Positions 1-64,000 of a stretch of DNA of 64,000 bases are shown in pieces. Numbering within the stretch: the first letter of the stretch is position 1; each line of letters opens with the position of its first letter. Below the pieces are notes generated by a model that searched no databases, was not told the origin of the DNA, and worked only from the letters and a program-made list of their open reading frames with translations. Where the stretch lies: contig OX387197.1 in NCBI GenBank assembly GCA_947561715.1, positions 27,182,266 through 27,246,265 on the forward strand, in the 5' to 3' direction. This DNA is from Ascidia mentula. Taxonomy: Eukaryota; Chordata; Ascidiacea; Phlebobranchia; Ascidiidae. Both the position numbers and the translations under genes were made by a program.

Positions 1-2038
1 GAGGCGTGGTCCGTATATTTTGCATTACGCTTCTCCGATGTGGCAGAAGGTGATATCGCACAGCTTCCCTCGCAAACTCGCCAACCTCTGGGATCTGACA
101 TACGTACGTTGAAGACTCTACCGTGTCCACCAATTCGCTCTCAGGTATGAGTGGGAATCGAACGTGGCACATCAGACGACCAGCGTACACAATTCGCGTC
201 GTCCTTAGGCAATCCCATGGTTAGTTGCTGTTTTTGTTGTGTAATAGTAAAATACTTAAATACACTAGTTAAAATTTAACTGGTCTTTCCTCTTAAACTT
301 GTAACTGTAAAATATGTGAGTACAAAATTACTCACAAAGATGGACGATCAAATTCAGTGCGATCTTTTATTATAAAGGATCATAGAAATATTAATTTCAC
401 ATAATCTTAAATGCACTAAACAAAATCGGACTGGTGTTCTTTATCTTTAAAGAGGTCGCTGTCAAACTCAGATATTGTGGAAACTTCACTACAAACGGTT
501 TTACAAGTTGGAAACAAGTAATGCGTGACTGACCTGTAGCTTAAACCTTGTCTAAAATGTAGTGTGCATTTCACACTTTCACCTTAACCCTTACCTAAAA
601 TAGAGTTTTTAACGAACGCTCGATATCATGCGACTGAAACAACATAGTGGCTTTAAATTGCTCACAAACATAGAACGGGCATCGCAATACACCGATGTTT
701 ATAAATAACTGTCGTTTGTTTAATACCGAGGGAGTAAGTTTAGAACGCAGAACTCGTCTATACTTTTAAAACATCACACTTACTGATCAGCTTCAATCCA
801 ACGCACGAGAGCTTGGAACACGGTTACTTCTGATGGAACGTCAAGATCTTGGCGCTGCACAATTCCTCTTAATTCGCAATATCTCAGTTTCAGGAGCTCC
901 TTTTGATCACAAACTTTATGGAAATTAGTGCTGGCCAGTCGATAGCTTTCTTCCAGCAAAGCTTTGAGCTCGTACAAGTTTGCCACCTGTGTAGATAATT
1001 AACCCCTCTTTTATCATTTGCGGAATAATTAAACAACAAAAAATAAACATTAATCAACGCTGTTTCAGCTGTAAAGGTATATGTAAATGCAACTATTGTA
1101 AAACAACATTAAAAAATACCTGCAAGGTTCGCAGGCAGTTTGATACGTTCAGATGCTTGGTTAGAAAACTCTCGCAAGCTTCAACTATTCTTGGGATTCG
1201 AAGAAATGAAGCAGCCGACAACATGTCATCCACGGTTTTCCGTGAAAGTGTGATCGATCCCCCATAGAAATAATACGTAAAAAAGTCAGATTTTCAGGGG
1301 TTTGAAAGCTTTTCAATATCCCTGTTGGCAGGGTAATGATTTTTAAATTTAAGTTTTCACATTTGAGGTAGTTTGCTGCGTTAAACCGAGTAGAAAACGT
1401 CATAAGAGCCATCTTTTCCCAAAAAAGTTTACACAAACAAAAAACACCAGCACCTGCTACAGATATTGTCCATATCTTTTTATCGTTCGCATATTTAACC
1501 ACAAATTATCTCGGTGTTAAAACTTACTCATACATTCCTTCCAAAATGGCGGCCACGGTGTGGGCTTGGATACCCAGAAGTGGAACTTTCGTCATTTCCG
1601 ACTCGGTGACGTCAACCTTCCGCCGCAAGACGAACATTTCCCGAAGATAATCACTGGATGCAGCCAACACAATCTAAAACGTTGTAAATCTTGTTGCAAA
1701 ATATGAAAATATTACAAATTTTGCCCTAAAAATCTGATCAAATAATTTCATTTCGCTTTTTACCAATTCACCTTATGGGCTTGGAAGCTTGCATTGTCCA
1801 CAGTCAACACCACGTCACACAGATCCCTCGTCTTATACAAAGCAGATATTCCAGACACAAGCGATTGCTGGTGATTTGACAAACTGTATACCTCAGTTTC
1901 CAAGCCAGAAGCTGCTTGGTAAGCATTGGAGTCCTTTAAATTAACAGTTAAAGAACCCGTCGATTTGATGGGGTTTAAAACCCCCGAAGGGGTTACGTAA
2001 CTTCCGACGCGATTAACTTGTTTTCGACCAGTTTGCAT
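1..2038 (-). CDS. Kelch-like protein, BTB and BACK domains (3' end outside window)
   Basis: Probable CUL3 ubiquitin-ligase adaptor of the KLHL family. Five exons read on the minus strand: 1772-2038, 1528-1673, 1120-1276, 784-986 and 1-203 (continuing off the left edge); phases fit throughout, giving about 325 residues. A ~65-residue low-complexity N-terminus precedes a BTB domain (CDVVLTVDNASFQAHK, then IVLAASSDYLREMF, then DDMLSAASFLRIPRIVEACE) and a BACK domain (LRYCELRGIVQR, CHVRFPLIPESELVDTVE). The kelch propellers must lie beyond the edge. The start ATG at 2036-2038 is the first in the open frame. Oddity: the intron between exons 2 and 3 has no AG at the point where the BTB frame resumes (it ends ..ttttttac). 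Divergent from YJU2B, sharing a ~470 bp upstream region. The exact KLHL paralogue cannot be named without the kelch repeats. Confidence 0.85.
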
Positions 2039-2508
2039 CAGAAATTATAATTGTAACAAAACATGTCCTGTATGTGAGAATGTCAACACAAGTAAAAATG
2101 TTTCTATGGCGTAACAATTGAAATTGTGACAATTTATTATGTGCAGTGAGGCGTGAAGAAAGAAACAAACAGGCTCGGCAAAGTTGTTCGCGAAAAATTT
2201 TGTCGAAGAAATGTTAAGAGAGTATCTCAGTGATTTCAGAAATCGTTATTTTCTTTTTCACAATGTTTGCAGCGTTGCTTTAGTCACTTCGTAAATGTCC
2301 AGCATCTTGGCAGGGTGACATTTTATGTTGAGACACAATTTTTGTCAAATCGTTTAATGTTAATTTGCTTGTATGTGATATTATTGATACGGTGTGCGAT
2401 CGACAGCCTGCCAGGGGCCTTTGGTTTTTTGATCAAGTTTTTATTTATTAATCACATTTGCTTGTATGTTTAGGATTTTCATCTTGTTGAAGAACAGGAG
2501 ATATAAAA
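2039..2508. promoter_or_regulatory. Divergent intergenic promoter region, KLHL / YJU2B
   Basis: About 470 bp between the KLHL start codon (minus) and the first YJU2B codon (plus). It must hold the 5' UTRs and promoters of both genes. No TATA box or specific operator was recognised; this is inferred from the head-to-head arrangement only. Confidence 0.4.
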
Positions 2509-5034
2509 ATGGTATTTTTTGTTCATTTTGACTTTTTTCCATCAACTGCAAATAATTGCTAAAAATGTTGTGTTTATTACAGTGTGATTTAATTTACACT
2601 TGGAAACAGTTTATTTGTTTATAAATCCCAATATTTACTTTGTTGCTTTGCAGGGAGAGCGCAAAGGAGTCAACAAGTATTATCCCCCTGATTTTGACTA
2701 TAAGAAACATGGATCGCTTGATCGCTACCACAACTCCCATCCACTCCGTGAGAGAGCCAGGAAGTTGTCACAAGTATGAAAATACTTCCTTGCAAAAGTC
2801 ATGACATGCAAATGACAAGAGAGCTTTTCCTCTTATGGCCTGTAAATTGGGGACATTCCAGTGTGAAAACTGATATTTATTATTGTTGGTCTATTTAATG
2901 ATGTGCATGCAATTATTGGTGCAACATTTCTGACTTGTAAAGTTCCAAAAAGCTGATGATTGGTTCAATTTTCAATTCCACAAAGAAAGAAACTGTTTAT
3001 TTGTTGTAAAATGCCTAGCAAGCCGATATAGAAAAAATCCTGTGAAGAACATGTTCTTAAAACAAAAATATGTGAATGTGCCATCTTGCCTGAAGATGTT
3101 TAATATTTCCAAAGAAGTAAATATAATATCTCTGTTTTCAGGGCATTCTCATCATCCGCTTCGAGATGCCGTACAATATTTGGTGCAACGGATGCAACAG
3201 TCACATTGGGATGGGAGTACGTTACAATGCTGAAAAGAAAATGGTTTGAACTTCATTTTTTTTTAATTAAAAATTTTATTAAAAATGTGTTGAATGATTT
3301 TTTTTCATAACCGTTTGCTGAGTAAAAAAATACTTAAATAATTATATTTTGTGATGGCATTAGTTTTTGCCGAAATGTTTTTGAACATGACAATGTTATG
3401 GGCCAGTCTTTTTATACTCGAATATTGTGTGGATTTTGCATTATGTCAATACTTACCAGATAAGTTACAAATTTCTATGTGTTTTCATGCAGATGGGAAA
3501 GTACTATTCGACGATCATTTACAAATTCCGGATGAAATGTCATCTTTGTGAGCAACACTTCGAAATCCAGACTGATCCCGCTAACTGCGAGTACGTCATA
3601 CTCAGTGGAGCGCGAAGAAAGGAGGAGAGATGGGACGCAAAAAATAACGAACAAATTGAAATGACAGGTTGGTGGATGAACTTGTATTTTTGAAGATTTA
3701 AAAAATTATTAAAAAAGGTAATGAATGTAATTTGGCACAAAATAGTTTCTCATCACTAGTTTTGGCAGAATTACCAGTGACACCAATATATCAAAATATA
3801 AATAAAATGTTTGAAACAAAATGTTTTGGATTGAAGTCCGCTAGTTTATTGCAAACAATAGAAAAATCGATTTTGTCCACATAGACATCATTACCACTAT
3901 TGATAAATTTTTCTGAACTTTTTTGCGATATTGTTTCTGTGTCATAAAAATGATCGTAATAATTTCAGATCATGATGTTAAGAAGAAATTGACGAGTGAC
4001 CCCATGTTTAAACTTGAACATCAAGTCAAAGACAAACAGAAACTCGAAACTGTCGTTCCAACATTAGAGGAAATCCAGGATATTCAGGATGAGAAGAAAG
4101 ATGATTATCTTCTAAACAAAGCTTTGAGAAAATCATTTAGAGAGGAGAAAAAAGTGTGTTTTTGTTTAAACCTAAGAGTGTTTATACAAGATGTTATGGA
4201 TATGTGTGGTGAAATGTTGGTAATCTGTTCATCACTTTTGTATATATTGTTTTTATAATTACTGATATGAACATTTATCCTAACTGACTGTGGTCAAATA
4301 ATCCTCTTTGCAGAGGTTAGAAGAAGTTGCCAAGCATGACGCAAACTTGCTGGAAAAATCGTCGTTAAACATTCCCCTTCTGCCCGAATCTAGTGAAGAC
4401 AGGAAGATGGCAGAACTCATGCATTACCAAACCGCAAAATGTAAAGTTTATTAAATTACTTAATAGATGTTGAATATTTGATTGTGTGTTTGTGGTTTTG
4501 TATTAAGAATCCTTAATATTAGGATTTATTTAACGAACTTGTTGTTTTGTAGCATTTGATGCAAAGCAGGATGAACTGCGGACAGACATTGATTCTAAGC
4601 CGGTTTTTGAAAGTAATCTCAAGAAAAAAGTTGAGTCTTCATTAAAACACTTCTCATCCAAACTCCCAGAGACGCTCACGAAGACGTTGCAAGCGAAAGT
4701 TTCGAACCACCTGTGGTCGACTGATGCCCAAAAAACACGAGCGATTTCTTCAAACAAGAATCCGCTGGGAATAAAAATATCAAAACGGAAAAAGATGGGA
4801 ACCAATTTGAAAAGAAACATTGAAAAACATCCACAAATTACAAAACAAATGCTGCAATCAAACATTGTAAAGAAAGTTAATCCCCTGAAGATTAATCCCC
4901 ACGAAACTCCATCCACGACAATGAATGAAGTAAAACCAAGCGCGCTACAATCAAACAAATTAAGTTGTTTAGTTTCATATTCAGATGCAAGTTCTGAAAA
5001 CAGTGATGACCAACTATCCGACCGTGAAAGTTGA
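2509..5034 (+). CDS. YJU2B: YJU2B / CCDC130 splicing-factor-like protein
   Basis: Nuclear protein of the YJU2/CWC16 family, associated with spliceosome activation. Exons: 2509-2511 (ATG alone), 2654-2773, 3142-3243, 3493-3667, 3969-4153, 4314-4440, 4553-5034; all phases agree and give 397 residues, against 396 in human CCDC130 (from memory). The N-terminal half matches the family almost word for word: GERKGVNKYYPPDF, HNSHPLRERARKLSQG, RFEMPYNIWCNGC, FRMKCHLC, QTDPANCEYV, RKEERWDAKNNEQ. The two CxxC pairs (WCNGC and KCHLC) are the predicted zinc ligands. The C-terminal half is basic and low-complexity, ending in an acidic serine-rich tail, as in the vertebrate protein. The least certain point is the first exon: only an ATG sits before the donor at 2512, chosen because the family starts M-GERKGV and exon 2 opens at GGA. 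SLC44A1 starts 275 bp downstream on the same strand. Confidence 0.93.
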
Positions 5035-5308
5035 TGAAAGACCGACAGATTATTCACTTTGTGATTTTCTGCTACAATATTGCAATCTGTTTCATTTTGA
5101 AATGTTTAATTTGTTTGTTAGTTATTTATGGACTGTGATTTCTTGATGGTGAATTCTTCAGGCAAAAGTGACAAATTGAACATTGAGCTTAAAATCTTTG
5201 TTTTTTTTTTGCTTTACAACCGATGTTTTTAACTTTTCCAAATGTTGGATGAAATTTCGGTTTCAGCAGAAATAGGTGTAGGTCTAAGTTGTTTTGTTGC
5301 ACGTTGCC

Positions 5309-8300
5309 ATGGGTTGTTGCTACAGTGCTGCTAGACGACGTCCCAATGAGGACCCCCCCAAACCACAGTACTGGAAACCCCTCCAGAAGCGATCGTGCAC
5401 CGATATCATCCCTCTATGTGTATTTGTCCTATTCTTCGTCGGCATGGTGAGCAACCAAACTTCAAGCAGTGACATAAACTTTAACAAGCTGCAGGATTTT
5501 TTTATTGCTGACTAATAAAGTTGGGTCTGTCTCTTTGGTGTCAACAACCTTTCCAGTTCTAACCTCAGAAGTGTATTTTTATTTTCATGCAAAAGAGCCA
5601 TCATTAGGAACTGCAGACAGTAGTATATTAATTGTTAATAAGTTATATTTAACTTACATAACTTTTACTGACATGCAATTTACTTCAATCTTGTGCAACA
5701 CTGAGCATTCTCTTGCACAGATTATCATTGCTGCTTTCTCAATTGCGAGCGGTGCAGCTAGCCGGTTGATCAACGGATACGACAGTTACGGGAATATTTG
5801 TGACAGAACAAACAAAAAAATTACTGAACATCCAAACTCTGGGCTGGATTTGCGCGGAAAAAAGTAAGAAAATATTTCCCATCTTCACCTGAAATCAATT
5901 TAAAGTTACTTAAAAAAATAATTTTGTGCATTTTTTGTTGATTCATTCAACACCCTAAATATTGTTAGGTCACAATTTCTTCCATCTACTTGGTTCAATT
6001 AGTTTATAAATATACTCCAAAAGTCCATGTTTAACAAGGAAAAAAAAACAGATATCAAAACAGATATTATCCATAAGATATTTTCTAAATCGTTATAAAA
6101 GATTCCAATCCGCGAGTACTTGCAAACATTGTTACTACCAAGTGGAATTGTTAAATGATTTCCACATATCATTATAATTGTACAGATATGTTTTCTTTAT
6201 GGATGTTCTTGACCCACATTCTTCATTGGAAATTTGTGTGAGCAAATGCCCGGACAAAGAACTTCAAACTTTACAGGTTAGAACTTTTAAAACTGCTGGA
6301 ATTGCGAGAAATAATTATAAATAAATGATTGTAATATTTCAAAGGTGTTTAATATGAACAGATTTGTGTTTATTTTTTAAATAATGGTTTTCAATTTTTT
6401 TTTCTTGTGACATCTTACCATTTTTTTTTTGTAAAACAAGCCAAATTTTCCTTGTTTTTTTTTGTCATAAATTTGTTGTTATTTTCATTAAATCACCAAT
6501 GTTTAAAACTATTCATTGAATTATTATGTTTTTTCTTTAGGATTTATACAACTTTTATGAGGAAACTGGATCACAACTTTGTGATTACAATCTTGATCCA
6601 AAGGATTATGTAAGCCAGGGAGTGAATAGCAAGGTTGGAAACTGCCCCGTGCTGCCTGTTGACCCAAGGTAACCCCATGTGTTGACTAACATAAGTGGTG
6701 GCGATTTAAAGTTAAAATATTATTGTCTGTAAGCTTTTAAAGCAATGCATCCGATCCGATCTGTGTTGCAGGATTTTGGTTAAACCTCAAACTTGAAAAC
6801 ATGAGGTCTTTTAAATAAATTGTTACTGACAATTGCACAAAAATGAACGGGTCATTTGTTTGTGCACTTTTGTCATAAATTCAAACACTTTTTTCTTTTT
6901 ACTTCAACTCATAATGTATTAATGGGGTTGCATATTTTTTCTTGAATGATTTTGTGACAAATTGTTTTTTCCAGCACCGTTGTGTTGTACCGATGTGCAC
7001 CGAGCAATGTCCTCGATTTCCTGGTTGACATGGTGAAGTTTCTCAATAATCTCGACACCCTGTCCAGAGTACTCAGTGAAATTTACATGTGCAGATACGC
7101 CATTATCGGCTTGTGCTTTCTGGCTGTTTGTAAGTATCCAATATTATTTCAGACATAAACCCTGTACATTTATGTTGGGTTTTCCACTTTATTGAAAGCT
7201 GTTGTGCATGTTTTATATAAAACTAGATGAACTTTTACATTCCAGTGGTTTCGTTTGTAATTGTCCTTCTCATCCGATACATGGCAAGCATCGTGGTTTA
7301 CATCATCAACATTATCGTCGTTCTTGCTTCTCTTGGTAAGTTTTATCTGCTCTGCATACCTTGCTACCTTTCTTCCATGTTAAACAAGAACATACGTGGC
7401 ACAATGGATGAGCAATGTGTAATGTCATGAGTAGAAGAAGTTACTGTGTTGTCATACGAACCTACTTTATATGTGTATAATAAACCATTCTATAGCAGTT
7501 CCAAAATATCAAACAATATTCAGTTCATATAATTCTCCTGCTCTGGGTTTAGTATTTTCACCAAATGCAGAGAAAATAATTACATGCGTTAAATTAAGTG
7601 GGAAGAAATAAAGGGAAATATTGAGGGAATGAATGTAAATGAGGGGTTGGCTTTCTGCATCAATAATTCACACCAAGCAAACAAAGCATGAAATATTGCA
7701 CTACAGTTTAATGTGTTTGTCATGTATGGAAAGCCTGCTTTTAAACTTTTTCCATGTTAAACTTTTAATTTACTTACAGCTGGTACTGGGTTATTGTGGT
7801 GGACTTATGCGTCGGCAAAACTTAACCTGGAAAAGCCTTTCAACATCACTCTTATATCTGAGCAGGATAATGTGGACACTTTCCTCTGGTATTCCATCAT
7901 AGCAACCGTTGTTACGGTGAGTGAAAGCTTTAAGATATTTTCTTAAAATTAAATATTGTTGTTTTTTATCCGTTTTTGTTTTGGTGGATTGGAACAACTG
8001 GATGTCTTTGTTCATTGGGGTTGCAGAGAAATTGATTTCACGGGTTTCTCTAAAGATTTTGGTCATTTTTTAATTTTGTTTCTGGGAGTCTGAAGTTTGT
8101 CATATGGTCAAACAACAGCATTCAATTTAAAACAGCTAAATATTGTTTCCTCAATTTTTATTTGAAATATTTGCAGTTGATTATCCTCCTGCTGATTTTG
8201 GTGATGAGAAAACGAGTTGCGTTGACGGTCGATCTTTTCTACGAAGCTGGACGTTGTATGGTTCACGTCCCGTTCTTGTTACTTCAGCCGTTATGGACGT

Positions 8301-10920
8301 TCGTAATCCTCATACTCTTCTGGATGTGTTGGATCGTTGTGTTCGGGTTTCTTGCAACCGCCGGTAAAATATGACTTGATACACTTCAATACACTTTGGA
8401 GTGAAATATCTGTAAAGTTGCCAACAAAAAAACAAACATTTTTTAAACAGTTATAGAAAATTACATGTGATGTCCAACAGGTTTGAGAACTTGAATAACA
8501 AATTTACTTCGAAACATTATACACAGATATTATGTTAACGTTTATATACTAAGACATGCCCCATTCTAACTCTTTCCAGACTATTTGTTCTCATGAATTG
8601 TTTTAAACTTTCTATGTTCCAGGTGAGCCTTATATGGTGAATGAACATGAAGGTTGGGTGAGGTTCAACGAGACAATTGTGGTTCGCTACATGTGGTGGT
8701 ATCATCTTATCGGCGTCGTGTGGATAAGTGAGTTCATACTGGCTTGTCAGCAAATGACAATCGCTGGTGCGGTCGCAAAGTTTTATTTCACAAGGTTGGT
8801 TTAAGCTCTTACTGCTCTGTAATATTTTACACTAAATTTCAAGCTATATTGATTTTGTTTGTGTTTTTTTCATGACAAAAAATAGAATTGCCAAAACATT
8901 TTTGAAATAAATAAAGAAACAATGTTTTCTGCAGTACGGGTGACACCTTTATTCTTAAAGAATATAATTTGGGGGAAAATATACAATAAAATGTACTTTG
9001 ACATAACAGAGACAAGAAAAAACTTGGCAACCCAATCTTGTCTTCGATTGGTCGAGTTATAGCCAATCACATCGGTTCGTGTGCCCTGGGTTCTTTCATC
9101 ATCGTGTTGGTGAAAATTCCACGATGCATTCTTATGTATATTGAAAGACAGATCAAAGACTCGGTGAGAAATGTAACAAATATTGCGTTCTCCAAACTTC
9201 ATTTTATCAACAATTATCAATAAAACCCGAATAACTTTGTAGCAAAACTTCCAACATCTGTTTTAATAATTGTTATAACCTTTTTTGCAGCAAAATATTG
9301 TGGCGAAGATCTTGGTGAAATGTTGCATCTTGTGTCTCTGCATCTTGGAGAGGTGTCTACGTTATCTTAACTACGTGAGTTTACAATTTCTACATTACCT
9401 ACAGTTGTATGTCCACTGATTTTCCAAAGCCACACCGAAATTGTAAAAAATGTCTTTTGAAATTTTAGCATGTGTATTCCTATACCATTGTATAGATAAA
9501 GTGATATTCTTGACTAAATGTTTAATTATTTTACATGTATTGGCTGCGTGTTTCTTGCTGACTTGAAAAGCCATATTAACAATTTTATTTTCAAAGCCAA
9601 TTAGAAACTGCAGCAGATATTCATGTCCTGTATAATGTTTTTCCAGAATGCGTACTGTCTTGTTGCCATCAACGGAACTCACTTCTGCAGATCAGCTTGC
9701 GATGCCGTGGCAACTCTACTTTCAAATGTTCTCCGTGTCATCGCCATCAATTCTGTTGGGGCGTTTGTTTTGTTTTTAGGTCGGTAGATTTTCTATGCTT
9801 GGAATATTATATTCAGCAATTATTTGCAAGTTTTGATTATCAACGAATATTTTATACAGCTATAGGTTATTTGTGTTCATGGAAGTTATGGTGTTTGGGC
9901 AAATTCCATTCTGATTCCTTCCTCAATAATCATTAGTTGTAACAAATTCATGCACATCAAAGCAAATGTTTTATTGAAAAAACGGAATCCACTTGAGCAT
10001 TTAGAAATCAAACCGAGTCTAATAATAGCGCACTATTTGTACCATGCATGAAAAAGTTGAATATTTTGAATATGAAACCTTCACTTGTGATTGACAACAC
10101 TTGATGGAAAGAGACATCCTTTAACAAAATATTATTAATTCACCCTTGATCTTATTTGGTTTCAGGTAAATTAGTGGTTGTTGGGATAGTGGCCGGTGTG
10201 GGTGGACTCCTGGTGTTACGATACCACCCCAACGTACACTACGTTGCGGCACCCGTGGGAGTTGTGGCCGTGTTCTCCTACCTCACTGCACACTGCTTCC
10301 TCTCCGTGTACGAGATGGCTGTGGACACTCTGCTGTTGTGTTTCTGCGAGGATAGCAGAGTAAACGATGGAACTCCCGGGAAGGAATATTTCATGCCAAA
10401 ATCACTCATGGTGAGATGCTGTTAGTTTTGTGAATTTTTTTTGTAACATTAAAAAACCACATATCGGAACTTTGTGATAGAAGTAAAAAAATAACTCATA
10501 TTAAACGGTTCCAGGAATCACTTTTACTATTCTACGGCCATGATCACAACAATTTCTCTCGTCCTTTTTTTTGACCACTTTTCTGGAAATAGTTGGATCA
10601 AAGTTTTTTTTAAACTTGGTATTTATTTGGGCCACGATTGTTACGTCAGACCTGGATTTCCATGTCACAATTTTAAGTAAAATGTTGGTAAATGTTGGTA
10701 TTGTTGATTTATGTCCCGAGAATTGTTTTGAAGTAAATTCAGTGTTGTTGAGATGTTTATGTTGAGATATAACCATGGTGATTTGTTTGAAATAATGACG
10801 TGAATTTTGCAGGTTTATGTGAAAAACAGCAGCAAGCACCTGAACACACTGGAAGGGAAGAAAGAGAAAAAGAAAAAAGGCGAGGAGGAAGCACTGAACC
10901 ATGAAACATCACCTGTATAA
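5309..10920 (+). CDS. SLC44A1: Choline transporter-like protein 1 (SLC44A1/CTL1)
   Basis: Multi-pass choline transporter of plasma and mitochondrial membranes. Fourteen exons: 5309-5446, 5721-5863, 6186-6276, 6541-6668, 6975-7129, 7246-7335, 7780-7916, 8177-8363, 8623-8794, 9010-9163, 9291-9374, 9647-9779, 10166-10410, 10813-10920; phases all agree, 654 residues, the family's usual length. Landmarks: MGCC N-terminus, RSCTDI before TM1, GYDSYGNIC at the start of the large extracellular loop, conserved loop cysteines (C.SKCPD, LCDYNL, NCPVLP, YRCAP), then [61 protein letters not shown] and [10 protein letters not shown]. The tail is a lysine-glutamate-rich stretch after KSLM. The MGCC start is the first ATG of the open frame and matches vertebrate CTL1. 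It is the longest gene in the window. A possible 5' UTR splice acceptor lies just upstream (near 5265). Confidence 0.96.
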
Positions 10921-13047
10921 ACAATATTAACTTTTCCCATTCACTACATTGTAACAAACACACAAATGTTTAATTTCTAGATGTTTTTTTTAACATTGAT
11001 AATGTGGTACATTGTCAGAAGGTACTTTATTACAAAGCTGCTTTCAAGTTTTAACTCTGATATAATTTTAACCACTTAAAGTCACATTTGATTCATGTGT
11101 TCAAGATCGCAATTAATTACCATGGATCATTACGCATGTGAACAAATGTTTTAATCTTGAAACATTTTTGTCACAATTTGTTCAAGCCGATTTTTCAATG
11201 CCTGTAGCAAACAGTGCCATCGTGTGGCAACACTTTTTCTGTGTTTGGTGACCGTCTTTTGTACTGTTTTTGTTCTTTTAACACCTATTCATTGTTGGTC
11301 GTACTTATTCTACTGTTTCTTGTTTTGATTGAATGCGAGAATACTTCTGTAAAAGCTGCGGCGACATTTCAACACGAGCTTTCTGCTCTTGGATGCTTGA
11401 ACATTTTTTTTTACATTGTGATATTTTGTGTTAACTTGTAGCAACTTTCTATTGCGCAGTGCTTTGTGTTCAACTTACTTTTTTGTTCATTTAACTTTTG
11501 AAGTGAAACTAACCAATCCATAATTCCCCCACCTTGTGCTCATCTTCCCACACTAACAAGCATGATAGAAATATTTGAAACTTTAAAACCTGCCTTTTAA
11601 ATTTGTGAGACAAATAATTATTTGTTTGGGAGTTTTTTCCGGTGCAAAAAATTTCACCATTGTAAATTTTTACTTACAAGACCTGCTAACGGTGCCATGA
11701 AATGATCTGATGTTGTTTTAAATAAACATGGTAGCTTTTATTTCTGTTCCAATATTATTTGTTGCAGATTCAACTTAAACCGAAAACAGGAACATATAAA
11801 ATATTTACCAAATTGTTGCTTTAGGGCAGAGTTGACTGAAATATTGCGGTTTTAAACCAGTTAATGCAGCTTCTCGAATTTCATCCGCAATCTGAACAAA
11901 CTGCCTTGATTTTTGTACCAAATATTCTGGTGCTCTACAGGTTGGAAATATCCCTGCTTGAGGCTTGGCCCCTAACGTTTTGGCAAAAATCACAAGCAAA
12001 CCTTTTGTAAATCTCTCTGTTTCAGAAAACAAAAATACAAAATCTACAACGCAAATACACGCGGAAATTCTTCGGTTTCTCCGCAAACAAGCGGAAAAGG
12101 TTTCGGGAAAATAATGTTTCTGGAAAAAAAATTCTGTCAATCAAATGGTGTACAAGGGGATTGAGGCGGTACAGGGACAGAATATTTTGCGAAACACTGC
12201 CATAGTTTAGTAGCAGACGCTTGAATTTGTGGAATTTTTTTGTACAAAATAAAACAAATGTTGATGAGAGTAATTACAGCTTCCCGCTGCCAGTAGATTT
12301 TGGCAGACATTAAATCTAATTCCCATTAATATCGAGGTTTTCGTGATAATATAAGTTGATGAAATCGGTTGATGAAATTAGTAACATCTTGTACAGAGGG
12401 ATCGCATTCAAAACAATATCTCATAATTTATAGGAGCCGGCGTTTACGTAGACACAGTAAAATGTCATGTATGCTGTAAAGTAAGACGGGGAGACGTCTG
12501 CAAGGTGGCGCTAACGAGTCGGGCACTGATCCGTGACGTGCATTACACAGTTGGTTGTCATGCCAACACGGGCGCGGTCGTTCTGAAGAAAAAGTTCCAC
12601 AAAATTTGCTACAAAACCGTAAAACTGGGGGGGGTGGAAGACACAGTGGAAAACACGTCACTCCAACATGGGGGGTGTAGTTGGGGGGGTGCAAGGGGAA
12701 TCACCTCCACGCCCTGCGGCTGTCACTCATGCTGGAAGCGACGGACGAAGCTTTGCTCACGTTTGACTGCCTGGTCGTGTTGTTGCTATGACGACTCAAG
12801 CGACCTGAAAACATTAATTTCTTACCGAGGACGAAGTAAAACCAATCATTGTGATCGCAACAATCTTTAACTTACAAAACACTTGGATGCAATTGTTCGA
12901 ACCAAACGTTATCAAATGTTCAAGTGGCGAAAACAAGATGTTTTATCTCGTTTCGTCACCGGAAAGTGGAACTCGAAATTGCTTCCTTAGAAAACCGACT
13001 TATTGGCAAAGAAATTGTGTCGTTTATAAATGCTTAACAAAATTTCC
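10921..13047. other. Intergenic region, 3' flanks of SLC44A1 and CEP41
   Basis: The two neighbouring genes converge here. An AATAAA-type signal near 11720 could end the SLC44A1 transcript. The part from about 12430 to 13047 is richer in G and C, with runs of G at 12626-12690, and is probably CEP41 3' UTR. Open frames present in both directions show no recognisable domain and no exon structure. I see no gene. Confidence 0.5.
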
Positions 13048-16000
13048 CTATGTTAAACGACTCGAATCTTTCCGTACTGAAAAACGTCTACACCCGCCCT
13101 TATATTCATCCGCCCTAATATTCATCCGCCTACTTCCTGTGTCTTGAGGAATGAGACTCTCGTCCAGGTAGTGGGAGATTTTATCCAGGTCGTCAGAGGA
13201 GAAACGAACTTTACGCATATCCGCTGGTGGTCCGGAGTAGGTTGGAGGTCTTTGGATTTTGGAACGACGCGCTTTGGCGCCACCACGCGGAACCTTGCAA
13301 CTAGCCGGGAAATTCCCGGTGATGAGACCCTCGGGGATATTCCAGGCCAGGACTTTCAAACCTGAATGAAAAAAAGTAAATTAGAAGCAGATAATGGATT
13401 GTTGCGTCATAATGTCAAAACAACCTTGAAATTCTAGAGTCAGCTCTCGTTAATCCGGACCACTAGTTTCGTTACATAATATCGGTGTAGCGGGGTATAT
13501 GAAATAGGCCAATACATAAAATTCCGCTACTAGAAGATTTATCTGCGATTGCCGAGTTTGCGGATCGGGGTTAGGGTTAACGATACTTCACGATGCGTTG
13601 CATTCATTTCATCATTAAGACAATGCGAGTTTGGGCAAAAGAGATTCGAACTTTTTGATTTGGTCACGCTCCAATTCGTGAACAAATACAACAACAGTTC
13701 ACCTCCTGATACTATAAAGATGTTATCGAACCCTCTTTCAACCATTGTTGTGGCACAAACAGTCGATAACCTTTCATCTTCGTCGTACAGAATAATTATG
13801 CGACCCAGTTGATTTTTCTAACCGAGTTTATATTAGTTAAAGAAAAACAGGCTTTTGGGCAGGACAAAATATTTGGTACAAATTAAAACATAACATAATT
13901 AACAATTTCGTTAACGGTAATTTGCGTTTAAAGTATTATTTATTTGGAAATTATACAGCAGACAGAATCAATATTCCAGTTAACTGTAAGTCACAGTCAA
14001 TCGTTAAATAAGAGTTGTTTGTATTGAAAGGATACAAAGTCGAGAATTTCCCTTGTGAAATTGTTCATCGTACGGGACAACATGGCGATTGGGAAATTCT
14101 TTGCTGGAAAACAACAAGTAATTCTTGATTAAAACGATCGGCACCCACACATATGTGGGATGTGGTGCAAGAAATAACAGATAAAAGCAACGGAGCATTC
14201 TTAATTACAAATTCAGCTGTACGACAAATCAGTCTCCGGTTTCTCATATCTATAGTTTCTGGATAAACTAATTTGTAATTAAATTTTTTGTTAAAACATC
14301 CATCACTTCCATGCAGTTTCCACAATAACTCCACTATTCACACTTTTGACATCTAAAATTACGAAACATAAACCGACCAATAAAGGCTGTGTTCCCAACA
14401 AGCAATTATTATTTTAATCGATCTATAGTTGTTCAGACAGGTGGTTGGTGGGAACGTGAGTCTGAAGCAATCGACCAACCACTAAATCTCATTTGAGTTG
14501 CCATAACAACGCATGTAAAAATGCGACTCAAAGTATATTTACAAAGCTACTGCACCACAAGCACCACAATGCGATGCTTTCATGGTTTCAATTCTCAATG
14601 TTGTTTTCAGTGCACTTATTTCAATTTAAAACATTTTCTGTAACACGTGTCCTAATTTGATTGGTTTGGAACAGAAGATTAATTTCAAGTAAAACACGCA
14701 GTTTATTTACCCCCTATGATGTGGCAGGCGGCGAACTCATCGGCGTCCCTCACATCCAGTAGTAAGTAGGGACAGTCTGTGTACGGGCGGTTTAGGAAGG
14801 GGGTCTCAGGCCGGGCAGGTTGAGGTTTGCTGATATCCCCAATGTCAACTTCACCCATGCCTCGGATTACGCTGAACAAACATTACAGTTTCATAAACTG
14901 GGAAACTATGGATGATTTTCGGTGTAATATTAACTTGGGAGGCAGCAAGCAGTTATCAAATCGCGCAGTTTTTTGAAAACAATAGATTAAACAAAATTTT
15001 AAAGTACATGTTTTTGTTTCTTGTACGTTGGTTAAACATTCATTGGGTTGTTGACTTCCACACGTCACGCATAGTTCGTAACAACAAGAACAAAATGGTT
15101 GTGTCACCTTTGCAGAGAAGAACGCGGTGATTTGTCCTCAACGCCGTCAAAACCGTTCTTGAGTGTGGACCCTCCTGGGCTTGTCGATCTGTTGCTGGAG
15201 TTGTCGTTCAACTCTTCGTTGAGAGTCGTCGAAGAGGCTTCCGACCTCGCAGACGCTTAAAGTTCAACCGCAAAACGTGAGGATGTGAAAGCAACCGGGT
15301 TAGGGGGGGTACACAGGCGCGCTTTTGTTAAGAGAATCGTGGTCACCTGTGAGAATGGCTCTTAACAACGCACAGCTGACAGAACTATTGTTGCTAAGGT
15401 TCATTTGAAAATAAATAAACAATAATTTGGGAGATTGGTTTGGTTGGATTTCCGATCATAAAAACATTTCATAGAGGATAAAGTTAAAAGAAAAATGGAT
15501 TTATAAATTTATGTTAGGACACACAAACAAACGCTGACAAGTTGTAACAACAATATTCATATATGTTTGGATCAGAGTTCACCAATGTGATAAAAGTTTG
15601 TCGGTTATAAAAAACACATCAGTTGTTTCTTATTACATTATTATATTTGAAGAGGTTTTGTGTCCAAAAGTTTGTGGAACTATAAAGATAACCCACCCTG
15701 ACAAAACTCTGAACAAACCAAGAGAGAAAATAGTTTTTACCCAAATCTGCTTCAGAAGTTTCATCTTGCATGGAGATATTGGCAACTTGCAACACCTAAA
15801 AATATCAATGTTTTATTCATTTATCAACACTACAAAGATCAAAAAATTGACACCACAATCAAAAGATTAATTTCTGTTGGTCTAATTATAAGTTTCAAAA
15901 TTAGATTATTTTTTGCCAGACAACAAAAAACACTCTTGAAATTGACACAGGCAGATAAAAACTGCACACATGTTGAAGTAGATGGAGAGGATTTAGCTGG

Positions 16001-18694
16001 TTGAGATTATGGCACTTCTCCACCCTTTGCTCGCATGGCAAAGCAGTCACAAGTGTTGGGATTTGAAATACACCTCATTACAGTGTGTTTTGTCACCAGG
16101 CAGTGTTGTGCTTCACACATCCACTTTCAGGTACTTGGCATTTTTTTTCTTTTGTATCGAGCAGTCATTGTTTACAGTAACTTACGTTTGTGGTTTGGGA
16201 AAAAAATCAATACAGGTGGCCAGGTTTTAAATTTGGCTCCGTTATTATATTGAATGCAAAAAGTATTCGTGAATTTAAATTTGTTTTGAAAACAAATTTG
16301 TCTTTAACACCTCAACTTAAACAACATTACACGCACATAACATTGCACATTGTCAAGCAAGAAACATAAAATTGTTCACTTTACATTCGGCAGGTTGTTA
16401 CATAATGTCATACTTTGTGCAAACAGCATTGTTGCAACTATTCTATGTGGTCAGAATTAAAAACATTGCGATTTTGTTTTTGGTTCACACACATTAGCAG
16501 GGTTTGCACAAGTGAGAACAGAAACCAAAATAGCTTCCAAGGTAATAGGAGGTCTCTAACAATGGGACTGAGCGAAGATATCATGTACATTAACACTTGT
16601 TGGCGGTCGTTCAAGCAGCTAATGGTATTTGGTGCCATATAAGGTTACAAGGGGTGTGCTTGTTGGACCAACCTACATCAGATACAAGGAAAACTATGCT
16701 CTAAGTTTGTTACATGCAAACCTTATTTAAAAAGCAATGCCCAAGGTTGTTAGTGCCTAAAACCAATTACTCAAAAAACATTAAAAGCTCCCACGCCCCA
16801 CTTTCTGTATGTAATAATTTGAACCCCAGTATTATAAAAAAAGACATCATACCAGCTGAGCAAGTGTGGTTGCTTTCATGCGCTTGAAAAGTTCATCTTT
16901 TTTGTATCGGTAATCTGAAAAGCAAATGCCATTATTTGAATAAACTCACAATATTTTCAAGTTTTCAAGTCATAAAATATTTTGGTGTCAAATAGAATAG
17001 ACCTTAACAGACTCAAAAACATTACTAGGATAATTAATCAAAATCGTTCTTCTGGCACTTAAGTTTTTGAAGTTATTTATTCGAAACCGACGTTTCGTCT
17101 GCCATCCGGCGAGAATTCCTCAGGGTTATGACATCATATTGCATCAAGCGCATAAACACTAAAATGGCAGACGAAACGTCGGTTTTGAATAAATAACTTC
17201 AAAAACTTAAGTGCCAGAAGAACGATTTTGAATAATTAGTATGCCTGGCAGCAAAAATAGCAGTATATTGCTAGGATAGTACGCCAATACATTTAACAAT
17301 GAAACTTTATTTTCACAGATGAATTGTGTCAATATTGCCAGTAAGGCCACACCTATACATCATGTATTTGTTAGTTGTAACCATCGGCAACGCACCATGT
17401 CTGTCTGTCCAATTGACACGAAGTAATCTGCTTGAAGTGGATCGCATATTAGCCATGACCAAGAAAATGAAAACACAATTGACGCTCTAATCTGATCAAT
17501 AATTTATGAATTTCTCCTTTGTTAAAATGCCAGACCTTTTGTGTGAGGCAGTTTTAGATCTTGTCTGACACAACAAATATCAACATAATAAAACTGTAAT
17601 GCTCTATATGTGGTGTGGATCAATTGGAACAAAGTTTGGCCAGCTTCAATAAAAACCTTCAAGAACTCAAAACAACTCAAACAAATACATCTGGCGATTA
17701 TATTAAACTCTCATCTTCTGCTTCTACATATAACAAGTCCAGCTAAGCACCCTATCAGCTGTGAGGAATGTTGCCAAAACAAGTCTAGATGAGTTGATTT
17801 TCATTCCCTCTGCCCTTGACAGTACTTAAGTGCTTGAAAGAGATTGGCAAGCTGTCTCACACAGCCAGGATTTCAGTGATATATTTTGGCACACAAGAAT
17901 AATGAATGTGTTATTTTGCTTTATGTAGCTCAACAATTGGTAATGTTTAATCTTGCCTGGCACTCTGAATAGGTTGGAAAAAGTGTGCAGATCCCAGACT
18001 AGCAAAACAATTTATTATTGCGGTGTGGGGGTCAATAAGCTGAAAGCTTACACCATTAACCAACTTTACGCGGTTTATACAGTGCTTAAATCCATGCTAT
18101 AACAACAAACTGTGGCATACAATGACCAGGGCATGAGTGATTCTGACATTTTGCCTATTCAATCTTATTTGTCACATAGGCATACAAATGGTTTGTCATG
18201 TGAGTCTTTGTGTCTCCACTAACAAAACAAACTGCTATGACACTTTGTTGGTAAATTTAAAGGAATTTGAGTAATTTTTAAGTGATTAAATTATTCTTTT
18301 AAAACTGCCTCAATATTTGTAACATGGCAAATATTTAATACTTACTAGTTTGAATATCTTCAATTCTTTTCATTTGTCTGGTTATGCTTGACCCTGTAAA
18401 CAAATAACAATATGATATTTTGAAACTTGTGATTTAAAATATATGAACTTAAAAACAATCCAAGTCCACTTTGTAGTTAATAATGTCCTCATCACTGAAG
18501 AATAAATATTGGGATTTTGTTACAAACCTGTGTCAACTCTTGGTTGCACTGATGAGTATTTTCCACTGGACGGAATTCGTCTTTGTAAAATCTAGATTGC
18601 AAAACTACAAGTTAAATAAAAAATAACAAAAACTTTGGACAATTGTTGGACTTTTACTTGCCTTCGCATCTCCTATTCCTCCATTCCTTGACAT
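13048..18694 (-). CDS. CEP41: Centrosomal protein of 41 kDa (CEP41), rhodanese-like domain
   Basis: Centriole and basal-body protein needed for tubulin polyglutamylation in cilia (Joubert syndrome 15 gene in man). Ten coding exons on the minus strand: 18662-18694, 18528-18591, 18346-18393, 16853-16914, 15741-15795, 15108-15255, 14711-14871, 14036-14103, 13703-13817, 13048-13361; every phase matches, 355 residues (human 373, from memory). N-terminal landmarks: [18 protein letters not shown], then [21 protein letters not shown]. The rhodanese-like domain runs from about residue 170 to 265: [83 protein letters not shown]. The loop that carries the catalytic cysteine in true rhodaneses reads YDEDER here, so sulfurtransferase activity is not expected, as in the human protein. 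Intron 1 uses a GC donor (AAG|GCAAGT). Intron 3 contains a foldback element. The large introns 3 and 4 otherwise show nothing. Confidence 0.95.
17031..17238. mobile_element. Foldback/MITE-like element with 75-bp inverted arms
   Basis: The left arm 17031-17105 and right arm 17164-17238 are reverse complements over 75 bp with two mismatches, around a 58-bp centre. The arms contain the strings CTTCTGGCACTTAAG and GACGTTTCGTCTGCCAT. No coding capacity, so a non-autonomous DNA element that would form a hairpin in RNA. It sits in intron 3 of CEP41. The ends are AT-rich (taatta), making a target-site duplication hard to define. Near-identity of the arms suggests recent insertion or strong pairing constraint. 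Confidence 0.8.
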
Positions 18695-20069
18695 TTTGAA
18701 TGAGTTTATGTTTACAACTTTTTATTTTAACTTCAAATACAGATTGAGTTTAGTATGCTAAGTGATAAAATCATCAACCTTTAAAAAGCATTGTATATAA
18801 ATTTTATGTTACAAGTGTAAAAAATAAAATAATTCATGATGAAAAATGATTTTACTATTTTATTGTATTGATCATTGACGACTGACTTAAAATATGAGCA
18901 CCTAATGTAAAATTTACTGAGAAAATCTTGGTAAGATACATAACAAAACCCTTAACATCCTCGATATTTTTACTTGGCTACCATAAAATGAATTGTCAAA
19001 CCTTGTTAATCCGGACTACATGGAATCTTCGCACAATATCAATTTAGCAGGATATTTAGAATAAATTCGAAAATGTAAAGGGTGAAATGTATGGTAAGGA
19101 ATCAATTTCCATGTGTTTTGAGTTAAGAGGGTTTGGATTAATGAGGTCTAACTTTACTTTTTGTCAAAGAATCCAGCCCACAGCAAACTGTGGTAACCTT
19201 TTTCACACCACAAGGCAAGCTTATTTCTTGTACGCTATCTTACAAATATTTTAAATCCATTTTTTCCTGATAGCTAGCATCAGCTCAGCTTGTACATCAA
19301 CACAAGTGAAATATTTCAATCCCCTCTTTTTAAACCACACAATAGAAAACAACTGAAGTGAAGAAACAACTTCGCATTTCAAAACACAAGCCAGTCACAT
19401 TCACTTTACAGGCTAACACTAAATAACAACGTTTTAAATCTTTGATGCTACCGGAAGAACTTCAACAACAAACGTGCTACACAGTAGACACAAAGCTTAG
19501 TCGGCGCTTTAACGTTCCAACCAACTTGTAACATAGCGTTAGTTTCAAATATGCCGGTGTTTGAACGTTGTCAACAAACAACAGTTACAAGGAATTTCGC
19601 CACTAGCGGAGCAAGAGATATTTCGCATTCGAAGTTTTGTATTTTTCTATTTGATTCATGTTGAATAAAATTATGACATATTTCACACAGTACTGGAAAA
19701 TATTTCTCTGGTAAAATACTAATTTTTGTTCTTTGGGATTTTTCATTCCTTTGCATTCCGAAAAAATCTAAATATGCGGGCACATTTTCACTCCCTCAAA
19801 ATAATGACTCACACACCAAAGGCTGTTTACAAACGAACTCTCTTCCAATCAGAGTGACTCTTTTGACCTCCTTAAAAATGCAGCGGAAGTGGCTACGCAT
19901 AGTTAGGTCAACCAATTTTGACCATACCATTCCACAGCCACATACAACACCTTCCGGTAGTTGATTGGACATTATTATGTTATCACCCTTTTAATCACCA
20001 ACCAAGCATAGTCGATTGTTTTATTTCATAAATCGCAAAACCAAAATAAATACAACATTGTAGTTTTGT
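18695..20069. other. Intergenic region between CEP41 and ATP5MK
   Basis: This holds the CEP41 5' UTR/promoter and the 3' UTR of ATP5MK, both on the minus strand. It is AT-rich. No further open frame with family resemblance, RNA gene or repeat was recognised. Confidence 0.5.
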
Positions 20070-20483
20070 TCACTCCTTGGTAATTTCCTTCTTCTTTCCT
20101 CTCCGTACCATGTAACCTATTCCAAATGCTGCTAATCCAAGGGAAAACACAACAGTCTGAAACACAAGGAAAAATAATAGTGCATCGTATTTATATCTAC
20201 CTATCAACCTCAACCACCAAACAGCAAAATAACCTAATGTAAAACCAACATCCTAACCAGGCAAAGGTACATTTTTTTAAAAGCTACAAGACATGCATTT
20301 TTAACATTGAATTCCAAAAGAAACTAATCGATATTACATTAATTAACTTTGCTGATTGACTGTAGTAGTAATCAACACATAACAATATAAACTTACGTTC
20401 AACCTCCCTTTGAGAGTATACGAATTGAAATATTTTGAGATTCCAGTTAGTTTGAACGGTGGTTCAACGTCACCTGTACCCAT
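20070..20483 (-). CDS. ATP5MK: ATP synthase membrane subunit K (DAPIT/USMG5)
   Basis: Small accessory subunit of mitochondrial F-type ATP synthase, single-pass in the inner membrane, involved in dimer stability. Two coding exons on the minus strand, 20397-20483 (29 codons) and 20070-20156 (28 codons plus stop), phase 0 junction: 57 residues (human DAPIT 58). The matching core is LTGISKYFNSYTLKGRLN, against human FTGIKKYFNSYTLTGRMN, with the intron exactly after this block. Exon 2 encodes one hydrophobic segment (TVVFSLGLAAFGIGYMV) and a basic tail. The start is fixed by a good context (aagATGG). A strong donor-like site on the minus strand near 21190 (ccttg|gtaagt) could end a non-coding 5' exon. 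Easily missed because each exon is under 90 bp. Confidence 0.93.
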
Positions 20484-23400
20484 CTTGCAATTTTCTTCCG
20501 ACTTCCAGATGACGGTTCTGCAGAAAATGAAGATGAATTTTAATACAATCTCTAATGTTGCCTGGTAACTTGGTTATTGGAACAACACACCCCAAAACTG
20601 TAAAACTGTGGAGAAACCTTGGGTGTTGATTACAATTTGCAAGTGAAACACCACACACATCTCATGTGTAGCATGATCTGGTGGGTTTGCTGATTCGGTA
20701 TGTTACAGTGTAAATTAATTTAGTGTATTATATTTTGCTATTTATATATAACAAATTATTTCCATACTTATAGACTTAATTGTATCACATGTCAAGACAT
20801 ATTACTCTTTCTTCACATTAGCTTTCATTATTCATTTTGTGTTTATCCCGTTTTATTAAATATTGTGTTGTATAGAAAGTTGATTAGACCTTATTGGAAG
20901 TCCAACAACACTAAAAACCGATGGGTCATATGTTCTACTAGTTCTACTTTGTTACATGGTATAATTTTTTCGTTTGGACGAAAAAAACTGTTGTCAGTAC
21001 AACACAATAGTTGGGGGTTTAGTTGCCATAGTGTGTTTGCAATTTTTAATTCGTATCGAATAAAGTATAGAAATGCTAACTACTGAAAAGCTTAAAAAAT
21101 AAATGTAAAGACAATAAAACTGCGGAATTTGTTTCAACGTAAGATAACTTTCTACATTCATAAGATTAATTTAAATTGCGAACAACTTACCAAGGAAAAG
21201 AAGAAACTACAACAAGAAAGTCACCTTCGAAAAATACTTGAAAAATTACGAACAATGCTGGTGATATTTTGTACTTTAACGTACCTCACGCAGTAACAAT
21301 TTATATATTTTCGAAATGTCTTGCCCTTAAAGCAATTTTGTTTATTTTGGCACATAAACAAAAGTATTGGATACATTGCAATATTTTGCAATTATTTTTG
21401 CAAGTATTTATAATTGAAAAAACCTACAAGTTTGGATGTTCCAAAACCACTAAATTATTTCGCAAACGGCCTCTACTTGCAACAAACTAACCACACTGCA
21501 TTACTCCTAAAATGTCTAAAAAATGCATTTTGAAGTGTAATGCTCTGGATACGAGATTAGACTGCAAAATCCCTTGCAATGCGGTGATCCCTCCCTGTCA
21601 TGCAAGAACTTTCAAAACTCTGCGTTGCGTGATGACTGTGGTAGTGATGTCTAAATGTGAAGATCGCCTGGCAAGTTTTGCGCTTGCGCACCGGTAAAGC
21701 TTGATCACTATACACCCCTTCTAGATTCCACGATAGCTGCAAACGCCAATAAGGATCTGGGCAGTGGGGCCATTTTGCTTTGTCGTTCGATTGCATGAAA
21801 CACTTCTGCGTTGAATATACTTCATGCACATGAACAATGAAAGCGAGTTAAACACAAGCTTTTTGTTGTGGTTAAAGCCATTGAGAAAATAACCCCGGTA
21901 ACAACGCAAAATTGCCCATCATCGTCATGCGGAGAGATAAGGGAACAAGACGGCACATTGTGCAACGGAGGAAAAGCCTTTCTAAATATATTTGACACGC
22001 CTTAATGGCATTTTTGGCATTATCCAAACCGGCACGTTCATAAAGAGAATGTACTTGCCCGGCCAGTGTCAAAATTTTGTGCAATATAATGCGCGTATTT
22101 GGTTTGAAATAAAATATATCTAGAATTGCACAGATTATATTTTTAAAGCAATTCTCTAAATAAAACATAAGTTGTTTTCGGCGTCAAATATTTTCGAGTT
22201 TTAAATGAGACCGCAAGATGGCGGAAGAAGCGCAAGCAATGGCATTGTGTCCTCCCTCTGTAAATACGGAGTTAGGAAGGGCACGATGACGATTGGTTTC
22301 TGTTCCGCCTGTGTTGAGATTTTATATTAAATAAAGCACTTGACTTAAAGACTGGCAATATTTTTATTTTTAAAAAGTACTTTCCCAATTTAAACCAATC
22401 TCTCTGCAAGAATATTTTTTATTCATTCCTTTAGAAGAAATTTCAATTTTATCGTTCTGTGAACCGAATTAAATTCCATACGATCATGGTTGAATGCATT
22501 TCAATGCAGAAAGCTTCAAATAACAAAGTTGCAAATAACATAAAATTCTCTAAAATAAATCCACGACACGTTGCACTAATGAATTGTTTGCGATCACTAC
22601 ATCCCCAGCACGAAATAAAGTGCAGATTATATAAGACAACATCACCCACGATTTCCGATCAACCGACCGATAAATTGGGATCGTGTCTCTCCTCACGACG
22701 TCGCGTTGCGCGGAGTTTGACATTTTGTTTGGGGTCAAGCCTTAATCTCCTATTAGCAGTAAAGAGAAGTAAAAAAATCAATGTAAGGCGAAGGGTGACG
22801 ACCTGCACTGTTCCGTGAATGATGAATTCGGACAAAATGGCTGAAGGACCGTCAGCGACCGACGACCACTTTGCTGCCTTATGGCTTACCGCAGACAATG
22901 CGTCTAGCGCTGCGGCGTCTTCCGTGTAGCCGATTATCCACTAAATCCGATCTCGATGCCCGTAGCGGGCGCCGTAAACAGTGTGATAAGCGTTTGATCA
23001 AACGCAATTTCCATCCGCGCGCGAGCGACCTCGGACAATCGGGACAAGAAGATTCTTGTTCGCTAATATCGGCAATTATCGCGTGCGCGGCGCGAAGAGT
23101 TCGGGCTGCAACGAGCTCGCTTCCATCGACTTGTAAACAAATAAACAAACTAAGGCCTTCCGCTCTGTGGAGCACAATCGAACCATTGAAGGCAGGAACC
23201 TGTGAGAGAATCCGGTATCTTCCGAGCCATCTGTGCTGCTTCTTCACCGGCCACCAGCAGTCTGTGCTGATGCCAAGGTTTTCTGGATGTCGATAATTTT
23301 ATTTATTATAAAATCGGATAAGATTTCTATCTTCGTTTACGATTTCTGTTTATGCGTGAATCATGTTCTGATGGCTCTCATGAGTTTGATAAATGGGTTT

Positions 23401-24794
23401 TAGTCCAACCAAGCAACGCGCCACCGTGAACCTGGTGATAAACCTATAAACGTATAAAGACACGATTCTGCATGACATAATCGTAAAAAAAACCTTTTTG
23501 CGTCTCACCGATACGATTTTATTTGTGCAAACAATAGAGGAAATAATGTTGTTACTGAGCTGCAGACATGGCCACCGTTTCAAACTACCAGTGTTTTGAT
23601 TATACTTGATTTTTGTGACGCGGAACCTGACGACACAATTGCATTCAGTATTTTCGGATTGCGCCTAGTTTGGCGCCACGTGATTTTATTGTGGCTGTAG
23701 AGTCATCACAAAGTGGAAGTCTTGCTCTGCTATTTAGCTGACGAGATTGTTAGAAGTCACCAAGCTGCACTGTTGAAACCAAGTAGGTCGAAAGCATGTC
23801 TGTGGCTCACTTTAAAAAATTATTCAAAACACTAAATCACATTGTTGAATATTGATTGCAAAATGGGTCGGGATGAAAATATATCTTGGAGAGGTTTCCA
23901 CCTGCACAAAAGTCCAAATATCGAAAATTAAATACTGCTTTACCGATGTTTGCCGCAACAACGCCACGCCTTGTAGGGAATATAAACAAGTTGCTAACCT
24001 CGGCAATATTAAATTACCACCAATTAATGTAAAATTAATTCAAACTCGTTGTGTTTTACGCGGACGGAATTCTGGTTCGTAAAGAGCAAAAAAATTGCCT
24101 TCGCGGAACAAATGATCTTTGTCAGGGTTTCTCGGTGATTTTTGGGCATCCGCCCAAATTTGGGTCAAGTTTTGTTTGCGTTTAAAAGTTTTTGCTGTAA
24201 TCCGGGAGATTTTTGCAATTGTGTTTTAGTGGAAATTTCGATGCCTTTCTAGTAAACTGACCAAAATCATTGAAACAGATTTTCGAAGTCATTTATATTC
24301 CTCTTTTAATAATTAATACCCTGACCTTAAAAATCCAATAAAACAATAAAGTCCTTGTTAAACTTTTTCAGAAGTAACATAAGTGCAATTGATTTATTAA
24401 AAGCGCCTCGTTCAAACTTCGTATTCTCGCTGGAACGTTCATAAAAATATAAATAAAATCTTGAAAAACTTGTGCACAAGAAGACGAGAGAACGGACATT
24501 AAACGAATGGAACTCAGAAATGGATGAAATGAACAGAAAGGAAATACGGCAAGGTGGTAGCTCGGAAAAAGGAGAAGAAATGCTCCTCGAAATGCATTGT
24601 TCACGAATCAGAGCAAGGTTTAAATTTAATTTTTTTTTTAGGTGTGTTTTTTCAGTAGTTTTGCATTATCTGTTTTAAGATCGCAATTAAAAAAATGCAA
24701 AAAAAGCTGGGGAAGCATCTTAGGAGGATGAAAAAACGCCATAAACCTCAGGCAGTCTGTGGCGCTCTGACGAAAATATGTCGAATTTTTCATA
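20484..24794. other. Gene-poor region with a CpG-rich island
   Basis: About 4.3 kb with no gene I can support. Two short start-like contexts occur on the plus strand: an ATG at 22218 (aagATGGCGGAAGAAGCG, 23 codons before a stop, with a possible donor at the Ser codon) and one at 22819 (36 codons). Around 22650-23290 GC and CpG content rise sharply above the surroundings, suggesting a promoter or first exon. Long open frames on both strands of the island resemble no family I know, and they overlap each other, as expected by chance in GC-rich DNA. Confidence 0.4.
22650..23290. promoter_or_regulatory. GC- and CpG-rich island, possible promoter or first exon
   Basis: In this AT-rich window the stretch stands out for its many CpG dinucleotides (ggcgccgta, cgcgcgcgagcgacctcgg, cgcgtgcgcggcgcg). 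A plus-strand frame at 22819-22929 begins MMNSDKMAEGPSATDD and reads 36 alanine/serine-rich residues before a stop at 22927-22929. Downstream exons were not found within 2 kb, so the frame is unproven. The island could also be an exon or promoter of a minus-strand transcript. Composition is the only firm observation. Confidence 0.3.
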
Positions 24795-25554
24795 TTACGA
24801 CGAGGTCGGCAAGTCATAAAAGCAACTGAATCTGATCCCTGTTGTAACTCGGGCGTTAACATCCCGGCAGAGTTTCCCGACTTCGCGTTTCAGGTTTCTG
24901 TAGGTTAAATGCTTTGTAGCCGGGGTGTTCATGACCTCCGCGGACGCAAGTTTTTTTTCCGACTGAACTCTCATCTGCAGACCCTTGCTGATCGGCACTA
25001 GGTAGGTGAACCCCCCGTTTAGAGACTCATTGTCATGTCCGTTCAAATGCTCCTGGCGAAGCTGCATTTCCTTTTGGACATGATGAACCACATTGGGGTC
25101 AACGATCCGCCTGTGCAGAGACGAAGACTTCCTTGCTGCCACCTGATGGTCTTGTTGCTGGTCCAGTTCAATACGAAGAGCGACCCTGTTGGTCGGGTCT
25201 GGGCCAGGGTTTGTCAGAATCTTGATAAGTTGAAGTCGGTTGTACATCGCTTCCAACTCACGCCTTCTACGGTGGATGGAGTCGTGGCGGTACGACTGAC
25301 GTTTACTACAAGGAAAAATACTCCGGTCAGTTTTGGTCGAAACACGTGGTTTCAAAAGTTTTTATTGACAAGCGTTCACACACAAAAAAAAAACACTTGT
25401 ATTTCGCACGCAAAATTACTACACAAATGAACAATAAACATGAAAATGTTATTTGTTAAACTCACCTAATGCTGCGGGCGCAGGTCTGGGTGCAGAATAA
25501 CAGAAGCAACGAAGCAGCAGAAAAGAGAAACAACTTCATCATGTTATCGTGCAT
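24795..25554 (-). CDS. Predicted secreted protein of unknown family, 199 residues
   Basis: Family not recognised. Two coding exons on the minus strand, 25466-25554 and 24795-25305, junction in phase (AG|T). An untranslated first exon probably lies at 25680 to about 25770, with donor acg|gtaagag and acceptor tttcag directly before the ATG. The protein starts MHDNMMKLFLFSAASLLLLF, a clear signal peptide with likely cleavage near residue 26. A basic KR follows at 31-32, RRRR at 42-45, RR at 95-96 and KR at 169-170, so it may be a prohormone. The mature part has only two cysteines (176 and 191, ..KLCRDVN..FSCFYD..), an N-glycosylation sequon NES near 122, and a central helical charged region. Exon 1 encodes just the leader, a common layout for secreted peptides. 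The TATA box at 25797-25803 and leader make it a real gene; the function is open (cytokine, neuropeptide precursor or matrix protein). Confidence 0.75.
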
Positions 25555-25796
25555 CTGAAATTAACATCAATTCTGAGTTAAATCAAAGCAACATTAATGT
25601 TTTGTATATCGTTTATTTTATGCAAACAGTTTGAATAATTACGACGTAAATTAGTAAAACTCAAATATTCATCTCTTACCGTTTTGTAGATATATTGGAT
25701 GAAATGGTAGCGATGGGTTTTTCGTTCGTCTGGATTTCACTTTACTCAACCACAGCTTCGAGTAACTTGACGACGGAACACATCGCGTTGTGACGT

Positions 25797-25803
25797 TTTA
25801 TAT
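25797..25803 (-). promoter_or_regulatory. TATA box of the secreted-protein gene
   Basis: On the minus strand the sequence reads ATATAAAAC, about 30 bp upstream of a plausible transcription start near 25770 and ~120 bp upstream of the predicted 5' UTR donor at 25679. TATA-driven expression fits a tissue-restricted or inducible secreted product. Confidence 0.55.
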
Positions 25804-28800
25804 TCGAAGAAAAACCGCAGAACCGGCGAAAAAGGAGGCAAGCCCTTCCTTCTGCGGCGTCGGACCCCGAGGCCAGGTGCATACGTCACTGCTGAGAAAT
25901 ATTCATTGACCTTTTCCATCTGCACGAAGAGCGTTGTGTCTACGAAATGTCGGAGTTCAGGGTGCAGATTGTGGAGACCAACACGCATATCATTCTCACT
26001 GAATCGATTATGCATTGTCATATCCACGTGCATCAGTTGAAATAACAAGTTGACATTGAAGGAAAAGACACCAAAGACTCGTCATTGTAGCAAATTAACC
26101 GAACTGTTGCCGCGTGTGGCTTGAAAAGTCCAAGCAAATCTTGTCCAGGTAAAGTCGGCCATTAGATGACGTCACTTACGGCAAACAACAGAAACTTGCT
26201 CAGAATTGAAATGGTTTTCACGTGCTTTGAGCGTGGCAGCTATTGACAACTTCCATCTTGATTTGAATCTTACAAAGTTTCTGTGAACTAAGAATACTTT
26301 ATAATTGTATGAGTTAAACGCTTCATTCCACCAGGAAAATACAATTCCACATTGAGATTATAAATTTGTAAAATATTGCAGACCGAAGCTAATTCTTGTC
26401 CAGTTTCATCGCACAATCCATGCTTTTGCTAATCCACTGTATTTTCCTTCATAATCTTGTGCAAAGTTGTTTGTTTTTGCAAAACGTGAGACGCGTTTCC
26501 CTAATTCTAACTGACCTTTACTTATCATACACATAACAAACACACGTGACTAAGTAGAGACTTTATATCCCATAAGCGTGACGATAATGTTCCGTGACCA
26601 TCAAATTTAAACGGACTTTGTCGGAAGGCTAATCCCAACATAATAAATTCTTTGAAATTTATTTCTATTTGAATTAATACCCTTGGTCTTGCGAAACCAT
26701 AATTAAGGCGTTGATTAAGGCGGAGACGTTTTGGTATTAAGGTGTGGCAAAGGTTTGCATGAATTTCATTAAAACTTGATTTAATTAAAACGGTTTCAGA
26801 CAAATATGTTTCTGAAATATCTCTTGTCATGTAACCAGGGAAAATACAAAGAACAAAAGAATTCCTTAAAAATTATTTTCTTTTAATATGTACCAAAAAC
26901 AGCAATAATTGAAAACGTCTTTGTACGTGACACAAGTTTTTTATGATGTGATAAATGCGTGTTTGTTTCGAAACAATGACGCAAACAGAGTTGTTTTGGA
27001 ACGCATCACAATACCCAATTGTAGTGCGTCAATCACATCATAATATCACAGTTTGGTCGAAGTTCGATCCGGTGTTGTGGTACGTGCAGGGGAAGGAGAG
27101 TACTGTGGTTTTATCCGATGAGAAAAGCCAAACTTAACTTGCTTATCGATGACTGAATGACGTAGTGCGGCTTTGATGCCACGATTTCTGTGGATTGCAG
27201 ACAAGCGGGAGCCGCGAACACGTGATAGCAGGGGGAAATTCTGGGCCGATTCGCATAAGGTTTGTTGCAATAGGTCTGTAATAGCTACTGAAGTGCAAAT
27301 ATTTTTCTCATTGAAAAGCACGATTTCCAGGTCACAAAAAGGATGTGTGACGTCATAGTGCGTCCGTCCAAGTTACTGCGAGTTCCGTACAAAGGGTGGG
27401 CGTGGGAAAATGAGGTCACTTGCTGGAATGACGCCGGTCTTTATTTGAATTGTTTTGCGTCGTCAGAATTGCTTGCGTCAAGACTTTTTTATCAGGATTG
27501 TTGGCACTGCCACGCACTAACTTGTTTGCGTTGGCGTACACTATGGCAATGACAGCCACATACGGTTCAAACTCCGCTAAATTTGCTTGAAGAAAAGTGT
27601 TTTAGCAACATTTCCGTGTTAAATAAATGCTATTCAAACCCCTCAAGCGTCTTGCAAATTAATGCTTCCCACCATTTATAGCTTACGTCACCCACAAAAC
27701 GCCAGAAAGGTTTCAAGGCACCTATTGGAAAACCGAAGGACGTTCGCATCGTATATGATTTCCATAAATATGACAAAAAATTGTATTGTGAAAACACCGG
27801 CACCATTGAAGGTTACAAATGGCACACCGGTTGGAAATCACTGTTGTAAATGTGGCACTTTGCGTTTCTTTGAACTTCAAGTTAAATAAAACTAAATGAA
27901 CTCAGTACTGAGTACAGCCACAATGGTTTGCTGTGAGATTTAAAATAAAGCAAAAACCTTTCCACGAAAGTGTTCGGAAATAGCTGCGAACCTCGGTTCG
28001 TGCGGTGTGTGGAATTGTGTGTGGACAATGAGCCAACTGTGATCGAGCACTCGAACGGACGTGTCTGTGGTTTTAAACAGCGGATGTACCGATATATTGC
28101 CGCACCCGCAAAACTTTGACATCAGCACTCAACATTGTGAGCGATTACTCGGTCACTTTTCACCGTCAAAATTTGGCATAAAGAGTGCGACTGTTTTCTG
28201 GGAACAATCCACTTTGGAGGTTAATTAAGTGTTTACATAAAACCGAAGCCGAATCTGCTTAGCTACCATCGCAATGAACCGCCTACTTTCTAGATTTAAG
28301 GCAAAAATAAACTGTTAAAACCCAAATAGCTGGCTCAATCTATCATAATCCGATTGGCTGAATGCAAGCCACTATTCGTGGCGTTGTGGCCCACGTGGCC
28401 CGGCGTTTATAATCCATGCATCTTATCTCGCTTTCCATCGCAAAATTGGCAGAAAAAAAAAGAACTCCTTGTTTGGCAAATTTGCCATTTCCGAAAACTA
28501 AGACTTTTGCGAGTTTCAGGGAGAGTCGCGTATATGATCGTGTTTGTAGCAATTGAATATCGTGTTTATTATCTGTTCATCGTGTAACGAACTTTCCAAT
28601 GCCGCATAGACTGTCACATTTCCTACGATATCATTCAACCATATAACGTTGAAGGAGTCTGCGATAAATGAACCAAGTACTGTAATTTTACAAAATATAT
28701 AATGTGTATGATCTCCATGGCGTTAATATATTGCGTACATATTCAAATGGATGCTCTTTCAAAAGCCACGAGTTTTTTCACAAGAATAACAATCGGCTAT

Positions 28801-31507
28801 TTTTTATGATTTATGTGAAATCACTACAAGCCACTGTAGGAACAACAATCTAATATTTTCGCTAACATTGAGTGTTGCGGAATTGTTTCCCCTGTCAATA
28901 AAAACTGCCGCAAAACAACAGTGGAACAACATCAGAAAATCTATCGTTTTCCGAATTCAACGAAAGATGAGATTATAGATAGTTGGGGAGGTTCTAAGTC
29001 GTGCGAAAAATCGGCGGGCATTCTACTTCTATTATTAGTCATTGTTTTTATAGATGCGGTTCATCGCAAACGAGCGGATTTTGAAACAAATCGATTCCTG
29101 CAACTCTGTCACAAAGTGGATGATTCATCGTCTGATTCTTCAAAGACCTCCTACACAAATTGCCTGCAGACCTTCCAGGGCAGGAACACCCGCGAGCACC
29201 ATGTGGCCATTTTGATTCAGACTCGATCGCGACTCACATCAGTGATATATGCAGAATCTTCCGTACAACAATCCGCTGCGGTCACCAAACTGTAAGCACA
29301 GATTAAACGCTTCAAAAAACGGTCGAATTTTTGCTCAAGTTCGTTGATTTCAATTTCAGATGCGAAAAAGCTTGTGATCGTCATGGCGCGTAGTGCAAAT
29401 GCATTGCACACTTTTCATCTAGAGCTATAGGTTTGCCACCAAAACATTTGTATCGCCATGATAAATGAACGTAGAAAACGCACCACGTTGTCAACACTGG
29501 ACTGACGGAATGCAGGTGACAAAAGATTTGCAAAAATTATTTTTAGATGCGAGCATTACACAAGTGCATGGGGCATCAGGCAAGTGGAGAAACGAGGATC
29601 AGACAATCTTCTGTCGAAACGTGACACCTAGATTGCCTTAAATGGAGGGTTGGGCCGGCTCAGGCTTCCATATACAGATATATAGGACGTCTAAGTAGGG
29701 ATCAACGGCGGCAGATCCAAGGTTTACGGGGTCACTGCAGAGTTTGACACAATGAGGTCTATTCTTCGAGAACCAAAACGCTTTCCGAGGCAAAACTTCA
29801 ACATCACGGTGCGTGGTTGGGGAAATGCTCTTATCCACACATGGTTCCTCTAGGTCCGGATTAATGCTCGGAAGGTGGTTACGAGAAGCGGGATAAGATC
29901 AGATTAAAACGAAATTGGGTTCGTGGTCAAAGTTGAAAGCCCTGCGCTCCATCGACATGAGTGCTCTCATCCCATTTACTGGAAGGAACCTTGTGTGACG
30001 TCAATAATCATAATTTCATTCGGTTCTTTGTTATAACGACCAACGTTGACAAACTTTTCCGCTTCGTCGAGCGCAGCAGAAACACGTACGTAATCAAGCG
30101 CTGCTTTGGTTTCTCCGACCTTTTCTACATAAACACGGCATCAGCGTGTGTGGCGACCAACCGAATGTTTGCTTTCACAAAATCAATCAGCTTTTGTGTG
30201 AAGCTGACCCCGGAGGATCAACACGAGACCTGGGGGTTGACAATCGTGGGAAACTTCTCATTGCAGCAGAAATCTGCCGCACCCCGACCTCTCTCCTGCA
30301 GCAAAACTCTGCTACGGTTGATTGCAAACTGCCGGATTGCGGTCGAGGCATGAATACAGTCGTCTATTGTCGAACTTTTCCGCTCGAAATCCACGTGTAA
30401 ACATGATCAAGTATTCATACAGCCGCCGAAAGTAGGTCATGCCAACGATATGCGGCAGATCGGTTTAAAGTTCCTGTGATTCTGCACAATACGTTCAAAT
30501 ACAACAGTACTTTCTTGGAGGTCTTACAAGCGCACAAAAAAGGGGTTTTTGCCATCCAGAATAAAAACCTTTGGCCACTCAAGCAAGCACAACTTCGCTT
30601 ACAAAACAATGAAAAAATCCACTAAATTATAACAAATTTTATGTTGAAACAGCTTTTATCGAAATGTTGTTTATTGAAAAGTATTAAAGGGTCACAAAAT
30701 CAGGACAAAAACACGTAACGTTGAAGACGAAATTTTCCGGTAGAAGCGAGGCCACCTGCAGTGCTTTCGAAGCTTTATTTTAAGACCCCTTCTGTTGATC
30801 AACTAGGCGTTGTAGCCTTGTAATCGTTTGGTATTTGTATTATGTGGCATTTTTGAATTGACGTGTTCGTTTCACTGGAATCATTCACTGCAAGAACCAC
30901 TTCAAAGGTACACGGTGTTCCATATATTCCTTGCATCAATTGAAAGCAGTTTATCAACAGACCACCAGTTTCGACGGCGGTTGTGTGGAATGAATGAACA
31001 ATCCATCTTCGTACATATGTGGGCAGACGTTGTACAAAGATCGAAACACCAAAATTCATCTTAAAATATCACGACTCTAGTATGTGTGGGTGGTTTTCCC
31101 AGAACACGTCTTTGATGATATCCACGTGAAGTTCCACATATGATGTTGTTTTTTTGTCACAATTTCTACTTTTGTCGAGTTTTGGTTCCGAGGATGTCGA
31201 ATTCTTCACTGTCTGCACAATAGAAATCATACTATTTAAGCCATGTTTGATTCCGTTCCACGCTTAAAGCGAACACTATACGTTAAATCACTATATGTGG
31301 TTTACTACATGTTAAATCAACATTTTTTTGGGCGACAGGCGGTTTCTTGGATGGCACAAAATACCACAACTAGATCCTGTCACTGCCAGGTATAATGTTA
31401 TTGTAGTTCTACAACTTTACAACAAAGCAATGGACATACAAATTTTTATTCACAGTTTTTTATTTAATCAAAAAATTTCTGTGTTTAAGTGATAAATAAA
31501 CAGATTA
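25804..31507. other. Intergenic desert between the secreted-protein gene and THG1L
   Basis: About 5.7 kb. Short open frames exist on both strands, but none shows splice-consistent extension or a known domain. Two CRE-like TGACGTCA cores are visible (near 26165 and 27348), so the region may carry regulatory elements. A minus-strand stretch at about 30125-30260 reads protein-like for some tens of codons (VSFTQKLIDFVKANIRLV) but is bounded by stops and matches nothing I recognise. No RNA gene or repeat array was seen. Confidence 0.45.
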
Positions 31508-33505
31508 TTAACTGATACTTTGGTTCGAATTCAAATCAACAAACAAAGTAGTGTTTTGGGATACATTTGGTTTTATAAATGTCAGTTGGTTTAACACGGA
31601 CACGAGTTTGGCGCTCAGGCGATTTATGTCGAATAAAATCTGGAAATAGAAACTAAAAGTTAAACACAAAATACCCCGCACCCAACGTACAAACAAGCAA
31701 CTTTGGAAATCTTGCTTTGAAGTTGACATAAATTGCATAAAACGAATTCGCATATCACGTGTTCGGCCGGCCGACTTCAAAGGCGACCACTTCACCGGAA
31801 CAAGCTTACAAGCATCTCTCAAAATACCCGACGGCCGAATGCGATACGGGAGGGCCAGCGGTTTAAATGGAGTTTAGAAGCTAATCTTGGCGCCTGGACT
31901 GGAGGCTAAAAATAACCGTGGCCACTTTACCTTGTCTCGAATTACAACCGTTCCCTTACGGAAGATTTCATCGAGTTTGTTGTAATTGACGCCGAACTGT
32001 GAGAATAAGATCTCATTCTTATCCCCGGATACGGTGCCCTGCAAGGGAAGAAAACAAAACGTCAAGGTGAAAAGGTCACTGTTACACCTGGGTAACGGGG
32101 GGCAGCTGTTTGAAGAGGAAACGACACTTAACCTCCAAACTGTGTCGCATTCACCACAGCTGAAGTTGGCGGAACAAGTGAAGTGTTATCGGTCGGTACT
32201 GGAGGTGATAATAATTTCTTATTCGTCTGTACGATAATTGTCTGATTACGATATGAAGGTCAATTGGTAAGTTGCCGTTGTGGTTTGACCTTGACCTTGA
32301 ATCTGGTATACTCGTTTAACCAATCATTGATTCTTTATGATTCACCCACAGATATTAATTCAAAATTTAAAAAAAGAACATACTTGAGCTGGAAAAACAA
32401 TCACAATGAGCATCCCGCAATGTACGTTTACTATTTCACTAATAAAAAAAGTGGCAAAAAAGTTAAGACTAGCATGGGTTTGACAACTCTTTAGCACCAC
32501 CAGGTAGAAACATACTAGATAAAACCCGACCACTTAATGGAGCTATTACCTTGAGTGAGTGTTGTGCATCTGATGGGGAAATCCCTGAATGAACCAAAGC
32601 CCAAAAAGTTGTGTTGTACAAATTGTTCACATGGCCTGGTTAGAATTCAACACAATTAATTTACATTTAAAACATTTTTTTGTTGTGTTCCACTTACAAT
32701 CAACCTGTCTCCAACTTAAGTAGTCTCGGAGGTTTTTATCACTTGGATAGAGAATGGTGCGACTGTCAAATGATGGGGGGTAAAGTAATTCCTGGTCGGG
32801 AAAGTACGTCTTCCAGTGGAAAACAAAAGCGGATGCAAATTGAGAAACGACCACAGAGGAAAGCTTACTGAAATACACAATAATGTGTTAACCCTAGATT
32901 GTTGCTACAAACTAACACTACGGATTATGTCAGTTAATAAAGGGTAATAAACTGGCTAGGGTACTATGTATTCATCACTGACTGTTTAATTATTACAGTT
33001 TCTTATTAATTAATTTCATTTTTCTCCAGTATGTCTTACCTAAAATACATTTAAAAAAAAATATTACAAAGTGCAGAAGAATGGTAAAAATCAGTTTATA
33101 AGTGTGACCCTGGTTAAGACTAAGTACCTGTAACTACCTTGCCCTCCTGTTGAACGAATCTGTTGACTTCTTGAAAACAAATGAATATTCATCACTTTGT
33201 CCGTATGCCAGAACGATGTCCATCATTGTTTTTAAAACCTCCCTTGCAGCTCTCGTCATTAGTTTCAACGATCTTTCATCGTTGGGCTTTTGAAACTCGT
33301 GTTTGTCAGAGAATTTGTGAAAGTTTCTTCCATCTATCCTCACTACAGGCCAGCAGTTTGGCAGACAGACATCAGAAAGTTCAAATTTCCGGACGTATTC
33401 AAACTGGCTGTTCGTCATCTTTGATCTCCAATTGAGTTTGCAAAGGAAAGAATGAAAGCTTATTGGTATTAATTTATGCTGCAGCTTTTTTATGCCACCT
33501 GTCAT
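31508..33505 (-). CDS. THG1L: tRNA-His guanylyltransferase (THG1L)
   Basis: Adds G at position -1 of tRNA-His by 3'-5' addition, marking it for HisRS; mitochondrial and cytosolic. Exons on the minus strand: 33138-33505, 32698-32867, 32550-32635, 31931-32038 and a last exon beginning at 31639. Conserved blocks in order: [24 protein letters not shown] (metal-binding Asp), [26 protein letters not shown] (catalytic carboxylates), [71 protein letters not shown] start at 33505: a 29-residue basic N-terminus ([20 protein letters not shown]..) precedes [10 protein letters not shown], paralleling the mitochondrial leader of the human protein; a second Met at 33418 could give a cytosolic form. The last exon is uncertain: strict phase gives a stop at 31508-31510, whereas another frame gives an RTRVRVKP-like end, closer to the family, with stop at 31536. 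A likely AATAAA lies near 31443. Confidence 0.9.
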
Positions 33506-33837
33506 TACACTACTACATACCTGCTGAAGAAACACAAGCAACAAAATCAGTTTAATGTTTATGAATACTGGTTGAAAAGCCTTACGCTTCCAGAATGAAA
33601 ATAAAATACATATGACAAAAAAAAAGTATTGGGCAAATATTTCAGCAATACACCACAATATTAAAGTAAAGAACCCAAAAATAATCTTCATGATCTATCT
33701 CCACCTGAAACCCTAAATATCAGTCCAAGCTAAAAAAAATGTATTTCACAATCTTAGACCTCTAGAAGACAGAGTTGTCCATATTAAAACAAGTATGCAA
33801 AGACACATAGATCTGGCATATACAAAGACGAACAAAT

Positions 33838-35647
33838 TTAAACCAGACTTTTTGACATATAAGGACCATCAAGCTCATAACCAAGCTTACGGTAATAATT
33901 CCTTGTTCCCACACCCGATATTACAGTGACCTTAGTTGAGCCGTGTTCTTCCAAGGCAATCCTCTCCGCCTCCTCCATGAGGAGTGTGCCAAACCCCTGA
34001 TGCTGAAATTTTCCAGGATCTCTTGAACTGACTGGTACAACACTGCCATAAACATGCAACTCTCGTACTACTGAAACACCTTTGTCTTTCAGCTCTGGCC
34101 TGAATGCATCGGCAGAGCACTTTCTTAATCGAAGCAACCCAATGAGAATATCCTGCTCTGGGTCTTCATAGGACAAGAAGGTTTCCCACCCACCATTAGC
34201 CGTGTAGTCCCTTCTTATTAATTCCACCTCATAAGGTTTCACTTTATGGTGGATTTCCTGAATTCCAGCCTCCCTAGTCCTGACATCTCGACATGTGGTG
34301 CCAAGATCCTTCATTCGGGCAAGGACAAGCTCTCTCAGGTTACCATGCTCAACACCAGAGGTCACTAGTGGCATTGGTATATCCCTCTGGATTCTGCAAC
34401 AATTCACAAACACAACATTACTTATACAAGCATTCAAGCACAATCTTGTACACAATTAACTGACTCGAAACTTAAAAAGAGCAAATTATTTGAGCAAAAC
34501 TATGAATAGAACTGTGTGATGTCAAAGTAACAGCAACAAAAATCAAGCCAAGTTACCTGTACACTCTAGTCCATGGAGGGACAAGAGCCAGAATCCTTGC
34601 CACAAGGTCGATAAGAGTAGAAGGTGAGTAACTATTGTATCTCCCAGTTTTCCATAGTTCATACAACCCCGTTCCACGTATTACAAGTGTTGGATAAATC
34701 TTCAACCCATCGGCACGGAAAGCTGGATTTTCAAAAAATTCAACAAACTGTTCAATATCCCTCTCCAGGGGCACGTTTGGGAGGTTGGGCATCATATGGA
34801 CGACCACTTTGTAGCCGGAATCCTTTGCAAGTTGGAAGCATTCGGTCACTGCTCTTACAGTATGCCCTCGGTTGGTGTCACGCGCCACATCCTCATACAC
34901 ACTTTGCACACCAATTTCAAGTCGTGTGCACCCATAACTGAGCATCTCACTGAGGTGCTTTTTAAGACAATAGTCTGGTCTGGTTTCTATGGTGATGCCG
35001 ATACATTTTGTTTTGCTTCGTTCGGAATATTTGACAGCTTCAGCAACATTACTGCTCACATGTCCAGACAAAGCATCGTGTAGATTTCGGATGAAGTAAT
35101 CTTTGTAGTTATCGGGAAGAGACATAAACGTCCCGCCCATTACAATGAACTCAACTTTGTCAACTGAATGTCCGAGCTGCTTAAGTTGCTCCACACGGTG
35201 GCGTGTTTGCAGGAAAGGGTCGTATCGGGCCCGGATGGCCCTCATGGAAGTGGGTTCATAGCCAGTATATGATTGGGTCGAGTATTCAAAGTCAGAGTCC
35301 GGACCACCAGGGCAATACACACATATGTTACCGGTCATGTTAATGTGTGGACATCTATGTGGTTTGCACATAACCGCAACCACTGCAATTCCACTTGCAG
35401 TCCTGACTGGTTTTGCCTTTAGTTTTGGCAGTAGAGCACGTTTGTAGCGGCTTGGAACCGCTGCAATGATGTCAGTCAAGCGGGGTTGGGACTTCAATCC
35501 ATGCTTTGATGATATTTGACCTTTAAGTTTGTTGAGGTTAACATCTTTGCTTTCTTCATGAGCTTCGATCAATACCCGCACGATCTCTGCTGTCGATATT
35601 GCAAGAAGTTCTGATTGTGACTGCGTTGGCTCTTTGTTTTTCCCCAT
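33838..35647 (-). CDS. ELP3: Elongator complex protein 3 (ELP3), radical SAM / GNAT tRNA-modifying enzyme
   Basis: Catalytic subunit of Elongator, which installs the cm5 group on wobble uridines of tRNA using acetyl-CoA and S-adenosylmethionine. Two exons on the minus strand, 34557-35647 and 33838-34393, phase 2 junction, 548 residues (human 547). The radical SAM region carries C94, C99, C109 and C112 ([19 protein letters not shown]), followed by [20 protein letters not shown]; the last three cysteines are the Fe4S4 ligands. Further signatures: [60 protein letters not shown]. The C-terminal acetyltransferase domain has [32 protein letters not shown] (acetyl-CoA loop) and [13 protein letters not shown]. 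One of the most conserved proteins of the window. THG1L lies 333 bp downstream in the same orientation. Confidence 0.98.
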
Positions 35648-38172
35648 TGTAAAGACTTAAAACTCACGCAATACAGAAAATAATTTTTGCATTTATTTCG
35701 ATCCAAACTTCTCAAATTTTTCTTCATTAAAAGTAAATATTGTTGTTGAGTTCTTCTTCAGTCAAAATTGTTTTAGCAAAAAAATTAACTAAATATTACT
35801 TTTATACTTAACACAGCCATTAAATCGCAATAGAGAAATCCAACAATAATGAAAAATAAGTTGCAATAGATGTCTAGGGTTTAAATGTGACTATTTAAGG
35901 CATTTAGTCTACTCAATCTCAATCTCTTTCATAACTAACTGCACTGCAATAACTTACAGAAGTGTAACGCAGTTCACACTCCATGAATGCCGATATTATT
36001 CACACATCATGTCTGCATTGTTATACAACATAGTTTGCAAACATATTTCGCAAGTTTCCATTCATTGATAATATTTGGAAAAACCTCAACTTGACGAAGA
36101 ATTGCGCCAGATTGTATCATTGCTAACCACGTGGTCTGTGTCATGGGTGATTGAGCAGGATTTAAATTTGCGTTTTCTGACCACAGATTTATCATTACAA
36201 ATGTTTAAACCAGTTATTAATAGATGTAATGATTTATTCATTTGATTTTCATTTGAAACATTTGATTGATTTGCTACAGGCAGCTCCCCACAAAAATGTA
36301 CTCATTTTAATTTCAATCGAGCTTGAGAGGTAGGTCTGTAGAGAAACTTTTTGATTAAACGTCATTTTTTTTTGTGTATTGAAATTCCGTACAAGCGCAA
36401 CTGGCATGTAGGTCAATCGCTTCGTTTCTATTTCGCCAGATGTGTTAATCTCGCACAGATGTGTTAATCGGTTTATATTTTTAATTTCGAAATCGACGTT
36501 CCTTAATAATCGCATTTTTCTCATTTTCGAAAATATTATAAATACCGTCGCACGGCCTTAAGCCGGGGGGAATATAGAAAACGATATGGACAGAGGATAG
36601 AGAACACTTTCGAAGCGATAGAACTACGCTCTGGACGCTGCGCGTTTTGTGTTGTTTGTTTTGAATCAAGGTATGTTTGTGTTACGTTTTATGTTTGGAT
36701 TAAAAGTCGCAAAGGTAGTTTCTTTGGTAGAAGTGTTTAATAGATTCAGGAGTCAGATATACGGCAGTGTTTCGTTCTGCAAACTTAGGTCCCTGCAGGT
36801 CCCCGGTTTTTGCAGTCGTTCCGTGTTCGCATCGTCGTCGAAATAACTTTGTATAAAATGCGAACCCTGTTGTTACTTCAAGCAGAAACAAAATCCCACA
36901 CAAATCGCTGCATACTAATTACTACCACAACTGCATTGGTTGTACCACTTATTTTATTAATTGACAAACATCAATGGAACACAATGAATAATAAAGAAAA
37001 TTTCTTGCACATGTGCATATTATTAACCAGGTCTGATACAAATAGAACATAGTGCATATAAGTACAATTTGAGCTTAAAACACATTTTTTTATTAAAATA
37101 TTATAAAATATGTTTTAAGCATGCATAATGGAAATGTAATTATATCTTTCTATGCCACATTTTGTCAAACATTTTCAATAAATTTATAGGATGTCCCATT
37201 ACAATTAAACTTGCATAAACTATAAATGTTATCATACAACATGGCAACAGGAAAAAAATTAACATATATGTCATAAATGAAAAACAGTTTGTTGCAGAAA
37301 GTAACAAGTAACATGCTTCCATTACAAATACTCGGGGCAAAAAAAATGCATTTTTAAATGTTTGTAAAACTTGTGATGAATGCTCAGGGTGCACGATTGT
37401 ATCCAGTAATTTTCTCTTATTTGCAATTTTGTTCATGCACAAGAAAAAAACGTTCCGTTAATTGTGGCAATGTAATATACAACTAATTAAGCACATTTCA
37501 ATGAGCAGAAAAGATTCAACCATTCGCCAAACTATTATGTGCTCAGACAAGGGATTATTTTAGAAAACTTACTTAAGTTTTTGGTACAATACAATTAACC
37601 CTAAATTACATACAATGCTAATTAACAAGCTCTAATGTCCCACAACCAACACAGGCTGGTGTTAAAAACAGTGGGCATTTCATTACTGCGTTGCACAAGA
37701 ACAAATGCACGCTGACAGTTTTGTCTGGATGTATCGACAAATTAAAACATAGCAAACAAATGTGAAAAAATACATAAACCCAAAGATGTGGATATATTTG
37801 TTAAATACTGCTCAAAACGTATTATGTCTAAAAGGTATTGTCCTGAGATTTGCTACCAGAGAAAAGAAGAAATGACAGAAAAATATTTTCTGAAAAGTTT
37901 TACCCTCAAAAGAGAAATTTTGTAGTTTGGTGTTGTTTGGAAATGAAATGGGTATGATAACAATCAGTTTTTGGTCACCATGTACAACTGAAGAACTGCA
38001 TACTGTGCAGAAACCCTGAGAAGTTGAGGCATCTGGGCCTTGGAGCCTGTCCACACTTGGTGCTACCGTGCAATTATTTCCGAACTTTATAATTTGCTTG
38101 CTTATTAGCACATTTGGATGGAAGATTGTCGCCTAATTAGCAGCATACTACATGACCTAGTTTCTGTCAAAA
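35648..38172. other. Intergenic region between ELP3 and PANK, with an orphan promoter
   Basis: About 2.5 kb. The left part holds the ELP3 promoter, the right part the 3' UTR of PANK. A TATA-like core promoter and possible first exon lie at 36537-36670 (separate entry). No coding exon with family resemblance was found on either strand. Confidence 0.45.
36537..36670 (+). promoter_or_regulatory. Orphan TATA core promoter with a spliced first exon
   Basis: TATAAATA at 36537-36544 is followed about 25 bp later by a GC-rich block (gcacggccttaagccggg) and about 100 bp without long A/T runs, ending at an excellent donor (AATCAAG|GTATGT, GT at 36671-36672). This looks like a promoter plus non-coding first exon on the plus strand. 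No downstream coding exon was recognised before the opposite-strand PANK gene, so it may drive a non-coding transcript. Pattern recognition only. Confidence 0.3.
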
Positions 38173-40856
38173 TTAGTATGTCACATAGCCAAGCAATGCT
38201 CCAACAGCACCAAAGTATCCTTCGTGTTCAAGAAACAATGCTCGCTGGACTCCATTTGACCAATACTCCATCGCATATGCAAGAAGTCTCATCGATAAAG
38301 GATTCACTCGTAGAAAATTCCCCACAAATACAATGCGTTCAACATTCTGCAATAAAATATCACATTCTGTAAAATCTACCAATCATAATCCTCTGTCAAA
38401 TAGTTACATAAATAATACTGTGGTTGCACCCTTACATGACAACAACTTTTTAAATCTGTTTATTTTTTGATTTAGAACAATGGAAATCTCACCTCTCGCA
38501 TTGCCCAGTTCATTGCAATGCTTCCTATGTTGTTGGTGATTGTAACAAGGGTTGCTTTTGCCAAGTCCTGCTTTGTTGCATCCTTCCGACATTCTTCCAA
38601 ATTCATCTTTCCAAAACTATGAACAAAAATAGCCTTACAACATAACTATCATATAGTTTTTCAACTAATTAAAATCATTCAGAACACACAAATACATAAG
38701 CAAGGGCCTATCCAGGGGGGGCTGCGAGGGGTCCGGACTCCCCTTTTGTAAAATATTTTGGCCCATTTTGATAGCTAAACAAATGCTACTGTATTTTTTT
38801 GTCGAAATCCCCGTGTCCTGGATATGCCTATGCATATAAGTATAAGATTTAAGTTTCTGTAGTTGTGGATTTCTTGTTTTAAGCAAACCAAGGTTATTCA
38901 GCCATGGGCGTATCCAGAATTATTCAAAATCGGGATGCTAGACATTTTGTCCTAGGATGAACGAAAAATGGAACTTGTTTTCATAACAATGCAACATGTT
39001 TGGTAAAAATGCTACGTCTTCGGTAACAAAATTAAACACCATGCATTTTTCGGGTGAACTTTCGAGAAAGTGATTTTACCAAAAAAAATCACAGTGGCGT
39101 TTATTTAGCTATTGAAATAAATAAAAATATTTCACAGAAGGTTTCACACCCATGTTTTCAACAAACTTACCTGGAAGCAACAACATTTCCAGGGAGACCA
39201 AACTTGGTGTAACCTCCCTCCCCATAAATATCTGATACAAGTTTGTCAACTTTTGTGCTCTCCCCGTGTGTAGCAAGCTCGATCGCTTCCTCGAAGGTCT
39301 GGCACCCAGTCAAAAGACAGCAGAGGCCCAAGAAAGTTCCTCCACCAAGACTGGTTCCTGTTGGTTTGACACATAGAAGTGGTGAATGCTATCAATGTTT
39401 TCGGGAATAAGTTTGTTGTGATTCATGATTCTACATGGTTTTTATTATTTCATTTTTATAACTTCAATTGTTTGATGTAAATCACATCTTCGTACTGATA
39501 GAAAAACAACTACCAGTTCAGTACCGCAGTAATATTTCATGCAATGGCATGATTGGCAGGATCGCCCCACTGCGCGGGTCCTTGCTTGGCGATCACAGCT
39601 ATCGTATCGCGATCATTAGTTCAGTACCCTGTTTTATTCACAAAGCTTGTACATGAAGGTTGTTAACAAATATGTTGGACTGCAATGTTTACTTACATTT
39701 TGTTGTTGGATAATGTTACACCAAATGGCCTTTGTTTATAAACTACTTGAGATGCTTTATACCTGAAATTCTTGAATAATCTTCTGGGGATTTCACAAGT
39801 AAAACGCTTACTCCAGATCCAATATTCACAACTATGTAAGGGTAGGGATTGCGAAAATCAAATGGCACTTTTATAATTGGATCATTGGACAAGGGATTTT
39901 GTATGGAGAAACATTGAGAATGACCGTTTACATCGCTGTTGTGGTCAACAAAGTGGATTCCTATGAAAACAGACCACAAATAAAGTTTACATTTCATTCA
40001 TTGTTTAGTACAAGGGGTAAACAACACACCCAGTCCCAAACATTTTACACAACACATAATCTCACAAAATGAGGCACTTTTATTTTAAATAAAAAAATGT
40101 TTCAGAAAAACCTATACAATTTTGTTCAGTTCATGTGAAATTGATGGAACTTACACAAACCTTTAACCAGGCAGTCCATTTCATCCAGCTTGTTTAGCCT
40201 TATGTTGATTTCAGACAAAAAGCATTCTTCAAACTTGTATGCACCACCACCGGTTGCATGCATTTCATCAATTAAAGTCGCAAACTGCTTTTCTTTTGCC
40301 ATGTTGACAAACAACTGCATCTGGTCGGTCGGAAACCGAATGAAGTGAATATTCCCTTCATAACCCTGAAGCGATACTTTCTGAAAAACATTTAAAACAA
40401 TTTGTTGCCAATATTTTTATCTGAACATTTAATTTTTAACAAAAAATAGTAGTTTTTACCAAATTCAAATCCTCGTATAAATGATAAACAACTGATTTAT
40501 TCTTTAGAAAACAAGCAAAACAGTTGAAGTAGGAATGTATTTCTACAAACCTTCAGTTCCAAGTGTGAATCTCTGACTCCTGTACCCCCATATGCAGTAT
40601 TTGAGGTCAGATATTTTCTAATGGTCTTCAATGTTTCCTTTTCTGTCTGTTCCTCGTCGGGTGTGATGTAAAGTGGTTCAAAGTAAACCAGCTTCACTAA
40701 TGTACCACCAATGTCAATTCCAAACCATGGAAAGGGATGACGTTTCAATGAAGCTTTTCTTTGGCGTCCTACTACTTTTATTGGTTGAACTGAAATAGTT
40801 TTCTCATCTACGACAATTGTGTTTCCATTTTCAGATGACTGACTGCAGTCACCCAT
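38173..40856 (-). CDS. PANK: Pantothenate kinase (PANK, eukaryotic type II)
   Basis: Catalyses ATP-dependent phosphorylation of pantothenate, the controlling step of coenzyme A synthesis. Six exons on the minus strand: 40551-40856, 40161-40380, 39763-39960, 39171-39357, 38493-38616, 38173-38346; phases all match, 402 residues. A ~45-residue variable N-terminus precedes the kinase fold: [20 protein letters not shown] (phosphate loop), [13 protein letters not shown] (with the conserved acidic residue), [60 protein letters not shown], and the C-terminus [18 protein letters not shown]. The ATG at 40856 is the first true start of the frame. The donor of exon 2 was set at AAA G|GTTTGT, because the neighbouring gt would create a stop; the result aligns residue for residue with LIQGLLYVD of human PANK. 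It is a single animal-type gene, so I do not assign PANK1, 2 or 3. Divergent from CDC123 over ~600 bp. Confidence 0.95.
38705..38828. mobile_element. Short MITE-like element with 12-bp inverted ends
   Basis: GGCCTATCCAGG at 38705-38716 and CCTGGATATGCC at 38817-38828 are inverted with one mismatch, enclosing ~100 bp with a G-run (ccaggggggg). It lies in intron 4 of PANK (between the exons at 38493-38616 and 39171-39357). A related motif, gggcgtatccagaa, occurs at about 38907, suggesting a second, decayed copy. Such CCTATCCAGG ends are common in animal DNA transposon relics. No coding capacity. Confidence 0.5.
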
Positions 40857-41461
40857 CACAGAGAAGTTACGAGTCAGCCGTTATGTAAAAGTTAATTTCC
40901 TAAATGCTTTCGTTGCTATGTAAGGTCTTGAATAATAATTAACAAAATTAAGTTCTTATTTAGGATAGGCCTTATGCATTAGCCTACATTACAATAACAC
41001 AGACAGAGACAGACATCAACACATTTAAAATGACTAAACTCAATCTATTAAACCAGGCCTCGACACACTTTTAAGCAGAATGGTAGCAACTGATACTCTG
41101 TAAAGTTGGCGGTTCGACGTAAAAGTTCGCACTCTTGCTAACTCTCTGCATCACACCAACGGTAGTGGACAGACGAACTTTGGTCGATACCCAATCATGC
41201 GTAAAATAAACACATACACACACATTTACGTAACCATCGTAAAAATTTGCTGCGTCATAATGATTTACACAAAAGCGTTTTTGTAAACTTGCCCTACATT
41301 TTAATGCAACTCAAATATTGCGTAATTGTTAAATGTAATAAAATAAAACACACATACCTCAAGCATTTGTAATTCAAAACTGCTGACTCATATTTTACAG
41401 TAGTGCCTCTGCAACTTTTAATTATTTGGAAACTTAATTATTCGAGCTACAAATTTTTGCA
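40857..41461. promoter_or_regulatory. Divergent promoter region PANK / CDC123-IBA57
   Basis: About 600 bp between the PANK start (minus) and the CDC123 start (plus). It must serve both directions and, by position, also IBA57 inside CDC123 intron 1. A CA-repeat-like stretch (acacatacacacacattta) is present near 41210. No TATA box was identified with confidence. Confidence 0.4.
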
Positions 41462-44400
41462 ATGACGAGGCAGCAAATTCTAAACTGCAAGTTCTCTAGC
41501 TGGTATAACTGTTTTACGGAAATCACAATAAAAAGGTAGGTAACGTTTTGTTTCATGTTTTTCAGAAATACCGTTAACCTTTCTTTTGTATGTATGGATG
41601 AAACGTGTCAAAATGACTTTTGCAAATTGCTTTAAGCTTCTTACCACGCCTCGGAAACAGTTAATTTCACATATTTGTAGAACCCTTTCATGCAGCAGTA
41701 GTAATAACAATCTTATTACTAAGCCAAGCTTAATAAAACTAGAGCACAGAAATGTGCTGAAGTTATCAGGGAAAGACACACTTGACTTTTTGCAAGGTTT
41801 GGTTACAAACGATGTGTTTCAACTTCAAGCGAAGCAACGCATGTTTGCAATGATGCTCGACACAAGAGGGAGAATAATGCATGATTTTATGATGTACTGG
41901 TTGTCTGAAAACCAGGAGACAGCGGTATTACTGGAATGTGAGGGGAAATCCCAAGACAAAGTCATGAAGAGTCTAAAAATGTACAAACTTCGTAAAGATG
42001 TGGCAATTTCTCATGCTGCCGACATCTCTGTGTGGCAATTGGTTGCTCCACCAGAAACTGAATTGGGTTCATTAGGATTTCCAACCGACCAGGTGGTTTG
42101 CAAAGATCCACGATCTTCTACAATGGGATGGAGAATTATTACAGACAGACCAAAGGTCGAGCTGACAACAGATGATGTAGATATCTACCATGACCACAGA
42201 CTGAAGATGGGAATACCGGAAGGTGTAATCGATTTGCCTCCTGGCAAGTGTTCACCTTTGGAAAGCAATATTGACCTTTTGAATGGGATCAGTTTTGATA
42301 AAGGATGTTATCTTGGCCAAGAACTAACAGCTCGTACATATCACACTGGAGTAATCAGAAAAAGACTGCTTCCTTTTACAACACAAAGTGACTTACGTTT
42401 TGTTGAAAATGAAAAGATTTATAATGAAGATGGCAAAGTTACTGGAAAAATCAGGTCATCCAATGGTAAAGGCCAAGGGCTGGCATTGATGAAGTTGGAT
42501 TGTCTTGAGATGAAACATTTTTGTTCGGACAGATATGTTGAAATATTCCCGTACAGGCCTGACTGGTGGCCTAAACATTTGGATCGATGATGTAACATTG
42601 TTGCGTATATTCCTAATCAAATTTAATATTTGGATGTTGTACCTTGAACTGTTGCTACAAATTGCTTGGTTGAAGTCCATATCTCATTAACAACACCAGC
42701 AACACCATGCGTTTATTTTTTAGCGTAGTTATTCCGCTACCCGCTGATTTTGTGAGTTACCTTCAAGACAACGGAACTCTAGTTTTGCCGGAAGGATTTA
42801 ATGTCGAAAACAAATATGAAGAAGATGAAGAAAATGAAAACAATCTTTCACACTGGGACGAACAGACAACCGACCAATCAGAGGTAAGATCATTAGAATT
42901 ATATTTTTCAAAAAAGTATGTATTTTGTTGACTACAGATAGCTGGACCTACTTTTTCGAGTCTTTTGGAAACTATTACGAAGGCTATTGATGAACTTGGA
43001 GGAAAAGTTTTTCCAAAGCTAACCTGGAGCTCGCCAAAAGATGCTGCATGGATGACTTGCAATTCACTCAAATGCACGACCCCAGGTAAAACAGATCTCT
43101 CAATCACTTGATGGCAATTGTTCCACATCATGCCTGCCTGCCAGTATCAGATGTTAAACAAGCTTTTGAGCAAAAGTTCGTTGAAAATTTTCAGGTGAAA
43201 TTATTCTATTGTTGAAGAGCTCAGATTTTGTCATGCATGACTTGACATCAGCTTTCGAAGGTTGTGAAGAACCGATTGATAGAAACTTTATTCAACATGA
43301 GGTCGGTTAAACTTTTATCTTTTGTTGTGACTTCCGTCTATGTTTTAAAGAACGAGGGAACATATAAATGTTATATAAGCCTTCACTATTAACATGTGGT
43401 GTAACAATCTACTTTCCAGCTTGTTTTGCGAAAGTGGGCCAATCTAGTACAAGGAATGGAGTTCCGTTGCTTTGTAAAGGAAAATATTTTAATTGGCATT
43501 AGTCAGAGGAACCACAGACAGTACTATGACTACATTGAGTTGGACAAATATGATTTAGCCGATGCCATCAGTCGTTTTGTTGCTGAAAAAGTTATTGGAA
43601 AATTCATGGATTTGGATTGTAAGTAGAAGACAATTGTTTGCAAACTGTTTTAAGTTTGTGGTGCTTGAGATATTTTACATAAACGAGAAATAATTAAAAT
43701 TGCTTCTTCCTAAAAATGATTTTTGTTTTTTGTAGTTGTTGTGGATGTTTACAAAAAGAGAGATGTAAGTTTTCATGTTTCCATTTTAATTATTTCGCTT
43801 TTCTAAACACAAGTATTGCCACACCCAGCATATTTGGTTGCCTATTTGTGTGAATATTTAAATTGTTTTTGTTAAAGGGAGGAATGTGGATAATTGATTT
43901 TAACCCTTATCAGAAGAGCACAGACTCTCTGTTATTTTCATGGGAAGAATTAAATTCTGGGCAACTTCAAGAAAATACCCAGTCTGTAGATCTAAAACGT
44001 GTCGGTAAGTTTGTTTTAGTAAAGAATTTCACTGCTGCTTTCTAAAAACTGACAAAAATATTGGAATTATTCGCATCATAGTTTTAACTCGTAGCACATA
44101 ATTGCAAATAATTCAACAATATTGTAGGCTTTCCTGGGCAAATTTACCAACCTGAACAATAAATTTTACTTTTTTTCTGGTTAACAAAAAAAACTTTTTT
44201 CTTATTATTGCAGCCACCAATATTACTTCTACCCTGACATATTTAACATAACTGCGTGCGTAGTAACTTTCTTTAAGGTTGTTGAGTAAATTTTCTCACC
44301 GTGTCTTGCACTCTCGCAACAATCTTGTGTAGAACCCAAACCTAGCCATCTTGTAACTGATGTCCTGGCTTTCGCACGCTTTATGACGACATAGTTGGTA

Positions 44401-45090
44401 TTATTACCCTGTGTCCGGATATCGTGACATGCGGTCCATGTGAACGTCCGCAGTCACTCACGAACAACGTCCTACATTCCGGCTTTACAAAAAAACCTGC
44501 CAAGCCGCTGTATGTGTAGGGAAACCACGTGTTCCACTGAGCTTTTTGACTGACTTGAAGTACAAAAACCCGAACCTACATTAATTAGAAACATTTTCCA
44601 GCAGATGGCGCAGTGTGCGGTCAGTTCCGCTTTACCGGACACGACTCTCTGCTGCAACCTAGCGAAATGTTGAGCTACCGGATGCCCGTCGATTTTGTGG
44701 ACCTAAGTACCGGAAGTGACGCAACGAAACTGGTCGATTTCATGAGAATGGTAAGTGATGACGTCACTCTACAGCAAATACGCATTGTTTACCCCGAATT
44801 ACACAACTAAGAACACGGCGGTGCTCAGAATGTGTAAACAACTAAAACGACAAAGGTCGTGATAAAAACAACCGTCCACGTTAATACAAAGGAGTTCAAG
44901 CTAAGTCAGGTTCTTACATGACGGTGCAACCATGGACAACATCCCCTATATCACTTGTGTAGTTTAAACCACAACCAAACCCGCCACCAATTGTTTGATT
45001 CAACATTTTTCACACTAGAGGGCACAAAATAACGACGAGAGTTCGGAGAGCGATGATGATGAACAGTGGAGGTTGCCATGCGATCGATGA
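41462..45090 (+). CDS. CDC123: CDC123, eIF2 assembly chaperone
   Basis: ATP-grasp-like factor that binds the eIF2 gamma subunit and promotes eIF2 heterotrimer assembly. Nine exons: 41462-41535, 42724-42883, 42938-43085, 43195-43301, 43420-43618, 43736-43764, 43878-44004, 44602-44750, 45019-45090; phases match throughout, 354 residues. Exon 1 encodes [25 protein letters not shown], matching the family's HCQFSAWYP..VTIKS; this proves that exon 1 lies upstream of IBA57. Other signatures: [113 protein letters not shown] (metal/ATP site), [18 protein letters not shown]. It ends in an acidic tail ([12 protein letters not shown]). Exon 6 is only 29 nt. Intron 1 (1,188 bp) contains the complete IBA57 gene on the same strand. 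Confidence 0.95.
41598..42590 (+). CDS. IBA57: IBA57, mitochondrial Fe-S cluster assembly factor (intronless, nested)
   Basis: Folate-binding GcvT-like protein acting with ISCA1/ISCA2 in maturation of mitochondrial 4Fe-4S proteins such as aconitase and lipoate synthase. A single uninterrupted frame of 330 residues from ATG 41598; a Met five residues later (41613) is an alternative. The first ~40 residues are basic and Ser/Thr-rich ([20 protein letters not shown]..), a mitochondrial targeting leader. Core features: [17 protein letters not shown] near the N-terminus, [14 protein letters not shown], and the diagnostic C-terminal motif [25 protein letters not shown], whose cysteine is essential in the family. 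The gene lies wholly inside intron 1 of CDC123 on the same strand, and an excellent acceptor (tttttcag, AG at 41564-41565) sits 32 nt before its ATG, so its mRNA is probably made by cis or trans splicing onto that acceptor. The lack of introns suggests origin as a retrocopy or intron loss. Confidence 0.95.
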   Translation: MKRVKMTFANCFKLLTTPRKQLISHICRTLSCSSSNNNLITKPSLIKLEHRNVLKLSGKDTLDFLQGLVTNDVFQLQAKQRMFAMMLDTRGRIMHDFMMYWLSENQETAVLLECEGKSQDKVMKSLKMYKLRKDVAISHAADISVWQLVAPPETELGSLGFPTDQVVCKDPRSSTMGWRIITDRPKVELTTDDVDIYHDHRLKMGIPEGVIDLPPGKCSPLESNIDLLNGISFDKGCYLGQELTARTYHTGVIRKRLLPFTTQSDLRFVENEKIYNEDGKVTGKIRSSNGKGQGLALMKLDCLEMKHFCSDRYVEIFPYRPDWWPKHLDR

Positions 45091-47241
45091 CGTCACAGTG
45101 ACGTATAGACCCGTTTGGGACGAATCGAACAAAAGGAGTATTGTGTTTCATCCACCAGAGGGCAGTGGAGACCAGGAGTTGTTGTGTAGTTGTCGTCGTT
45201 TTATTCCCAATAAACAATGTCTTTTCATAATTTCTATTTTTTTTTGTCTACCAGCGTGTTATCCGCACGGTGGCATCCTTGAGTATTGTTGGCCATAGGG
45301 TGCATTACAAAATAAACATCTGATACACAACTAAGCAAAGTTTGTTTTAAACTCTTTGGGACAAAATTCCGAAATAATTTGCCGAAAGCAAAAACAATTT
45401 TGCAAACAGGCACCACGGCGTTAATTTGCGCACTCGAAAATCATTAAATATTAATCGATTTGCGGTTTCGAAAGCTCGATATTAGCACCTCCGTTCAACA
45501 GCGCTGAAATAATATTTTCAAAGCGTTCAAATTGTCAACACACAGCAGACGAGGTTAACCAAAGCTAACAGTGTTACAGTAGGCGCATTGTTACGTGATA
45601 ATCTGGCGTTTGTGACAATAGAACGACACAAGGGCTACGGGTATTGTTGTTGCAAATCTGCTGATGGAAGGGACCCACAAGCTACATCCGGAACGCATTA
45701 CTTCTGACAGCATGGATTAGCGAATTAGTGGATAGCTTATAGCACAGAAAAAGCAGTAATAGTTATAAATATAAGCGTTGAGTTAGCGAGTTTCTACGTG
45801 AAGAAAACACTTGTCTGGTGTTAATACCGGTATGTAAACCATACAGTAAACAATGAACATAGTTGTTCCGTCACAAATGTGTTGTATTGATAAAAAACAA
45901 TATTACCGTGATGCTTGTGTGTAGACAGTAACAACATTATGGGTCTAACTTTATTTCAAAATATCTTGCGTTTTGAACAAAGCGCACACTTTCGATATAT
46001 AAATACCCCTACAAAGTTACCGTGGAAACGTACAATAGGGCGGCATTACAATGTAAATGTTTAACATAAGGTCGGTGACGCAACACCAGAAAGTTGACGT
46101 AGGATGAAAAGTTTTATAAAAGTAATTTTCAGCTGAAATCATCGGACAACCCAAGTTTATGATTTAATGTTAAGATTATTTTGAAAACATTTACACAACA
46201 TGCATCTATATATAAAATTAAACATTGTTTCAATGTGATACGACTCCGCATCATGCTCTGTTGTGTAAACCATTTAAACGCCAAGATATAGTTTAAATGC
46301 CGCCGCCCTATTGTCTTCTTGGGCCCTCTAACAATGGTGTTTGTTGATAATAGAACCGGATACCATGTCAGCACCCTGCTTCTATATTTCGTCATAAACT
46401 TTCCCACAAACACTTATTACAACTTTATTGTGTTCGGAATATGTTTAGGAAACTATTGTATCAAACGGCAATATTGCTGGGAAAGCTCATTAAAAACAAT
46501 CCCTTTCATTAAAGTTCTCATTCAAGCCAGAAAGGGCAGCCACCAGACTGACGGGGATTCTAAAATTAACGCTTTGGCGAACCCTAAACAATCGGGCGAA
46601 ATCCGACCGGGGAATTGTGTCTGCCACTGGTATATCTTGTTCGAAATACCAGGATTAGGTCTGTTGAAAGTGTAAGAGGGTGTATGCAATATTGGGAATG
46701 GGGTTTGGACAGGGCCACGTGCTTTTCTATAAGAAGGCATTCAAGTAAATGCTGCGTCACTGCGGTGAAACCATTGAAGTCGTTTTGCTTATTTTGTGTC
46801 GCCTTAATTTGTAGAAATGTGGGCTATTGTAAGAGGTGAGGGTTGTTCAGTGCAGATTGTCTGTTCAGCTATGAAGCTTTTAATTGATGGTTTGTAGAAG
46901 TGCATGACTAAGGTCAGAACAACATTGTACAGTACATGAGAAACAAAGTAAAGCCGATGCTAGTCACAATCAAAACTTGAAAGGCAAAAATCCGAACCAC
47001 CACCAATACCTTGGGTATAAGTGGATGACAGATTGGAATGAAGTAGCAAAGAAACAAGTTTGTTAAGATATGGCACCGCACAAAATATTATAAAAAACCC
47101 TGAGTTGTCTGTCTGTTTAGCGTTTTTTGATATATATATGACACCGGAGCGAATACTTCATGACAAAAAAAATTTATACATTTGTTGATCGTTTACACAG
47201 ATCAATTAAACTGCCGTGGGCATTGAATCACTGCCTTTAGA
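45091..47241. other. Intergenic region between CDC123 and the TPR gene
   Basis: About 2.1 kb. AATAAA at about 45210 and other AT-rich signals could end the CDC123 transcript. A possible inverted-end element lies at 46032-46314 (separate entry). The segment just upstream of 47242 carries an acceptor (ctgcctttag) one base before the TPR start codon. No gene seen. Confidence 0.45.
46032..46314. mobile_element. Possible MITE with 13-bp perfect inverted ends
   Basis: ACAATAGGGCGGC at 46032-46044 reappears inverted at the right end (GCCGCCCTATTGT, ending at 46314); matching continues inward after a 3-base indel. About 283 bp, AT-rich inside, no reading frame of note. I could not see a clear target-site duplication, so the element boundaries are tentative. 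Confidence 0.4.
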
Positions 47242-50200
47242 ATGTCCTTTCCGTCCATAATTCGGTTCGACAAACTTGCAAAGGCGCAGAGCGAGGCTAA
47301 TGAACTGTTGCAGGGAGCAATGCTCAACGAGAGGGCTGCAAGTTGGAATAAGGTTGGCTGGGATAATTTTGCGATTGTTTGTTGTTTGTGACGTCGATAA
47401 TCTAATACAAAGCTCAAGAAATAATTCATTGTTTTGTATTTTAATATTATTGATCAAATTGCTTTTTTACAATAAGGAAAAATACCGAAATTTTCTTGAC
47501 CAAAGCGTGTATTTTGTAAATATCATATACTTATTTTCGACCTGTGTAACGTTGTATTACCCAACGCACAAATGTTTTGCAGGTTGTCGACAAATACAAA
47601 CGGATGTTGAAACTGGTCGCAAAATGCAATCTTCCCGCCAGTTTCATTTCCCCGCCCTCCTACAGCCGCCTCATGTATGAGTCATACTACCACCTAGCGG
47701 TAGCCCTGCAGAATCTGGGTCGCCACAAGGAGGCTATTCACGCTTACTCAAACGCCATATTGTCAATGAACTTGAGAAAGGTGCGAACAGTGGGGCCAGG
47801 ATTAAAGTAACACCAGTCGAAACCCTTACCAATATAAGTTTTGTTTTTATATGCGGAAAAAAGTTTAACCATGCGCGTAATTTTTATGCTACATACCTGC
47901 AAGATTCCCGGAACATATGTCGCATATTTATACCACGCTGAACTTAATTGAATGAATATTTTGTCTCAACAAGCTACACAATAACTGAAACATTTATTTT
48001 TTGTCCAGTGAAAAGTTTTTAAGTTTCGCCAGATGTTTTGAAAAAAAACAAATCAAATTTAACGTTGATTTGTTACAGAACGGTTGTACGGCCGGTTGCA
48101 ACTCCAACAGTTGCTTCCATACTCCAATCCTCGCTAGACGAGCGTTCGCCCACGCTAAGACAGGCGATATCAAAAGTGCGTTCCGGGATGTGGAGAAGGC
48201 AGTTGTCTTGGACACCCACAACCCTGATCTATATTGTGTCAGGTGATGACAAAGCTCTTTACTTGTCCATTCCAGCTGCTGGTGGCGTCGAAACTCCCCA
48301 ACCTAAAAAACTTTATCTTAATTTTCATTTTCACCCCCTTTCAAAAAGTCAAAGATTTCAAAATTTTGAGGTTTTCAAATGTCGCATTTGTGACTAAATT
48401 GTTATTAAAATAATTTGTCAGTAAAGAGCACGCCCAGTCTATTCATATATCGTACAGTTTCAAACCGACTTTTTCTTGCTTGTAAACTTTTGACCCAAAC
48501 CAAAATTTCGTCCTGACTGACGCTTGTTTCCAAATTCAGGGCAATATTGTGGAACAACAGAAAAGAATCACAAAAAGCTATGGAAGATTTGGATCGAGCT
48601 CTAACGTTTAATAGAAATCATGTGTGCGCTCTCATACTCAGGGGCGCCACCGACCGGCCTCTTCAAGTAAATCGTCAATAGTTAAACTTGTTTGCAGTAA
48701 GTTCAAAGTTATTTTTCGCCAGATGACGTTTGGATTGTTGGAAGGAATTTCTACGAATGTGAAGAAAGAACTTCATGCCGACCACAAGTTGGCGCTCGAG
48801 CTCAACCCTGACGCGTCATCGTTTGTCGATATTGTCCCGGATGTTCACGGGCCGAAGATGATGAAGTTCTGGAGCAGGTTGGGTGCAAACATGGAATTCG
48901 AAATCATTATTGTTTGCCATCGTTTGTGTCAGCAATATCTAAAACCGCAACAAACCATAGAAACGTTTCTTTTTAAGATTTTTGTGGTCGCTCAGTGTAC
49001 CTAGAAGCGTGATGTACGTCGATCTGACGTCATCAGTGATTGCGCAATATAACAACACTATCGTCATGACGGAGAAGAACGACTTTAAAGGTTAGCTTAA
49101 AAAGTTTTTGGAAACAATTTGGTAAAATCCGAACTTTGCAATGTGGTGTTTTTCATCAACATAAACCCGTGTGACCCCTTGTATCGTTTCTATAGCAACT
49201 CCAAGCTTCGGTCATCACCGACCGATGACCGCGTCAACTCCTTCGGCAACGAAGTCACGTGTGCGATTGTCTGTGGATTCGATATCTTCCCGTCCCCAAT
49301 CGAACCCCCTCCCATTCAGATGTGGAACGCCCCAGGAATCCACCGAACCGCCCACTCACAGTAATATGCGGGGAAGAAGGTTATCCTACGGCGAAGCTAT
49401 ACGCACTTACACCGCAAGAAAACAAGGTCAGAAGTCAAATGCTATTGATATTCATTAGCGATTAATGTTATGATTAACTGGCGTTTCATTAGAAAGGTAA
49501 TATTAATGTTTCAGACACTGGAGTTTCCGATTACATCCAACGTTTGGTGGCGCACGCGAGCCGACCTCCAAGCGAGCGTAGAACGGGGAATTCCCCCGAT
49601 CAAAAGATACCGACCATCACAGTATCCAGGTTAGCTTCTGTGTAAAAAGACGTCATAACTCTCACGAAATCATTGTCTTCGTGCACATAATACAATAAAG
49701 TAATGCTTTTGCAGGTCACCGGACGTAACCAAGCAACCGTCACGCAGCGAGAGCAGGAATTCATGCATGACAAACGTCACCCCGACCGAAAATTCCCCTC
49801 CAGTCCCCAGTCCCCCAAAATCGATCACAACCCTTCAATTTCCATCTCGCCGGGGTTCTCACGTTTCAATCAAGTCTTGTCCCGTCACAATCAACCGACC
49901 GGTTACCAGATCACTGGGCGACGCCCGACTGCCACCTAGCGGCGTGAGACGAGCTAGTGTAGCCGGTGGGAGATACAACAACAGGGATGCGGCAGGTTAC
50001 GCTTCTTCTATACACGGTCTGGAGGTGAGTTTTCATGCAGTTACTTGAACCATCTAAAACCCAAAGTTCGGGATATCGCGGGTTCGAATCCCGGGGTGTA
50101 CAAACAGATACTAGAGGCAATGTGTGTGAGCCGTTGTCTTGTTGTATTGTTAATTATTCGCATGTGTGGCGACTTGAAATATGATACGATAGGGTTGATT

Positions 50201-50421
50201 GTGATGCTGTTGTTACCAGACATGCTGCAATATGGTTCATATTCAGCAGATATGGTTCTTATTTAATGGTACATATTCCAATTTAAGATTATTTTATTCA
50301 GGTTTTCAACACCATCAACATCTCAGACGTCCCGCGTATGTATTACAAGCCATGGGGAGGGGACAAACTTCCGGTTGCCGAACTTCCTGCCAGGAAAAAG
50401 ATCGAAGCTTTCAGGGTGTGA
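47242..50421 (+). CDS. TPR-repeat protein with Ser/Pro-rich C-terminal region, 541 residues
   Basis: Likely scaffold; orthologue not recognised. Ten exons: 47242-47352, 47583-47780, 48079-48242, 48540-48666, 48723-48877, 48996-49090, 49196-49426, 49515-49629, 49715-50024, 50302-50421; all phases agree. Residues ~50-210 hold three or four TPR helices: MYESYYHLAVALQNLGRHKEAIHAYSNAI, ILARRAFAHAKTGDIKSAFRDVEKAVVLD, ILWNNRKESQKAMEDLDRALTF. Between the first and second repeats is a cysteine-rich insert (NGCTAGCNSNSC). Residues ~250-500 are low-complexity, rich in Ser, Pro, Arg and Thr, and probably disordered. The C-terminus is a distinct motif (DVPRMYYKPWGGDKLPVAELP) that reads like a conserved binding peptide. 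The start ATG lies one base after an acceptor (ctttag|aATG), suggesting trans-splicing. Intron 9 contains a tRNA-like T-arm. GC content in exons 7-9 is clearly higher than around. Confidence 0.85.
50081..50091 (+). repeat. Isolated tRNA-like T-arm / polymerase III B box in a TPR intron
   Basis: GGTTCGAATCC exactly matches the B-box consensus, inside cgcgggttcgaatcccgggg. I cannot fold a full tRNA around it (no convincing D-arm or acceptor stem), so it is probably the remnant of a tRNA or a tRNA-derived SINE, not a functional tRNA gene. Confidence 0.4.
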
Positions 50422-51912
50422 CATGTGGCAAGCGCATAGTGGCATGTGTAACATACGTTGACAGAATGAGGGATGGAAAGTTTGGTTTTGAAAGAGATTA
50501 AGCGAGATGTGTTTGTTGGTCGTGGAATGAGATCCCTCCACTTTTACTATTGTTTCACCCTTTTTGAATATTTTCTTAGGTTTCTGGTAGTACTTGAATT
50601 CTTTTCAAATAAAACGTTTTCTAAATCTTTGCAAACTGTGTAGTTTCCACGAAAGTATATAGTGTTGTAATTAAACTTCATCAAACAGTTGTGTGTCAAA
50701 ACAATGCACATATCCACACTCACATAGTGTAACAATCGTGTGGCGTTCAGTCAGCTCGACACTAACTATATGAAAGATAATGTATATTTGTTGAAATTCT
50801 ACACACATTCATGAAGAAGTAAAGCTTTAGAAAATTGTATAATAGCCTTAAACAATAGTTTGATAAAGTTATGTTTCTCCCATTTTAGCATACAATAAAT
50901 TCCACAATGTCTCCATACATTCTATAATAAGGTGGTGGTTATTTACTGGGGAGGGGTATTGTGTAAAATCTCTTTGATATTCATAAACGTGCCAGAGAGG
51001 GCGCTCTTAATTTGCATAAATCATTAAACTCGTCCAACTTCTGTGAGCGATGGAGGAAGGGCTTGTGGTGCCCCAAGTACATCTTCTCCTAACTGTTATC
51101 CCACAATGACCGTCTGTTGCATAAAAGTTTTAATCAAGTTCGGCGAAATGTGGCAAATGGTAACGTGTGCAGTTTGTATAAGTCTGAAGCATGGTTGGTG
51201 GTTGGAATCCCGTCTGACCCAACTCATTTTCATGTCAGTTAGACAAAGAAGAATTTGGTAGGTTGCGAAATTACCAAATTCCTTCCTAGTGAACAAAGTT
51301 GTCTCTGTTATACAACATGAGAAAGAAAAGGAAAATATTAAATCGCATAATAAAGTAATATTTCGTCGTAAAACCAAAAAATGCCTGTGTATCAATCAAT
51401 ATATAATTATAGCTTGGGCAACAGTTTCCTTTGCTGTGTGACGACAAATCCAAAATAACACGGATACTTAACCATGAACTCGATGTTCCACTTGAGATGA
51501 AACAACCACTCCAACCTGATGTTCGGTTCGTGAAACAAAAGCAGAAAATTATTGGGTTTATTTCGATTAATGTTGGTTTACGCAAAGTGGAAAACGTTAA
51601 GGTGACTCGAATGAAAATCTGATTTTAGGTTAATAACAAACAACAAGCTGTAGGTTCGAAGCGTAAAAATGTCATGATCCAAATTGTTATGTAACGGTTT
51701 TTCCAGATTCTCCGCGAGAAAACAATCAACACATTCTTAATTACCCCCCAGCAGACACGACCATCGAATTCGACAATTTACCATTACTTTATTCAAAACT
51801 ATTCGTTTCGGTTAAACGCGACCGACCGAAAATTAACCATTTCTCCCAACAAAGAACGGTTATGTAATTAGGGATAGGCCGAACCGTGAGAATCAAGCGG
51901 AAACTTTTCGGA

Positions 51913-51920
51913 TATATAAA
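51913..51920 (+). promoter_or_regulatory. TATA box of peptide gene copy A
   Basis: TATATAAA about 120 bp before the start codon, in a promoter of over 200 bp that is nearly identical in copy B. A conserved block gttatgtaattagggatagg lies ~50 bp upstream. Strong TATA promoters are typical of abundantly or inducibly expressed secreted peptides. Confidence 0.65.
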
Positions 51921-52040
51921 CCCTCAAGCAACACCAACCAGCTATCATTCCTACAAACAACTTTCAAAGGAAACAAACAAGTTGTAAAAGAAAAGTTGTA
52001 ACAAAACTCGGTGCAAGTCAGATACTGAAATCACTTGAAG

Positions 52041-52636
52041 ATGGAAAGCAAAACTTTTTACGTGGTCGTGGCTTTGGTGGTTATGATTTCTATTGCAGTT
52101 TGTGAAGCTGATTCAAATCCTTCTGGCGAAAAGTCAAATGTATTGATTGAAAGGTGCATTCTGTTTGATAAAAGTCGCTTCTATAAAAGTCGGTTGAAGC
52201 AAAAATGTAATGTATTTAATCACAATATTAGTTTACTGTTAGTTAAATAATTCAAACTTCTTTCACGTTGCAAAAATTTTTCGAAGGCAATTTTTCAGAC
52301 AATAAAATTTAAACAACCTGTAGAACCTTACATTTAAACTGATTACTATCGTAACCCTAGAAACAAGTTTGTAAATATTTCAGAATTCGGAGATACGTCA
52401 GCAGAGGTAGATGGTGCGGACCTCGCCTGAAGATCCAATGTTACAAGTTGGCCTACAGGTGTCACGCATCAGTGCTTAACAAGCGAAGCGTGAAAGAGGA
52501 AGAACAAACTATCGACAACCATGAGCAACCGGAACAAGAAGGGAAAATGGTGGGAAGAGAAAGAAGAGCTTTGAAATTCAAGAGAAGAAGATTTTTTCGG
52601 GCAAACTGTGGTATTTGCAGTTCAAGATGTTGGTAA
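52041..52636 (+). CDS. Secreted cationic cysteine-rich peptide precursor, copy A
   Basis: Family not recognised. Two exons, 52041-52153 and 52384-52636 (junction AG|A), 121 residues. Signal peptide MESKTFYVVVALVVMISIAV, cleaved near CEA. A short acidic propeptide ends at RIRR (38-41), a furin-type site. Then a basic segment YVSRGRWCGPRLKIQ.. of ~29 residues with C49, C57 and C64 (CX7CX6C) ending at KR 71-72. Next an acidic spacer (SVKEEEQTIDNHEQPEQE) ending at RERR 96-99, and last ALKFKRRRFFRANCGICSS.. with C113, C116 and C120 (CX2CX3C). Three cysteines on each side of a removable acidic linker suggest a disulfide-linked two-chain mature peptide, insulin-like in layout, but the cysteine pattern is not that of insulin or relaxin. 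High net positive charge suggests host defence. The donor is the weak form GAAAG|GTGCAT; copy B has GTGAGT. Confidence 0.85.
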
Positions 52637-53197
52637 CAAGTTTATCTTCTGTCCACAAATTACACAAGGATGCCATTGTTTGAATTATCTGTTTGTTTTA
52701 ACTGATAGAAAGCAAGCATTGCTTTTGCTTTATATTTTCAAAATCATTGAAATCATATTCCACCATCTTCATTTTTTATATGTTTTCTATTTTATTAAAC
52801 TGCTTTCTATCGTCTGTTACTGATGTTGAATGCTTCAACTTATCGTGCTGTGTTTTCTATCATGTTGTACATATTCATGCTTTGCACAGTCTCTAAACTT
52901 GTTTGTGACGTAATAAATCACAAAAATATGGAAGATCTTGATTGTGTTTGTACGATTCAATGTGTATTCGACTATTGACATTGCTAAGGTAAATATCGCA
53001 TGCAAGGCCGAGGTTTTCTATTTCTTCGGCGGATTATTTAGCGGGAGCAACCTATGCACAAAACTTTGTGAATTTAATCTAAGTAGGCCAAAAATATTTT
53101 AACGGTAAAAAAATGGAACGAAACCTTTACTAAAACCACCCTAATTAGAATACAGGGGTTGTCAAGATAGATTACAACCAATTTCCGAACCTACAAT

Positions 53198-53305
53198 AGT
53201 TAGCCTACAGTTGTCACGCATCAGTGCTTAACAAGCGAAGCGTGGAGGAGGTAGAACAAACTATCGACAGCCATAAGCAACCGGAACAAGAAGAGAAAAT
53301 GGTGG
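53198..53305 (+). pseudogene. Broken third copy of the peptide gene (exon 2 fragment)
   Basis: About 108 bp in the loop of the inverted repeat match the middle of exon 2 of the two intact copies, from the second-chain cysteine region through NKRSVEE.EQTID..KQPEQEEKMV. The signal peptide exon, the first cysteines and the whole C-terminal CX2CX3C domain are absent, and the left edge falls at the inner end of the left arm. It differs from both intact copies by several substitutions (for example N to S and E to K in the spacer), so it is older than the A/B divergence or evolves freely. It marks at least three copies of the gene at this locus in the past. Confidence 0.8.
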
Positions 53306-53891
53306 TTGATTGTGTTTTTACGCTCGAATATGGATTGTTGTCAAGAACTACAACTTCAACGACTGGTGTTATCAAAATAGTTTGCGGAATTTTTTTACTT
53401 TGTTAAAAAATCTCACCTAATCAGTAAGAACACAATGATTTATTTTTTCGTGTAATTCAATTGTTCCGATGAGATTTTCTTACTTTCACCACTGATATGG
53501 ATGTATTTAACTCGTGTATAACTTTGTACACACGGTCAGCCTGAAGAAAATTTACTTTGAAAATTTGAACTCACGACTGCTTGGTTGGTCATCAATGTTT
53601 AATATACATCTGTGCCCGAAAAATTTCCAACTTTTCAGAGGCAACAATCCTGGTTTTAAGTTCCTAATCCTGGGGCGGTAAACTTTCTGGTGGACTTGGT
53701 TTGTCATTGAATATCTTGATCCTGTTCACAGTCAGTCCACTAAAACACGTTTTTTGGAAATCTATGCGGTGATGAACGCAGCATACGGGGCCAGTTCACA
53801 AGTGCGTGGTGCGATTTAATCGAAGTGAAGAACCATCCCTGATGTATGCCACACCTATTGCAGGGTGGTCATCCCTTTTTTACACTTAAAC
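53200..53891. other. Loop between the inverted arms
   Basis: About 690 bp of single-copy sequence separating the arms. Apart from the third gene fragment at its left edge I see nothing: no open frame of note, no terminal repeats, no RNA gene. Confidence 0.6.
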
Positions 53892-54444
53892 CTATTGTAG
53901 GTTTGGAAATTGGTTGTAATCTATCTTGACAACCGCTGTATTCTAATGAGGGTGATTTTAGTAAAGGTTTCGTTCCATTTCTTTACCGTTAAAATATTTT
54001 TGGTCTACTTAGATTAAATTCACAAAGTTTTGTGCATAGATTGCTCCCGCTAAATAATCCGCCGAAGAAATAGAAAACCTCGGCCTTGCATGCGATATTT
54101 ACCTTAGCAATGTCAATAGTCGAATACACATTGAGTCGTACAAACACAATCAAGATCTTCCATATTTTTGTGATTTATTACGTCACAAAAGTTTAGAGAC
54201 TGTGCAAAGCATGAATATGTACAACATGATAGAAAACACAGCACGATAAGTTGAAGCATTCAACATCAGTGACAGACGATAGAAAGCAGTTTAATAAATA
54301 GAAAACATATAAAAAATGAAGATGGTGGAATATGATTTCAATGATTTTTAAAATATAAAGTAAAAGCAATGCTTGCTTTTATCAACAAACAGATAATTCA
54401 AACAATCGCATCTCTGTGTAATTTGTGGGCAGAAGAGAAACTTG

Positions 54445-55014
54445 TTACCAACATCTTGAACTACAAATACCGCAGTTTGCCCGAAAAAATCTTCTTCTCT
54501 TGAATTTCAAAGCTCTTCTTTCTCTTCCCACCATTTTCTCTTCTTGTTCCGGTTGCTCATGGTTGTCGATAGTTTGTTCTTCCTCTTCCACGCTTCGCTT
54601 GTTAAGCACTGATGCGTGACACTTGTAGACCAACTTGTAACATTGGATCTTCAGGCGAGGTCCGCACCACCTACCTCTGCTGACGTATCTCCGAATTCTG
54701 GAATATTTACAAACTTGTTATCTCTAAGTTTCAGATCATCATTAGTTTAAATGCGAGGATGCACAGCCTGTTCAAATTGTCTTGAAAATGTTTTTTTCTT
54801 TTTTTGGCGATTGAAGTTTAAATTAATAAACTTAAACTAATGTGCGATTAAAAGAAGCAAAAAAGGAAGCGACTTATATGAAAAATCAAAACAAAACTCA
54901 CCTTTCAATCAATACATTTGACTTTTCGCCAGAAGGATTTGAATCAGCTTCACAAACTGCTATTGAAATCATAACCACCAAAGCCACGACCACGCAAATA
55001 GTTTTGCTTTCCAT
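54445..55014 (-). CDS. Secreted cationic cysteine-rich peptide precursor, copy B
   Basis: Inverted paralogue of copy A. Exons on the minus strand 54902-55014 and 54445-54697, the same sizes as in copy A (113 and 253 nt), 121 residues. It differs at six positions: F6I, Y7C (both in the signal peptide), A61V, R63K, K75E and G91E. The RIRR, KR and RERR processing sites, all six mature cysteines (49, 57, 64, 113, 116, 120) and the entire C-terminal chain from RERR onward are identical. The intron donor is canonical (GAAAG|GTGAGT). Promoter with TATA at 55135-55142 (minus). Expression is probably shared with copy A because the ~250 bp upstream are almost the same. Purifying selection on the cysteines and basic sites is suggested, though gene conversion could also keep them alike. 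Confidence 0.85.
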
Positions 55015-55134
55015 CTTCAAGTGTTTTCAGTATCAGACTTGCAGCGAGTTTTGTTACAACTTTTCTTTTACAACTTGTTTGTTTCCTTTGAAAGTTGGTT
55101 GTAGGAATGATAGCTGGTTGGTGTTGCTTGAGGG

Positions 55135-55142
55135 TTTATATA
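55135..55142 (-). promoter_or_regulatory. TATA box of peptide gene copy B
   Basis: TATATAAA read on the minus strand, at the same distance from the start codon as in copy A; the flanking sequence (gaaacttttcggatatataaa) is shared with copy A. Confidence 0.65.
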
Positions 55143-56465
55143 TCCGAAAAGTTTCCGCTTGATTCTCACGGTTCGGCCTATCCCTAATTACATAACCGTT
55201 CTTTGTTGGGAGAAATGGTTAATTTTCGGTCGGTCGCGTTTAACCGAAACGAATAGTTTTGAATAAAGTAATGGTAAATTGTCGAATTCGATGGTCGTGT
55301 CTGCTGGGGGTTAATTAAGAATGTGTTGATTGTTTCAAAGCGAGAAATCTGGAAAAAACATTTCATTACAATTTGGATCATGACATAATTTTACGCTTCG
55401 AAACCTACGTTATTTAGTTTAGGTTTCACTTTCTCTTCTTCAAATTTTCTATTTTGCTCAAAGCAACTTATTTTTTATAATTAACTGCTTTTATTTCACA
55501 AACCGAACATTAGTTTTTTTGTTGAAGTTCGGTGAACGTGTCTGGGGGTTAATTAACGTCAGTTTGGACAAATCCTGTGCTGGAAACCGCACATACAGTT
55601 ACAAAAATTTCTGCATAAATGAAAGTGTTGGATTTGCAACAAAATATTTGGAAATACGGCAAAAAACTTAATATAAATCACCGAAAAAAACTCACACAAA
55701 GTAGTTTTGCGCCCTTGCATTGACATTTTTCTACCGGATACGCAAAGAAATTCTCTCAAAGATTGTCAAAGTGGCGCTGGATGCAAATGAGAATTAAGTG
55801 CCCAATAATTGCATGTTGTTGTGCCAGTACCCGAAAATTAGGTCGGTACAATTGTTTACGGCCTGTGTTGCGGTTGTTTGGAGAAAGATACAAGTAGGCT
55901 TGAATGTAAATCATCATAATGTGACAAAGGAAACAATTGTCCAAGCTTTATGATGCTATTTTTTGGTTTAACGACCAAATATTATTTTATTCAACCATTT
56001 AATATTTTCGTTTTCTTTCTTATGTTGTATAACAGAGACAACTTTATTTACTAGGAAGGGATTTGGTAATTTCGCAACCGATCGAATTCCTTTCTGTCTT
56101 GCTGACATGATAATGAGTTGGACCAGACGAGATTCCAAGCACCAACCTTCAGACTTAAACAAACTGCACACGTTACCATTTGCCGCAATTCGCCGAACTT
56201 GATTAAAACTTTTATGCAACAGACGGTCATTGTGGGATAACAGTTAGGAGAAATGTACTTGGGGCACCACAAGCCCTTCCTCCATCGCTCACAGAAGTTG
56301 AACGAGTTTAATGATTTATGCAAATTAAGAGCGCCCTCTCTGGCACGTTTATGAATATCAAAGAGATTTTACACAATACCCCTCCCCAGTAAATAACCAC
56401 CACCTTATTATGAAATGTATGGAGACATTGTGGAATTTATTGTATGCTAAAATGGGAGAAAGAAT

Positions 56466-57455
56466 TTAATGAACTATTATTGCAAAAAGATACTCACTTT
56501 CCAGCGTTTTGTCCTTGTACATAATTTAAGACATAGCATCCCTTTCGGTTTAATATTAGCAAGATTGACAATTGGTGTCCGCGGTTGAGGACAGTTAAGT
56601 CAACTAACAGTAAATATTGTTCAAAATATCAAATGCAACTCACCTTACTAGCCATCACTTACGGCTAACAAACGTTGATTGCAAATGAAATTAACTTAAA
56701 AACAAACACATTTAAAATCCGAACATTTTCTTCGCTATCCTCAGAACTTCTACAATTTAAAAAGAACAGCAAGTTCATCCCCAGCATAAATGCAACTGTC
56801 GCAAGTTCGTGTGTTGAAAACACTGTGGTGATAGCTAATTGTTACGTCACTGACGCCTGTTCGAATGAATCAACGGCGGGAAGGGGAATTAAGTATAAGC
56901 ACTGAAGCCATGAGGTGCGCGTGTAGGAGGCAGATATTTTTCACTTCTTGCAGAAAAACACATAACTAAGTTACAAAACGTAAAAAATAGTTTGACATAT
57001 GCATGGATGACAAGAGTTTGGTTTCGTTGCTGCGCTTGACGCTTTTTTCGGCGAACAAAATCCGAAACTACGTTCCAGGAAACGATTAACTGCACGATTT
57101 TGTCATTAAATTTCCGTTTCGCATCAACAGATTTTAAAAGCGGGAAGATGTGTTTGTGAAACTTGTTTTAAGCTCAATCATTAACAACGTTGGCTGAATA
57201 ACTCGCCCATCAGCTTATATTTAATCTGTTTGATTTAATGGCTCCAAAGTTCAGATGTGGTTTTGCTTGGAAAGCATTTGTGGCGTTCATGTTTGGACGG
57301 CCTTGATTTCTGCAAAATGATTGTAATAAAGGAGTATTTTTATTGTGAAAGGGTTCAAATTTTTGTAAATTGCAAAGAAATGAATTAAAAAACTGTTTTT
57401 GTTTTTTCTGTACATGTGATTATATGCTCTCAGTGTGACTCAGGAGGAAAGTCAA
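56466..57455. other. Intergenic region upstream of GK5
   Basis: About 1 kb, AT-rich. A splice acceptor (atgctctcag, AG near 57431) lies 25 bp before the GK5 start codon, so the GK5 5' UTR is probably spliced in cis or in trans. Nothing else recognised. Confidence 0.45.
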
Positions 57456-59012
57456 ATGGAAAACCATTGCCAAGAAGATAAAGTTGTATTGTCATTGGAT
57501 ATTGGCACCACAAATGTTCGGTGTTATCTTTACAACAAATCTGCTGAAATTGTTGGAAAATCAAGTGCACCTGTCAAAATACTTTACCCAGAACCACAAG
57601 CTGCAGAAATAGACCCAGAAACTTTGTGGCAGACAATATTGTGGGTTATAAATGATTGTTTAAAAACCTCCGAGATCCCCGTGTCCAATGTTGTGTCAAT
57701 GGGGATTTCAACGCAGCGTGGAACGTTTGCTGTATGGGACAGTATCAGTGGTAAGATGTATCATAACTTTCTTGTGTGGCAAGACACTAGAGGTGATTCC
57801 ATTTCAAAGTCGTGGAATGATTCTTACCTCATGAAAACTGTCCGAGTGGCGTCTACAGGTTTACATGCAGTCACACAGAAAAAAAAGTTTCTGGCAGCTG
57901 CCGTTTTGAGGTTTAGAACACAGCATGTGTCTATTCGTCTCCTGTGGTTGATGCAGAAGTACCCTAAAATAAAGGAGCTTGGAAAGGAAGGAAAAGTAAG
58001 ATTTGGTAACATCGACACTTGGGTGGTTTGGAAATTAACTGGTGGAAAAGTTTATGCCTCGGAGTATTCATGTGCAAGTGCCACTGGTATATATGACCCA
58101 TATCTTCTCGACTGGAGTGGATTCTTCTGCTCACTCATGGGGATCCCTAAAAAAATCTTTCCCCCTGTGCTGGACACTGATGCAGATTTTGGGTGCTGTG
58201 AAGAGGAGCTATTTGGTTCTCCAATTCCCATAAGATGCATTATTGGTGACCAACAGGGTGCCATGTTTGGACAATGCTGTTTCACTCCCGGGGATGTGAA
58301 ACTGACGCTCGGCACAGGAGCATTTCTTAATTTAAACGTTGGCTCCCGACCCCATACCTCAGTGGCTGGGTTTTATCCAATTGTTGGATGGAAAGTTGGA
58401 GGTGACCTTACTCACTTAGCTGAAGGGAGTTCCAATACAGCTGGGACAGCTATTGAGTGGCTACAATCTATGGGACTTATAAAGGAACCAAAAGATTGTG
58501 AGAGTCTAGTTGAGGAATGTGATTCATCTAACGGAACGTACTTTGTTCCAGCATTTACTGGTGTGCAAGCTCCTATCAATGACTATTTGGCATGTGGCAG
58601 TATAATGGGTGTCACTCAAGACACACTGCCATGCCACATTGTACGAGCTGTACTTGAATCATTAGCTTTCAGAAACAAACAACTTTTTGATTCCATGAAT
58701 TCTGAAACAAGCCTGGCCATAAATAACATTGTCTGTGATGGTGGTGTGTCTGTAAATCCATTTATCATGCAGTTGACTTCAGACCTGTTGGGTCAAAAAC
58801 TTCAACAACAATCGCATAGCGAGATGTCAGCTCTTGGTGCTGCTTTTATTGCCGGACTATCGACAAAGTTTTGGAAAGATAAGCAGGAACTTTGTGATCT
58901 GGTCAAAGTTACAAAAACATACATTCCTAACAAGAATAAACAAGTTAAATACCAACCCATTATGCAAAAGTGGTGCAACGCGTTGTCAAGGTCCCTAGGG
59001 TGGTACAAGTGA
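57456..59012 (+). CDS. GK5: Putative glycerol kinase 5 (GK5), FGGY carbohydrate kinase
   Basis: FGGY-family kinase, predicted to phosphorylate glycerol or a related polyol; in mammals linked to skin lipid metabolism. A single exon of 518 residues from ATG 57456 (human 529, from memory). N-terminal FGGY domain: VVLSLDIGTTNVRCYLY (phosphate loop), MGISTQRGTFAVWD, NFLVWQDTRGD, FGNIDTWVVWKLTGG, SCASATGIYDP. Linker with IIGDQQGAMFGQCC, whose Asp is the expected catalytic base. C-terminal domain: KLTLGTGAFLNLN, GFYPIVGWK, EGSSNTAGTAIEW, FVPAFTGVQAP, VRAVLESLAFRNKQL, VCDGGVSVNPFIMQLTSDLL (adenosine motif), SALGAAFIAGL. A 16-residue region with basic KKK (~125-130) is the GK5-specific insertion. The absence of introns in a multi-exon family is notable. 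SRRD follows 303 bp downstream on the same strand. Confidence 0.95.
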   Translation: MENHCQEDKVVLSLDIGTTNVRCYLYNKSAEIVGKSSAPVKILYPEPQAAEIDPETLWQTILWVINDCLKTSEIPVSNVVSMGISTQRGTFAVWDSISGKMYHNFLVWQDTRGDSISKSWNDSYLMKTVRVASTGLHAVTQKKKFLAAAVLRFRTQHVSIRLLWLMQKYPKIKELGKEGKVRFGNIDTWVVWKLTGGKVYASEYSCASATGIYDPYLLDWSGFFCSLMGIPKKIFPPVLDTDADFGCCEEELFGSPIPIRCIIGDQQGAMFGQCCFTPGDVKLTLGTGAFLNLNVGSRPHTSVAGFYPIVGWKVGGDLTHLAEGSSNTAGTAIEWLQSMGLIKEPKDCESLVEECDSSNGTYFVPAFTGVQAPINDYLACGSIMGVTQDTLPCHIVRAVLESLAFRNKQLFDSMNSETSLAINNIVCDGGVSVNPFIMQLTSDLLGQKLQQQSHSEMSALGAAFIAGLSTKFWKDKQELCDLVKVTKTYIPNKNKQVKYQPIMQKWCNALSRSLGWYK

Positions 59013-59315
59013 CTGTTTATTTCATGATGGTTTTGTCTTTCTGTAGTAATGTATGCAGTTTATAAGTTAGGGTTACATATGTTTGTACTGGTTGATATTT
59101 GATGTTTGTTTTATTGCAAATGTTTAATCTCCTTTTTGTTAAACAAACTATTTCCAAGTTGCAATCCTATTTTACGTTTGTATTAGGCTATAGGTGGCGT
59201 CATTTCACAAAATAACACCGTACAAATTTTGCAGTTGCGATTATTATGTGCAATAATTGTGTGTGTTGATTAAAACAGAACTCTAAACTTTATAAAATGT
59301 TTGTAGTTCTATCGA

Positions 59316-60266
59316 ATGCCATCAAACATGTCTGAATGGACTACAGTGCCATACAGAAAACACAAGCCAAGAAGATTAAAGCAGCCAGTCCAGCCTTCAT
59401 CGAATATAATTTTGGATGAAGGAAAAACATATGATAAAAGATCAATCCTTGATCTTGCAAAATCTATTCTAAAAACTGAATGGGGTAGAAGTGTTTTAGT
59501 TAAAATTACAGAAGCAATAAACACAAACAGACTTTCATGCCAGTATTTTGAATTTCAAGAAATTGTGTGTTATGGATTGGGAAGGCCGTCGAGTAGCACG
59601 GTATCTGCTCATCAACTCAGCCTACTTGTGGTATTGCATACGTTTATAAACAAGTGCAATTGGAGTTTGTCTGGAAACAAGTTTTGGGATGCTGCGTTTA
59701 ATGACACTGAAACTGACTTAGGAAAGTTGAAACCCTCTGGCGACCACATTGCTTGTCACATTTATGATCCCACATTTCTGGATACAGACAACCAACTACT
59801 AAAGGGTATTTCAATATATTAGAGCTTCTAATTACAGTAAATGTTCAAATGAATATTTTTCATTGTAGATTTGGGATTTGTTCCCTTGGAAACCAATGAA
59901 TTTGGGAGGCGTAAAGCCAAGAAAACACTTTTTTATATGTTACACTGTGACAAGTGGTTGTACAATAACCTGCTGTGGACAAACTGGTCAATGGTTGACC
60001 TGACAAATTCTGTCATCATTGGTAACAGCTTTCAGTCTATGTATGACAGGACACCAAGCCGCATTTTAGGTGGACAATACAAGTATATATACCTTGCTGT
60101 AAAGCATTCTCTTTTGAGGGAGTTCTCCCTACAGGACTGGAATAAGCATGACAACATTTTCAACGACACCTCCATTATCACTTTTCCCAAGGAACTTGCA
60201 CAAAACATAAATTGTTGTGAATCCAGAGATGAGAATTGTCCAGTGTATGAAGACCAAACCTTGTAG
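59316..60266 (+). CDS. SRRD: SRR1-like protein (SRRD)
   Basis: SRR1-domain protein, related to plant SRR1 of circadian/light signalling; in animals proposed to act in heme-dependent and circadian regulation. Two exons, 59316-59805 and 59869-60266 (63-bp intron), junction G|AT, 295 residues. N-terminus SEWTTVPYRKHKPRR is typical. The SRR1 domain spans about residues 70-260, with EIVCYGLGRPSSS followed by HQLSLLVVLHTFI, HIYDPTFLDTDNQLLKG, DLGFVPLETNEFGRRKAKKTLFYMLHCDKWLYNNLLWTNW (family signature T.FYMPHC...Y.N.L) and SVIIGNSF. Starts at the first ATG, 9 bp after an acceptor-like ttgtag; a second Met four residues later is possible. 3' end converges on NDUFB6 (125 bp between stop codons). Confidence 0.92.
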
Positions 60267-60390
60267 TTTGGATTTGCAACATGGTAACAGTCACACAACT
60301 TCCCCAAATGACATAGAGACACAGCTGAAACTTTATTTATTATTAGAAGTTTAGGCACAAATCACAAAAAATACACAACACCAACAAAAT

Positions 60391-61760
60391 TTATTGTTTT
60401 TTGTTTTCTGGGTTTACATAAGTATATTTCATGTAGTCAAATTCCAGGTCCTTCGCTTTGGTTGTGAAAGTCTTGTCACCAGGAAAGACTTTTGGGTAGG
60501 TCATGTGCATCATGTTTGGAACATCCTGAAAAACAAGATAATGCAATAATAACCCAGTACAAATATTGTGCATATGAATTTGTTTCCAGTCAACTTTTCT
60601 TGACCTCTGTTGCCAAATTGAAAAACATGACATTATTTCCAAAATTATGGAAACCACCATTAGGTTCTATGCAATAACAAACTTGCATGGATAGAAAAGT
60701 GCAAATAACCAAAAGGCATAATATAAAAATGTACTTACAAAATTGCCGTATGTGCAAAGATACACGATGGGTATAGATGGCAACACTGCTAGCCCATAAA
60801 ACCTTCTTACAAATCTTTGGAATTTATAGAACTGAAATTACACAAACTATTTGTCAAATATTTCAGGTAGTTTAATAAATTTTTAAGCTATTTTTCATGA
60901 TTTATTAAAAAAAGTTGTTTATTGTGTGTACTGTCCACTTAAAAATGAGGTAATTTGATTCCTACCACTAACAGTGGAGCCCTGGAATAATATCCCTTGT
61001 GAAAATGGTCAGAGAATTGTTGGAACTTGAGGTTTCGATCCCAGAAAGCTGCTTCTTTGACTTTCAGTCTCTGGTAAAAGTTCTAAAACAGACAATGTTG
61101 GATCATACATTGAAAGTACAGGTCCCACTTTAAACATCAACAAATGATTAGAACGAGGTAACAGCAATTGTTCAAGTAATTTTGAAACAAATATTAAATG
61201 TAACTTATGCAATGCAAAAACAGAAACATATTTCCTTCAACCATTAAATAAAATGGCTAAGCCCCTGCCAACCTTATTGCAAATTTGTTTTCTAAATTTA
61301 TTGAAACACTTACCAAGTGTTTAGGTGGATGAAGAGGTTCCCTGGGTGAAAGAATTTGATCTTTCAAATACAATCTCCTCAACCTGCGAAGTTGGTAATT
61401 TCGAAGCCGCTGCTCGTCCAATTCATTCAATATTTGTCCTTTGTTCCTCTGAACATAAAAACTTTAATCATGATGTGGTAAATTATTGCCAGAATTCAAA
61501 CACACTTAAGAAAACTAAATTAACACACAATGGCAGATATTTGCAAAATTATTAAAAATTTGCAACACACATAATATTTGTATATACATATTTTTTTGTT
61601 TCCCGCTATCACACAGAACTTAATAACGCGAAATTAAAAAATAATATTGCAATGCTTTGCAAACATGCAATAGAAAAAAAACATGTGAAACATACATGCT
61701 TACCATTTCCACAAGGCGGTCCATGTCCTTATACATGTTTACATTGGCGGTTTCGGCCAT
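60391..61760 (-). CDS. NDUFB6: NADH dehydrogenase 1 beta subcomplex subunit 6 (NDUFB6)
   Basis: Accessory subunit of mitochondrial complex I, in the membrane-arm PD module. Five exons on the minus strand: 61704-61760, 61314-61448, 60966-61082, 60739-60831, 60391-60525; every junction is phase 0, 178 residues. Diagnostic block QLRRLRRLYLKDQILSPREPLHPPK, against human [24 protein letters not shown]. Then ..AAFWDRNLKF.., a hydrophobic membrane helix (GLAVLPSIPIVYLCTYG) and the conserved PKVFPGDKT near the C-terminus. It is about 50 residues longer than the human subunit (128), mainly at the N-terminus (MAETANVNMYKDMDRLVEM..) and C-terminus. All exons are below 140 bp, so it is easily missed. Head-to-head with the gene starting at 62386, ~620 bp apart. 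Confidence 0.9.
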
Positions 61761-62385
61761 GTTCGTTGGTCAGCAAAGCTCACGCTGACCCACAAACTTA
61801 TCAAATTTTAACAACTTTTCGTTGACCTGGGGCTGACCGAGATCTTGCTCTGATAGCGTGACCATTTAAGCATGACGTCCACTGGTGCGTGTCGAGAATC
61901 AATGAAAACAAAAATTGTGAAGATAATTTGAATTGGAAAAATAAAACTTTATGTGTTTTTTATTGCACATATTTATAAATAATATTATCAAACTGAAGTG
62001 GAGTGTTTACTTTTCATTGCATTAATTTTTAAATAACGTTAGCATAAGATATAATTTTCCATAGATCGTGTGGCTGTCTGCTGACAATAAGAACAAAATA
62101 ATGTAGAAAATTGATGACCATGTGCAAAAATAAATTGCATCATGGTGACGCAGAAACGCCCAATAAATCATAGCCCATTCGCATATGCTTGCAAAAATGC
62201 TCCTTGTAAATCGGAGCCTTGCCTTTTTCACTTAAACCGTCGACAGCTGCACCCTCTCCATGCACGGAGACGAACGACATCAGAGTGTGAGCTGCAGGAG
62301 GTGACATCGCTAGGTGACCGATAAGTTCCAATTTCTATTTACTATTTTCTCAGAAGTGGATTAAACGTTCCCTTTAACTTTGGTT
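61761..62385. promoter_or_regulatory. Divergent promoter region NDUFB6 / unresolved plus-strand gene
   Basis: About 620 bp between two divergent start codons. An acceptor (attttctcag, AG near 62351) 34 bp before the plus-strand ATG suggests a spliced 5' UTR or trans-spliced leader. No other motif is called. Confidence 0.35.
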
Positions 62386-62452
62386 ATGATGTCGTATTGG
62401 ATTAAAAGCGGATTTCTGGCGTTTAACTTGTGTCTTCTTCTGTACATTCAAG
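62386..62452 (+). CDS. First coding exon of a membrane or secreted protein (gene continues right, unresolved)
   Basis: ATG ATG TCG TAT TGG.. encodes MMSYWIKSGFLAFNLCLLLY followed by IQ, ending at a canonical donor (CAAG|GTAAGT, phase 1). One hydrophobic stretch of about 15 residues preceded by WIK could be a signal peptide or the first helix of a tetraspanin (family pattern C.KYLLF.FN...WL.G). The preceding acceptor-like sequence supports a real transcript. No convincing second exon appears in the remaining 1.5 kb, so the intron probably runs past the window edge. Confidence 0.45.
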
Positions 62453-64000
62453 GTAAGTTACGATGTACATACATTTGACTTGTTAGTTTATTACATTATG
62501 TAGGCAGAAATCAAAGCACTTTGCTATATTGCTACTGTTTGTTGGTTTGTACCGGTTGCCACAAGCTCAATATCCCATTTTGTTTAGAAAATAAACGCAA
62601 GAAATATTCGTATGAGCTAAGATTCACTTTCGTGGTGTTAGATAATGCCAGTATTTCGACCAAGCTACACAAGCACCTTCACAATGTAGCACTAGCGATA
62701 GCAGTAGCCTGCACCACAGATGACTGATATAGGTGGCAAAGTTTATTCTGAGCGCCCTTTCTGTGTGGCACAATTACCGGAATTGGCGAACTTTTAAATT
62801 TGCCTCCACGGTATCAGGTGATGAATAGGTTCGCGTGGATGACGCACGTTATACAATATTCTTGAAAAACAATAGACTTTAAAACTTAGGCGCCAGTCAC
62901 CATGTTTTGACCCTAGTTGTTTATTGACACGAATAGGAAGATACGTTGGTCACCATTTGTCTGTACTGCTTTTATGACAATTTCTCTTTAAATAGTATTG
63001 TACTCTTTTTGTGTTCGTGGGCCGCATAATTATTCAAATTCTTTATCGTATTATGTACAGACATGCTATAACGTAACGATCCCAATCCAATGCAAAATAC
63101 TTGGCTACGGATAAAGCTTCGTTGCATTTTATTGGTTAAACTTGGTTTAATTTCGTTGGGAAAATGATGCACTTTTCTATACTTAATACATGCATAGCAC
63201 CAGACATGCACAGCACACTGTTCATGATAGCAGGACGCGTGTAATTATCGATTGTAGAGCCAGTGTTTGTCCATTAGATCGGAAATAGGGAGGACTGGTA
63301 ATGCTTCTTACCGAGAGGATCTTGTCTTGAAAAGGACAACACGGGTTTTAATCTAATGTCGCGTCTGCCACAAGACCAAATCAAAGGAAAGGCTAATCCC
63401 CTTTGATGAGAAACGAAAGAAACATATTTAACACAAGGTTTTATCGAATATTACGCGGCTCTGTGTCAGATTTGGTATTCAGTAACAGTTTGTCAACATC
63501 GCATATTTCACAATATATTTTTATTTTCTGTTTCGCCAAGCTTCTAATGTGCAGTCAATGAAACCCCCCCACACTTATATCTTGTTGAAGGGCTCATCCA
63601 CTTGTTTCAATCGGATTTACGCCGTGGGTTTCATTTCCATTGAAAGTCTTTCCAATCTATCGGATATGATGTCACTTGCAGACAAAACCACGTCAGTTGC
63701 ATTCAGTTAAATTCCCGCTGCACAAATTGATCAGAGAGGAACATATCACATACACGGTTTCACAAGTAGATAAATTTTAGAAAGTACAACATTGAACTTG
63801 TATCCAAAATTCCCCACAAAGAGTCAGTGTCATATTTTACTTTGAAATCTTACACAAATAATAATTTCACCATGACGACATCGTCAGTTTCCGAGCTAAA
63901 AAAGAATGAAAACAAACAAACCCAAAGCTCAAAATTAGCTGTTGTTTGCGTTTGCTTTTCCACTGTAAACACTACGCGTCCAGTTAATACAGTAGCCCAA
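62453..64000. other. Probable long first intron or intergenic sequence
   Basis: About 1.5 kb to the window end with no recognised exon, RNA or repeat on either strand. Confidence 0.4.

Follow-up and report, generated by a model that had tools for sequence, protein, structure and literature searches.

Two inverted genes encode six-cysteine precursors

Within the 64,000-nucleotide stretch of the Ascidia mentula genome analyzed here (the window), two short genes in inverted orientation raise the question of what kind of peptide they specify, whether it would mature as one chain or two, and what role it may have. Gene A (forward strand, 52041-52636) and gene B (reverse strand, 55014-54445, with its start codon at 55014) each encode, by translation, a precursor of 121 amino acids in two exons, and a count by eye gave six residue differences between the two proteins. 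Both precursors follow the same residue order: a signal peptide, a short propeptide extending to RIRR, a CX7CX6C chain (chain 1), KR, a spacer, RERR and a CX2CX3C chain (chain 2) with a terminal Trp. The first-pass annotation had placed both precursors and these motifs here, and translation, together with a homologue at 17.63 Mb on C1, bore this out.

Exon 1 of gene A (52041-52153, forward strand, delimited by translation and a GT donor) encodes the signal peptide, assigned by eye to residues 1-23 with the -3,-1 rule, and the start of the propeptide; a TATA box lies 128 bp 5' of the gene. A phase 2 intron with GT..AG ends (52154-52383) separates it from exon 2 (52384-52636), whose translation runs from RIRR to the stop codon. 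Alignment of the translated exon placed chain 1 (29 amino acids, net charge +6) at 52394-52480, the dibasic KR, a putative cleavage site followed by Ser, at 52481-52486, an acidic spacer with a computed net charge of -5 at 52487-52555, RERR, a putative furin-type site, at 52556-52567, and chain 2 (CX2CX3CW, 22 amino acids, net charge +7) at 52568-52633. On the reverse strand, translation delimited exon 1 of gene B at 54902-55014 and exon 2 at 54445-54697, with its intron at 54698-54901; within exon 2, chain 1 spans 54687-54601, KR 54600-54595, RERR 54525-54514 and chain 2 54513-54448.

The two genes occupy opposite arms of a 5.6-kb near-palindrome (50874 to 56461) whose innermost arms are 692 bp apart. 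Inverted repeats define the left arm, with gene A, at 50874-53199 on the forward strand, and inverted repeats with identities taken stretch by stretch define the right arm, with gene B, at 53892-56461 on the reverse strand. A broken third copy, a 108-bp fragment of exon 2 on the forward strand (53198-53305), retains the end of chain 1, KR and the spacer and is without chain 2; it is 93% identical to 52446-52553, with a protein identity of 81% and one TAG within the match. The introns at 52154-52383 and 54698-54901 are homologous and about 70% identical with many gaps, in contrast to an identity of 96-97% across the palindrome's exons, promoters and 3' flanks; our guess is that patchy gene conversion lies behind this difference. 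Between 51391-51660 and 55387-55960 the arms are largely non-homologous (60.6% over aligned columns, with 326 gap columns), with well-matched arms on both sides.

Several other features were recorded in the window and the genome. Long open frames at 34553-35656 (reverse strand), 41544-42590 (forward strand) and 57420-59012 (forward strand) may represent genes resembling ELP3, IBA57 and a glycerol-kinase-like gene, respectively. An exon of a voltage-sensing phosphatase matches, at 28 of 57 residues, a PDB chain annotated as voltage-sensor containing phosphatase and taken here to be the Ciona protein; if this exon is orthologous, the match argues against Ciona as the source of the genome. Mitochondrial COX1 (contig C79) contains 16 AGA/AGG codons that read as Gly under the tunicate code, at positions that we assume to be Gly sites in other COX1 proteins, and the matched stretch is stop-free, so that a tunicate is the most likely source.

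A multigene family with a tandem array

Searching the genome that contains the window with protein queries and reading the loci identified at least 15 loci beyond A and B, so that the 17 loci considered here are a lower bound. Gene A exon 2 as query recovered a distant locus on C1 (17.632 Mb) with E = 2.9e-18 and all six cysteines, whereas gene A exon 1 alone matched A and B only in this genome. Thirteen tandem copies (1, 1b and 2-12) were found by protein search and locus reading on C70, from 15.6597 to 15.6915 Mb, and a further single locus lies on the reverse strand of C70 at 14.740 Mb, where exon 1 is not fixed and the exon join is presumed. A weak genome match was also seen on C71 at 2.87 Mb (E 2.27). 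An open frame with the full set of six cysteines is present at 14 of the 17 loci, the exceptions being copies 5 and 8, each with a nonsense codon, and copy 1b; copy 12 has an extra cysteine in its spacer. The dibasic-Ser motif after chain 1 is present at every one of the 17 loci (KRS at 16, RRS at one), and 13 of 16 copies carry a TATA motif at a distance of up to 220 bp.

All 15 copies measured share a phase 2 boundary after exon 1. Eight loci (copies 1, 1b, 2 and 9-12 and the 14.74 Mb gene) have a second intron, absent from the other nine, between chain 1 and the spacer with chain 2, so that the signal peptide, chain 1 and chain 2 may occupy one exon each. Copies 3-8 (C70, 15.670-15.682 Mb) are without intron 2 at the splice point and read DEQENELS there, as does spliced copy 2 (DEQ|ENELS); copies 9, 10 and 1b read ESELS at the join. 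Array copies with intron 2 (1, 1b, 2 and 9-12) and without it (3-8) thus stand side by side on C70. Non-coding frames that are open by chance were ruled out by the distant homologue found at E = 2.9e-18, the common phase 2 introns and the conserved chains.

The cysteine chains are the best conserved part of the precursor

An alignment of nine of the 17 loci (A, B, the C1 gene and copies 1, 2, 3, 9, 11 and 12) has invariant columns at M1, C49, G50, C57, C64, H65, K71, R72, S73, R96, C113, C116, C120 and W121. The cysteines and the dibasic site are thus among the most conserved features, in keeping with the first-pass description of a family of secreted, cationic peptides with six cysteines; sites that resemble cleavage sites are conserved as well. 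Pairs among seven representatives are on average 62% identical over chain 1 (first cysteine to KRS), 47% over chain 2, 28% over the spacer and 26% over the signal peptide plus propeptide, and 57, 39, 28 and 25%, respectively, when the shared cysteines are left out. Column permutation without the shared cysteines gave p of about 1.5e-4, a value that is indicative only, as columns and copies are non-independent and the borders were set by the analyst. Conservation is higher in the mature chains than in the signal peptide, propeptide and spacer.

Synonymous divergence is saturated in most copy comparisons. For copies 2 and 3, where it is unsaturated, dN/dS values are 0.10/0.75 in chain 1, 0.11/0.56 in chain 2 and 0.59/1.51 in the signal peptide plus propeptide; the spacer, at 0.05/0.46, shows constraint equal to that of the chains, so it is not free in every pair. 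Between A and B, dN is 0.02 and dS 0.07 overall (0.03 and 0 in chain 1), and the changes are too few to judge.

Processing and disulfide pairing

Net charges of chain 1 and chain 2 were computed for six precursors and are +6 and +7 for A and B, +6 and +8 for the C1 gene, +4 and +9 for copy 3, +4 and +10 for copy 1, and +5 and +11 for copy 11, so that both inferred chains together carry +13 to +16; chain 1 would be 29-32 and chain 2 22-29 amino acids long. Three details of the first-pass annotation do not extend to the whole family. An acidic propeptide is weakly apparent in A (-2 over 14 residues), whereas the equivalent stretch of array copy 3 carries +8. The spacer, described as acidic, has a net charge that ranges from -1 to -8 among the six precursors, with -5 and -8 in the window genes and -1 in array copy 1, and in copy 12 it appears basic by eye. 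Finally, RIRR precedes chain 1 only in A, B and the C1 gene and is absent from the array copies.

An RX(K/R)R motif lies between KRS and the first cysteine of chain 2 at all 17 loci; at the 16 loci tested, 8 to 81% of shuffled versions of that segment contain it too. In the C1 gene, the sole RX(K/R)R lies inside the presumed chain 2, and RKTR is the likelier site. The best sign of cleavage is the dibasic-Ser motif, which persists although the spacer that follows it varies from subgroup to subgroup, and in our judgment maturation into two chains is likely. In the proposed pathway, cleavage by a furin/PC-type protease at KR|S and behind RX(K/R)R or RXXR would release the spacer, which would be discarded, and would leave the two chains joined through at least one interchain disulfide.

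A rather unlikely alternative is that the precursor yields a single-chain, six-cysteine cationic peptide with a one-domain fold, the KR and RXRR sites being uncut or partly cut in vivo. Such an arrangement has a parallel in the turgencins of another ascidian, which, in the part of the report available, carry six cysteines and a KK-containing loop on one chain (PMC7024374). It would also agree with the frequent chance occurrence of RX(K/R)R in stretches this rich in Arg and with the conserved spacer of copies 2 and 3. The variation of spacer sequence and charge across subgroups beside a constant dibasic-Ser motif argues against it, as does the location of the two chains on separate exons at eight of the 17 loci.

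With three cysteines per chain, at least one bond must be interchain if all cysteines are paired within the dimer. Exon 1 of copy 1b runs from C70:15662235, and the chain regions of this copy lie at about 15662605-15662983. Copy 1b, whose frame is open by eye, has Phe in place of the third cysteine of chain 1 (Cys3) and Ile in place of the first cysteine of chain 2 (Cys4) in a by-eye alignment. Since joint loss is expected of bonded partners, this single case hints that Cys3 and Cys4 form an interchain bond; the Gly that follows Cys1 is missing from this copy too, and so it may simply be decaying. We considered two straight helices linked by three interchain bonds, for which the cysteine angles fit; this arrangement is hard to build over spans of 15 and 7 residues, and full pairing is therefore not claimed.

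Comparison with known peptide families

Searches of Pfam, NCBIfam and PDB with family members gave no convincing relative, in line with the earlier view that the family is unrecognized, and our best reading is that it is new to these resources. For nine members, Pfam listed five families at E up to 10 (most matches with E higher than about 0.1 are lost to the HMMER filters), and all were taken as chance: YxzE (three members, best E 0.062), Conotoxin (one member, E 0.017), and SANTA, a zinc finger and EphA2_TM (one member each, E 0.13 to 0.71). The NCBIfam matches to MAG5150 lipoprotein (two of nine members, E 0.0066) and to lipo_NDxxF, PRK13428 and SerThrKinPrkT (one of nine each, E 0.042 to 0.15), as well as two B-cell receptor beta chains from PDB (E 0.83 and 1.1), were treated in the same way. 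Literature listings with the openings of abstracts contained no description of the family, and six exact sequence fragments were unmatched there; an uncharacterized entry for the family may well exist in tunicate proteomes.

Insulin and relaxin precursors are organized as signal peptide, chain, connecting peptide and chain, with dibasic or furin-type sites and six cysteines, two in the B chain (CX11C) and four in the A chain (CCX3CX8C). The present family resembles them in precursor order, site type and cysteine number, with two-chain cutting putative here, and differs in its 3+3 cysteines (CX7CX6C and CX2CX3C, at 14 of 17 loci), its high positive charge and its many copies. Membership in the insulin family was rejected on the different cysteines and the absence of the Pfam Insulin model from the five families listed for nine members. 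A whole-genome search with PF00049 matched two places, both on C72 and below the cut-off, and has little power, since no insulin gene passed. Defensins, which the first-pass annotation had set aside together with insulin and relaxin, do not fit either: no Pfam defensin model was among the same five families, and the cysteines fall in two triplets rather than in one continuous six-cysteine domain.

Halocidin, from Halocynthia aurantium, carries one cysteine per chain, unlike the three per chain here. The available part of one report describes it as an alpha-helical heterodimeric antimicrobial peptide with cysteine (PMC7024374), and it shares with our family an ascidian origin and a cysteine-bearing heterodimeric form, the latter putative here. 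From the same partial source, turgencins A and B of Synoicum turgens are amidated single chains of 35-36 amino acids with the pattern CX3CX4C(X7-8)CX2CX3C and bonds Cys1-Cys6, Cys2-Cys5 and Cys3-Cys4 (PMC7024374). As described there, they resemble the family in being ascidian, cationic and six-cysteine peptides with a C-terminal CX2CX3C triplet, and their Cys3-Cys4 bond would match the paired absence of these cysteines from copy 1b; their first half, CX3CX4C, differs from the CX7CX6C and the long spacer with cleavage-like sites found here. We rejected membership because the CX2CX3C half alone agrees; hhalign of the family against turgencins gave a probability of 0.4%, and a turgencin A query of this genome, run without a positive control, found no match. 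The linear cationic antimicrobial peptides of Ciona (LCAMPs), including Ci-MAM and Ci-PAP, are, in the part of the study available, linear and cysteine-free with anionic proregions, belong partly to gene families and have a highly conserved signal peptide within families (PMC7387483). On that partial account they are, like the present peptides, secreted, cationic, ascidian and partly multigene, whereas our family has six cysteines and a divergent signal peptide and falls outside a cysteine-free helix definition. St-CRP-1/2 of Synoicum turgens, also cysteine-rich ascidian peptides, are short (18-19 amino acids) and neutral, with three disulfides in a CC-C-C-CC pattern, according to the portion of the source available (PMC13208793).

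Candidate functions

The features seen here, a high charge, a young tandem array that includes defunct copies, and duplication in a palindrome, are frequent in genes for host-defense peptides. Our preferred reading, to which we give about an even chance, is that the family comprises tunicate precursors of secreted, cationic, cysteine-rich host-defense peptides with insulin-like processing. We judge a role in host defense to be more probable than not, and the size and recent origin of the array, together with the charge, favor it over a hormonal one. A compact cationic dimer would act on microbial membranes or surfaces, and the many near-identical copies would serve dosage.

Two observations stand against a defense role. 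Sites resembling kB occur in only two of 16 proximal promoters, and the mature part exceeds the signal peptide in conservation, the reverse of the Ciona LCAMPs as described in the accessible part of that study (PMC7387483) and a pattern that would suit a receptor ligand. We therefore kept as a rival a two-chain hormone- or pheromone-like ligand that would act on a receptor after excision of its connecting peptide and would be insulin-like in architecture only. The signal-chain-spacer-chain order, the dibasic site at all 17 loci, the constraint on the mature chains and not the signal, and the CG that opens the chain 1 cysteine motif in all nine aligned loci are consistent with such a ligand. 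It is nonetheless unlikely, given a family of 17 loci that includes a tandem array of recent origin, near-identical copies and two copies with nonsense codons, a net dimer charge of at least +13 in the six precursors, a Pfam Insulin model unmatched among nine members and a different cysteine pattern. Another cationic role, as a tunic or adhesive component, a granule-packing peptide or an allorecognition or self-sterility factor, would accommodate the many copies, high charge, TATA promoters and conserved mature chains, yet it is highly improbable for a family without the long low-complexity repeats seen in many structural proteins.

We tentatively propose an undescribed tunicate class of cationic 3+3-cysteine heterodimers, made by insulin-style excision, joined by an interchain Cys3-Cys4 bond and expanded by tandem and palindromic duplication, which would in effect be the two-chain counterpart of turgencin-like single-chain peptides. 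A genome-wide screen for Ciona antimicrobial peptides dropped cysteine-containing candidates before helix analysis, according to the available part of the report, so that such a family would have been missed there (PMC7387483). The genes give exact masses of the predicted chains. Should the chains be cleaved and bonded in the way that the genes imply, a close relative of the vertebrates would possess a multigene family of heterodimers with three cysteines per chain, and, if this is true, two-chain processing of the hormone type would have been turned to the production of bulk defense peptides.
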